Notes under the pieces: generated by a model | Told to the model about the DNA's origin: nothing | The model's database searches: none | Seen by the model: only the letters and a program-made list of their open reading frames with translations | Position numbers and translations under genes: made by a program | In this document: positions 1-40,955 of the stretch, piece after piece | How the letters are laid out: the number at the start of each line of letters is the position of its first letter | How positions within the stretch are numbered: the first letter of the stretch is position 1 | DNA from: Altererythrobacter sp. C41 | GTDB lineage: Bacteria; Pseudomonadota; Alphaproteobacteria; Sphingomonadales; Sphingomonadaceae | Length of the DNA stretch: 40,955 bases | Reading direction: 5' to 3' | Assembly: GCF_016803135.1 (NCBI RefSeq) | Contig: NZ_JAEVFE010000013.1 | Location: 1-40,955 of the forward strand

Positions 1-59
1 GCCTCCGCTTCCTTCAGCACGCCGATGATCTGCTCTTCCGAAAACCTCTTACGCTTCAT
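1..59 (-). CDS. IS3-family transposase OrfA, N-terminal fragment
   Basis: The minus strand from 59 reads MKRKRFSEEQIIGVLKEAE, the characteristic opening of IS3-family OrfA proteins: a helix-turn-helix DNA-binding subunit that cooperates with the DDE-type OrfB through programmed frameshifting. Only 19 codons are inside the window and the reading frame runs off the left edge. A purine-rich GGACGAG stretch just upstream of the ATG could be its ribosome binding site. Too short to be an independent ORF call; recognised from the motif. Whether the full element is intact cannot be judged. Confidence 0.75.
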   Translation of the reverse strand, partial: MKRKRFSEEQIIGVLKEAE

Positions 60-125
60 CTCGTCCGTCCTTCCATCAGGGCCGGACTCTAATCGAACGT
101 GGAGGAAAATCAGGGGGTCAGGTCA
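1..125 (-). mobile_element. IS3-family insertion sequence, left end only (rest outside window)
   Basis: Read on the minus strand, the segment begins at 125 with TGACCTGACCCCCTGATTTT, a TG-starting terminus typical of IS3-family inverted repeats. It is followed by an untranslated leader and the first codons of a transposase OrfA. The other end and any target-site duplication lie outside the window. The glycosyltransferase stop codon at 129-131 is only a few bases beyond this terminus, so the element marks the left border of the visible capsule operon and may have replaced or cut what lay downstream. The family assignment rests on the encoded N-terminus and the terminal sequence; the exact IS subgroup cannot be named. 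Confidence 0.7.
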
Positions 126-128
126 CCT

Positions 129-1301
129 CTACACCATGGGTGACGGCAGGGCGCTCCCTTGGAGCATCGAATAGAGCATTGCACGATTATTCTCCCTGTC
201 TCGGGTGGCCTTGCTTTCATCATTGCCACGCGCATGGGCGGCGCGGCGCATAGCCTGACGCTCCTCTATGCTTAACTCTGCAAATGCGTGAATCCAAGTA
301 ATGAACCCTTGCCGGTCATCTAATGGCAGTGCAGCCCCAGCCCCCTGTTCTTTTAGATCACCCCAAGGTGTCTGATCACTGATCAAAGTCGGCAAACCGG
401 CTGACAGTGCCTCTCTGATCACGTGCCCGTAATTTTCGCCCAAGGTAGGAAAGAAAAAGAAATCATAACCAGCCAGTACCCCCTCTGCCTCTTCGGGACG
501 CAATTCTCGCCGGAAGCGCGCGTGAACATGCTCCGGCAGCTTCGCAATCACAGCTTCACATGCCTTCCAATACTCCTTGTCTTCTATAATCCCATATATA
601 TCATAAGTTATCGGAACACGTACGTTCTTCAAAATTTCAAGCGCACCAAGTAGATTCTTCTTTGGACTAATTCGTGAAAGGAATACGGCGCGCAGTGATC
701 CAGGAGATATATCTAGATCCCTGAGTGGTCCGCCTTGCTGTGATAAATCGAGCGCCACCGCGATGTCGCGGTCCCCAAGCTCTCTTCTAATGTCATTCGC
801 CTCATGATCCGACGACGCGTGAAACGTGACACCACGGTATAGGCCGATCGCCTTAGCGATCCGGAGGAAGGCGTGCTTCTTTGCTGCCTTTACCTTCAAG
901 GCACCGAGAGAGAGTTCGCCGCGAGGGGCGAGCAGAACTGCAGCTGGCGGTAACCGACCGAGGCGTTGCTCTAGGAGCGGGCGCAAGGTGGCACCGGGGC
1001 TAAACAGACTGTTCAGATAGATGAGATCCACGGACATGGCCTTCAAAGCGGTACGTAGCGCCTGCCATCCGCTCGCCCCCGGCGACCGATAAAATACCTG
1101 CGCTTTGCCTACCGGCGTCCACCTGTTTGCGATAATGTTCTGGTACGGCGCGTCGTCCCCCAGATCCCTATCAGCCGTTACGATGTGGAAGGCAAAATCA
1201 TCACCAAGTTGGTCAACCATCGCGGCGACCGTACGGATTGGACCTCCAGCTTTATAGCCCGGTAAATAATGACCGACGAAGGTGAGTATCGTAGGTTGCA
1301 T
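129..1301 (-). CDS. GT4-family glycosyltransferase, last visible gene of capsule operon
   Basis: A 390-residue cytoplasmic glycosyltransferase with GT-B architecture, predicted to add one sugar to the lipid-linked capsule repeat. The N-terminus has a glycine-rich acceptor-side motif (GHYLPGYKAGGPIRT, near residue 10). The C-terminal half has the Glycos_transf_1 signatures: a basic VFLSRISPKKN segment near 210 and the nucleotide-sugar binding stretch FPTLGENYGHVIREALSAG near 285-305, including the E-x7-E region. The start ATG at 1301 directly abuts the stop of the pyruvyl transferase gene, with a GAGGA sequence inside that gene, so the two are probably translationally coupled. Length is normal for GT4, but the stop lies a few bases from an IS3 terminus, so the last residues may be altered by the insertion. 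The specific sugar cannot be read from sequence. Confidence 0.85.
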   Translation of the reverse strand: MQPTILTFVGHYLPGYKAGGPIRTVAAMVDQLGDDFAFHIVTADRDLGDDAPYQNIIANRWTPVGKAQVFYRSPGASGWQALRTALKAMSVDLIYLNSLFSPGATLRPLLEQRLGRLPPAAVLLAPRGELSLGALKVKAAKKHAFLRIAKAIGLYRGVTFHASSDHEANDIRRELGDRDIAVALDLSQQGGPLRDLDISPGSLRAVFLSRISPKKNLLGALEILKNVRVPITYDIYGIIEDKEYWKACEAVIAKLPEHVHARFRRELRPEEAEGVLAGYDFFFFPTLGENYGHVIREALSAGLPTLISDQTPWGDLKEQGAGAALPLDDRQGFITWIHAFAELSIEERQAMRRAAHARGNDESKATRDRENNRAMLYSMLQGSALPSPMV

Positions 1302-2474
1302 CTATTCGCATTCCTCGGATAGGCGCTGTACTGTCGACAGTTTATGGCGAGGGATGGCGTCGAGCACTCGCATTCCGCCCTGCTCGGCCTCCCGCCCAAA
1401 TGCCGTAGCTCGCTCAAAACAAAGCCGGAAATCTTGGTGGAGAATGTCTGCAAATGTAAGCGCGGTTAAGCCAGAAGAATCTGCATACGGCATCGTCAGC
1501 TCATTAAACACCGAGCGCATTTTTCCGTTAATTGCGATTCCGTATGCGGCAACTCCCTGCGATACAGCGATAATAGCAGGATGCATTCGCGTCGTAATAA
1601 CCACAGAAGCTGACCTAATTAACTCCGCAACTTCGTCCGTGTCGATCGGATCCGGAGGTAACCACCGGAAACCCGGAATAGAACTCCACGCGGCCATTTC
1701 GCGAACCTTAAAATCATAATTGGAGCGGACTTCCGAGTGCCAGCCGAGAACCTCATAGCCACAGTTCGAGGCTTCGATACAGATCTCAACGAGTCTTGTG
1801 AGAGGATAAGCACCTTCAGGCATAACGCCGGGGCAAATCAACAACCGCCTCCCACGCGAAGCCCAGCGCTCTGACCCAGCGGCTGCCGACTTGCTCAGAA
1901 GCGACGGAATCATGAAGACCGCGTCCTTATTCTGTAGAATCTGACATTCTTTGCCTTCGAGTAGCTGAGTGATCCGCTCAAAGCTTTGTCGGTCGCGCAA
2001 TATTAGCGTCGTGTTGCGGTGGCCCAGATAATGCCTGGCCATCAAACGAGCCAAGGGAGACAACGGCCAATCCATACCAACCGACCATGCTACGAACGGT
2101 ATGTTATGCCGACGAGCAGCCGCAGCCATATGACAGACTCGAGCAAACATTCCAAAAAGAGGATTCGGAACTCGATATTCTTTGAGCTGCTGCCCTCCAC
2201 CGATAATGACGGCATCAAATTCACTCATCGCCTTTAGGGGGGCAATTTCAAACCGACGAAGGTCAAGCATCGGGATGGCCGTGCCGCCAATCGTACGCTC
2301 CACATATTCAGGATCTATGCACGAGAATGTTACATCCACACCATTTCGCTGCAAAAATCGCCCCATACAATAGGCGATTGCATTGTCCCCCAGATTGGCT
2401 TTTCCGTATGGACCATCGAGCAATACCCGGGGGCGCCTCTCACGCTGCGCGACCCGCGGAAGATCATTCATCAT
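1302..2474 (-). CDS. polysaccharide pyruvyl transferase family protein
   Basis: A 390-residue protein of the CsaB/WcaK type (PF04230), which transfers pyruvate from phosphoenolpyruvate to a sugar to form an acidic ketal. Recognisable parts are the N-terminal GKANLGDNAIAYCMG motif (about residues 24-40), an AVIIGGGQQL segment near 90 and the C-terminal VVITTRMHPAIIAVSQG segment near 290-310, where the R-x-H is typical of the family. Its ATG overlaps the stop of the upstream membrane protein gene by 4 bases (ATGA), indicating coupling. In this operon it most likely decorates the repeat unit before export, adding negative charge. Some family members are instead sugar or amide transferases, so the donor is inferred. 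Confidence 0.82.
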   Translation of the reverse strand: MMNDLPRVAQRERRPRVLLDGPYGKANLGDNAIAYCMGRFLQRNGVDVTFSCIDPEYVERTIGGTAIPMLDLRRFEIAPLKAMSEFDAVIIGGGQQLKEYRVPNPLFGMFARVCHMAAAARRHNIPFVAWSVGMDWPLSPLARLMARHYLGHRNTTLILRDRQSFERITQLLEGKECQILQNKDAVFMIPSLLSKSAAAGSERWASRGRRLLICPGVMPEGAYPLTRLVEICIEASNCGYEVLGWHSEVRSNYDFKVREMAAWSSIPGFRWLPPDPIDTDEVAELIRSASVVITTRMHPAIIAVSQGVAAYGIAINGKMRSVFNELTMPYADSSGLTALTFADILHQDFRLCFERATAFGREAEQGGMRVLDAIPRHKLSTVQRLSEECE

Positions 2475-3436
2475 GCTACGAAGCCTGTCCCATATTTCAT
2501 CACGTCCTGCATGAAATCGACACTTTTGAAGGAAAAGTAAGCCATGATAGCCAATACGGCGGGATGAGCCGTCCTTCCCTCTTTTATCATATAATAAAGA
2601 AATATACTAACCGTGAGCATATTAACGCGCTGCCCACCCAGAATGAACGTCGCGACTAACGGCAAAGCCAAGGCCATCAACATGTTAGTCCTGTCACGCG
2701 TAACCCACATCGCTATCATGAACAAAAGAACGGCAGAGGATGCGTCAATATAATTATAAGATGTATATAGACTTACTTTCTGCAAGATAGGTTCTTGATA
2801 AAGGAAAAGGAATAGCAGGAACAAAGAAAATGTCACGATTAGCGCAAGTATTCCCTTCAACGATTCTGCGTCACCTCGACGTAAAGATTGGAGAGCTTCG
2901 CGAAATCTCTGGGGAACAAGGATAGACAGGAAAACAATTATTACGGAAAAGTGACTCAACAGAGACGCCGCGACAGCTAGGCCGCGCCAAGCCTTGGGCA
3001 GAATTGCCGCCAATATTGCAAATATATACGCAAATTTTAGACGCTCTGCAGATGTAAGAAGAACGAGAAGGTAGAAATTGCTCATCATAAGGAGCATAAA
3101 TACATAATTCACCCTTCTCTTCGCAAGCAAGAGAAATAAGGATGAAATTAGTATTGCATTAAATATCGATATTACAACCTTTTTTTCGAAGTAAGAAGAC
3201 GCAACCCACATTATAATACCGTAGAGCGGCTCCTTCGATCCCGTATATCTATACTGGACGTGGATGATGTAGCCAAATGGCGTTCGCCTTAGTGCATCAT
3301 AAAGCCCTGTGTAGTGCTCCTGATCTCCTGCAGTATAGTATCCAAGTATCCAATATGAAAACAGGTAGCTAGCCAATAGAATAGCCACAAGGAGGACATA
3401 CCACGAAAAATGGCTAATAGAATTTTTCTGCATCAT
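2471..3436 (-). CDS. EpsG-like multi-spanning membrane protein, candidate Wzy polymerase
   Basis: A 321-residue very hydrophobic protein with roughly nine to ten membrane-spanning stretches, starting with one at about residues 10-32. After it comes a conserved-looking periplasmic loop (YYTAGDQEHYTGLYDAL), then SKEPLYGIIMWV. The 'D..HY' loop followed by 'EPLY' is the pattern of EpsG/Wzy-like polymerases, which join repeat units in the periplasm. It lies between the flippase and the pyruvyl transferase, with 4-base overlaps on both sides (3433-3436 and 2471-2474). The gene is clearly more AT-rich than its neighbours, as is common for serotype-specific wzy genes and suggestive of acquisition by transfer. 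Sequence divergence of this family makes the precise role an inference. Confidence 0.7.
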   Translation of the reverse strand: MMQKNSISHFSWYVLLVAILLASYLFSYWILGYYTAGDQEHYTGLYDALRRTPFGYIIHVQYRYTGSKEPLYGIIMWVASSYFEKKVVISIFNAILISSLFLLLAKRRVNYVFMLLMMSNFYLLVLLTSAERLKFAYIFAILAAILPKAWRGLAVAASLLSHFSVIIVFLSILVPQRFREALQSLRRGDAESLKGILALIVTFSLFLLFLFLYQEPILQKVSLYTSYNYIDASSAVLLFMIAMWVTRDRTNMLMALALPLVATFILGGQRVNMLTVSIFLYYMIKEGRTAHPAVLAIMAYFSFKSVDFMQDVMKYGTGFVA

Positions 3437-4824
3437 ATACTAAGCTCGCCGCGCCGATGCCCCAGTAGGATCGCAGATGAGACGTATAGGCCTTTAATGA
3501 TCGCTGCAGCCAAGACTCCGATAGCGATCCCTAGCGCCCCCATGTTGACGAACACGAAAGCGATCGAAAGCAACGATGCAGACCAGATGGCCATCCCAAT
3601 CAAGTTTACCGACGCCTTGTCGTTGACAAGAAGCAAGTTTATCAGGGGCTGTTGTCCAGAAATACATAATCCGGCAGCAACCATCACGAGGAGCACGGCC
3701 GCGCCGCCGACAAAATCCGGTCCCATCGCCGCCATTATCTGAGGGGCGAAGAAGGCTAGCGGTGTACCAACAGCGATCGCGGCCGCGACCTGAATGGCCA
3801 GTATTGAGATTATAAATTTCCTAGTCTCTCCACGATCTCCACGCGCTTTCAGTGACGAGAGAATTGGGAAGGCGGCGCGGTTGGTAATGCTGCTCATGAG
3901 GATGACTAGGCCAAGGATATTATTGCAGAAGCCAAATACACCGACCGAAGCAAGTCCGGTTGGAGACGAATGCTTCAAGATGATCTGTGCCAACCACATG
4001 GTTGGTGCCCAAAGCGCGGAACTGAGGAACACCGGCACCCCGAAGGACAGCAGCAAAGGCAAATCGGAACGGCGAGCTGGTATCCAGAAATTCACGCCGC
4101 GCAACGCTAGCAGCCGAACATAAAACCGCAGCAGCAGCAACGCCTTTAAGCCGTTTGTCGCGGCTAGGGCCACAACCGCTCCGTGAAAGCCCCACCGCGC
4201 CGCCGCCAATGGCACAACCACGACCAAGGCCAACGCTGAAGCCAGCGAGACAATCCCTAAAACCCTCCCTTCCTCGAGCGATAGCATGATCGTGAAAAGC
4301 AGGCCATGAACCGCAGCCAATACCACCCAGACAAGAATCCAGTAGATGACTGATGATTGGGCAGGAAGCCCCAAGACCCCAGTCGTGATGGTCGCGCTTC
4401 CGGCGATCCCGGCGAAGATGAACGCGGACGCCGTCGCGAGTATCATAAGCGCACATAGATTCACGACTTCCACAGCACGCTGGAAACTCTCTTCCAGCAT
4501 CGCTGGGATATAGCGCGCCAAAATAGTCCCTGCACCGAGGATGATAAATATCTGAGCTGTATTAACCATCCCTTGAGCCAGCGTGAGACGCCCGTAATCG
4601 GGAGCCCCCAGTATCTTCGCGAGAATTAGGATAGCTACTGCCAATGCGCCCTTTTCTAAGGCAAACGCGACCATACTCCAGCTCGCGAGCCTGAAGAATC
4701 GTGTAAGCGAGTCGGAACCCCGCAACCACGAACGTGCGCCTTCTGGCAGGAACCGAAGCGCAGGCGTAAATAATTGGCCAGGTTCAAATTTGGTCAAACC
4801 ATGTCTCGTCATTCGAGGACGCAT
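3433..4824 (-). CDS. oligosaccharide flippase (Wzx, MATE/MOP superfamily)
   Basis: A polytopic membrane protein of about 463 residues with 12 or more hydrophobic helices, matching polysaccharide flippases that turn undecaprenyl-linked repeat units across the inner membrane. The first helix region (WSMVAFALEKGALAVAILIL) and the following ILGAPDYGRLTLAQGMV are typical of the Polysacc_synt family. The frame is open up to 4905, but that would overlap the upstream glycosyltransferase by 122 bases. The ATG at 4824 is preferred because GAAGAG lies 7 bases upstream; ATG 4812 is a second option. Even so it overlaps the upstream gene end by about 40 bases, implying translational coupling. The 3' end overlaps the EpsG-like gene by 4 bases. 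Confidence 0.8.
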   Translation of the reverse strand: MRPRMTRHGLTKFEPGQLFTPALRFLPEGARSWLRGSDSLTRFFRLASWSMVAFALEKGALAVAILILAKILGAPDYGRLTLAQGMVNTAQIFIILGAGTILARYIPAMLEESFQRAVEVVNLCALMILATASAFIFAGIAGSATITTGVLGLPAQSSVIYWILVWVVLAAVHGLLFTIMLSLEEGRVLGIVSLASALALVVVVPLAAARWGFHGAVVALAATNGLKALLLLRFYVRLLALRGVNFWIPARRSDLPLLLSFGVPVFLSSALWAPTMWLAQIILKHSSPTGLASVGVFGFCNNILGLVILMSSITNRAAFPILSSLKARGDRGETRKFIISILAIQVAAAIAVGTPLAFFAPQIMAAMGPDFVGGAAVLLVMVAAGLCISGQQPLINLLLVNDKASVNLIGMAIWSASLLSIAFVFVNMGALGIAIGVLAAAIIKGLYVSSAILLGHRRGELSI

Positions 4825-6070
4825 CGTTGCGCTCTTCACGCCCTGCATGTGTACCGCGGGCAGGAACCTGTATCGCAAGCGCCCGGACCCAAGAATGCAG
4901 CACATCCCTGCGGTTCACGATCGTACTGCTACCGGAACCGAGTGGACGGCTCTCCCAGCCATTGGCAATTAGCAACAATGTCTCGCTAATCGCCACGCAA
5001 TCGCGTCCGGCGCTAACCCAACCCAGACCTTTACTTGTCACCATATTCGCCAATTCACTGGCTGTATCGACGATCGTGAGGATGGGTAAGCCGAGCTCCA
5101 GATATGTGAGTGTCTTCGACGGAAAAGCATAGCGTTGAATACCAGATTCGACCGAAACCAGCCCGATATCCGCATCCGCGATCACACGCCGCGCTTCTTC
5201 ATAAGGAAGATGCGGCAAGATACGAACATTGGAAAGGTCTGCTGCCCTCTTTTGGAGGCGCGGCAAGGCTTTGCCCTCGCCCATCAGCAGAAACTCCAAC
5301 TTGGGGCAGTCAGCTTCAATCAATCGCATCGCTTCGACGACAGCCTCTAATCCCTGAAAGTTACCCAAATTTCCCGCAAAGATCAGTTGTATCTTACCGT
5401 CATCGCGCGGCGGAGAGGCGACCCTCGACATAACTTGATCGTCGGTCGCGGTGAAATCTTCCAGAGGAAAATTGTTTAGAATAAGCAATTTACGAGGATT
5501 ACCGAGTTTACGAACAGCCGCCGCCATGTCGGCAGAGAGCGTGACAAGTAGGTCTGCGCGACTTCGCGTGCGGCGTTCGATGCGCGCCATTATGCGGTAA
5601 AGGAGGCCACCCTGCCGCCAAAGGTTCATGTGCCCGGCCAGCTCCGGATAGAGATCCTGACAATGATACAGAAATTGAGCACCAAACAGACCGGCGATCG
5701 TCCGCCCTGCCCAGCCTTGAATTACCGGCGGTATCGTCGCCGTCCAGACTAGATCGTAACGCGCGCCCCGCGCTCGCCGGACGACAGCCTTTAATAAGAG
5801 CCGGGGGACAAAAAGCAGTTTGTCGAGCAGCCGCATCGGCTCCGTAGCGACGCGATCCGGCAGGCGCGCGAGACGCTCCACCCTGATCCCGTCGACCGAG
5901 GTGTGACGCGGGACAGAGAGGCTACGGTCACTGGGCTTGTAACAGGGCTCCTCCGCCCAAATTGTCACTTCATGCCCTGCCTCGACCAAAGTGCGGGCGA
6001 TACTGCGTAGCATCGAGGCATAGGGCGGGCTATCAGGCCAGAAATGACGATAAAGGATCAGTATCTTCAT
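4784..6070 (-). CDS. GT4-family glycosyltransferase (WcaI/WbuB-like)
   Basis: A 428-residue glycosyltransferase. The opening MKILILYRHFWPDSPPYASM and the EAGHEVTIWAEEPCY segment are typical of WcaI/WbuB-like GT4 enzymes, many of which act on FucNAc-containing polysaccharides. The C-terminal nucleotide-sugar domain has LIFAGNLGNFQGLEAVVEAM near 230 and a YAFPSKTLTYLELGLPIL segment near 320. It follows the initiating phosphoglycosyl transferase by 8 bases, with AGGATCAG before its ATG, so it is a natural candidate for adding the second sugar. The 3' end overlaps the flippase start. Sugar specificity, possibly L-FucNAc given capEFG in the same operon, is inference from context only. Confidence 0.83.
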   Translation of the reverse strand: MKILILYRHFWPDSPPYASMLRSIARTLVEAGHEVTIWAEEPCYKPSDRSLSVPRHTSVDGIRVERLARLPDRVATEPMRLLDKLLFVPRLLLKAVVRRARGARYDLVWTATIPPVIQGWAGRTIAGLFGAQFLYHCQDLYPELAGHMNLWRQGGLLYRIMARIERRTRSRADLLVTLSADMAAAVRKLGNPRKLLILNNFPLEDFTATDDQVMSRVASPPRDDGKIQLIFAGNLGNFQGLEAVVEAMRLIEADCPKLEFLLMGEGKALPRLQKRAADLSNVRILPHLPYEEARRVIADADIGLVSVESGIQRYAFPSKTLTYLELGLPILTIVDTASELANMVTSKGLGWVSAGRDCVAISETLLLIANGWESRPLGSGSSTIVNRRDVLHSWVRALAIQVPARGTHAGREERNDASSNDETWFDQI

Positions 6071-6078
6071 ATCTGATC

Positions 6079-6672
6079 CTAATAACCGGTCAACGTTCGC
6101 CAGATGTAGCGAAAATCGTCGCGCAACCTGTAGTTAAGATAATAACGCCGATTGATCGTGACCTTGTCAGGCCAAATTACCTCGTCATTATATGCTTGTG
6201 GGTCGGCCTGTGTGGCCAGGAGCGCTTCCTCCTCGCGATATTTTAGCGTTGCGGGACCGGTTATGCCGGGTCTTAGCTTCAAGATCACGCGATCGTCGCC
6301 CGTCAGACGATCAGCATAGCCCGGTACGTCCGGACGAGGACCGACCAGACTCATTTCTCCTTTCAGCACATTCCACAATTGCGGCAGTTCGTCGATTTTC
6401 CATCGACGCAACTGCGCGCCCAGAGGAGTTATGCGTGCGTCCTTGCCGCTGGTGATGGTCGTGCCTGTGATCGCTCGCATCGTGCGTATCTTCAGGACAG
6501 TGAAAGGCTCCCCGCCACGACCGATCCTCCGCTGGCGAAACAGTCCGCTCGAGCCGGTATCCCTCCGCGCAAGGATAATGGCGATCACAATCACAGGTGA
6601 CAAGCAGATGAGCCCGATAGTGGCCGCGCTGACGTCAATCGTACGCTTCAGGGCAGCTTGGATTAGAGACAT
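6079..6672 (-). CDS. initiating sugar-phosphate transferase (monotopic phosphoglycosyl transferase)
   Basis: A 197-residue bacterial sugar transferase (PF02397) of the small PglC-like type: one N-terminal membrane helix (about residues 13-33, VSAATIGLICLSPVIVIAII) followed by the catalytic core. Signature segments are FRQRRIGRGGEPFTVLKIRTM, RITPLGAQLRRWKIDELPQL with the catalytic Asp-Glu pair, and LKGEMSLVGPRPDVP. The enzyme transfers a sugar-1-phosphate from a UDP-sugar to undecaprenyl phosphate, starting the repeat unit on the inner face of the membrane. It is preceded by a clear GAGGT ribosome site 6 bases before the ATG and lies 9 bases after capG. It lacks the large N-terminal CoA-binding-like domain of WcaJ/WbaP. 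The donor sugar is not determinable here; FucNAc or a QuiNAc-type sugar is plausible. Confidence 0.9.
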   Translation of the reverse strand: MSLIQAALKRTIDVSAATIGLICLSPVIVIAIILARRDTGSSGLFRQRRIGRGGEPFTVLKIRTMRAITGTTITSGKDARITPLGAQLRRWKIDELPQLWNVLKGEMSLVGPRPDVPGYADRLTGDDRVILKLRPGITGPATLKYREEEALLATQADPQAYNDEVIWPDKVTINRRYYLNYRLRDDFRYIWRTLTGY

Positions 6673-6681
6673 CGAACTACC

Positions 6682-7836
6682 TCACACATAATCGTGCACG
6701 CGAATGCCGTCCCAATCATTGGACAATCTAGCAGTGCCAAGAATCAGCTTGACTACACGTTCGGATGTATTCCGGATCGCATAATCGTGCGGAATCGGAC
6801 AATGCTCGCCGCGCCTGCCGCGATCCCCATGGGCCTTCGTCACGAGATCGATGGCTTCGACAATCGTATCGCTACGCAATCCCGTAACGATGATATTTCC
6901 CGTATCGATCGCCTCGGGCCGCTCGATCGCATCGCGGGGGGTGATCGCGGGGAAATCAAGGATGCTCGATTCCTCGGCAATGGTGCCGCTGTCGCTGATT
7001 GCGCAAAAAGCATTCATCTGGAGATGATTGTAGTCGTGAAAACCGAACGGTTTGAGATCACGGATGCGGGTGTCGAGGGTGACGCCGTCCAGCGCAGCGA
7101 GCCGCTTGCGCGTGCGCGGATGCGTCGAGACAATTACCGGAAAATCGTACTTCTCGGCCAGCAGGTTAAGCGCAGCGACGAGTTGGCCCAACCGCTCCTT
7201 GCTGTCGACATTCTCCTCCCGATGGAGCGAGACGATAAAGTATTTACCAGCATCGAGCTCAAGCCGACTCAGAATATCGGAATGCTCGATCGAATCCCGA
7301 TAGTGCTCGAGCACCTCCCGCATCGGTGATCCGGTGAGATAAACGCGGCGATGCGCCATCCCTTCACTGAGCAGGTGTCGCCGCGCATGTTCGGTATAGA
7401 CGAGGTTGAAATCGCTGATGTGATCGACGAGCCTGCGGTTGGTCTCCTCCGGCACATTGCGGTCGAAACTGCGGTTACCTGCCTCCATGTGATAGACAGG
7501 GATTTTCATCCGCCGTGCCATGATCGCGGCGATCGCACTGTTCGTATCACCCAGAACAAGCAGCGCGTCGGGACGGTTGGCGCGCAGTTCTCTTTCGGTC
7601 TCTATCAAGATACCGCCCAGCACGGCGCCCAGGCTGCTGGTGTCCACGCCGAGAAAATTGTCGGGTTTGCGTACACCAAGATCCGCAAAGAACACGTCGT
7701 TCAGTTCATAATCCCAATTTTGTCCGGTGTGGACGATCCTGTGATCGCAATGCTCGTCAAGCGCCGCCATCACCCGGGACAAGCGGATGATTTCAGGACG
7801 CGTGCCGAGGATCGTGGTGACTTTCAGTTTGGGCAT
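6682..7836 (-). CDS. capG: CapG/WbjD-like UDP-sugar 2-epimerase (UDP-L-FucNAc branch)
   Basis: A 384-residue non-hydrolysing nucleotide-sugar 2-epimerase. Recognisable parts are the N-terminal TTILGTRPEIIRLSRVM, YHMEAGNRSFDRNVPEETNR near 115-140, VSLHREENVDS near 210 and the SDSGTIAEESSILDFPAITPR segment near 285. The 'HMEAGNR...VPEE' form, and its position directly after capE and capF, fit the CapG/WbjD class, which performs the last C2 epimerisation to UDP-L-FucNAc, rather than WecB. The window has a true WecB separately at 18636-19757. The ATG at 7836 is preferred over a TTG at 7845. Gene spacing to capF is about 30 bases. Activity on UDP-GlcNAc itself cannot be excluded from sequence. Confidence 0.82.
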   Translation of the reverse strand: MPKLKVTTILGTRPEIIRLSRVMAALDEHCDHRIVHTGQNWDYELNDVFFADLGVRKPDNFLGVDTSSLGAVLGGILIETERELRANRPDALLVLGDTNSAIAAIMARRMKIPVYHMEAGNRSFDRNVPEETNRRLVDHISDFNLVYTEHARRHLLSEGMAHRRVYLTGSPMREVLEHYRDSIEHSDILSRLELDAGKYFIVSLHREENVDSKERLGQLVAALNLLAEKYDFPVIVSTHPRTRKRLAALDGVTLDTRIRDLKPFGFHDYNHLQMNAFCAISDSGTIAEESSILDFPAITPRDAIERPEAIDTGNIIVTGLRSDTIVEAIDLVTKAHGDRGRRGEHCPIPHDYAIRNTSERVVKLILGTARLSNDWDGIRVHDYV

Positions 7837-7866
7837 CCGCAGCAAATTCTCTCGTTGCGCGCGACC

Positions 7867-8982
7867 TTAGACCGGATCGGCATAGGTATCGGGATTAGCG
7901 GGGTCGAACAGACGATGCGACCAGAAGAAGGTGATCACATCCTCCTTGCCGCGGTTCTCGATATTGTGTGTGTGCAGCGGCGGCATGTCGATGGCAACAG
8001 GCCGGTCGCCCGAAACCGCAAACTCATGCACTTCGTCGGTCAGGACCCGGCGGATCCGGATTATGGCATCGCCCTTCACCACCAGAAAGCGCTCAACGAG
8101 ATCGAGATGGAAATGGTCGCCACGCTTCTGGCCCGGTACCGTGGTCGACAGGAAACTCTGCGCGGCGCTTCCACCCTTTGCGCTCTCGAATAGAACTCCG
8201 CGTGGATCAGCGTTGACTTTCAATGCACGCGGATAATGGTCGGGATACCCCCCTGTACGATAACTGTTGAAGAGCGAGAGATCGAAGGGGTCGGTCAGGT
8301 CGGGAAAGATATTCGCAGTGTAAAGTGCATGAAAGTCCACCAGTTTGGCGTAGAGATCGGTGACGGCAATGTCCCGGCCCTTAGGTGCGATGCGCCCTGT
8401 CCGCTTCTCTATCAATGCATCTATCGCCGTCTGGGCGGCGGCGCCCGCGTGCAGCAACTGAACTCGGCCGTCAGCGTTAATGCTCGGAGTTTCACCACGC
8501 CATATTTTGTCGATTAGCGTCGCGGTGACATTGTTGTAGTAGGGTCGCGCGCATTCGCCGAAGATGTGCGGTAGCACCAGATCGCTATACGCGAGCGAGG
8601 AGGCCTCCAACACTTCACCGGCGATCCGCTTCGAGCGGCCATACGGCGTGTCACTCGCAGCATGGGTCGAGTTAGCATAGACGATGCGGGGTTTCACGCC
8701 CGCCGTCTCGCAAGCGCTCACGAGCGCGCGTGCGATCTCGGGATTGGCTTCTTCGACCATCCCGTCATCACCGCGATTGACTCCGGCGAAATGAAGAATT
8801 GCGTCAACACCCTTCAGCGCGGAAGCGAGTTTCGCGCCATCGACGAAGGTTGCATGATCGATCTGCACCAGTTCGTGCGGCGCCGCCTCGCTACGAAAAC
8901 GAGCCGCGCAGATCTGCGCGTGGATACGGCTGGCCGCATGCCAACCGATCAGCCCGCGCGCACCGGTTACCGCGATCTTCAC
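7867..8982 (-). CDS. capF: CapF: bifunctional UDP-sugar epimerase/reductase with cupin domain
   Basis: About 371 residues in two domains. An N-terminal short-chain dehydrogenase domain has a glycine-rich VTGARGLIGWH motif and YGRSK as the YxxxK pair (near residue 125). A C-terminal cupin (from about 255) has KRGDHFHLDLVERFLVV and MPPLHTHNIEN with metal-ligand histidines. This fusion is diagnostic of CapF/WbjC, which epimerises C3 and reduces C4 in UDP-L-FucNAc synthesis, producing UDP-L-PneNAc-type 6-deoxytalose sugar for CapG. The frame is open to 9000, but GTG at 8982 overlaps the capE stop by 4 bases (GTGA), has AGGCGG upstream and gives the usual family length, so it is the preferred start. 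The order capE-capF-capG supports the call. Confidence 0.88.
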   Translation of the reverse strand: MKIAVTGARGLIGWHAASRIHAQICAARFRSEAAPHELVQIDHATFVDGAKLASALKGVDAILHFAGVNRGDDGMVEEANPEIARALVSACETAGVKPRIVYANSTHAASDTPYGRSKRIAGEVLEASSLAYSDLVLPHIFGECARPYYNNVTATLIDKIWRGETPSINADGRVQLLHAGAAAQTAIDALIEKRTGRIAPKGRDIAVTDLYAKLVDFHALYTANIFPDLTDPFDLSLFNSYRTGGYPDHYPRALKVNADPRGVLFESAKGGSAAQSFLSTTVPGQKRGDHFHLDLVERFLVVKGDAIIRIRRVLTDEVHEFAVSGDRPVAIDMPPLHTHNIENRGKEDVITFFWSHRLFDPANPDTYADPV

Positions 8983-10013
8983 GGACGCGCCGCCTGCCAC
9001 GCAGTCACTTCAGCCTCCACTTCGGGAAGCGACATCAGCAGCTCCTTAATCGCCGGCACATCGAGCTGCTCGGCGTTGTGCGAGTGAAAATCCTGATAGT
9101 CGTGCGTTTCCTCCTCACCTTCGCTTACATACGCGTTGTAGTGAAGATCGCGCTCGTCGAGCTGTAGGCGATAGTAATCGCCGAGATCCTCAGCGCTCGA
9201 CAGCTCCTGTGCACTTGCGAGGGTCTCGTACAGCTTCTCCGCATGGCGCCACCCGATGACACTCACGGCGTGGTCGGGAACGCCAAAGAGTTCCTTCAAG
9301 GCAGTAACCAGATCTGCGATCGTGGATGCGGGCGCCTTCTTTATAAACAGGTCACCCTGCCGCGCATGATCAAACGCAAAGCGCACGAGCGCTACGCTAT
9401 CGCGCAAAGGCATGAGAAAGCGAGTCATTTCGGGCTCTGTCACCGTAATCGGCTGACCTGCCTTGATCTGTCTGATGAACAACGGAATGACCGAGCCGCG
9501 CGAATACATGACGTTACCGTAACGCACGCAGCTGATCGTCGTATCAGCATTGCTGCCAATCTCGCGCGCTGCCGACTGCGCCAGCTTTTCCATCAAAGCT
9601 TTCGACATGCCCATTGCGTTGATCGGCATCACTGCCTTGTCGGTCGAAAGACAGACGACACTCCGAACCCTGCTTGCGAGCGCAGCTCGGATAACATTTT
9701 CCGAACCTAGAATATTGGTGCGAACCGCCTCAAGGGGGAAAAATTCGCAGCTCGGGACCTGCTTTAATGCCGCCGCATGGAAGATTGCGTCAACGCCAGC
9801 AACGGCTCGATCGACACTGCTACGATCGCGAACATCGCCGATATAATATCGGACTCGTCCATCCTTGATCTGATTGCGGAGCGCATCCTGCTTCTCCTCA
9901 TCACGACTCAAAATTCGGATCTCGCCTATGTTGTGCGATAACAAATCGCGCAACATAGTCTTTCCAAAGCTCCCTGTCCCCCCTGTAATCAGAACCGAAT
10001 TGATAGAAGACAT
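8979..10013 (-). CDS. capE: CapE/WbjB: UDP-GlcNAc 4,6-dehydratase/5-epimerase
   Basis: A 344-residue extended short-chain dehydrogenase of the FlaA1/CapE group, catalysing the first step from UDP-GlcNAc to UDP-L-FucNAc. Visible motifs are VLITGGTGSFGK for NAD(P) binding at residues 7-18, HAAALKQVPSCEFFPLEAVR near 85-105 and STDKAVMPINAMGMSKALME near 125-145. In the last, the usual YxxxK tyrosine is replaced by methionine (MGMSK), as in the family. It is the first gene of the minus-strand capsule operon, with GCGGAAAA before the ATG and a 505-bp gene-free region upstream. Helical-filament CapE enzymes and the pseudaminic PseB are close relatives; the capF and capG neighbours decide for CapE. 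Confidence 0.9.
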   Translation of the reverse strand: MSSINSVLITGGTGSFGKTMLRDLLSHNIGEIRILSRDEEKQDALRNQIKDGRVRYYIGDVRDRSSVDRAVAGVDAIFHAAALKQVPSCEFFPLEAVRTNILGSENVIRAALASRVRSVVCLSTDKAVMPINAMGMSKALMEKLAQSAAREIGSNADTTISCVRYGNVMYSRGSVIPLFIRQIKAGQPITVTEPEMTRFLMPLRDSVALVRFAFDHARQGDLFIKKAPASTIADLVTALKELFGVPDHAVSVIGWRHAEKLYETLASAQELSSAEDLGDYYRLQLDERDLHYNAYVSEGEEETHDYQDFHSHNAEQLDVPAIKELLMSLPEVEAEVTAWQAARP

Positions 10014-10518
10014 ATTTTCCGCATCAACCTTTTCTTCAATGATTCACTATAGGTACTATAGAAACTCTTCGACATCCGTCGCAGAGCCTGTCACTCTCCG
10101 CGCCTTTGTGGTGTACCATCCCTGCCGACGACCACTGCAGAACCAATGTGCCATTTTAGTGTATGCTACGATCTTTGGACTAGATTGCGAGCGCATGCCG
10201 GTCTCGCCGTGGAGGCACGCAATAGATATTTTGAACGATTGCGCAAATCCTCACGCTTGTCAGCGCGGTGACGCGTGTCGTGAGCACGCTCAAGCACGCG
10301 CGATTGCGGTCTCGCGCTTCCGACCATGACCGGTGCAGGCCGGTGCGCCACACCGTCACGTCAATCCGCCGAGGAAAGTTTCCCGCCTGCTGCCTTCTCT
10401 TTTCTTGACCTGGTGAGGTATGGTTGGAAGAAAGCGAGGAACGCCAGTGATGATGCGCCGCTGAATAGTTTGGCGGTTCGCTTCGCCTCAACACCACCGA
10501 TTATCAGGAACGTAGCAA
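10014..10518. promoter_or_regulatory. divergent intergenic region between capE and the plus-strand export genes
   Basis: These 505 bases contain no convincing gene; the short open frames on both strands match no family I recognise. The region must hold promoters for the minus-strand capsule operon and the plus-strand polymerase/export genes. Near capE, CTATAG-GTA-CTATAG (10047-10061) forms a symmetrical element. On the minus strand it contains TATAGT, a near-consensus -10 hexamer about 40 bases before the capE ATG, but the matching -35 is weak. For the plus-strand gene AGGA lies 9 bases before the ATG at 10519. No JUMPstart/ops element was recognised. The promoter assignment is tentative. Confidence 0.45.
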
Positions 10519-12018
10519 ATGGCGACACAGGTTCCCACGCAGTCTCGTCGCAAACGCTCGCCACACCGCAGAGTGATCGAAGGACTTACATCTTCACGCG
10601 CACGCGCGCGCATTCTATGCGCATTTCTGCTGGCTGTATTCTTTACCGGCGGCAGTTCGCGGCCCGATATGCAATCGCTAGTTTTGCTTCGGCCCATCTC
10701 GTTATTCGTCCTAGGCTACGGCTTACTCACGCTCTCGCGCAAGAGTGTTCGCAATCATTGGCCGCTCGTCACCATTGCGATCGCGACTGTCGGGTTGATG
10801 ATACTTCACCTCTTCCCGCTACCGTCCGAATTGTGGCAAGCGCTCCCCGGACGCGAGATAATCGCCGAGATCGATGAACTGCTGGGCCTCGTTGGTACAT
10901 GGCGCCCATTAACACTCGATCCTCAGGCAACCCGCAATGCACTGATGGCGCTTGCGCCCCCCTGCGCCGCTCTTGTTTTGGGAATCCAGCTTGATAAACG
11001 CCAGCATGAGACATTGCTGACGTTTGTTCTCAGCCTAGGAGCGCTCACGGCCGTTTGGGGGTTGCTGCAGCTGATGGGTAGTCCCCGGGGACCGTTTTAT
11101 CTTTACAGTATAACTAATTACGGCTCCCCTGTGGGACTATTCGCTAGTCGGAATCACCAAGCGGTATTTCTCGCCAGCCTGATTCCGCTAATGTACTGCT
11201 GGAGTCATCTCGCTCAAGGATCCTGGAAGGACCTACGCACCAGCAAGGGCAGGCGTGGGAGCATCGCGGTCGCCGGTGTTCTCCTGCTTGTTCCACTCGT
11301 TCTTTTGACGGGCTCGCGCGCCGGACTCCTGGCACTCTTTCTTTCGATATGTGTGACGGCAGCTGTGATCGCCATCACCTCGTCTGCCCCCGGTAAGCGG
11401 CACGGACGAAGTCCTTCGGCGTCAGCCCGCATTGCGCTCCCGATCGCGGGGGTTCTCACTATCGCGGGGCTTGCTTTTGTTACGATCAGCCTGGGACGCG
11501 ATCAAGCCTTCGAGCGATTAGTCGGCTCGGATCCCGTTGCCGACATGCGCGTCGACATCGTCCCCACAACCTGGCACATCGCGGTAGAGAACTTCCCTTG
11601 GGGCACCGGTATTGGTTCGTTTGACGACGTGTTTCGCATCTACGAGCCAAATACGCTTCTCATGCCTCAGTATGTAAATCACGCCCACAACGACTTCCTC
11701 GAAGTGTTGATGACCGGCGGGCTGGCGGGCGTTTTGATCATGGCGACGGCGATTGTATTCTTCGCCGCTCAGACCTGGGCGATCATTCGAGGTGGACGTA
11801 CGACTATCCGTGCCAACATTTGGCCAGCTGCAGCACTGACCGCACTGGCGATCCTGTTCATCGCATCGCTCATCGACTATCCCCTGCGGGTCCCGGCAAT
11901 GGCGAGCTATGCAGTTTTACTCGCGATCTGGGCTAGCAAGGGATCATACGTGGCGGATCCCTCGGAATACGGTCGACACGATCCGCGGATGGGCCAACGC
12001 TCCGAACAGAGCTCCTAA
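10519..12018 (+). CDS. O-antigen ligase/Wzy family membrane polymerase
   Basis: A 499-residue inner-membrane protein with about 11-12 hydrophobic helices and the Wzy_C (PF04932) signature. The glycine-serine-arginine segment LLTGSRAGLLALFLSI lies near residue 255, and the large periplasmic loop ends in PQYVNHAHNDFLEVLMTGG near 390-410, where H-x-H-N-D-x-L-E is the hallmark of WaaL/Wzy enzymes. It either polymerises the exported repeat units or ligates polymer to a carrier. It heads the plus-strand export set (Wza-like and Wzc-like follow), which favours polymerisation of exopolysaccharide. The locus also has an EpsG-like protein at 2471-3436, so the division of labour is open. The basic N-terminus (RRKRSPHRR) fits a cytoplasmic start. 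Confidence 0.8.
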   Translation: MATQVPTQSRRKRSPHRRVIEGLTSSRARARILCAFLLAVFFTGGSSRPDMQSLVLLRPISLFVLGYGLLTLSRKSVRNHWPLVTIAIATVGLMILHLFPLPSELWQALPGREIIAEIDELLGLVGTWRPLTLDPQATRNALMALAPPCAALVLGIQLDKRQHETLLTFVLSLGALTAVWGLLQLMGSPRGPFYLYSITNYGSPVGLFASRNHQAVFLASLIPLMYCWSHLAQGSWKDLRTSKGRRGSIAVAGVLLLVPLVLLTGSRAGLLALFLSICVTAAVIAITSSAPGKRHGRSPSASARIALPIAGVLTIAGLAFVTISLGRDQAFERLVGSDPVADMRVDIVPTTWHIAVENFPWGTGIGSFDDVFRIYEPNTLLMPQYVNHAHNDFLEVLMTGGLAGVLIMATAIVFFAAQTWAIIRGGRTTIRANIWPAAALTALAILFIASLIDYPLRVPAMASYAVLLAIWASKGSYVADPSEYGRHDPRMGQRSEQSS

Positions 12019-12094
12019 TTCACAGAAGCCTGGGCTTGCTTATCGAAGGCGCTCCGGTAAGTGCTCGATACAGATGCGATATTGGACGAAGAGA

Positions 12095-12805
12095 ATGTCA
12101 ACAATCAGGTATTTCCTCGTCTGCCTTACGGCGGCCAGCCTACTTGCCGGATGCGTCGGCAAGGATCGTTCCGTGGCGATGGCGCCTGGGATCGAGTTAA
12201 CCGACCTCGACAGCCTTCCGCCTCCCGATGGGGGCTACGTTACCCGCGTGCAGCCTGGTGATCAGCTCGAGATCACGGTTCTCAATTCCGAACCGCTGAG
12301 TGGTACTTATATCGTGGATGATCAGGGAAATCTGGATTTTCCGTTGGCCGGCGCCATCAACGTCGAAGGGGAATCCGCAGCGGGCGTCGGTGAGAAGGTC
12401 GCGCAGCGGCTTGCAGGCAGATTTCTCCGGGACCCCAGTGTGAGCGTGATTCCCGCGGAGTTGTCGCAGCCGACAGTGTCGGTCGGCGGGGAGGTCGAAA
12501 AACCCGGAGCTTATCCGGCCCGACTTTCTCGGACGCTCGCACGGACGATCAACAACGCCGGCGGCCTAGCAGAATACGCCAAGTCGGATGATGTCGTGGT
12601 GATGCGGACCGTTGGCGATACAACCTACATAGGTGTCTACAACATCGAGGCGATTCAACGCGGCAACTATCCGGATCCGCGGATTTATGCCGACGACATC
12701 GTCACGGTCGGCGATTCTCCGGCGCGCCGACGGCTCGATACCATCCTGCAGTTCGTACCCCTGCTGACATCGAGCGCGATCATGATCGATCGCCTTGGCA
12801 ACTAA
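12095..12805 (+). CDS. Wza-like polysaccharide export lipoprotein
   Basis: About 236 residues, beginning with a lipoprotein signal peptide whose lipobox is SLLAGC, so the mature protein would be anchored in the outer membrane through cysteine 20 or so. A Poly_export domain follows (VQPGDQLEITVLNSEPLSG, then DDQGNLDFPLAGAINVEG) and then a SLBB-type repeat (PTVSVGGEVEKPGAYP, ARTINNAGGLAEYAKSDDVV). The family forms the outer-membrane exit channel for capsule or exopolysaccharide. The frame is open from 11909, but the signal peptide fixes the start at ATG 12095 or, less likely, 12074. It is shorter than E. coli Wza and lacks the C-terminal amphipathic barrel helix region in recognisable form. The Wzc-like gene follows within 20 bases. 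Confidence 0.85.
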   Translation: MSTIRYFLVCLTAASLLAGCVGKDRSVAMAPGIELTDLDSLPPPDGGYVTRVQPGDQLEITVLNSEPLSGTYIVDDQGNLDFPLAGAINVEGESAAGVGEKVAQRLAGRFLRDPSVSVIPAELSQPTVSVGGEVEKPGAYPARLSRTLARTINNAGGLAEYAKSDDVVVMRTVGDTTYIGVYNIEAIQRGNYPDPRIYADDIVTVGDSPARRRLDTILQFVPLLTSSAIMIDRLGN

Positions 12806-12824
12806 TCGGTCGAGAAGAAATCTA

Positions 12825-14975
12825 ATGACAGACGCAGTCATACATTCCGCACAGCCGGACACGGCCGAAGGTGCGGATGAGAGTTCCGGAGTCCTCGCGT
12901 TCGAGCGGTACTGGCGCCAAGCCGTCAATTCCCGGCTTCTGATCGCAGGAATCCTTGCGGGAGGACTCGTGCTAGGCTTGCTCGTAACGTTGCTCTCCAC
13001 ACCCCAGTATCAGAGCACTGCAGTCATTGAGATTAGTCGCGCGACTGCGAACGTGACGAATATTGATCAAACGGAGATCGAGGAACTACAGGCCGACGAG
13101 CAGTATTTCCAGACACAGTACGAGCTGCTCGGTTCGCGTTTTCTCGCGGAAGCAGTGGTGGATGCAGCCAACCTGACAGCGTCGGAGCCGTTTCGAGATG
13201 CCTTCGCCGACGATCCCGAAGCCCCGTTAGAGCGCCGCGAGGCGGTCGAAATTCTTCTGGAGCACATTAGCATTGAACCTGTACAGCTTTCCAATCTCGT
13301 AAATGTACACTTCTCTAGCCCTAGCCGCAGCCTCTCTGCCGAGATCGCGAATATCTGGGCGGAACAGTTCCTCGCGGCAAACTATGAAAAGCGTTTCGGC
13401 GCGAATATCGACGCCCGGCGGTACTTGCGCGATCAGATCGCTGAATTGCGGGAACGGCTCGCCCAATCAGAGAAGGAACTGGTCGATTACGCAAACGCGA
13501 ACCAGATCGTTATCGTCGACACGACGGTTAACGATGACGACAGCAGCAGCGCCGCACGATCGCTGATTGGGGATACGCTTACGACCCTCAACCAAGCGTT
13601 GGCACAAGCGACCGCAGAAAGGATCGCCGCTGAAAGTGCGTTGAGGGCGAAAGCCACTTCGACTGAAACACGCGTAGCGTCGAGTCAGCTTCAGAGCATG
13701 TTGGCCGCGGCTGAGGCGAAACTTGCCAGCCTTAACGCAAATTTCGGCCCGGAATATCCGGAAGTTCAGGCCGCCCAATCCGAGGTGGAAGCGATTCGCG
13801 ACTCCATCGCATCTTCGCAGGGCCGCGATATTTCGGGGCTGGAGGCGGCGTATCGCCAAGCACTTAACGAGGAGGCGGAACTACAGGCTCGAGTACAGGC
13901 CGTTCAAGATCGGTTCCTGTCGCAGCAAGGTGGCGGGATTCAGTATGGAATTCTGAAGCGTGAAGTGGACACCAATCGGCAGCTCTACGACGCGCTCCTG
14001 CAGCGTTCCAAGGAACTGGAGGCCGCGGGCGCTGGCAAGAACAATATGACCCTAGTTCAACCTGCTCTGCCAGCGGACGAGCCCTACAAGCCTTCGCTAG
14101 TCTTGAATCTGGCGCTGGCACTGCTCGCCGCTACGGCCGCCGCCGCCGCCGTTGTCTTCCTTCGCGAAACGATGGATCGGACGATTCGGGATCCCAATGA
14201 TGTCCAGCGTCTGTTCGGCCTGCCGACACTCGGCCTCATCCCGCGCGTGGAGCAAGACGATCTGCTCGAGGAGCTTCGTCGGCGCAGTTCAGAGCTTTCG
14301 GAAGCCTATGTCGCGGCTCGCTCGAATATCTCATTCCTGACACCGCAAGGTGCACCGAAGTCACTGATGCTTACCAGCACCCGGCCGAACGAAGGCAAGT
14401 CGCTGACCTCGGTCGCGATCTGCCGGAGCTTTGCCCAGTTGGGCAAGCGGACGCTGCTGATCGATGCCGACCTTCGCAACACGGCCCTCGTCGATTTCCT
14501 CGGCAAGCAGGCATCGAAGGACGCTGGCTTGAGCAGCTTGCTGGTCGGTGGAAGCGAACCTCAGGCGGTCACCATATCGATCGAGGAACATGGATTTGAC
14601 CTGATCCCAAGCGGGATGATGCCGCCGAATCCCGCCGATCTTCTCGCGACCGACGGGCTTGCTCAGTTGATCGCGAAGCTCGAGCAGAGCTACGACTTTA
14701 TCCTCGTGGACGGCCCGCCGGTGCTCGGCCTTGCCGATGCGCTGGAAATCTCCACCGCAGTCCAAGGCGTGGTCTACGTCATCGAATCCAACGATGTCAA
14801 AATCCGCGCCATTGAGAACGCCCTGCGCCGCCTGCGTGCGGCCAACGCGAAGGTCTATGGTGCGATTGTGACCAAGCTCGACGACCGCAACTCGGCCTAC
14901 GGATATGGCTACGGATATGGCTACGGATACGGCTATGGTGAACCCGTAGACGATGCGAATGCCGCACGCGCCTGA
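12825..14975 (+). CDS. Wzc/GumC-like chain-length regulator fused to a BY-kinase
   Basis: About 716 residues. An N-terminal Wzz domain is flanked by membrane helices near residues 35-55 (LLIAGILAGGLVLGLLVTLL) and 425-445 (LVLNLALALLAATAAAAAVV). A long coiled-coil periplasmic part, including the GNVR region, lies between them. The cytoplasmic tyrosine-kinase domain has Walker A STRPNEGKSLTS near 520, Walker A' TLLIDADLRN near 545 and Walker B DFILVDGPPVLG near 630. The C-terminus carries seven Tyr-Gly pairs in a row, the presumed autophosphorylation cluster. The family couples phosphorylation cycles to polymer length and export with Wza. ATG 12825 (GAGAAG 7 bases upstream) is preferred to 12795, which would overlap the previous gene. 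Confidence 0.88.
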   Translation: MTDAVIHSAQPDTAEGADESSGVLAFERYWRQAVNSRLLIAGILAGGLVLGLLVTLLSTPQYQSTAVIEISRATANVTNIDQTEIEELQADEQYFQTQYELLGSRFLAEAVVDAANLTASEPFRDAFADDPEAPLERREAVEILLEHISIEPVQLSNLVNVHFSSPSRSLSAEIANIWAEQFLAANYEKRFGANIDARRYLRDQIAELRERLAQSEKELVDYANANQIVIVDTTVNDDDSSSAARSLIGDTLTTLNQALAQATAERIAAESALRAKATSTETRVASSQLQSMLAAAEAKLASLNANFGPEYPEVQAAQSEVEAIRDSIASSQGRDISGLEAAYRQALNEEAELQARVQAVQDRFLSQQGGGIQYGILKREVDTNRQLYDALLQRSKELEAAGAGKNNMTLVQPALPADEPYKPSLVLNLALALLAATAAAAAVVFLRETMDRTIRDPNDVQRLFGLPTLGLIPRVEQDDLLEELRRRSSELSEAYVAARSNISFLTPQGAPKSLMLTSTRPNEGKSLTSVAICRSFAQLGKRTLLIDADLRNTALVDFLGKQASKDAGLSSLLVGGSEPQAVTISIEEHGFDLIPSGMMPPNPADLLATDGLAQLIAKLEQSYDFILVDGPPVLGLADALEISTAVQGVVYVIESNDVKIRAIENALRRLRAANAKVYGAIVTKLDDRNSAYGYGYGYGYGYGYGEPVDDANAARA
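14898..14939 (+). repeat. 12-bp tandem repeat encoding (Tyr-Gly)7 at the kinase C-terminus
   Basis: The coding sequence contains TACGGATATGGC-type 12-mers: two exact copies and then a diverged third, altogether seven TAY-GGN codon pairs. Synonymous variation (TAC/TAT, GGA/GGC/GGT) in a 12-bp period indicates growth by duplication of a two-dipeptide unit and makes the tract a candidate for slipped-strand length change. Each 6-bp step keeps the frame, so length change would alter only the number of phosphorylatable tyrosines. Confidence 0.85.
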
Positions 14976-16140
14976 GGCACGGCCAAGCCGCCTGCGCCTG
15001 GTGCTGGTGGTTCTGGTATTTCCCGTTCTGGCGGTTCTTTCCTTCGCGCAGACTCTGGCTATCGTGGGCGAGGACGGGCAGCCCGACAAGGCGGCGGCAA
15101 TCGCACCCTGGGATGGTTCGGCACGGGCTCACTTCGCGAAAGCCGCGTATCAGGGTCAGCTCGCCCAGAATCCTGCAGCAGCCGAGCCGCCGGCCGACTG
15201 GATCGTGGATCTCGCTCTCGAGGCTTATCAGCGCCAACCGCTGGTGCCCGGCGCGCTCGCGGTAATCGGCGCTGCGCAACCCGATGGCGGGAGCCCCGCG
15301 TTCTGGGGCGCAGCGGCCAAGATCAGCCGCCGCGACACACTGCTCCAAGGCATGCTCCTCAACTTCCACCTGCGAGCGGACGATCTCGACAGCGCCATCC
15401 GCGTTCTCAATCAGATTCTTCAAGTTCGGGTCGAGCAGCGGCCGGCTGCCTATGTGGCGCTGACGCAGGCGCTTCGTGATCCGCGTTCAGTGGAAACGTT
15501 CGTGGAAATTCTCGGGACGGGGCCCGACTGGGCCAACGGCTTCCTCGTTACGGCGGCGCGCGACAAAGACGCGCTGGGAAATCTCGGCCTCGTCCGGCAA
15601 CGACTACCCGATGACGTTGTCGACCCAAACACCGACCGCAGGCTCGTACACGCCTTCGCCAGTTTCGGGGAGCTCGATCTCGCCTACGATCTCTACGCGG
15701 ACCTGTCGACGCAGCGTACCGATGAGGGCGGCGGCTGGAGCTCGGAGATCCCCCCGTTCGACTGGACTTTGGCAGACCAGCCCGGCTTTCGCGCCCAGGT
15801 CATCGGCGGGGAGGAAGAGCTTCAGCTGACGATTGCGCGTGGCAAGGGCGGCGTATTCGCGAAACGGATCCTGCCGGCGCAGTCGCACGCACTCAGCATC
15901 AACGGGCGACATGACCTGAAGCCGCAGCAGCAGGCAGACAGGCTGGAGATCGCGGTCGCGTGCGTTGGCGGCGACGGCCCGATTGCGCAGGAAAACCTGG
16001 CCGAAGGGAAGATAGCGCTCAACGCCATTCTTCCGGCCGACTGCGGGTTCGTAGAGATTTCACTTTCGGGTCGGGCGTGGTCGTATGGCCAACGTATCAC
16101 CGGCAGCATTGCGCCGCTCACCATCATCGCTAGCGAGTAA
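14953..16140 (+). CDS. uncharacterised membrane-anchored protein of the exopolysaccharide operon
   Basis: A 395-residue protein I cannot assign to a named family. A short basic N-terminus (RPSRLRL) is followed by one hydrophobic segment (about residues 16-33, VLVVLVFPVLAVLSFAQT), so it is either anchored in the inner membrane or secreted. The middle part (about 40-250) is helical with alternating Ala/Leu patterns resembling degenerate TPR-like repeats (LDSAIRVLNQILQVR, FGELDLAYDLYADL). The last 130 residues look like a beta-rich domain (ELQLTIARGKGGVFAKRILP, GFVEISLSGRAWSYGQRI). It overlaps the Wzc-like gene by 23 bases, so it is very likely coupled to it and works in assembly or export. An alternative start is ATG 14959. 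No catalytic motif was recognised. Confidence 0.75.
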   Translation: MRMPHAPEARPSRLRLVLVVLVFPVLAVLSFAQTLAIVGEDGQPDKAAAIAPWDGSARAHFAKAAYQGQLAQNPAAAEPPADWIVDLALEAYQRQPLVPGALAVIGAAQPDGGSPAFWGAAAKISRRDTLLQGMLLNFHLRADDLDSAIRVLNQILQVRVEQRPAAYVALTQALRDPRSVETFVEILGTGPDWANGFLVTAARDKDALGNLGLVRQRLPDDVVDPNTDRRLVHAFASFGELDLAYDLYADLSTQRTDEGGGWSSEIPPFDWTLADQPGFRAQVIGGEEELQLTIARGKGGVFAKRILPAQSHALSINGRHDLKPQQQADRLEIAVACVGGDGPIAQENLAEGKIALNAILPADCGFVEISLSGRAWSYGQRITGSIAPLTIIASE

Positions 16141-16211
16141 CAGGCTTTTCTCCCCAGACGATTGCAACGCTAGCCTCGATCTAGCGCGCTTGAAACAGGT
16201 AGGTGAGAGCA

Positions 16212-17225
16212 ATGCGCAAGGTCCTCGTCACCGGCAGCGCCGGCTTCATCGGCTTCCACTTGTCCAAGCTGCTGCTTGAGGAAGGTTTCGCCGTCGTTGG
16301 CTATGACGGCATGACCGATTACTACGACGTCAGACTCAAGGAACGGCGGCACCAGATGCTGCTGCAGTACGAGCATTTCAGCGCGAACGTCGGGATGCTG
16401 GAGGATTTCGACAAGCTCTACGCGCTCGCCATGGCGGAGCGGCCCGACGTGATCGTCCATCTCGCGGCGCAGGCCGGAGTACGCTATTCGCTCGAAAACC
16501 CGCGCGCCTATATCGACGCCAATATCGTCGGCACGTTCAACGTGATGGAGTGCGCACGCGAGCTCGGGGTCGAGCATCTGCTCATGGCCAGTACGAGCTC
16601 GGTCTACGGCGCGAACGAGGAGATGCCGTTCGACGAGCGCGAGAAGTGCGACACGCAGCTTACGCTCTACGCCGCGACCAAGAAGGCAAACGAGTCGATG
16701 GGGCACAGCTACGCGCACCTGTGGAACCTGCCGACCACGATGTTCCGCTTCTTCACGGTCTACGGCCCTTGGGGCCGTCCGGACATGGCGCTGTTCAAGT
16801 TCACCAAGGGCATTCTCGAAGGCACGCCGATCGACATATACAACCACGGCGAGATGTACCGCGACTTCACCTATGTGACGGACCTGGTGCGCGGAATCCG
16901 CCTGCTGATCGATGCCGTACCCGAGCGTCCCGAGAGCGCCGCGGATATCGCAGAATACGACAGCCTCTCGCCCGCAGCCCCGTTCCGCGTGGTCAATATC
17001 GGCAACAGCGACAAGGTTCGCCTGATGGACTTCGTCGAGGCGATCGAGGCCGAATGCGGGCGCGAAGCGGTGAGGAACTTCATGGACATGCAGAAAGGCG
17101 ATGTCCCCGCCACCTGGGCAGATGCGACGCTGCTGCAGGAGCTCACCGGTTATCGCCCGCAGACCAACGTGAAGGAAGGTATCCGGCAATTCGTTGGCTG
17201 GTATCGTGACTATTACGGCGTCTAG
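16212..17225 (+). CDS. UDP-glucuronate 4-epimerase-like NAD-dependent epimerase
   Basis: A 337-residue extended short-chain dehydrogenase. It has LVTGSAGFIGFHLSKLLLEE for NAD binding at the N-terminus, STSSVYGANEEMPF near 125 and LYAATKKANESMGHSYAHLW with the YxxxK pair near 150. RFFTVYGPWGRPDMALFKF near 180 is characteristic of UDP-glucuronate 4-epimerases (LspL/Cap1J type), which interconvert UDP-GlcA and UDP-GalA. ATG 16212 with AGGTGA 5 bases upstream is chosen; an in-frame GTG at 16203 is an alternative. It is the last plus-strand capsule gene, ending 7 bases from the converging wecC. No UDP-glucose dehydrogenase is in the window, so UDP-GlcA would come from elsewhere. UDP-glucose 4-epimerase activity is less likely given the PWGRPDMA motif. 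Confidence 0.82.
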   Translation: MRKVLVTGSAGFIGFHLSKLLLEEGFAVVGYDGMTDYYDVRLKERRHQMLLQYEHFSANVGMLEDFDKLYALAMAERPDVIVHLAAQAGVRYSLENPRAYIDANIVGTFNVMECARELGVEHLLMASTSSVYGANEEMPFDEREKCDTQLTLYAATKKANESMGHSYAHLWNLPTTMFRFFTVYGPWGRPDMALFKFTKGILEGTPIDIYNHGEMYRDFTYVTDLVRGIRLLIDAVPERPESAADIAEYDSLSPAAPFRVVNIGNSDKVRLMDFVEAIEAECGREAVRNFMDMQKGDVPATWADATLLQELTGYRPQTNVKEGIRQFVGWYRDYYGV

Positions 17226-17232
17226 GGAGCGG

Positions 17233-18534
17233 CTAACTCGCCAGCCGTAACCCCGGTCGATTGAGGCTAGCCGCCGCATCGGGCCAGATCCCGCGGGTGT
17301 CGTAGATCAGCGCGTGAGACCGTTCTTCGCCCGGTACCACGCGGAACACGTCATGGTCGACAAGGACGATGAGGATGCCGCAAGTCTCGAGTGCGGTGTC
17401 GAGGTCGATCAATGCCGCGCCGGTCCCTTCGAACTCGATCGGCAGCTCTGCAGCGTAGGGTTCGACCACGCGGACGCGCTCACCGAACCGGCGCGCCAGT
17501 CTGCCCGCCACGAAACGCGCCGGGCTCTCGCGGAAGTCGTCGATGTTGGCCTTGAACGCGAGCCCAAGACAGGCGACCGGCACGCCGGGGTTGTCGGCTA
17601 TCAGCTTCTCGGCCTGCGCGACGACGTGATGCATCTTGGCGTCGTTGGTGTCGCGTGCGGCACGGATCATCTTCGCCTGTTCCGGCGCGCCATGGACGAT
17701 GAACCATGGATCGACCGCAATGCAGTGGCCGCCGACGCCCGGGCCGGGCTGGAGGACATTCACGCGCGGGTGGCGGTTGGCGAGGCGGATAACCTCCCAC
17801 ACATCGAGGCCCATGTGATCGGCGATCATCGACAGCTCGTTGGCAAAGGCGATGTTGACGTCGCGGAAGGCGTTCTCGACCAGTTTGCACATCTCGGCGC
17901 TGCGCGCGTCGGTGGTGACGCAGGTGCCGCGCACGAAACGCTTGTAGAAGGCGAGCGCCTTTCGTGCGCAACGCGGCGTGATGCCGCCGATCGAGCGGTC
18001 GTTGTTGGTGAGCTCTTCCAGGATGCGGCCCGGAAGGACGCGCTCCGGGCAATAGGCGATCGCCACATCGGGCGTCTCGCTCGTCAGCCCCGGAAGCTTG
18101 AGATCCGGGCGCAATCCGGCGAACAGATCGCGCATCGCGTCGGTGGTGCCGACCGGTGAGGTCGATTCGAGAATCACGGTGTCGCCCTTCTTGAGCACGC
18201 CCGCGATCTCCGTAGCCGCGGCCATGACATAGGAGGTATCGGGCGTGTGCTGCCCGTCCTTCTCGAACGGCGTAGGCACCGCGATCACGAACACGTCAGC
18301 TGGCTGCACCTGCGTCGACGCCTTGAGCAGGCCGCGCTGGACGACTCCGCGCACGAGACCGTCGAGATCAATTTCCTCGATATGGATCTCACCGCGGTTG
18401 ATCGTCTCGACCACCGCTTCGGAAACGTCGATTCCCATCACCGGGCAGTTGGCCCGCGCGATGATTGCCGCGGTCGGCAGGCCGATATACCCAAGGCCGA
18501 TGACACAGACTTCCGGTTTTTCCTCGCCGCGCAT
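17233..18534 (-). CDS. wecC: UDP-N-acetyl-D-mannosamine dehydrogenase
   Basis: A 433-residue nucleotide-sugar dehydrogenase that oxidises C6 of UDP-ManNAc twice to give UDP-ManNAcA. It has an NAD-binding VCVIGLGYIGLPTAAIIA at residues 9-26, AYCPERVLPGRILEEL near 165-180, and RHPRVNVLQPGPGVGGHCIA near 250-270, whose cysteine is the catalytic nucleophile. The latter stretch is nearly the WecC consensus, distinguishing it from UDP-glucose and UDP-GalNAc dehydrogenases. The start ATG 18534 has GGAG 8 bases upstream. The frame is open much further upstream, but that part overlaps wecB out of frame and is rejected. Its partner wecB lies 101 bases upstream on the same strand. It converges with the epimerase gene, the two stops being 7 bases apart. 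Confidence 0.9.
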   Translation of the reverse strand: MRGEEKPEVCVIGLGYIGLPTAAIIARANCPVMGIDVSEAVVETINRGEIHIEEIDLDGLVRGVVQRGLLKASTQVQPADVFVIAVPTPFEKDGQHTPDTSYVMAAATEIAGVLKKGDTVILESTSPVGTTDAMRDLFAGLRPDLKLPGLTSETPDVAIAYCPERVLPGRILEELTNNDRSIGGITPRCARKALAFYKRFVRGTCVTTDARSAEMCKLVENAFRDVNIAFANELSMIADHMGLDVWEVIRLANRHPRVNVLQPGPGVGGHCIAVDPWFIVHGAPEQAKMIRAARDTNDAKMHHVVAQAEKLIADNPGVPVACLGLAFKANIDDFRESPARFVAGRLARRFGERVRVVEPYAAELPIEFEGTGAALIDLDTALETCGILIVLVDHDVFRVVPGEERSHALIYDTRGIWPDAAASLNRPGLRLAS

Positions 18535-18635
18535 GGCCGCTCCGCTTGATATTCGCCTTCGCGCGACGCCTAACGGCGAGGGGTAAAGATACCGGTAACG
18601 ATGGTGCGCGATTCCGGTAGCGAGCGGATGGAGCG

Positions 18636-19757
18636 TCAGGCCGCGAGAAGCTCGAGGATCCGCTGCGTGGCCCGCCCGTCGCCGAACGGGTTGTGAGCCC
18701 GTGCCATGGCGTCGTAGGCGGCGGAATCGTCGAGCAGGCGCTCGGTTTCCGCAACGATGCGGTCGGCATCGGTTCCGACGAGCCTGGCGGTCCCGGCCAC
18801 GACGCCCTCGGGCCGTTCGGTCGTCTCGCGCATGACGAGGACCGGCTTGCCCAATGCAGGCGCTTCTTCCTGCACGCCGCCGCTGTCGGTCAGCATGAGA
18901 TGCGCAACATCGAGCAGGCGTGCAAAATGCGGATAGTCCAGCGGTTCGATCAGCGCGACGTTGTCGAGTCCCGCGAGCCGGTCGTTCATCACGGCGCGGA
19001 CGTTCGGGTTGAGGTGCACGGGGAAGATCACCGCCACGTCGCGGCGCGCCGCGAGACGGGACACGGCATTCGCGATCGACTCCATCCCATGCCCGAAGTT
19101 CTCGCGCCGGTGCGTCGTCATGCCGATGATCCTGCGCCCGGCGAAACGCCTTTCCAGCGGCATCAGGTTCGCTGCAAGCAACGGCTCGCGGGCGATCTTG
19201 TCCGTTATCCAGTGCAGCGCGTCGATAACGGTGTTGCCGGTGACATGGACCGCCGCGGGATCGACGTTCTCCCGCCGCAACGCCTCGGCCGCCGTTTCGG
19301 TCGGCGCGAGGTGAAGCGCGGCGAAGCTGCCGATGACCTTGCGATTGACCTCCTCCGGCCACGGATGATGGATATTGCCGCTCCGCAGACCCGCTTCCAC
19401 ATGCGCCACGGGAATCTTGCGGTAGTATGCTGCCAACGCGCCTGCCATCGCGGTCGCGGTATCGCCCTGAACCACGACGACGTCCGGCCGTTCGATATCC
19501 AGCACCTGGCCGATACCCATGAGCAGCCGGGCGGTCAGGGCATCGAGCGTCTGGTCCGGCTGCATCAGGTCGAGATCGTGATCGGGCGAAATGCCCGCGA
19601 TCTCCAGCACCTGGTCCAGCATTCCGCGATGCTGCCCTGAAACACAGACGCGGGAAACGAAGCGCTCGTCACTCTCGAGCGCGTGGATCAGGGGGAACAG
19701 CTTGATCGCCTCAGGCCGGGTGCCGAAGACGGTGAGAACGGTGCGCGGCGCGGTCAT
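18636..19757 (-). CDS. wecB: UDP-N-acetylglucosamine 2-epimerase (non-hydrolysing)
   Basis: A 373-residue epimerase converting UDP-GlcNAc to UDP-ManNAc, the substrate of WecC. Typical motifs are LTVFGTRPEAIKLFPLIHAL at residues 8-27, VQGDTATAMAGALAAYY near 95, HVEAGLRSGNIHHPWPEEVN near 117-136, GMTTHRRENFGHGMESI near 210 and LTDSGGVQEEAPALGKPVLV near 285-305. Length and motifs are standard, and unlike the capG product it has the canonical HVEAGLR...PEE form. It is on the same strand as wecC and the next gene upstream (19793-20416), but the spacing of 101 bases to wecC leaves room for a separate signal. No strong ribosome site is visible before the ATG. Confidence 0.92.
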   Translation of the reverse strand: MTAPRTVLTVFGTRPEAIKLFPLIHALESDERFVSRVCVSGQHRGMLDQVLEIAGISPDHDLDLMQPDQTLDALTARLLMGIGQVLDIERPDVVVVQGDTATAMAGALAAYYRKIPVAHVEAGLRSGNIHHPWPEEVNRKVIGSFAALHLAPTETAAEALRRENVDPAAVHVTGNTVIDALHWITDKIAREPLLAANLMPLERRFAGRRIIGMTTHRRENFGHGMESIANAVSRLAARRDVAVIFPVHLNPNVRAVMNDRLAGLDNVALIEPLDYPHFARLLDVAHLMLTDSGGVQEEAPALGKPVLVMRETTERPEGVVAGTARLVGTDADRIVAETERLLDDSAAYDAMARAHNPFGDGRATQRILELLAA

Positions 19758-19792
19758 GCCGCCGGTCTTACCGCAGGAGGGTTAACGCCGCC

Positions 19793-20416
19793 TCAGCTTT
19801 CCGGCGTTTCCTGCGGCTCCGACGTTTCGGGCGCGTCCATGATCGGTTCGGCGTCTTCGCTCGGCAGGATTTCGGGGTTCTGTTCGTCGGGCAGCTCGGC
19901 ATCGCGCTCGCGTTCGACGCGTTCCATGTACTCGCGTTCGATCTGCTCGACGCGTTCCTGCTCGGCCGCGGCCGCTTCGTCGATCGTCGACAGGCGTTCC
20001 GCGCGGGCGGCGGCGATAAGTTCGCTGAAGCGGACGCTCGCGCTGGTCGCCTGTTCGCCATAGGCGCGGCGGATCAGGTCCTGGGTGCACCCGGTGAAGC
20101 CGCCGGCGCCCGCGGTGGAGCACGAGAGCGTGCCGAAATCGCCGATCATCTCGAGCGATTCGACGCGCTGGGTCCAGGCGGTGTTCGCAGGGTCGTCGCT
20201 GTAGCGCAAAGTTTCCGGAATGCGGAAACGCTCGGCTTCCGGCAGGCGGGCGACGACGCAGATCTCGCCTTCGGGGCACGGCGGCGCGGCATCGTCGCCA
20301 TAGACCACCGACATGCGCACGTCGTCGGGCACCTCGTCCGCCGTCGCCTGCGCCGCGAGCGGGCTGGCGAGAAGAGCGGCGCCCGAAAGCGCGAATGCTG
20401 CGAGAAGCGACTTCAT
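19793..20416 (-). CDS. secreted acidic coiled-coil protein, function unknown
   Basis: A 207-residue protein with a classical signal peptide (MKSLLAAFALSGAALLASPL, then an A-Q-A cleavage site). The first mature half contains two cysteine pairs (PPCPEGEICVV and LSCSTAGAGGFTGC), suggesting disulfides in the periplasm. The second half (about residues 125-175) is a charged helix rich in Glu, Arg and Ala with coiled-coil periodicity, ending in a Pro/Glu-rich tail. It resembles conserved hypothetical proteins of sphingomonads, but I recognise no functional domain. It lies between wecB (35 bases downstream) and coq7 (about 100 bases further upstream in transcription ends at 20519), at the border of the capsule locus and the housekeeping block. 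Confidence 0.72.
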   Translation of the reverse strand: MKSLLAAFALSGAALLASPLAAQATADEVPDDVRMSVVYGDDAAPPCPEGEICVVARLPEAERFRIPETLRYSDDPANTAWTQRVESLEMIGDFGTLSCSTAGAGGFTGCTQDLIRRAYGEQATSASVRFSELIAAARAERLSTIDEAAAAEQERVEQIEREYMERVERERDAELPDEQNPEILPSEDAEPIMDAPETSEPQETPES

Positions 20417-20518
20417 GCGATGGCTTTCCTAATCTGCGTTGCCCGCCACTCTCGGGCGCGAGCCGTGAACTCTATATGAAGCGTGCGGAGGGCGAAAGCG
20501 GTTCCCGCCCGCGGCCCG

Positions 20519-21040
20519 TCAGACGCGTTCGGCGAGCTTGATCGCGACGCGGCAGCCTAGGCGAATCGCGCCGGTCAGCAGCGGATAGGCCGGCGCCCGT
20601 TCCGCCCCTGCGGCGAGCGCGGCATCGCGGTGCGCGCGCTCGTCCTCGCGGAACTCGTCGATCATCGCGGCGAGCTCCGGATCGGCGCCGCTTTCGACAA
20701 GCCGGTCGAGCTGCTGCGAATAGTGGCGGTCGATCTCTTCCTCGACCGCCGCGGTGCAGGCCATGGCCGCTTCGGGCCCGATCAGCGCCGTGCCCGCACC
20801 GAGCACGTATCCGGCCGCCGACCAAAACGGTTGCAGTGCCGTCGGGCGCACGCCGCGCCGCGCCATCAGAGCGTCGAACTTCGCCCGGTGCCCTTTCTCC
20901 TGCTCGGCCATTTCGGCGATCTCGGCCGCATGCGGGCCGCGGTCGCCGATCACGTCGAGCTGCCCCTGATAGATGCGCGTGGCGCCGAACTCGCCCGCCT
21001 GGTCGACGCGGATCATCCGCGCGATGTCCTGCTTTTTCAT
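20519..21040 (-). CDS. coq7: demethoxyubiquinone hydroxylase Coq7
   Basis: A 173-residue membrane-associated di-iron monooxygenase that hydroxylates the benzoquinone ring late in ubiquinone synthesis. The ferritin-like four-helix bundle with iron ligands is visible: RVDQAGEFGATRIYQGQ (first Glu), AEQEKGHRAKFD (E-x-x-H), AVEEEIDRHY, and REDERAHRDAAL (E-D-E-R-A-H). The start ATG 21040 overlaps the dsbB stop by 4 bases (ATGA); the longer open frame upstream is out of frame with dsbB and rejected. It is the last gene of the nadD-to-coq7 minus-strand run. The short form, without an N-terminal targeting extension, is usual for alphaproteobacteria. Confidence 0.93.
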   Translation of the reverse strand: MKKQDIARMIRVDQAGEFGATRIYQGQLDVIGDRGPHAAEIAEMAEQEKGHRAKFDALMARRGVRPTALQPFWSAAGYVLGAGTALIGPEAAMACTAAVEEEIDRHYSQQLDRLVESGADPELAAMIDEFREDERAHRDAALAAGAERAPAYPLLTGAIRLGCRVAIKLAERV

Positions 21041-21522
21041 GGCGCGTGTCGCTCCTTCCCCAGCAACCAGAGGATCGCCAGGCCGCCCGCGGCGGAGAAG
21101 AGGAAATTCCATCCCGCCAGCGAGATGCCGGCCAGCGCCCAGGGCGCCTGATCGCAGCGGACCATCGGCGCGTTCATGATCGCTTCCAGCGGATCGCCGG
21201 TGCCGGCCTGCGAGATGACCGCACAGGCCGTCACCCCTTCCCACCAGCCGTACTCGACGCCGGCGTGAAACGCCCCGATGGCGCCCGAGACCAGGATGGC
21301 GAGCGCCGCCAGCGCAACCCACAGCCGCCGGGGCGCGGCGACCGTGGAGAGCAGCGCGAGCGCGAGCGCGGCGAAGTGCGGCCAGCGCTGCCACCAGCAC
21401 ATCTCGCACGGATAGAGGCCGAAGCCGTACTGCGAGACATAGGCGCCGGCGAGCAGCAGCGCGGGCACGCCCAGCGCAAGCCGCTGGGCCAGCCGGCCAT
21501 GGGGCGTTTCGAGCATCCGCAT
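21037..21522 (-). CDS. dsbB: disulfide bond formation protein B
   Basis: A 161-residue inner-membrane protein with four hydrophobic helices and the DsbB redox centres: LYPCEMCWWQRWPHFAAL carrying the first CxxC pair at the membrane edge (near residues 38-41), and a periplasmic loop between helices 3 and 4 with cysteines in GVTACAV and MVRCDQAPW. It passes electrons from DsbA to ubiquinone, which fits the overlap with coq7, a quinone-synthesis gene. ATG 21522 or 21516 can be the start. It lies 6 bases after ctpA in the same transcriptional direction. Confidence 0.92.
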   Translation of the reverse strand: MRMLETPHGRLAQRLALGVPALLLAGAYVSQYGFGLYPCEMCWWQRWPHFAALALALLSTVAAPRRLWVALAALAILVSGAIGAFHAGVEYGWWEGVTACAVISQAGTGDPLEAIMNAPMVRCDQAPWALAGISLAGWNFLFSAAGGLAILWLLGKERHAP

Positions 21523-21528
21523 GCGCGC

Positions 21529-22872
21529 CTACTTCCGCCGCACGAGGGCGGTCGGTGCGGTGCGGCGCAGTGTTTCGAGCGCGTAGTGGAGCTGGTAATC
21601 CTCGATCCCCTGCTCCTTCAGCTCGTCCGCCGTTGCGGTGAAACGCGGATCTTCGCGCAAGTCGCGCTCGAGCTCTTCATCCTTGAGTGCGGCCTCGTTG
21701 ACGAGATGGCCGCGAAGGTCCGACTCGCGCAGGATGAACTTGGCCCGCTTGGCCAGGTCCGGGTCCGAAAGCTGCGGCACGGCGATGTCGGGATCGATCC
21801 CGCCTTCCTGCACCGAATGACCCGCCGGCGTGTAGTAGCGCGCAGTGGTGAGCTTGAGCGCGGCGTCGGGGCCGAGCGGCAGAAGCGTCTGCACGCTGCC
21901 CTTGCCGAAGCTGCGCTGGCCCATGACCACGGCGCGCCGATGATCCTGCAGCGCGCCCGCGACGATCTCGCTGGCCGAGGCCGAACCGGCATCGATCAGC
22001 ACGATCATCGGCACGTCCTTGGCGATCTCGCCGCGATAGACCGTTTCGGCGTTGTAGACGTAAGTCTCGCCCGCGGCACGGCCGCGCTGTGAGACGATGC
22101 GGCCTTCCTCGAGGAAGAGGTCGCTCAGCGCCACCGCTTCGTCGAGCGAGCCGCCGGGGTTGGCGCGCAGGTCGAGCACCAGGCCGTCGAGGCCGCCGGG
22201 CGCCTGCTTGGACAGCGCTTCCCAGGCGGAGAAGACATCGGCCCCCACGTCGCGCGAGAACTCGTTGACCATGATGACGCCGATGTTACCCGGCTTGAGC
22301 TCGTGGGTGACCGGCTCGAGTTCGATCAGCCCGCGCGTGACCGTGACGTCGAACGGCTCGTCACGCCCGGGGCGGAAGATCGTCAAGCGGATCGAGGTGC
22401 CGGCTGGTCCGCGCATGCGGGTGACTGCCTCGTCAAGATCGCCCCCGTAGATCAGTTCGCCGTCGAGATGGGTGATATAGTCGCCGGCCTTGAGCCCGGC
22501 CTCCATCGCCGGACTGCCGCGGAACGGCGAGATGATCTTCACCGCGCCGTCGTCCATCTGCACGGACAGGCCGAGCCCGGTGTAATTGCCGTCGATCATC
22601 GTTTCGAGCCGCTGCAGATCCGACCCGTCGAGATAGGCGGAGTGCGGATCGAGGCTGGCGAGCATGCCGTCGATCGCGCCGCGGATCAGCGTCTCGTCGT
22701 CGACCGGCTCGACGTAGCTGGCCTTGATCCGCTCGTAGGTCGCGAACAGGCGCGCGAATTCGGAGCCGGCGCGGCCGTCGACCTGCGCGACGCCCGCAGT
22801 CGTCGCCGGGATGAGCGCTACCGCAGTGACGAGCGCGGCCGATCGGGCGAGATCGGCGAATTTGATGGCCAT
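21529..22872 (-). CDS. ctpA: S41-family C-terminal processing protease (CtpA/Prc)
   Basis: A 447-residue periplasmic serine protease. It has a signal peptide or anchor (about residues 8-30), a helical N-terminal region, a PDZ domain around 85-170 (GLGLSVQMDDGAVKIISPF, AGLKAGDYITHLDG) and the S41 catalytic domain. The Ser-Lys dyad is seen in DAGSASASEIVAGALQD (Ser near 300) and GQRSFGKGSVQTLLPL (Lys near 325). Such proteases trim cell-envelope proteins and peptidoglycan hydrolases, consistent with the adjacent EnvC-like factor. The ribosome site is strong, AAAGGAGG 4 bases before the ATG. The downstream gene dsbB starts 6 bases after the stop. Confidence 0.92.
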   Translation of the reverse strand: MAIKFADLARSAALVTAVALIPATTAGVAQVDGRAGSEFARLFATYERIKASYVEPVDDETLIRGAIDGMLASLDPHSAYLDGSDLQRLETMIDGNYTGLGLSVQMDDGAVKIISPFRGSPAMEAGLKAGDYITHLDGELIYGGDLDEAVTRMRGPAGTSIRLTIFRPGRDEPFDVTVTRGLIELEPVTHELKPGNIGVIMVNEFSRDVGADVFSAWEALSKQAPGGLDGLVLDLRANPGGSLDEAVALSDLFLEEGRIVSQRGRAAGETYVYNAETVYRGEIAKDVPMIVLIDAGSASASEIVAGALQDHRRAVVMGQRSFGKGSVQTLLPLGPDAALKLTTARYYTPAGHSVQEGGIDPDIAVPQLSDPDLAKRAKFILRESDLRGHLVNEAALKDEELERDLREDPRFTATADELKEQGIEDYQLHYALETLRRTAPTALVRRK

Positions 22873-22951
22873 AAAGCCTCCTTTACGAGAGCGCTTTTAT
22901 CGCGCGCGCGGGCTTAATGCCAGATGAGGATGCGGTCGGGCGCCGCCCGCC

Positions 22952-24175
22952 CTATCCAACGTAATCGAGCGGGTTCACCGGGGTTCCGTCACGCCGGAGC
23001 TCGAGCGTCACGACCGGCGTGTCGGCCGCGGCAATGCCCAGAGGAGCACCCGAAACGAGCGCCTCCCCGACAGCGACGTCGATGCGCGCCAGGCCGGTGA
23101 CGAGGCTGGTCCACCCTCCGTCGTGCTCGATGATGACGATCCGCTCGTAGCCGCGATAGGGGCCGGCGAAGGCCACCCGGCCGCCGCCGGGGGCGACGAC
23201 CTGCGCGGCGGGGCGCGGCGCCAGCGAGAGGCCGTTGCTGCGCAGGCCCGCCGGGGACACCGCGCCGAAGCCGGCCACGGTCTGTCCGACGACCGGAAGC
23301 TGGAAATCGTCCGGCGGCGGGGTCGCGGAGGGCGTGGGGGTGGGGCGCACGGCTGTGGTGACCCGGGCCGATTCGGGGCTGGCCGGCCGGATGATGGGAC
23401 CCGGAAGCGCGGCCAGTTCGCGGCGCAGCGCGCTGGCATCGTCCAGCTTCGCGATCAGTGTGTCGAGATCGCGCGCCTCCTCCGCCAGGGCGAGCGCCCG
23501 ATCGGCCTCGCGGGCAGCGACGCCGGTTGCGCGGCGCGATGCGAGCCGTTGCCGGCTTTCGAGCCCGACCAGCCTCTGGCGCCGGGTGCCGAGCTGCGCC
23601 TCGCTTGCGCGCAGGGCCGCGAGGGCTTGCTGCGCTTCGGTTTCGAGCCGCTGCCCGCGCGCAATCTCGGCGCGGAGTGCGGCGGTGCGCTGGCGGACCT
23701 CGGGAATGGTCGTCTCGAGCAGGGCGCGCAGGTAGACCGTCTCGCGCAGCGATCCGGGGCGCAGGGCCGAGAGCGCAAGCGGCCGGCGTGCGAACTTCTG
23801 CAATGCCGCCGTAAGGCGCAGCAGCGGCTCGCGCCGTTCGGCGAGGCGCATGTCGAGCGTCCGCCGCTGGCCGTCGATCAGCGCGATACGTGCCTCTGCA
23901 GCGGCGATGTCGGCTTCCGCTTGCTGGATACGCGCGGCAAGCGCAGCGGCTTCTCGCGCCGTCTTCTCTGCCGCCTCGGTCGCGGCGCGTGCCTCGGCTT
24001 CTAGCCGTGCCCCGCGCAGCTCTGCCGCCCGCGCCTCTTCCTGCGCCTTGCGGAGCGCAGCGCGCGCATCGCCTGGATCGGAGATGCCGTCGGCCCGCTG
24101 CGCGGCAGCAATGCCGCCGATCGCGACGGCGACGGCAGTCATGGTCAGGACGAGGGTCGTCACGCGGCGCCGCAT
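22952..24175 (-). CDS. EnvC-like murein hydrolase activator with degenerate LytM domain
   Basis: A 407-residue periplasmic protein. A signal peptide (MRRRVTTLVLTMTAVAVAIG) is followed by a long Ala/Glu/Arg-rich coiled coil (about residues 30-265), a Pro/Thr/Ser linker, and a C-terminal peptidase-M23/LytM domain (about 295-407). The LytM domain lacks the zinc ligands: where active enzymes have H-x-H, this protein reads VVTLELRRDGTPVNPLDYVG. It therefore resembles EnvC-type factors that activate amidases rather than cutting peptidoglycan. The ATG at 24175 follows the rlmH stop by 4 bases; longer open frames upstream overlap rlmH and are rejected. It is in line with nadD-rsfS-rlmH and followed by ctpA. 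Confidence 0.88.
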   Translation of the reverse strand: MRRRVTTLVLTMTAVAVAIGGIAAAQRADGISDPGDARAALRKAQEEARAAELRGARLEAEARAATEAAEKTAREAAALAARIQQAEADIAAAEARIALIDGQRRTLDMRLAERREPLLRLTAALQKFARRPLALSALRPGSLRETVYLRALLETTIPEVRQRTAALRAEIARGQRLETEAQQALAALRASEAQLGTRRQRLVGLESRQRLASRRATGVAAREADRALALAEEARDLDTLIAKLDDASALRRELAALPGPIIRPASPESARVTTAVRPTPTPSATPPPDDFQLPVVGQTVAGFGAVSPAGLRSNGLSLAPRPAAQVVAPGGGRVAFAGPYRGYERIVIIEHDGGWTSLVTGLARIDVAVGEALVSGAPLGIAAADTPVVTLELRRDGTPVNPLDYVG

Positions 24176-24179
24176 CGCA

Positions 24180-24602
24180 CTATCCTGCCCGATGGTAGGG
24201 GTGTCCGGCAAGAATTGCGGTGGCGCGGTAAAGCTGCTCGAGCAGCATGGCGCGCGCCAGCAGGTGCGGCCAGGTCGCCTTGCCGAATGCGAGCAGCAGA
24301 TCCGCCTCCGCACGCTCCTCCGCCGAATGACCGTCGGCCGCGCCGAGCACGAAACGCGCCTCGCGCACGCCTTCGTCACGCCAGCGACCGAGCAGCGCGG
24401 CAAAATCTTCTGAGGATAGCTGCTTGCCGCGCTCGTCGAGCAGGACGGTGCGGGCCGGCGCCTGCGGATCGGGCACTTTGCCTCCGGCCTCGGGCAGCTC
24501 GGTGGACCGGAAAGGCCAGGTCAGACGCTTCTCGTAACGCGCGACCAGCTCGGCCTCGGGCGAGCGCCCGATCTTGCCGCGCGCCACGACATGCAGGAGC
24601 AT
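24180..24602 (-). CDS. rlmH: 23S rRNA pseudouridine-1915 N3-methyltransferase RlmH
   Basis: A 140-residue SPOUT methyltransferase acting on helix 69 of 23S rRNA in the assembled ribosome. Characteristic segments are VARGKIGRSPEAELVARYEK at the N-terminus, VLLDERGKQLSSEDFAALL near 55-72, FVLGAADGHSAE with the SAM-binding GGA-type loop near 85, and the C-terminal LYRATAILAGHPYHRAG with the invariant YHR. It sits between rsfS and the envC-like gene, an arrangement common in Alphaproteobacteria. Length is slightly below the usual 155 residues because the N-terminal region is compact. Confidence 0.94.
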   Translation of the reverse strand: MLLHVVARGKIGRSPEAELVARYEKRLTWPFRSTELPEAGGKVPDPQAPARTVLLDERGKQLSSEDFAALLGRWRDEGVREARFVLGAADGHSAEERAEADLLLAFGKATWPHLLARAMLLEQLYRATAILAGHPYHRAG

Positions 24603-24615
24603 GTTTTTGCCGGCC

Positions 24616-25029
24616 TCAGGCGGTTCCGGCAGCCACGGGCGGGGCGTCGCCGAAGGCCCACATGCGTTCCAAGTTGTAGAAGCTGCGGACTTCCGGGCGG
24701 AACAGGTGGACGACGACGTCGCCCGCGTCGATCAGCACCCAGTCGGCCTGCGGCAAGCCTTCGAGCCGCACCGGCCCATGGCCTTCCTGCTTGACCCTCT
24801 CGGCGAGCTTCTGCGCGATCGCGGCCACCTGACGGGTCGAACGGCCCGAGGCGATGACCATGTGATCGGCAATGCTCGACTTGCCCGCGAGCGGAATCGA
24901 CACGACGTCCTGCGCCTGGTCGTCCTCCAGTTGCGCGAGGACGAGCGCGTGAAGCGAGCCCGGCTCGGCTTCAGTCACCGGCGAATGCCGCGAATCGTGC
25001 TCGGGCATGGATGTTTGCGCCTGGTTCAT
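24616..25029 (-). CDS. rsfS: ribosome silencing factor RsfS
   Basis: A 137-residue RsfS/Iojap protein, which binds L14 (uL14) and prevents subunit joining in starvation. The domain covers about residues 25-120 with DDQAQDVVSIPLAGKSSIAD, HMVIASGRSTRQVAAIAQKL and DWVLIDAGDVVVHLFRPEVR, all close to the consensus, ending in FYNLERMW. An acidic N-terminal extension of about 25 residues precedes it. rlmH follows after 13 bases and nadD precedes it by 57 bases, so the three are probably cotranscribed. Confidence 0.94.
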   Translation of the reverse strand: MNQAQTSMPEHDSRHSPVTEAEPGSLHALVLAQLEDDQAQDVVSIPLAGKSSIADHMVIASGRSTRQVAAIAQKLAERVKQEGHGPVRLEGLPQADWVLIDAGDVVVHLFRPEVRSFYNLERMWAFGDAPPVAAGTA

Positions 25030-25086
25030 AGGCGGTTGTTGCGCTCCTGACGGTTGCGAGAGAAAATGCGAGGGCGGCGATGCGCA

Positions 25087-25755
25087 TCATGGCGCCTGCA
25101 CGCGCTCCCCCCGGGATATGGGGACTATTCGGCGGAATGTAAGCTCATCGCGCGGCGGAACCTGCGAGTAGCGCCCGGCCCAGTCGGGGTCGTCACGGCG
25201 GAGGGCCGTGGCCGATCGGGGATCCGGATCGAAACGCAATGTCACCAGGCTCGGCGCACTCCATTCGCCCCTGTTCCTGAACTCGGCGGCTTCGACCCGG
25301 TGTCGACGCAACCATGCCATCGCGGGGCTTGCGAGGGCTGCTCCATCATAGCCCGGCCGTGCAATCACCGCAATCGGCATCGCACGCGCTATGCCGCGCC
25401 AATCCTTCCACTGGTGGAACTGCGCGAGATTGTCCGCTCCCATGAGCCAGACGAACTCGCGGTCCGGATAGCGCCGGATCAGCGCCCGCAGGGTGTCGAC
25501 CGTGTACCGAGTGCCGAGCTCGCGCTCGATCGCGGTGACGCGGATCGGAGCGCGGCGCGCCTGCCTGATGGCCGACTTCACACGTGCGGGGAGCGGGGCC
25601 ATGCCGGCCCGCGGCTTGAGCGGATTTCCCGGCGATACCAGCCACCAGACTTCGTCCAGCCCGAGCGCCTCCGCGGCGAACAGCGATATCCGGCGATGCC
25701 CGCCATGGGCAGGGTTGAAGCTGCCGCCGAGCAGACCGATCCGGCGCGCGCGCAT
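25087..25755 (-). CDS. nadD: nicotinate-nucleotide adenylyltransferase
   Basis: A 222-residue NadD, forming deamido-NAD from nicotinate mononucleotide and ATP. It has the nucleotidyltransferase motif GLLGGSFNPAHGGH at residues 7-20, VWWLVSPGNPLKP near 37-49, FVWLMGADNLAQFHQWKDW near 100-118 and the late RSATALRR near 180 corresponding to the S-x-T-x-x-R motif. About 25 further residues follow (YSQVPPRDELTFRRIVPISR), an extension beyond the usual end. It is the first gene of the minus-strand run down to coq7. The region between it and the divergent LytM gene is 266 bases. No clear ribosome site precedes the ATG. Confidence 0.9.
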   Translation of the reverse strand: MRARRIGLLGGSFNPAHGGHRRISLFAAEALGLDEVWWLVSPGNPLKPRAGMAPLPARVKSAIRQARRAPIRVTAIERELGTRYTVDTLRALIRRYPDREFVWLMGADNLAQFHQWKDWRGIARAMPIAVIARPGYDGAALASPAMAWLRRHRVEAAEFRNRGEWSAPSLVTLRFDPDPRSATALRRDDPDWAGRYSQVPPRDELTFRRIVPISRGERVQAP

Positions 25756-25879
25756 CAGGGGAAGATCGGCCTGGAACGGCCGCTTGCGATCAAGCCCATG
25801 ATCGCGGCCTAGCAGGGGCGGCGAGGTCTGTCAGTCGGGGATTCGCCAGTCGGGAGATGAGGTCATTTGCGAAGAACTT

Positions 25880-25897
25880 GGGTTAATTTCGTAACCC
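25880..25897. promoter_or_regulatory. inverted repeat in the nadD / LytM divergent region
   Basis: GGGTTA-ATTTCG-TAACCC is a perfect 6-bp inverted repeat with a 6-base spacer, in an AT-richer patch roughly midway between the two divergent start codons (25755 and 26022). It could be an operator for a dimeric regulator or part of promoter structure; its GTTAA and TAAC elements also recall cell-cycle regulator half-sites, but a full CtrA site is not present. Weak evidence from symmetry and position only. Confidence 0.3.
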
Positions 25898-26021
25898 GGA
25901 AACGATTCACCCCGCGAGTCGTTCGATTCGCCCTTTTGCTTTATTTCACGATTCGACCCGCGCCCCCTCCCGTGGTAGCGGCCCCGCCGGGATAAAAAGG
26001 ACGGCATAGGGGTCGTAATTG

Positions 26022-27179
26022 GTGACTAGCTCAACCGTAGGCGGATGGGTGGACCGCCTTCGGGCTTGGTTCCCGGATCGCGAATTCTTCATGCGATCCC
26101 AAGGACAGGTCCGTTTCATCCGCATTTCATCACGCGTGCAGATGACCGCCGCGGCGATCGCCTCGGCGGCGCTCGTCGCGTGGATGGTCAGCCTCGCGGT
26201 CATGGGCTGGAGCCAGTTCCGCGCAGAAGCGGACCGCATGTCGCTGCTCGAGCGCGAGGCGAGAGTCGCGACTTCGGAAGAACGGCTCGACGCCTACGGC
26301 GACGATCTCACGGCCGTCGCCGAGGATCTCGAACAGCGCCAGACGGTGCTCGAGGAAATGGCCGAGATGCTGCCCGACGACATCAAGCGGCAGGCACCGG
26401 TCAGCGATTCGACCGGCGAGGCGGCGGAAACCGTCGCCAAGGTCAGCGCGGTCTTCCCCGAGGCGCGGTCGCTGGCCCAGATCGAGGCCCGCCAGCTCGC
26501 GCTGGTCGAGAAGATGACCCGCTTCGCCGACCACCGTGCCGAGCGCGCCGCGGAGGCGATGCGCACGCTGGGGCTCGATCCTTCGGCAATCCTGCGCTCC
26601 GCCCAGCAGGACGCGATGGGTGGTCCGCTCGAACTGCTCGCGACCGGCGCCGACGGCAAAGTCGATCCGCGTTTCGAGCGCCTCGGCCTCAGCCTCGCGC
26701 AGATGGCGGCACTCGAACAGGGCCTCGACGGCATTCCGCAGTTCGAGCCCGCCAATCTCAAGTACATCTCGTCCGGCTTCGGCTATCGCCGCGACCCGTT
26801 CACGGGCCACGGCGCGATGCACAAGGGTCTCGACTTCCGCGGTCCGGTCGGCGCGCCGATCTTCGCCGCGGCGGAAGGCCGCGTCAGCTTCGTCGGGCGC
26901 AAGTCTGGCTACGGCAAAGTGGTCGAGATCACGCATGGCAACGGCCTGACCACCCGCTACGCCCACATGTCGAAATTTTCCGCCAAGGTGGGCCAGCGGG
27001 TCGACGCTGGGCACGTGATTGGCGCGATCGGCAGCACCGGCCGCTCGACCGGCCCTCACCTTCACTTCGAAGTCCGCATCAACGGCCGCGCGGTCAATCC
27101 GCGCCCCTTCCTGGAGACAGCCCCCGATGTTCTCAAAGAAGCCAGAGCCCGAGTTGGAGGGAGCGATTCCGATGTCTAG
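26022..27179 (+). CDS. LytM/M23-family peptidoglycan endopeptidase, membrane anchored
   Basis: About 385 residues. A cytoplasmic N-terminal segment of some 45 residues, one membrane helix (MTAAAIASAALVAWMVSLAV, about 42-62), a coiled-coil stalk, and a C-terminal M23 domain (about 255-365). The zinc-binding residues are intact: GAMHKGLDFRGP gives H-x3-D and STGPHLHFEVRIN gives H-x-H, so it should be an active DD- or DL-endopeptidase, unlike the EnvC-like protein nearby. The start is GTG 26022 or TTG 26019, both served by AGGGG upstream. Its end overlaps the bactofilin ATG by 8 bases. Paired M23 peptidases and bactofilins shape cells in several proteobacteria, so it probably works at a bactofilin-defined site. 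Confidence 0.9.
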   Translation: MTSSTVGGWVDRLRAWFPDREFFMRSQGQVRFIRISSRVQMTAAAIASAALVAWMVSLAVMGWSQFRAEADRMSLLEREARVATSEERLDAYGDDLTAVAEDLEQRQTVLEEMAEMLPDDIKRQAPVSDSTGEAAETVAKVSAVFPEARSLAQIEARQLALVEKMTRFADHRAERAAEAMRTLGLDPSAILRSAQQDAMGGPLELLATGADGKVDPRFERLGLSLAQMAALEQGLDGIPQFEPANLKYISSGFGYRRDPFTGHGAMHKGLDFRGPVGAPIFAAAEGRVSFVGRKSGYGKVVEITHGNGLTTRYAHMSKFSAKVGQRVDAGHVIGAIGSTGRSTGPHLHFEVRINGRAVNPRPFLETAPDVLKEARARVGGSDSDV

Positions 27180-27585
27180 ACCCTCCGCACCATCCAGTTC
27201 GACGTTCTCCGTGATCGGCGCCGACGTCACCATCAAGGGCGACGTATCCGCCTCCACCGAGCTTCACGTCGACGGCCGCATCGAAGGCGACATCACCTGC
27301 GAATCGCTGGTGCAGGGCGAAACGAGCGTGATCGACGGTGCGATCAGCGCCGAGACTGCGCGCCTCGCCGGCCGGATTTCCGGCTCGATCACGGCGCGCC
27401 ATCTCGTCGTCCTGAAATCGGCCCGGGTCGAAGGCGACGTGAATTACGACGCCCTGACGATCGAGCAGGGCGCACAGGTCGAAGGCCGCTTCGCCCATCG
27501 CGCACCGAATCAGCGCGCGACCGACAAGCCAGTTGCCCCGGTTTCGAGCGATGACGGCGAGCCGAAGCTGACGCTGGCGACCTGA
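27172..27585 (+). CDS. bactofilin (polymer-forming cytoskeletal protein)
   Basis: A 137-residue bactofilin: a right-handed beta-helix core with repeating short hydrophobic strands (FSVIGADVTIKGDV, ELHVDGRIEGDITC, RLAGRISGSITARHLVVLKS, ARVEGDVNYDALTIEQGAQV) bounded by a disordered N-terminus and a charged tail. Bactofilins polymerise without nucleotide and recruit envelope enzymes. ATG 27172 is chosen because GGAGGGAG lies 8 bases upstream; this start overlaps the end of the LytM gene by 8 bases, so the two are coupled. An in-frame ATG at 27127 (MFSKKPEPELEGA...) would add 15 residues including a short amphipathic segment, as seen in some membrane-binding bactofilins, and cannot be excluded. 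Confidence 0.9.
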   Translation: MSRPSAPSSSTFSVIGADVTIKGDVSASTELHVDGRIEGDITCESLVQGETSVIDGAISAETARLAGRISGSITARHLVVLKSARVEGDVNYDALTIEQGAQVEGRFAHRAPNQRATDKPVAPVSSDDGEPKLTLAT

Positions 27586-27645
27586 GCTAGCCGTCGCGGG
27601 CCCATCAAGCTCGCAGAAGGGAGCGAAGCGCCGCCACCGAGGTAG

Positions 27646-29358
27646 CTAGGCCCCTGCCTGCGCAGGGGCGACGGAAATGGGATCGTCTCCCTCGCCCACC
27701 AGTACCTCGGCGCGCAGGGCCTTGCGGTCGAGCTTGCCGATCATCGTCTTGGGCAGCTCGTCGCGGATGACGACGCCGGAGACGCGCTCGTGCTTCCCGA
27801 CGCGGGTGTTGAGCCAGGTCTGGAGCTCGGCCGCAGTCGCTTCGGCGTCCTCGGCCAATGTCACGTAGGCCCGTGGAGTTTCCCCACGGTAAGCGTCGGG
27901 AACGCCGATCACGAGGGCCTCCTTGACCGCCGCATGCTCGAGCAGCACGGCTTCGACCTGGCTCGGGAAGACCTTGAACCCGCCGACGGCGATCATGTCC
28001 TTGATCCGGTCAACGATGGCGATGAAGCCGTCCTCGTCGATCTCGGCCACGTCCCCGGTGCGAAGCCAGCGCGTGCCGTCCAGATCGGCGAAGGCGTTCT
28101 TGGCCGCGTCGGGGCGGTTCCAGTACCCCTGCATGATCTGCGGTCCGGCGATGACCAGTTCCCCCGGCTCGCCCTCGGGTGCGGGTTTCGTGGGGTCTTC
28201 CTTGTCGAGCAGCATAACGCGGGTCTGCGGAATGACCTGCCCGATCGTACCCGGCTTGCGCAGCCCGGTGTAGGGATTGGTCGAGACCACACCCGAGCTT
28301 TCGGTCAATCCGTAGCCTTCGACCAGCCGCGCCCCGCTCGCCGCCTCGAACTTCTCGCGCACCAGTGCGGGAAGTGGCGCGCCGCCCGAGATGGACACCT
28401 TGAGCGAGGAGAAGTCGGTCCGGCCGATCCGCGGATGGTCGAGCAGCGCCTGGAACATCGTCGGCACCCCGGGGAAGGCGGTGACGCGGGTGCGCTCGAT
28501 CGTCTGCAGCACCTGCTTCGCGTCGAATCGCGGCACCATCGCGATACAGGCGCCTTTCGCGACCGTGCGGTTGAGGACGCAAGTGTTGGCGAAGACGTGG
28601 AACAGCGGCAGCGCGCCCATGATCACGTCGGGCTCGTCGCGGTCGAACGGATCGATCGCATCGACCTGCATCGCGTTCACCGCCAGGTTGGCATGCGTGA
28701 GCATGGCGCCCTTGGGCCGCCCGGTCGTGCCGCCGGTGTACTGCAGCAGCGCGAGATCGGCGGGCGAAAGCGCGACGGGCGCGGGCTCGCGCTGCGGCAG
28801 CATGCTGGCCCAGTCGCGGACATCCGCCCTCGCAGGGATGGCTGTAATGCTCTTGCGGCCCAGCAGCTTGAGCGCTGCCCGCTTCAGCGGCGTCAGCATC
28901 GCCCCCAAGCGGCCGACGACGAGCGTTTCGAGCGGTGAGCGGTCGAGCACCTCGAGTGCGGTCGGCAACAGGCTCGCGGCATCGATCGTGACGAGCAGGC
29001 GGGCGCCCGAATCCTCGACCTGCTGCTTGAGCTCCTCGACCGTGTAGAGCGGCGAGAAGTTGACGGCCACCGCACCGGCCATCATCGCGCCGTAGTAGGC
29101 CGAAACGTAGATCGGCACGTTGGGCAGGAACAGCCCTACCCGGTCGCCGCGTGCGATGCCGAGTTCCTGCAGGCCGGCCGCAAAACGCCGCGCTTCCTCA
29201 TGAAGCGCCCGGTAGGAATAGATTCGCCCGAGGAAGTCGACCAGCGGCGCGTCGGGCCGCCGCTCCGTCGTTCGCGCGAAAAGGTCGGGGAGCGTCACCG
29301 GCTCGAACGGCGTGTCCCACGGGGCGGCATGCTGATAAGGCGCCTTACTGACATCCAT
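27646..29358 (-). CDS. fadD: long-chain fatty acid--CoA ligase
   Basis: About 570 residues, an AMP-binding adenylate-forming enzyme that activates fatty acids with ATP and CoA. Motifs are YTGGTTGRPKGAMLTHANL (P-loop-like A3, near residue 215), VEGYGLTESSGVVSTNPYTG (A5, near 350), WLRTGDVAEIDEDGFIAIVD (A7) and RIKDMIAVGGFKVFPSQVE (A8), with the catalytic lysine in LPKTMIGKLDRKALR near the end. ATG 29358 gives the usual family length; an upstream in-frame start at 29427 would add 23 residues. The start lies within an inverted repeat. The C-terminus (VAPAQAGA) is encoded by an extragenic-type GC hairpin that seems to have been captured into the frame. It converges with the bactofilin gene. Confidence 0.9.
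   Translation of the reverse strand: MDVSKAPYQHAAPWDTPFEPVTLPDLFARTTERRPDAPLVDFLGRIYSYRALHEEARRFAAGLQELGIARGDRVGLFLPNVPIYVSAYYGAMMAGAVAVNFSPLYTVEELKQQVEDSGARLLVTIDAASLLPTALEVLDRSPLETLVVGRLGAMLTPLKRAALKLLGRKSITAIPARADVRDWASMLPQREPAPVALSPADLALLQYTGGTTGRPKGAMLTHANLAVNAMQVDAIDPFDRDEPDVIMGALPLFHVFANTCVLNRTVAKGACIAMVPRFDAKQVLQTIERTRVTAFPGVPTMFQALLDHPRIGRTDFSSLKVSISGGAPLPALVREKFEAASGARLVEGYGLTESSGVVSTNPYTGLRKPGTIGQVIPQTRVMLLDKEDPTKPAPEGEPGELVIAGPQIMQGYWNRPDAAKNAFADLDGTRWLRTGDVAEIDEDGFIAIVDRIKDMIAVGGFKVFPSQVEAVLLEHAAVKEALVIGVPDAYRGETPRAYVTLAEDAEATAAELQTWLNTRVGKHERVSGVVIRDELPKTMIGKLDRKALRAEVLVGEGDDPISVAPAQAGA
27650..27669. repeat. GC-rich hairpin at the bactofilin/fadD convergence
   Basis: GCCCCTGC-CTGC-GCAGGGGC forms a perfect 8-bp stem with a 4-base loop. 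It lies 65 bases after the bactofilin stop and inside the last codons of fadD, where it encodes the APAQAG-type tail often produced by dispersed palindromic repeats in sphingomonads. No T-tract follows on either strand, so termination would have to be by another route or bidirectional pausing. The repeat-family assignment is from general familiarity with this sequence type, not from a comparison. Confidence 0.5.
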
Positions 29359-29371
29359 GTAAACATGGATG
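29352..29371. promoter_or_regulatory. perfect inverted repeat overlapping the fadD start codon
   Basis: CATCCATG-TAAA-CATGGATG is an 8-bp perfect inverted repeat with a 4-base AT spacer, and the fadD ATG (29358-29356) lies inside one arm. It could be the operator of a TetR- or GntR-type fatty-acid regulator, or an RNA hairpin masking the start codon. No Shine-Dalgarno sequence is visible at the usual distance, which the hairpin arm occupies. If the true start is 29427, the palindrome would be inside the gene and this reading would weaken. Confidence 0.4.
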
Positions 29372-29522
29372 CGCGAGACCGCGCGCGAGGGCAAGGACTT
29401 TCTGAAGGCGCGCGCACTCGCCGTCATCCCGGCAAAAGCCGAGGCGACTCTGCACGAAGGTCGTTAGCGATCTCAGACTCGCCGAGATAACGGAGGGTCG
29501 CCTTAGCGACACCCCGGCAGGC

Positions 29523-30233
29523 TCAGAGCTGTTCGTCGCTCTCGTTCTCGGCGGCGCGGCGAGCTTCAAGCCAGGCGGCGGCTTCGGCTTCCTGTGCAGC
29601 TTCGGCGGCGGCCTTCTCGTTCGCGTCGCGTTCGGCGCGCAGTTCGGCGATCAGCTTCTCGCGGTCCGTCCCCGAATCGACCACCGGCGCAGGCGCCTCA
29701 CCCTCGGCGCCGGCCTTCTTCGCCGCCTTGGCGACGACCGCGTCGAGCTCGCGCTGCGAGCACAGGCCGAGCGTCACCGGATCCTTCGCCTGGATGTTCT
29801 GGATGTTCCAGTGGCTGCGCTCGCGAATCGCGGTGATCGTGTTGCGCGTGGTGCCGATCAACTTGGAGATCTGCGCGTCCGAAATCTCCGGATGGTTGCG
29901 CAGGATCCACGCGATGCCGTCGGGCTTGTCCTGCCGCTTCGACACCGGCGTGTAGCGCGGGCCCTTGGTCCGCGTGACCTCGACCGGCGCCCGCTGCATC
30001 TTGAGCGCGTAACCCGGATCGGCCTGGCCGCGCTCGATCTCCTCCTGCGTCAGCTCGCCCGAGTGGATTGGATCGCGGCCGGTGTACTTGCTGCCTGCAA
30101 GATCGTCGGCCATCGCCTGGACCTCGAGGATGTGCAGGCCGCAGAAGTCTGCGATCTGCGTGAAGCTGAGCGAGGTGTTGTCGACGAGCCAGGTGGCGGT
30201 CGCATGCGGCATCAGCGGGGTGGGTTGCGCCAT
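29523..30233 (-). CDS. trcR: TrcR-like cell-cycle transcriptional regulator (DUF1013)
   Basis: A 236-residue protein of the DUF1013 family, confined to Alphaproteobacteria and known in Caulobacter as TrcR, which binds RNA polymerase and controls the cell-cycle methylase gene ccrM. It begins MAQPTPLMPHATATWLVDNT with a helix-turn-helix-like segment (LSFTQIADFCGLHILEVQAM), then PGYALKMQRAPVEVTRTKGP, then a second helix-turn-helix (ISDAQISKLIGTTRNTITAI) and an Ala/Glu-rich helical tail (about 190-236). ATG 30233 has AGGA about 11 bases upstream; the open frame extends to 30311 but runs through a terminator-like hairpin and is rejected. Its role here is inferred from the family. Confidence 0.88.
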   Translation of the reverse strand: MAQPTPLMPHATATWLVDNTSLSFTQIADFCGLHILEVQAMADDLAGSKYTGRDPIHSGELTQEEIERGQADPGYALKMQRAPVEVTRTKGPRYTPVSKRQDKPDGIAWILRNHPEISDAQISKLIGTTRNTITAIRERSHWNIQNIQAKDPVTLGLCSQRELDAVVAKAAKKAGAEGEAPAPVVDSGTDREKLIAELRAERDANEKAAAEAAQEAEAAAWLEARRAAENESDEQL

Positions 30234-30249
30234 GATCGAAACTGTCCTG

Positions 30250-30281
30250 AAAATATAAGGGCCGCCCCTTGCGGAGCGGCC
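30250..30281 (-). terminator. intrinsic terminator or attenuator just upstream of trcR
   Basis: On the minus strand GGCCGCTCC-GCAA-GGGGCGGCC forms a 9-bp stem (one G-T pair) closed by a GCAA tetraloop, followed directly by CTTATATTTTC. This is a strong Rho-independent terminator shape. It lies about 70 bases after the stop of the glycosyltransferase at 30351 and only 17 bases before the trcR ATG. It can end the glycosyltransferase transcript, but there is almost no room for a promoter between it and trcR, so control of trcR by read-through is possible. Confidence 0.65.
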
Positions 30282-30350
30282 GTTGCACAGGCGATTTAGG
30301 CCATGCGTCATGCGAGGGCAAGCTTTTCGGCCCTCGATCGGTCCGGAAGC

Positions 30351-31427
30351 TCAGGCCACCAGCGGCTCCGCGTCGAGCGCGGCAAGCCCGGCGAGGAACT
30401 GATCGGTCGCCGCATCCCACGAATAGCGCGCGCCCATTTCTGCGCAGTCGGCACGGTCGCTGAACAGGGCGCCGGCGATCGCGCGGTCGAGATCTTCCGA
30501 CAATGCGCCGACGCGGTGGGTCACGATGTCGCGCGGACCCGGGACAGGGAACGCCGCCACCGGCGTTCCGCAGGCGAGCGCTTCGATCATGACCAGCCCG
30601 AAGGTGTCGGTCCGGCTCGGGAAGACGAACACGTCGGCATGGGCATAGCATCCGGCCAAGGCGCGGCCACTGCGGCGCCCGAGGAAATGGGCTTCCGGGA
30701 ATTTCGTGCTGAGCTCCTCAAGAGCCGGGCCGTCGCCGACGACGACCTTGGTGCCCGGATAGCTGCCGGTCAGGAACGCCTCGAGATTCTTCTCCACCGC
30801 GACGCGGCCGACGTAGAGCTGAATCGGGCGCGGCAGGCCTTCGAACTCCGAGGGCAGCGGCGCGTCGCGATTGAAGCAAGTCAGGTCGACGCCCCGGCTC
30901 CAGGGATGGAGGCGGCGCAGTCCGCGCGCCCGCAGTTCCTCGCGAATGCTCTCGGTCGCGACCAGCACCTGGCGCGAGGGCGCGTGGAACCAGCGGATGT
31001 AGCGCCAGAACAGCGCCGGCGAGAGGCCGGTGCGCCGCGCAACGTATTCCGGAAACTGCGTATGGTATGCCGTGGTGAAGGGAATGCCGCGCACCGTGCA
31101 GAACCGCCGCGCGCCGAGCCCCAGTGGCCCTTCGGTCGCGACATGGATCGCATCGGGCGCCAGCGCCGTGAGCCGCCGCCCGATCGCGCCGGGCAGCGGC
31201 ATCGCCAGGCGAATGTCGGGATAGGTCGGGCACGGCACCGAGCGGAAACCTTCGGGCGAGATCACCTCCACCTCGTGCCCCCGCGAGCGCAGGATGTCGC
31301 AGGTCGCAGCCAGGGTGCGGACCACGCCGTTCATCTGGGGGGTCCAGGCATCGGTGACGATGGCGATCCGATGCGGATAGGGCCGCACGGTGTCCGCTTC
31401 GGCCACGACTGCCTCCATCCGGCTCAT
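30351..31427 (-). CDS. GT4-family glycosyltransferase (MgtA/sulfoquinovosyl/diacylglycerol-type)
   Basis: A 358-residue GT-B glycosyltransferase. The N-terminal segment HRIAIVTDAWTPQMNGVVRT and RGHEVEVISPEGF are typical of GT4 enzymes that glycosylate membrane lipids (MgtA, SqdX types). PFTTAYHTQFPEYVARR lies near 120, LYVGRVAVEKNLEAFL near 215 and FVFPSRTDTFGLVMIEALAC near 270-290 with the E-x7-E motif. A phosphoesterase gene upstream (32821-33720) would lie immediately before it but for the IS110 element, so the pair probably formed one operon acting on envelope lipids. The insertion junction is only a few bases from its start codon, so expression may now depend on the element. Start ATG 31427 or 31418. 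Confidence 0.86.
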   Translation of the reverse strand: MSRMEAVVAEADTVRPYPHRIAIVTDAWTPQMNGVVRTLAATCDILRSRGHEVEVISPEGFRSVPCPTYPDIRLAMPLPGAIGRRLTALAPDAIHVATEGPLGLGARRFCTVRGIPFTTAYHTQFPEYVARRTGLSPALFWRYIRWFHAPSRQVLVATESIREELRARGLRRLHPWSRGVDLTCFNRDAPLPSEFEGLPRPIQLYVGRVAVEKNLEAFLTGSYPGTKVVVGDGPALEELSTKFPEAHFLGRRSGRALAGCYAHADVFVFPSRTDTFGLVMIEALACGTPVAAFPVPGPRDIVTHRVGALSEDLDRAIAGALFSDRADCAEMGARYSWDAATDQFLAGLAALDAEPLVA

Positions 31428-31444
31428 GCCGCCCTATCCTTTTG

Positions 31445-31595
31445 CGGCTGTGAGAACAGTAGCTGACGCGGCGGTGCTGGTATGGTTTTCATGCTGGCTG
31501 CCCAGGATGGTTCAGGTGGCAGATCCGCCAGCACCGCCAACTCGTCTCGACCGCTGATTAGGCTCTGCGATCGATCGCTGCATAGGGCGGAGACG
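31445..31595 (+). ncRNA. candidate IS110 bridge RNA (two-loop guide RNA)
   Basis: The 5' non-coding end of the IS110 element folds into three parts. A small stem-loop CTGT-GAGA-ACAG (31448-31459). A large stem-loop with an 11-bp perfect stem, GGCGGTGCTGG (31470-31480) with CCAGCACCGCC (31528-31538), and a 47-base loop containing a small inner stem. A second stem-loop, GTCT-CGA-CCGC (31544-31554) with GCGGAGAC (31587-31594), and a 32-base loop. This is the order known for bridge RNAs of IS110 recombinases. In the second loop ATTAGGCT (31557-31564) is identical to the right junction (32820-32827), and ATAGGGCGG (31582-31590) is the reverse complement of the left junction (31429-31437). Expression is not shown. 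Confidence 0.65.
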
Positions 31596-31639
31596 GCGTA
31601 GACGGGATGCCGAGGTTCGACCAGCCATAGGAGGAGATC

Positions 31640-32812
31640 ATGCCGCAGATCAGCGCCGGCATCGACATCGCCAAGGAGGTGCATTGGATTACTGCCATCG
31701 ACGAAGCCGGAACGGTACTCATCGATCACGAGCTCGACAATGATCCCGCGGCTATCGCCGCGCTCGTCGACGAACTCGCCGCGCTGGACGGCGCGGTACG
31801 CGTCGGCTTCGACGTCATCGGCGGCATCGCCGGTCTTGCCGAAGCGATGCTCGCGGCGTCGGGCTGCACGCTGCTCCACGTCCCCGGCCTCGCGGTCAAC
31901 CGCGCCCGTCAGGGCACCGTCGGGGGCGAGAACAAGTCCGATCCCAGAGATGCACGCACCATCGCCGACCAGGTCCGTACCCGTTACGATCTGCGGGTCA
32001 TCGAGCCAGCAGGCGAGATCGACATCGAGCTCAGGCTGCTCGTTGGCCGGCGTCGCGACCTGGTACAAGCTCAGACCCAGCGGATCGCACGCATGCGCGA
32101 CTTGCTCACCGGCATCTTCCCCGCCCTCGAACGCGCGCTGGATCTGACCACCAAGGGGCCGCTCCACTTGCTGACCCGCTACGTCACTCCCGCCGAGCTG
32201 CGTCGCGCTGGCGCTAAACGCATCGGCCGCCATCTTCAGGCGAGTCGCGGCGGGGCAGCCATCTGTGCTCAGGCCCTCGCATGCGCCCGCGCCCAGACCA
32301 TTGCCGTCCCCGGGGAGGCCATGACTGCCACCCTCATCCGCGAGCTCGCTCAGGAAGCGCTTGCTACCCGCACGCGTCTCGGCGAGATCGACCGCGATCT
32401 CAAGGAGCGGCTCGCCCGCCACCCTGATGCGGCCCTCATCCAGAGCCTGCCCGGCATGGGGGCCATCCTCACCGCCGAACTTATCGCCGAGGCAGGCAAC
32501 CTCTCCCGCTTCCGTTCGCCCGACGCTCTCGCCGCTGCCGCAGGCATCGCCCCAGTCCTCAGGCAATCGGGCAAAACCCGCTTCCTCAGACGGCCCACCG
32601 GCGGCAACAAGGGCCTCAAACGCGTCTTCTACCAAGCCGCCTTCTGCTCGCTTGCATCCCCCGACAGCCGCGCCTTCTATGATCGCAAGCGACGCGAAGG
32701 AAAACGGCACCATCAGGCTGTCATCGCCCTTGCCAGACGGCGCGTGAATGTCCTCTGGGCCATGCTCCAGACACACCAACCCTTCCAAACCGGCTTCAAA
32801 AATGCAGCTTGA
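31640..32812 (+). CDS. IS110-family transposase (DEDD/serine recombinase)
   Basis: A 390-residue transposase with the N-terminal RuvC-like DEDD domain and the C-terminal transposase_20 domain. Acidic residues are Asp9 (AGIDIAKEVHW), Asp58 (VGFDVIGG), Asp101 and Asp104 (NKSDPRDARTIAD). Many IS110 enzymes have Glu at the second position, so Asp58 marks a subgroup. The C-terminal domain has the helix-hairpin-helix-like SLPGMGAILTAELIAEAGNL and the segment APVLRQSGKTRFLRR, where the serine after Q is the likely nucleophile, then YQAAFCSLASPDSRAFY. The ribosome site GGAGGAG lies a few bases before the ATG. The frame is intact, so the element may be active. It is inserted on the opposite strand to its host operon. 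Confidence 0.93.
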   Translation: MPQISAGIDIAKEVHWITAIDEAGTVLIDHELDNDPAAIAALVDELAALDGAVRVGFDVIGGIAGLAEAMLAASGCTLLHVPGLAVNRARQGTVGGENKSDPRDARTIADQVRTRYDLRVIEPAGEIDIELRLLVGRRRDLVQAQTQRIARMRDLLTGIFPALERALDLTTKGPLHLLTRYVTPAELRRAGAKRIGRHLQASRGGAAICAQALACARAQTIAVPGEAMTATLIRELAQEALATRTRLGEIDRDLKERLARHPDAALIQSLPGMGAILTAELIAEAGNLSRFRSPDALAAAAGIAPVLRQSGKTRFLRRPTGGNKGLKRVFYQAAFCSLASPDSRAFYDRKRREGKRHHQAVIALARRRVNVLWAMLQTHQPFQTGFKNAA

Positions 32813-32820
32813 CCCACGCA

Positions 32821-33720
32821 TTAGGCTGCCGCCTTCGCGGCGGGCGAAGCCACGACGTCAAACCGCGCGCGGCGCGCCATTTCCTCGGGCCAGTGAAGCA
32901 GTTCCATGCGCCCGTCGAAGTGCTCGACCAGCGCGGTACAGCCTTCGACCCAGTCGCCGTCGTTATAGTATTCGATGCCCCCGAAGGCACGGATCTCGGC
33001 CGTATGGATATGCCCGCACACAACCCCGTCCACGCCCCGCTCGGCGGCGGCGCGAGCAACGATCTCCTCGTAGCGGCTGATGAACTCGACCGCGTTCTTG
33101 ACCTTGTGCTTGGCCACCTTGGACAACGACCAGTAGGGCAGGCCGAACGCCTTGCGCACGACGTTGACCCACCGGTTGAGCCCCATGAGCAGATGATAGA
33201 GCACGTCGCCGACCACAGCGAGCCAGCGATGTGCGAGCATGATCGCATCGAACTCGTCGCCGTGGAGCACCATCAGCCGGCGTCCGTCAGCCGTATCGTG
33301 GAAAGCGGCGCGGCGGATCTCGACCCCGCCGAAGTTCATGCCCGAGAACGGGCGCAGCATCTCGTCGTGATTGCCCGGGATGTAGACGATCCGCGTGCCG
33401 CGCTTGGCGCGCTTGAGGATGCGCCAGACGACATCGTTGTGCTCGGCCGGCCAGTAGACCTTCTTCTTCAACCGCCAGCCGTCGATGATGTCGCCGACGA
33501 GGTACATCGTCTCGCTGTCGGTGCTGTCGAGGAAGTCGATCAGCATCGCGGCGTTGCAGCCCTTGGTGCCGAGATGGATGTCGCTGATCCAGATCGTGCG
33601 GAACTTGCGCCGCTTGCCGTCGACCGGCTCGGGAATCGCGCTCCTTACCGGCGGCAGACTCGCCACCGTCGCCAGCTCGGCCAGACCGCCCGGAAGCCCT
33701 TTGATCCGTTCTTCGCCCAT
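32821..33720 (-). CDS. LpxH-like metallophosphoesterase (UDP-2,3-diacylglucosamine diphosphatase family)
   Basis: A 299-residue calcineurin-like phosphoesterase with all metal-binding blocks: ISDIHLGTKG near 48, LVGDIIDGWRL near 78, YIPGNHDEML near 117, LMVLHGDEFDAIM near 154 and VVCGHIHTAEIR near 238. The W and H following D-I-I-D-G are typical of LpxH-like enzymes, although the protein is longer than E. coli LpxH (about 240 residues), and such relatives in alphaproteobacteria may act on other lipid intermediates. ATG 33720 with GGAG 8 bases upstream is chosen over GTG 33729. Its stop codon is now formed at the IS110 junction; reconstruction suggests the original stop was TAG with the same protein end. 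The glycosyltransferase at 30351-31427 was probably its operon partner. Confidence 0.88.
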   Translation of the reverse strand: MGEERIKGLPGGLAELATVASLPPVRSAIPEPVDGKRRKFRTIWISDIHLGTKGCNAAMLIDFLDSTDSETMYLVGDIIDGWRLKKKVYWPAEHNDVVWRILKRAKRGTRIVYIPGNHDEMLRPFSGMNFGGVEIRRAAFHDTADGRRLMVLHGDEFDAIMLAHRWLAVVGDVLYHLLMGLNRWVNVVRKAFGLPYWSLSKVAKHKVKNAVEFISRYEEIVARAAAERGVDGVVCGHIHTAEIRAFGGIEYYNDGDWVEGCTALVEHFDGRMELLHWPEEMARRARFDVVASPAAKAAA

Positions 33721-33905
33721 CGCCCGCACTCCGCTAGCGAATGCATCTTCACGTCCGTCACATGACAGGCAATTGTTACAGGCGATTCACGGTTCGGTGA
33801 CCGTTCCGCGAAAGCGTGACAGTCTGGCGACGCACGCGAAACCTTGCCGGGCGGACGAGGCCACACTTGCTATCACCTGTAGATTGCTCGAAGATTCACC
33901 CAGCT

Positions 33906-34826
33906 ATGCGCACCGATCTCGATCATCTTCCCGCGGCCAAACAGCGCGAGCTTGAGCGCATCGTAGAGGTCATCTTCGATGAGTTTGGTGCAGCGATCGA
34001 GAACGCGACTGGCCCGCGCAAGGGCGCGCGCATTCTCAAGATCATCCTGTTCGGCAGCCATGCACGCGGCGACTGGGTCGATGCGCCGATGTCGGCCAAC
34101 CAATACAAGAGCGACTACGATATCCTGGTCATCGTCAGCCAGAAGGAGATGACCGACCGCGCCGCCTATTGGGCGAAGGCCGAGGAACGGCTGATCCGCG
34201 CTTACACGATCGAGAAGACGCTGCGCACGCCAGTGAACTTCATCGTGCACTGCCTGCACGAGGTGAACGATGGTCTCGCACACGGGCGCGTGTTCTTTAT
34301 GGAAGTCGCGAAGGACGGGATCGCGCTTTACGAAGCCGACGATCGCGAACTCGCTACCCCCACGCCGAAGACACCGCAGCAGGCGCTGGAGACGGCGCGG
34401 GAGTATTTCGAAGACTACTATCCAAGCGCCGGAGAGTTCTTCGACGATTTTCGTTCGAACCTTGAACGGAGTCGCTTCAAGAAGGCAGCATTTGAACTGC
34501 ATCAGGCAACCGAGCGGCTCTACGCATGCCTGCTTCTCACCCTGACCTTTTACACCCCCTACAACCACAACATCGCCTTCCTCCGCTCCCTCGCCGAAGG
34601 ACTGGACCGACGCCTTCACGGCATATGGCCGGAAGATGGCCGCCGCGAGCGCGCCATGTTCCAGAAGCTGAAAGAAGCCTACACCAAGGCACGCTACTCC
34701 AAGCACTACAAGATCACCGAGGAAGAACTGACCTGGCTTGGTGAACGGGTCGAGGAACTGGGCCGTGTGGTCCACGAGGTCTGCTCCGAACGGATCGCTG
34801 CTCTGGAAGCCGCCGCGCGCGGGTAG
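33906..34826 (+). CDS. nucleotidyltransferase-HEPN fusion protein
   Basis: A 306-residue two-domain protein. The N-terminal MNT-type nucleotidyltransferase (about residues 35-140) has IILFGSHARGDWVDAP and YKSDYDILVIVSQKE, with the G-S-x-A-R-G-D and D-x-D acidic residues intact. The C-terminal HEPN domain (about 170-300) is all-helical with FKKAAFELHQATERLYACLL near 195 and AYTKARYSKHYKITEEEL near 260-280. Split versions of these two domains form HEPN-MNT toxin-antitoxin pairs, in which the nucleotidyltransferase AMPylates the HEPN RNase; here both are in one chain, as in a family common in sphingomonads. ATG 33906 is chosen over upstream open frame. The biological role of the fused form is unknown. 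Confidence 0.85.
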   Translation: MRTDLDHLPAAKQRELERIVEVIFDEFGAAIENATGPRKGARILKIILFGSHARGDWVDAPMSANQYKSDYDILVIVSQKEMTDRAAYWAKAEERLIRAYTIEKTLRTPVNFIVHCLHEVNDGLAHGRVFFMEVAKDGIALYEADDRELATPTPKTPQQALETAREYFEDYYPSAGEFFDDFRSNLERSRFKKAAFELHQATERLYACLLLTLTFYTPYNHNIAFLRSLAEGLDRRLHGIWPEDGRRERAMFQKLKEAYTKARYSKHYKITEEELTWLGERVEELGRVVHEVCSERIAALEAAARG

Positions 34827-34952
34827 TGTCGCTGGCACAGCCGCACTCGCGCAGCTTGCCGGGATTCAGGGAGGCTGGCGTCAGCAATCGTTCAGTGAGG
34901 TTGGCAGAGCTTTCCGGACGGGGTCGGATATCCCCTCACGATGGAGGATGGT

Positions 34953-35324
34953 ATGAAAGCGATCGTAGTTGCGGCGGCACTTTTGATCGTGCCATTCGCG
35001 GCCCAAGCTCAGATTGCCCCTCGAACACCGCCGGATAGTGGGCGCTTGCCCGGCATAGCCGATCCTCCCACACGTCCGACGATCGGGCGCGAGCTTCGTG
35101 AGACACACGAACGCATCGATTGGGGACGGGAAAGCGGGGACTTGTCCAAACGCGAGGCACGCGCACTACGCCGCGAAAACAGACAGATCGGTGTACTTGC
35201 AGATCGCTATGGTCGCGACGGCATTTCCGATGCCGAGTATCGTGAGCTGGAAATGCGCGCGCGTGTTTTGCAAAGCCAGGTTGAGGCGCAGCGCATTCGG
35301 CCGGCCACCAACGATCCCGATTAA
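34953..35324 (+). CDS. small secreted protein, function unknown
   Basis: A 123-residue protein starting with a signal peptide (MKAIVVAAALLIVPFAAQAQ) that should be cleaved near residue 19. The mature part has a proline-rich segment and then a charged helical region (DLSKREARALRRENRQIGVL, GISDAEYRELEMRARVLQSQ), reminiscent of small periplasmic proteins with alternating Arg/Glu helices found in sphingomonads. ATG 34953 with GGAGG 5 bases upstream is preferred over ATG 34941, which would put four residues before the signal peptide. It lies 126 bases after the nucleotidyltransferase-HEPN gene on the same strand. No named domain recognised. Confidence 0.7.
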   Translation: MKAIVVAAALLIVPFAAQAQIAPRTPPDSGRLPGIADPPTRPTIGRELRETHERIDWGRESGDLSKREARALRRENRQIGVLADRYGRDGISDAEYRELEMRARVLQSQVEAQRIRPATNDPD

Positions 35325-35686
35325 TCCGCCTTAGGATTTTCCGCCGGTCTGGTGCTGGGTTCTTCGGGCTGTTCTGGCAGTGCCGGCGCCACTGGACCAG
35401 CATACGAGCTCCCTGGCCTGAGCGTAACCTTCTCGAAACCGCCGCGCGCGAATAGCGCCGCAGGCAGGAGCATAGCCTCCCAGCTTGCCGGATTCCACGG
35501 ATTCTGGCATAATCCCGATCACGAGATGGAACACTGGCGGCCATCTCGAGGATAGTCCTTGCCAGGCATCAAGTAGGTCCGGCCGCCAAGGTCGGACGGT
35601 TGCTGTAAGGCCGCACCGCGGCACACAGCGGACACCGCTTGCACATCCGCGCATCCGTGCGCGGACCGCCTGTGTGCGAGCTTTTC
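35325..35686. other. gene-free stretch with regulatory-looking structure
   Basis: These 362 bases hold no convincing gene; a 107-codon open frame on the minus strand has no recognisable domain, no ribosome site and composition like antisense reading. AATCC-GCCTTA-GGATTTT (about 35327-35340) is a weak terminator-like hairpin after the small secreted protein. CAGCTTGCCGG at 35481-35491 repeats an 11-mer seen at 34852-34862 upstream of the secreted protein. The last 60 bases form the nested palindrome listed separately. Confidence 0.5.
35621..35677 (+). promoter_or_regulatory. nested palindrome immediately upstream of the solo nucleotidyltransferase
   Basis: The outer arms GCACACAG-CGG (35621-35631) and CCG-C-CTGTGTGC (35666-35677, one bulged C) enclose an inner perfect 8-bp stem TCCGCGCA-TCCG-TGCGCGGA (35646-35665). 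There is a 14-base bulge on the 5' side only. The structure ends 9 bases before the presumed ATG (35687), where a ribosome site would be, so it could be an mRNA leader controlling translation or a DNA operator. Seen directly in sequence; function is inference. Confidence 0.5.
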
Positions 35687-36178
35687 ATGCTTATTCCCAC
35701 TCCAAGCGACGTCTACGCGCGCGAAGTCGTGATGGCGCGCGTTGCCCATCTCATTCGCCGCAAGCAGCGCGAGATCGAGCGGATCACGCGTATCCTGCGC
35801 GCCTGTTTCGAGCCGACGCAGGTGCAAGCGCCTGAACCAGGCGAGATCCAGCAGATCATTCTGATCGGCCCCTATGCGCGGCGATCCTGGTTCGAAGACC
35901 AGCAAACAATCCACTTTTCCGACTACGAGTTCTGGATCGTCGTCAATCATCCGCTGTTTGCCGACGAGCGCTGCTGGCAGAGCGCGCAAGCCATCATTGA
36001 GCGCGAGCTGGGCAACCGCTGTGCGGTCGGCCTCGAGATTTACTCCGAAGCCGACGTCCGCATCGCCGAAGCCGAGCGCGACACGTTCATTCTCGACCGG
36101 ATCGAAGCGGGGATCACGCTCTACAGCGCCTCGCGCGATGCGCCGCTCAACATGCACGAGCGGAGGGAGCGATCATGA
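35687..36178 (+). CDS. solo nucleotidyltransferase-fold protein with degenerate active site
   Basis: A 163-residue protein related to the N-terminal half of the nucleotidyltransferase-HEPN gene 1.8 kb upstream: IQQIILIGPYARRSWFEDQQ aligns with ILKIILFGSHARGDWVDAP, and FSDYEFWIVV aligns with KSDYDILVIV. The key G-S-x-A-R-G-D is changed to G-P-x-A-R-R-S and D-x-D to D-x-E, so catalysis is doubtful. It has no HEPN part. A basic N-terminal helix (RVAHLIRRKQREIERITRIL) precedes the domain. ATG 35687 is the likely start; 35732 and upstream 35639 are alternatives, as no strong ribosome site is seen. Its last 4 bases overlap the sigma factor ATG, so the two are translationally coupled. Confidence 0.72.
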   Translation: MLIPTPSDVYAREVVMARVAHLIRRKQREIERITRILRACFEPTQVQAPEPGEIQQIILIGPYARRSWFEDQQTIHFSDYEFWIVVNHPLFADERCWQSAQAIIERELGNRCAVGLEIYSEADVRIAEAERDTFILDRIEAGITLYSASRDAPLNMHERRERS

Positions 36179-36681
36179 CCGCTCCCAGATCCAGTGCCGC
36201 ATTCGATGCGTTCTATCGCAGCGAGCATCCACGCATGCTGCGTTACTTCCGGAAGAAAGTTGGTCCCGATGCCGCGCCCGATCTGGCGCAGGATGCCTTC
36301 ACCCGGCTGCTTCGCAACCAGGCCTTCGACAGCCTCGACTGTCCGGAGGCCTATCTAACCCGGACCGCGCGTAATCTTCTGATCGACCGGGCACGCCGGC
36401 AAGCGCGGCAGCAAGCGCTCTGCTTTGAATTCGATGAAGAACGCGATGCCGCGATATGCGCCGAGCAGACGTGGCAGATCGAGGCCGAGGATTTGCGACG
36501 TGCCTGTTGGCAGGCGCTCCGCGCCATGCCGCCCAGGACCCGACGCATCTTCCTGATGCACCGATTGCGGCATCTGACCTACAAGCAGATCGCCGAGCAA
36601 CTCGGTATCAGCAATAAGGCGGTGAAGTACCATATGGCACGGGCACTCGCCCGATGTCGTCGGGCACTAACGCCAAGCTAA
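36175..36681 (+). CDS. ECF-type RNA polymerase sigma factor
   Basis: A 168-residue extracytoplasmic-function sigma factor. Region 2 covers about residues 10-75 (FDAFYRSEHPRMLRYFRKKV, PDLAQDAFTRLLRN, EAYLTRTARNLLIDRARRQA) and region 4 about 105-165 (LRAMPPRTRRIFLMHRLRHL, TYKQIAEQLGISNKAVKYHM). The FLMHRLRHLTYKQIA pattern is close to FecI-like sigma factors. No FecR-like anti-sigma or TonB receptor follows; instead the gene overlaps the solo nucleotidyltransferase by 4 bases (ATGA) with GGAGGGAG as ribosome site. It may therefore be controlled by the proteins of this cassette, but that is inference. The next gene downstream converges. Confidence 0.9.
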   Translation: MTAPRSSAAFDAFYRSEHPRMLRYFRKKVGPDAAPDLAQDAFTRLLRNQAFDSLDCPEAYLTRTARNLLIDRARRQARQQALCFEFDEERDAAICAEQTWQIEAEDLRRACWQALRAMPPRTRRIFLMHRLRHLTYKQIAEQLGISNKAVKYHMARALARCRRALTPS

Positions 36682-36804
36682 CATCGCAGCATCGATCCTC
36701 ATCCGATCGCCCGCAGCGGCACCGACAGCCTTGCGCTAGCCCGGCGGCGCCTATCTGCTCCTGGCGAGCGGTGGCAACGACCCTCTACATACCTGCAACA
36801 AGCT

Positions 36805-37815
36805 TCAGCCGCCCGCGACTTCGAGTACGATCTTGCCGATATGGTCGCCCGCTTCCATCCGCGCGTGAGCGGCGGCGGCTTCGGCGAGAGGGACGCTGCG
36901 GTCCATCACCGGGCGCAGCCTCCCTTCCTCGAAGAGCGGCCAGGCGTTCTTCTCGATTTCGCCCGCCAGCAGCGTCTTGAATGCGTCGGACCGGGGGCGC
37001 AGCGTCGAGCCGGTGAGCGTGAGACGGCGGCTCATCACCACGGCCATGTTGAGCTCCGCCTTGGGCCCGCCGAGCACCGCGATGGTTACGTGCCGGCCGT
37101 CCTCCGCCAGGCACTTGAGATTGCGCGGCACGTAGTCGCCTGAGACCATGTCGAGCACCAGTTCGACGCCCTTGCCGCCGGTGAAGGCCTTCACTTCCTC
37201 GACGAAATCCTGCTCGCGGTAGTTGATCGCCAAATCCGCGCCCAGTTCCCGCGCCGCGGCGCACTTGGCCTCGTCGCCGCAGGTGACGATCACGGTCAGC
37301 CCGAATGCCTTGCCGAGCATCGTCGCCATCGTGCCGATCCCGCTGGTGCCGCCGTGGACGAGCAGCGTCTCGCCCTCGCGCGCCCAGCCGCGCTCGAACA
37401 CGTTGTGCCAGACGGTGAACAGCGTTTCCGGAATCGCGGCCGCTTCGGCCAGCGGCATGGTGTCGGGCACCGGCAGGCAATGGCCGATATGCGCGAGACA
37501 ATACTCGGCGTAGCCCCCGCCCGAAACGAGCGCGCAGACCCTGTCGCCCAGGTAGTCGTCCGGCACGCCCGGGCCGACCGCGGCGATCGTGCCGGAAATC
37601 TCCAGGCCCGGTATCGGCGAGGCGCCGGGCGGCGGCGGATAATTACCCTGCCGCTGGATCACGTCGGGTCGGTTCACCCCGGCATAAGCGACGCGAATCA
37701 GCACCTCGCCCTCCCCCGGCTCCGGAATCGGAACCGTCTCCGGTCGAAGCACATCGGGCTTCCCCGGCGCGTCGTATCCGATCGCGGTCATCTCGCGTGG
37801 CAGGTGCGCCGTCAT
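36805..37815 (-). CDS. NAD(P)H quinone oxidoreductase (PIG3/zeta-crystallin type)
   Basis: A 336-residue medium-chain reductase without zinc ligands, of the quinone_pig3 type (TIGR02824 pattern). It has GEVLIRVAYAGVNRPDVIQR near residue 35-55, QGNYPPPPGASPIPGLEISG near 56-75, LPETLFTVW-like IPETLFTVWHNVFERGWARE near 125-145 and the NADPH-binding LLVHGGTSGIGTMATMLGKA near 147-167, followed by YREQDFVEEVKAFTGGKGVE. It reduces quinones using NADPH, in the cytoplasm. ATG 37815 has GGGGGAAGG just upstream. It converges with the sigma factor gene (123 bases between stops) and diverges from the DUF1192 gene. Confidence 0.88.
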   Translation of the reverse strand: MTAHLPREMTAIGYDAPGKPDVLRPETVPIPEPGEGEVLIRVAYAGVNRPDVIQRQGNYPPPPGASPIPGLEISGTIAAVGPGVPDDYLGDRVCALVSGGGYAEYCLAHIGHCLPVPDTMPLAEAAAIPETLFTVWHNVFERGWAREGETLLVHGGTSGIGTMATMLGKAFGLTVIVTCGDEAKCAAARELGADLAINYREQDFVEEVKAFTGGKGVELVLDMVSGDYVPRNLKCLAEDGRHVTIAVLGGPKAELNMAVVMSRRLTLTGSTLRPRSDAFKTLLAGEIEKNAWPLFEEGRLRPVMDRSVPLAEAAAAHARMEAGDHIGKIVLEVAGG

Positions 37816-37907
37816 TCGCCTTCCCCCTGTGGCCGTGCCGTCACGCCTGCGCACCTAACGTGCTGCCCCATTGACAGCAAGCGCGCCGCCTTGCGACATT
37901 GCGCGCA

Positions 37908-38111
37908 ATGGATGAGGACGATCGTCCGCGCCCGAGGGGTGACGCCGCGAGCAAGCTCGCCGCCGAAGACCTTTCGCCCTATTCCCAGGACGAGCTGGCC
38001 GAACGAATCGCGCTGCTCGAAGCCGAGATCGCGCGTGTGGAAAAGCACAGGCTGAGCGCGGCGGCGCATCGCCACGCGGCCGACGCGCTGTTCCGAAAGC
38101 CGGGCTCGTGA
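37908..38111 (+). CDS. DUF1192 family small protein
   Basis: A 67-residue soluble protein. After an acidic/proline start (MDEDDRPRPRGDAASKLAAE) comes the DUF1192 core DLSPYSQDELAERIALLEAE, then IARVEKHRLSAAAHRHAADA and FRKPGS. Members are small helical proteins widespread in Alphaproteobacteria with unknown role. The start ATG 37908 lies 93 bases from the divergent oxidoreductase start. clpA begins 110 bases downstream on the same strand. Confidence 0.85.
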   Translation: MDEDDRPRPRGDAASKLAAEDLSPYSQDELAERIALLEAEIARVEKHRLSAAAHRHAADALFRKPGS

Positions 38112-38140
38112 GCCGCCCGGTTCTCAACCCGCGATGCCGC

Positions 38141-38149
38141 CCCCATATA
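38141..38149 (+). promoter_or_regulatory. possible heat-shock sigma (RpoH-like) -10 element before clpA
   Basis: CCCCATATA, about 73 bases before the clpA ATG, matches the -10 consensus of sigma-32-type promoters (CCCCATNTA). A good -35 (CTTGAA-like) is not seen at the expected distance; TTCTCAA at 38121-38127 is a poor fit. ClpA is commonly stress-regulated, which makes the match plausible. Low confidence. Confidence 0.25.
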
Positions 38150-38221
38150 GGCCATGTTAACAACGCCCGCTTACATTCCCGCAGCAGGGAAACCCCGCTT
38201 TTCGCCACGAAAGTTCGCTAG

Positions 38222-40594
38222 ATGCCCAGTTTCGCCCAGACCCTCGAAAAGACCCTCCACGCCGCGCTCGCCAGCGCGAGCGAGCGGCGGCACGAATATG
38301 CCACGCTCGAGCATCTGTTGCTTGCGCTGGTCGAGGACGAGGACGCGGCGCAGGTGATGAACGCGTGCGGCGTCGATCTCGACGAACTGGGCGAAGCGGT
38401 GCGTCAGTATCTCGATCAGGAATATCAGTCGCTCAAGACCGAGGACGACGGCGATCCGCAGCCGACCGCCGGCTTCCAGCGCGTGATCCAGCGCGCGATC
38501 CTGCACGTGCAGTCGAGCGGCAAGGATACCGTGACCGGCGCCAACGTGCTCGTCGCCCTGTTTTCCGAGCGCGACAGCTACGCCGTCTACTTCCTGCAGC
38601 AGCAGGACATGAGCCGGCTGGATGCGGTGAGCTTCATCAGCCACGGCATCGGCAAGGGCGGCAAACAGCTCGAAAGCCGCGCGCCGCAGGGTGCGGACGA
38701 GGCCGGCAAGGCCGAAGAGAAGGCCGACAACAAGAAGGAAACGGCGCTCGACCAGTTCACTGTCAACCTCAACGCGCGGGCCGAGGCGGGCAAGATCGAC
38801 CCGCTTATCGGCCGCGGGCCCGAAGTCGACCGGACGATCCAGATCCTCTGCCGGCGGAGCAAGAACAACCCGCTCTATGTGGGCGATCCGGGCGTCGGCA
38901 AGACGGCGATCGCCGAAGGCCTCGCGCGCAAGATCGTCGAGGGCGAAGTGCCCGAAGTGCTCAAGGACGCGGTGATCTATTCGCTCGACATGGGCGCGCT
39001 GCTGGCCGGCACGCGCTATCGCGGCGATTTCGAAGAGCGGCTCAAGCAGGTCGTGAGCGAGCTCGAAGGCATGCCCGACGCCGTTCTGTTCATCGACGAG
39101 ATCCACACCGTGATCGGCGCTGGCGCGACCAGCGGCGGGGCGATGGACGCCTCCAACCTGCTCAAGCCCGCGCTGTCGAGCGGTGCGATCCGCTGCATCG
39201 GCTCGACCACCTACAAGGAATTCCGCAACCACTTCGAGAAGGATCGCGCGCTGCTGCGCCGGTTCCAGAAGATCGACGTCAACGAACCGACGATCGAGGA
39301 TACGGTGAAGATCCTGCGGGGGCTGAGAAGCGCCTTCGAGGAACACCACAACGTCCGCTACACGCCCGACGCGCTCAAGACCGCGGTCGAGCTCTCGGCG
39401 CGCTACATCAACGACCGCAAGCTGCCCGACAAGGCGATCGACGTGATCGACGAGGTCGGCGCGATGCAGATGCTCGTGCCGCCGAGCCGCCGGAAGAAGA
39501 AGATCACCGCGCGCGAGATCGAGGCGGTGATCGCGACGATGGCGCGCATCCCGCCCAAGACGGTGTCGAGCGACGACAAGAAGGCGCTCGAGAACCTCGA
39601 ACGCGACTTGAAGCATGTCGTGTTCGGGCAGGACCAGGCGATCCAGCGCCTTTCGACCGCGATGAAGCTCAGCCGCGCGGGCCTGCGCGATCCGGACAAG
39701 CCGATCGGCAGCTTCCTGTTCACCGGCCCCACCGGCGTCGGCAAGACCGAGGTCGCGCGCCAGCTCGCGAGCATCATGGGGATCGAGCTCAAGCGCTTCG
39801 ACATGTCCGAATACATGGAGCGCCACTCGGTCAGCCGCCTGATCGGCGCCCCTCCGGGCTATGTCGGCTACGACCAGGGCGGCCTGCTGACCGATGCGGT
39901 CGACCAGAACCCGCATTGCGTGCTGCTGCTCGACGAGATCGAGAAGGCGCATCCCGACCTGTTCAACATCCTGCTGCAGGTGATGGACAACGGCCGCCTG
40001 ACCGATCACCACGGCAAGACGGTCGATTTCCGCAACGTCGTGCTGATCATGACGACCAATGCCGGCGCGGCCGACATGGCGCGCCAGGGCATCGGCTTCG
40101 GCGACGTCAGCAAGGAAGACGCGGGCGAAGAGGCGGTGAAGCGCATGTTCACGCCGGAATTCCGCAACCGCCTCGATGCGATCGTGCCCTTCGCCTATCT
40201 CGGCAAGGCGACCGTCGCGCGCGTGGTCGACAAGTTCATCCTCCAGCTCGAGCTCCAACTCGCCGAGCAGAACGTGCACATCCAGTTCGACAAGGATGCG
40301 CGCGAATGGCTGGCCGACAAGGGCTACGACAGGCTCTACGGCGCCCGCCCGATGGGCCGCCTGATCCAGGAGAAGATCAAGCAGCCGCTGGCCGAGGAAC
40401 TGCTATTCGGCAAACTCGCCGACGGCGGCGAGGTCCATGTGAGCGTGAAGGAGGGCAAACCGGCCTTCGAGCTCACCCCGGCGGCGCCGAAGGCCAAACC
40501 GAAGCGGAAGGTCAGAAAGCCCTCCGTCAAGAAGAGCGATGCGGAGAGGCCCGAGGCCGATGCCGACGAGGGCGTGGACCGGGGCGAGGAATAG
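38222..40594 (+). CDS. clpA: ATP-dependent Clp protease ATP-binding subunit ClpA
   Basis: A 790-residue two-ring AAA+ unfoldase that feeds proteins to ClpP. It has an N-domain of two repeats (about 1-145; [17 protein letters not shown]), a first AAA module with Walker [16 protein letters not shown] near 220 and Walker [13 protein letters not shown] near 285, and a second AAA module with [15 protein letters not shown] near 502 and [13 protein letters not shown] near 565. The ClpP-binding IGF-type loop is in [14 protein letters not shown] near 620. The C-terminus adds a lysine-rich tail ([18 protein letters not shown]), longer than in E. coli. No M-domain of the ClpB type is present. clpS, often adjacent, is not in the window. 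No strong ribosome site is visible before the ATG. Confidence 0.95.
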
Positions 40595-40830
40595 GCCACA
40601 TTGGCGCATCGGGCCTCCTGATTCACAAATTCGCTGCCCGAATGAAAGTGGGGGCTGAAACCCGTCACTCGTCGCCCAGAGACTATCCCAGCGATCGTAC
40701 CGGTGGGTCATTCATGGCCCGACGGGCGCTCGTCAATGAGTCGCGTCTGTGGCTCGTCTTGGCCTGCACTATGTATTGCTTTTCGGCTTGGCTCTTGTGA
40801 TCTTTGGCAAGTCTAGGCATTCGCTCGCCG

Positions 40831-40955
40831 ATGCATCGCCTGACCCATCTTGAGCGGCTTGAGGCCGAGAGCGTACATATTATGCGTGAGGTTGCGGCGG
40901 AAGCGTCGCGGCCTGTGATGTTGTATTCGGTGGGCAAGGACAGCGCGGTGATGCT
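40831..40955 (+). CDS. cysD: sulfate adenylyltransferase subunit 2 (5' part)
   Basis: The last 125 bases encode [20 protein letters not shown] followed by [20 protein letters not shown]. This is the N-terminus of CysD, the PP-loop ATP sulfurylase subunit; YSVGKDS is its PP-loop. The gene runs off the right edge after 41 codons. Upstream 236 bases (40595-40830) lie between clpA and cysD and contain no other gene; they probably include the promoter, but no clear hexamers stand out. cysN or cysNC would be expected downstream. Confidence 0.88.

What the first reader, a model, noticed from the sequence alone, without database searches (positions are those of the whole stretch)
31429..32830. IS110 bridge-RNA candidate whose second loop matches both insertion junctions
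The 5' non-coding end shows the small stem-loop plus two large stem-loops expected for a bridge RNA. In loop 2, ATTAGGCT (31557-31564) equals the right junction (32820-32827) and ATAGGGCGG (31582-31590) is complementary to the left junction (31429-31437). Both carry the shared TA, so the two guides would pair with opposite strands of the reconstructed site CCGCCC-TA-GGCT. This would make a readable guide-to-target assignment for a TA-core element. Loop 1 begins TATGGTTTT, similar to the element's own left end TATCCTTTT, so it may be the donor loop; that would reverse the loop order known from IS621. The GGCTGCC at 31496-31502 also occurs at 32824-32830.
Basis: partly seen in the sequence, partly recalled or inferred. 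Interest (0 to 1): 0.78.

Follow-up and report, generated by a model that had tools for sequence, protein, structure and literature searches.

The report
Jumping element hiding between operon genes
A bacterial mobile element carries an RNA that appears to guide it into the overlap between two neighbouring genes, where its own end replaces the first gene's stop signal and an unbroken reading frame on its reverse strand runs through to the second gene, so that it may sit there with little disturbance.

Summary
This is an IS110-group element with a plus-strand, IS621-type bridge RNA. The uninterrupted site in same-genus relatives puts the ends outside "TA": the core is GC (31431-31432, 32828-32829), the element 31433-32827. 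Loop 2 is the donor-binding loop, matching the element's own ends; loop 1 is the target-binding loop; the order is that of IS621.

Across 62 related elements the guides of both loops follow target, donor and core (GC, TC, GT, CC) far beyond permutation; only the donor-loop handshake is weak.

Beyond the claim: the target is a start-stop overlap (RTGA in 31 of 34 closer relatives with both flanks). In 34 of 34 the right end supplies a stop at the third codon from the core, where the native stop lies in 32. In 25 of 34 an ORF antisense to the transposase runs from an ATG at that stop through the whole element to the host's own TGA. Codons that would interrupt it are absent from 34 transposase genes (0 of 13,353). 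I read this as selection for frame-preserving, perhaps non-polar insertion, akin to IS900 hed. Everything is computational.

The parts
31433..32827 (+). IS110-group element without the cores, 1395 bp (465 x 3)
   Evidence: empty site in same-genus relatives; length
31431..31432 (.). left copy of the core dinucleotide GC
32828..32829 (.). right copy of the core dinucleotide GC
31640..32812 (+). IS110-family recombinase, 390 aa
   Evidence: PF01548 and PF02371; PDB relatives ISCro4 and IS621
31446..31620 (+). predicted bridge RNA; both ends approximate, transcript not observed
   Evidence: consensus fold and strand test, covariation, fold
31489..31495 (+). left target guide in loop 1 (TCATGCU against left target TCATGCC)
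   Evidence: first six positions 282 of 354 matches, permutation mean 196
31514..31520 (+). right target guide in loop 1 (AGGUG) plus core pair GC (31519-31520)
   Evidence: 260/307 (mean 125) and core 123/124 (mean 90)
31521..31522 (+). loop-1 handshake bases AG, complementary to the last two bases of the left donor
   Evidence: 109/124 (mean 52)
31557..31564 (+). left donor guide in loop 2, ATTAGGCT
   Evidence: 457/496 (mean 359)
31582..31588 (+). right donor guide in loop 2 (AUAGG) plus core pair GC (31587-31588)
   Evidence: 309/310 (mean 255) and core 122/123 (mean 90)
31589..31590 (+). loop-2 handshake bases GG; match the left target in the window, weak across the family
   Evidence: 39/119 (mean 30), p 0.011; representatives 23/65, p 0.09
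31424..31430 (+). left target TCATGCC (host strand GGCATGA)
32830..32834 (+). right target CGCCT
32809..32814 (+). TTGACC, -35-like half of the promoter formed in the circle
   Evidence: 17-nt spacing in the joined ends
31435..31440 (+). TATCCT, -10-like half of the promoter formed in the circle
32821..32823 (-). TAA stop supplied to the upstream host gene by the element's right end
31424..32821 (-). host-strand ORF antisense to the recombinase, 465 codons, from TAATG to the host TGA of ATGA
32821..33729 (-). upstream host gene, calcineurin-like phosphoesterase
30351..31427 (-). downstream host gene, family 4 glycosyltransferase

Best explanation
An IS110-group element placed by its own plus-strand bridge RNA. 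Loop 1 (target loop) reads TCATGCC-GC-CGCCT, which contains the ATGA overlap of two host operon genes; loop 2 (donor loop) reads the element's own ends; strands are exchanged at the shared GC core, leaving one GC at each end. In the excised circle the joined ends would form a promoter for the bridge RNA. On the host strand the insertion keeps the reading frame: the right end supplies the last codons and a TAA stop of the upstream gene, overlapped by an ATG that opens a frame of 465 codons through the whole element, ending at the host TGA that overlaps the next gene's ATG. Shown by sequence: ends, core, RNA strand, guide pairing, reading frames, absence of antisense stops. Inferred: that the RNA is made and guides insertion (about 0.95), that selection keeps the host-strand frame open (about 0.8), that it is translated and lessens polarity (about 0.5).
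For: Recombinase family. Empty site equal to the reconstructed site over 18 bases in L128 and L129. Core equal at both ends in 34 of 34 representatives. Plus-strand RNA: G.U 108 against A.C 23 and 97 against 6. Guide tests far above permutation. Joined ends give TTGA[CT]N-17-TANNNT in 53 of 62. Closer relatives with both flanks: native in-frame stop 32 of 34, supplied stop 34 of 34, RTGA 31 of 34, same last two residues 27 of 34. Host-strand frame free of stops across the left end 28 of 37 against 5 of 74 in the other antisense frames and 5 of 111 in sense frames. TTA, CTA and TCA codons 0 of 13,353 in 34 recombinase genes against 27 of 9,775 in flanking host genes, with other A-ending codons mostly not depleted.
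Against: No transcript, protein or insertion assay. Single-sequence fold unremarkable. Loop-2 handshake weak. Nine of 37 closer elements have lost the host-strand frame, some with an intact recombinase frame, and it runs through in only 9 of 25 distant ones. Nine of 34 lack at least one of the five site features. Elements are related, so counts are not independent. GTA, not an antisense stop, is also at half the host rate. At up to two mismatches the target pattern is only modestly commoner in the genome than its control (184 against 131).
Confidence: 0.85

Rival explanations
1. One reading: TA is the core, loop 2 holds the target guides, loop 1 the donor guides, in an order opposite to IS621.
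For: The matches exist, and with TA taken as core loop 2 does match flanking bases in relatives.
Against: Empty site in relatives; TA unequal at the two ends in 14 of 34 representatives; loop 1 matches the bases outside the GC core.
Confidence: 0.02
2. Split target: loop 1 reads the outer and loop 2 the central target through long handshakes. This was my own interim model.
For: The position table looks this way when TA is taken as core.
Against: The central bases belong to the element: copies L068, L073, L076 and L077 share them while the bases outside differ.
Confidence: 0.01
3. The host-strand ORF is kept because it encodes a functional protein (a hed counterpart), not because translation through the element matters.
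For: Start and stop placement suit expression from the host operon; IS900 hed is named host expression dependent (PMC8141618, passages).
Against: No Pfam match; the ORF overlaps recombinase and bridge RNA nearly completely; some elements with an intact recombinase frame have lost it. Neither point excludes a protein.
Confidence: 0.25
4. The open antisense frame is a by-product of GC-rich codon use and common descent, without selection.
For: Antisense frames in codon phase are often long in GC-rich genes (established knowledge); elements are related; GTA is also reduced.
Against: The non-coding left end is open in this frame only (28/37 against 5/74); left-end lengths differ mostly by multiples of 3 (8 of 11 distinct lengths); TTA, CTA and TCA are absent where the host rate predicts about 38.
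Confidence: 0.15

Closest known systems
IS621 and its bridge RNA (PMC11208160, PMC11208158; passages read)
   Same: Recombinase domains, bridge RNA in the left end on the recombinase strand, target loop before donor loop, 7 + 2 + 5 target, guides ending at the core, two handshake bases in the target loop, promoter across the joined ends.
   Different: Core GC, TC, GT or CC instead of CT, changing together with the guides; target is a start-stop overlap instead of REP sequences; host-strand frame kept open.
IS900 of Mycobacterium avium subsp. paratuberculosis and its hed ORF (PMC8141618; passages read)
   Same: Target motif containing CATG beside gene starts, insertion rarely inside coding sequence, complementary-strand ORF spanning the element.
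   Different: According to those passages hed has no own start codon or RBS; here the element supplies ATG overlapping a restored stop, and the ORF ends at the host TGA. I did not fetch or analyse IS900.
ISEc21 and IS1111 elements with seekRNA (PMC11187229; abstract and passages read)
   Same: RNA-guided; in the IS110-type ISEc21 the bottom-strand match lies 5' of the top-strand match, as here.
   Different: IS1111 members have the RNA downstream of the recombinase gene and the opposite order.

Membership tests
IS110 group (bridge RNA in left end) | RuvC-like DEDD domain and Tnp domain with catalytic serine | tested here: met
   PF01548 and PF02371 above cut-off. Acidic residues D9, D58, D104 and serine 310 invariant, D101 at 90% or more, in 17 relatives; their catalytic roles are inferred, and D58 stands where IS621 has E60 by recalled motif only.
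IS110 group (bridge RNA in left end) | Long non-coding left end with two internal-loop stem-loops on the recombinase strand | tested here: met
IS110 group (bridge RNA in left end) | Target loop and donor loop follow target and donor across elements | tested here: met
   the donor-loop handshake alone is weak
IS110 group (bridge RNA in left end) | Same core dinucleotide at both ends, one copy in the empty site | tested here: met
IS110 group (bridge RNA in left end) | Promoter across the joined ends of the circle | tested here: met
   in silico only: 53 of 62, spacing 17; window copy included
IS110 group (bridge RNA in left end) | RNA expressed, bound by the recombinase and needed for recombination | not testable with these tools
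   needs experiments
IS621-type specificity | CT core | tested here: not met
   GC here; no CT among 62. So it works like IS621 but is not a CT-core element.
IS900 / hed arrangement | Complementary-strand ORF spanning the element, placed at host translation signals | tested here: met
   window and 25 of 34 closer relatives
IS900 / hed arrangement | Homology to the hed protein | not tested
   IS900 not fetched
IS900 / hed arrangement | Expression of the product | not testable with these tools
   no expression data

The most novel reading that the evidence does not exclude
A clade of RNA-guided IS110 elements has evolved frame-preserving insertion: the target loop is set to RTGA start-stop overlaps, the donor end is written so that it re-creates the host protein's last codons and stop, and the whole element, recombinase gene and bridge-RNA gene included, is kept as one open cistron on the opposite strand so that ribosomes can pass from the upstream to the downstream host gene, making the insertion non-polar.
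Probability: 0.5. Interest if true: 0.78.

Novelty: new variant of a known kind. Interest (0 to 1): 0.62.

Why it matters
It gives a readable guide-to-target code for a clade away from IS621, with four natural core dinucleotides that change together with the guides, which bears on how far bridge recombinases can be re-addressed. If the frame reading holds, a guide RNA, a donor end and an antisense reading frame have been fitted together so that insertion costs the host little. It also makes the old question of what the IS900 hed frame is for directly testable: translation through the element, or a protein product.

Tried and rejected
TA core and reversed loop order: rejected by the empty site. 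Minus-strand bridge RNA (my idea in note): rejected by pair counts. Split target with extended handshakes (note): rejected. Loop-1 TATGGTTTT as donor guide: no covariation with left-end bases. Rfam: no match in the window at gathering scores. Pfam: none for the antisense ORF. Relatives at the E-values used: 1 of 396 genomes of the window's order, its own; 2 of 385 of its class; 6 of 293, 1 of 2, 1 of 297 and 7 of 249 in the other orders tried.

Rows dropped: of 105 distinct transposase loci, 77 had an ncRNA match within 330 nt upstream; both ends were located in 63; L120 (ambiguous right end) was dropped, leaving 62. L026, L010, L124 and L122 were left out of the ncRNA alignment. Left ends of about a dozen distant elements were placed by hand with loop 2 in view. 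A rule using the left-end sequence alone gave a unique place in 32 of 62, of which 25 agreed with the hand placement and 7 did not; the statistics of that subset still used the hand placement, so they are no independent check of position. The core-equality test uses the same placements; the empty-site test does not. No codon model on a tree was fitted.

Full report
What is in the window. The gene at 31640-32812 (+) encodes an IS110-family recombinase (PF01548, PF02371); its PDB relatives by sequence are ISCro4 and IS621. It is single copy in its genome.

Relatives. Of 105 distinct transposase loci, 77 carry an ncRNA-profile match within 330 nt upstream of the gene; both ends could be placed in 63 and 62 were used: 37 "closer" (transposase identity at least 50%) and 25 "distant". 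Thirty-four representatives remain when ncRNAs more than 85% alike are thinned.

Strand of the RNA. On the plus-strand consensus fold, G.U pairs outnumber A.C pairs 108 to 23 (36 closer sequences) and 97 to 6 (25 distant). With the fold derived from the minus strand the counts are 38 G.U against 94 A.C and 4 against 47, again saying plus. The single-sequence fold of the window copy is unremarkable (z -1.28).

Where the ends are. With TA as core, loop 2 seemed to read the central and loop 1 the outer target, and I held a split-target model for a time. Same-genus relatives without the element settle it. L128 and L129 read AAGGCGGCGGCATGAGCC on the host strand: the upstream gene ends ...GCA TGA, overlapping the ATG of the next gene; L127 and L130-L132 carry variants of the same uninterrupted junction. 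The window reads AAGGCG-GC-[element]-GC-GGCATGAGCC. The duplicated core is therefore GC (31431-31432, 32828-32829), and the bases around TA belong to the element. In addition, the dinucleotide at these offsets is the same at both ends in 34 of 34 representatives, against 20 of 34 for TA. Over all 62 the left/right core pairs are GC 41, TC 11, GT 7, CC 1, one AC/TC and one with an unread base.

Guides in the corrected frame (matches, permutation mean in brackets, 62 elements). Loop 1: left target guide 282/354 (196), right target guide 260/307 (125), core 123/124 (90), handshake to the left donor 109/124 (52). Loop 2: left donor guide 457/496 (359), right donor guide 309/310 (255), core 122/123 (90), handshake to the left target 39/119 (30; p 0.011, in representatives 0.09). 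The other seven tests reach the smallest p that 3,000 permutations allow, in all 62 and in the 34. Order, strand and lengths are those of IS621 (passages of PMC11208160 and PMC11208158): 5' side of each loop to the bottom strand, 3' side to the top strand, 7 + 2 + 5 target, two handshake bases. The core differs (CT in IS621) and changes together with both guides. Not every left guide fits in this register: in several distant elements it is shifted by one or two bases (read by eye). The conserved TTGAC of the right end and TA of the left end make TTGA[CT]N-17-TANNNT in the joined circle in 53 of 62 elements, like the sigma-70-type promoter reported for IS621.

Copies test. Another (G1616) holds three copies whose right targets agree (CTTTC) while the left targets differ and at most one resembles the left guide, so the left guide can be loose. 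In the window's own genome the 14-base target pattern has one exact free site and 17 with one mismatch; of these 18, five (the exact one included) are RTGA overlaps with both frames open for at least 60 codons. At up to two mismatches there are 184 places against 131 for the reversed control pattern, so the enrichment there is modest.

What the target is. Of 34 closer elements with both flanks, the native site has an in-frame stop at the third codon from the core in 32 and is RTGA (TGA overlapping ATG or GTG) in 31; the inserted element supplies an in-frame stop at that third codon in 34. All features together (native TGA, start codon, both host frames open for at least 60 codons, supplied stop) hold in 25; the other nine are L014, L015, L016, L017, L019, L023, L074, L077 and L079. 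The last two residues before the stop are Ala-Ala before and after in 25 and Ala-Glu before and after in two; in the remaining seven they differ. In the window the protein end Lys-Ala-Ala-Ala is the same as in L128 and L129. Distant elements fit less well: several target gene starts or ends in another register.

The host-strand frame. All of these 34 elements have an ATG overlapping the supplied stop. In 25 of 34 the frame opened there ends exactly at the host TGA; in the window it is 465 codons, 32821 to 31424. Over the left end, which does not code for the recombinase but holds the bridge RNA, this frame is free of stops in 28 of 37 closer elements, the two other antisense frames in 5 of 74 and the sense frames in 5 of 111; over the whole element, 27 of 37 against 0 of 74. 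In distant elements the whole-element figures are 9 of 24 against 0 of 48 and the left-end figures 10 of 24 against 9 of 48. Element length is a multiple of 3 in 29 of 37 closer elements; left-end length is in 15 of 18 representatives, and 8 of 11 distinct left-end lengths are. The antisense frame is in codon phase with the recombinase, so its stops would be TTA, CTA or TCA codons: 0 of 13,353 codons in 34 closer recombinase genes, against 27 of 9,775 in flanking host genes. At host rates about 23 TTA or CTA and 14 TCA would be expected; CCA, ACA, GCA, GGA and the A-ending Arg codons are near or above expectation, ATA slightly below and GTA at about half. Distant elements do have such codons (9 of 1,074 Leu, 3 of 391 Ser). 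Against: 9 of 37 closer elements have lost the frame, and relatedness means that these are not independent events; no tree-based codon model was fitted.

Mechanism. Shown by sequence: ends, core, strand, guide pairing, frames. Inferred: the bridge RNA is made from the circle and guides insertion into start-stop overlaps; ribosomes leaving the upstream gene may re-start at TAATG, cross the element and re-start at the host ATGA. Such translation would shield the message from Rho-dependent termination (established knowledge of polarity); alternatively the frame encodes a protein. The closest precedent is IS900, whose target motif CATGNNNNNNTCTCCTT and complementary spanning ORF hed are described in PMC8141618 (passages).

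In print. Searches of the held library listed no paper whose title or abstract start describes antisense-frame conservation with start-stop targeting in bridge-RNA elements; one search found no paper at all, and most listed papers were not opened. The library lacks preprints and most subscription papers, and the figures of PMC11208160 that show other bridge RNAs could not be seen. So this is not proof of absence.

Noticed in passing
L071, L060, L061, L066, L108, L110, L115, L118 and other distant loci: Natural core dinucleotides GT, TC and CC, each mirrored in both the right target guide and the right donor guide: a natural record of core re-programming.
   Followed up: partly
L040: A relative with a shortened transposase (Phyllobacterium plasmid) sits between genes annotated as 8-amino-7-oxononanoate synthase and dethiobiotin synthase of a biotin operon. 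It is not among the 62.
   Followed up: no
L033, L036: Where the native host end is Ala-Glu-stop, the element end also encodes Ala-Glu-stop, with a different Glu codon; too few cases to call it co-adaptation.
   Followed up: partly
window 31640-32812: Second acidic residue of the RuvC-like domain seems to be Asp58 instead of Glu, invariant in 17 relatives; the correspondence to IS621 E60 rests on a recalled motif.
   Followed up: partly
L006 and L025: Two copies in one Ramlibacter contig with the same ncRNA row differ in the last left-donor base (T and G); mutation or repair after strand exchange are possible.
   Followed up: no
window 33816-34826: ORF of 336 aa with a C-terminal HEPN domain; the N-terminal part looks like a nucleotidyltransferase by eye only.
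   Followed up: no
window 29523-30311: TrcR-family cell-cycle regulator (PF06242), two genes downstream of the insertion.
   Followed up: no
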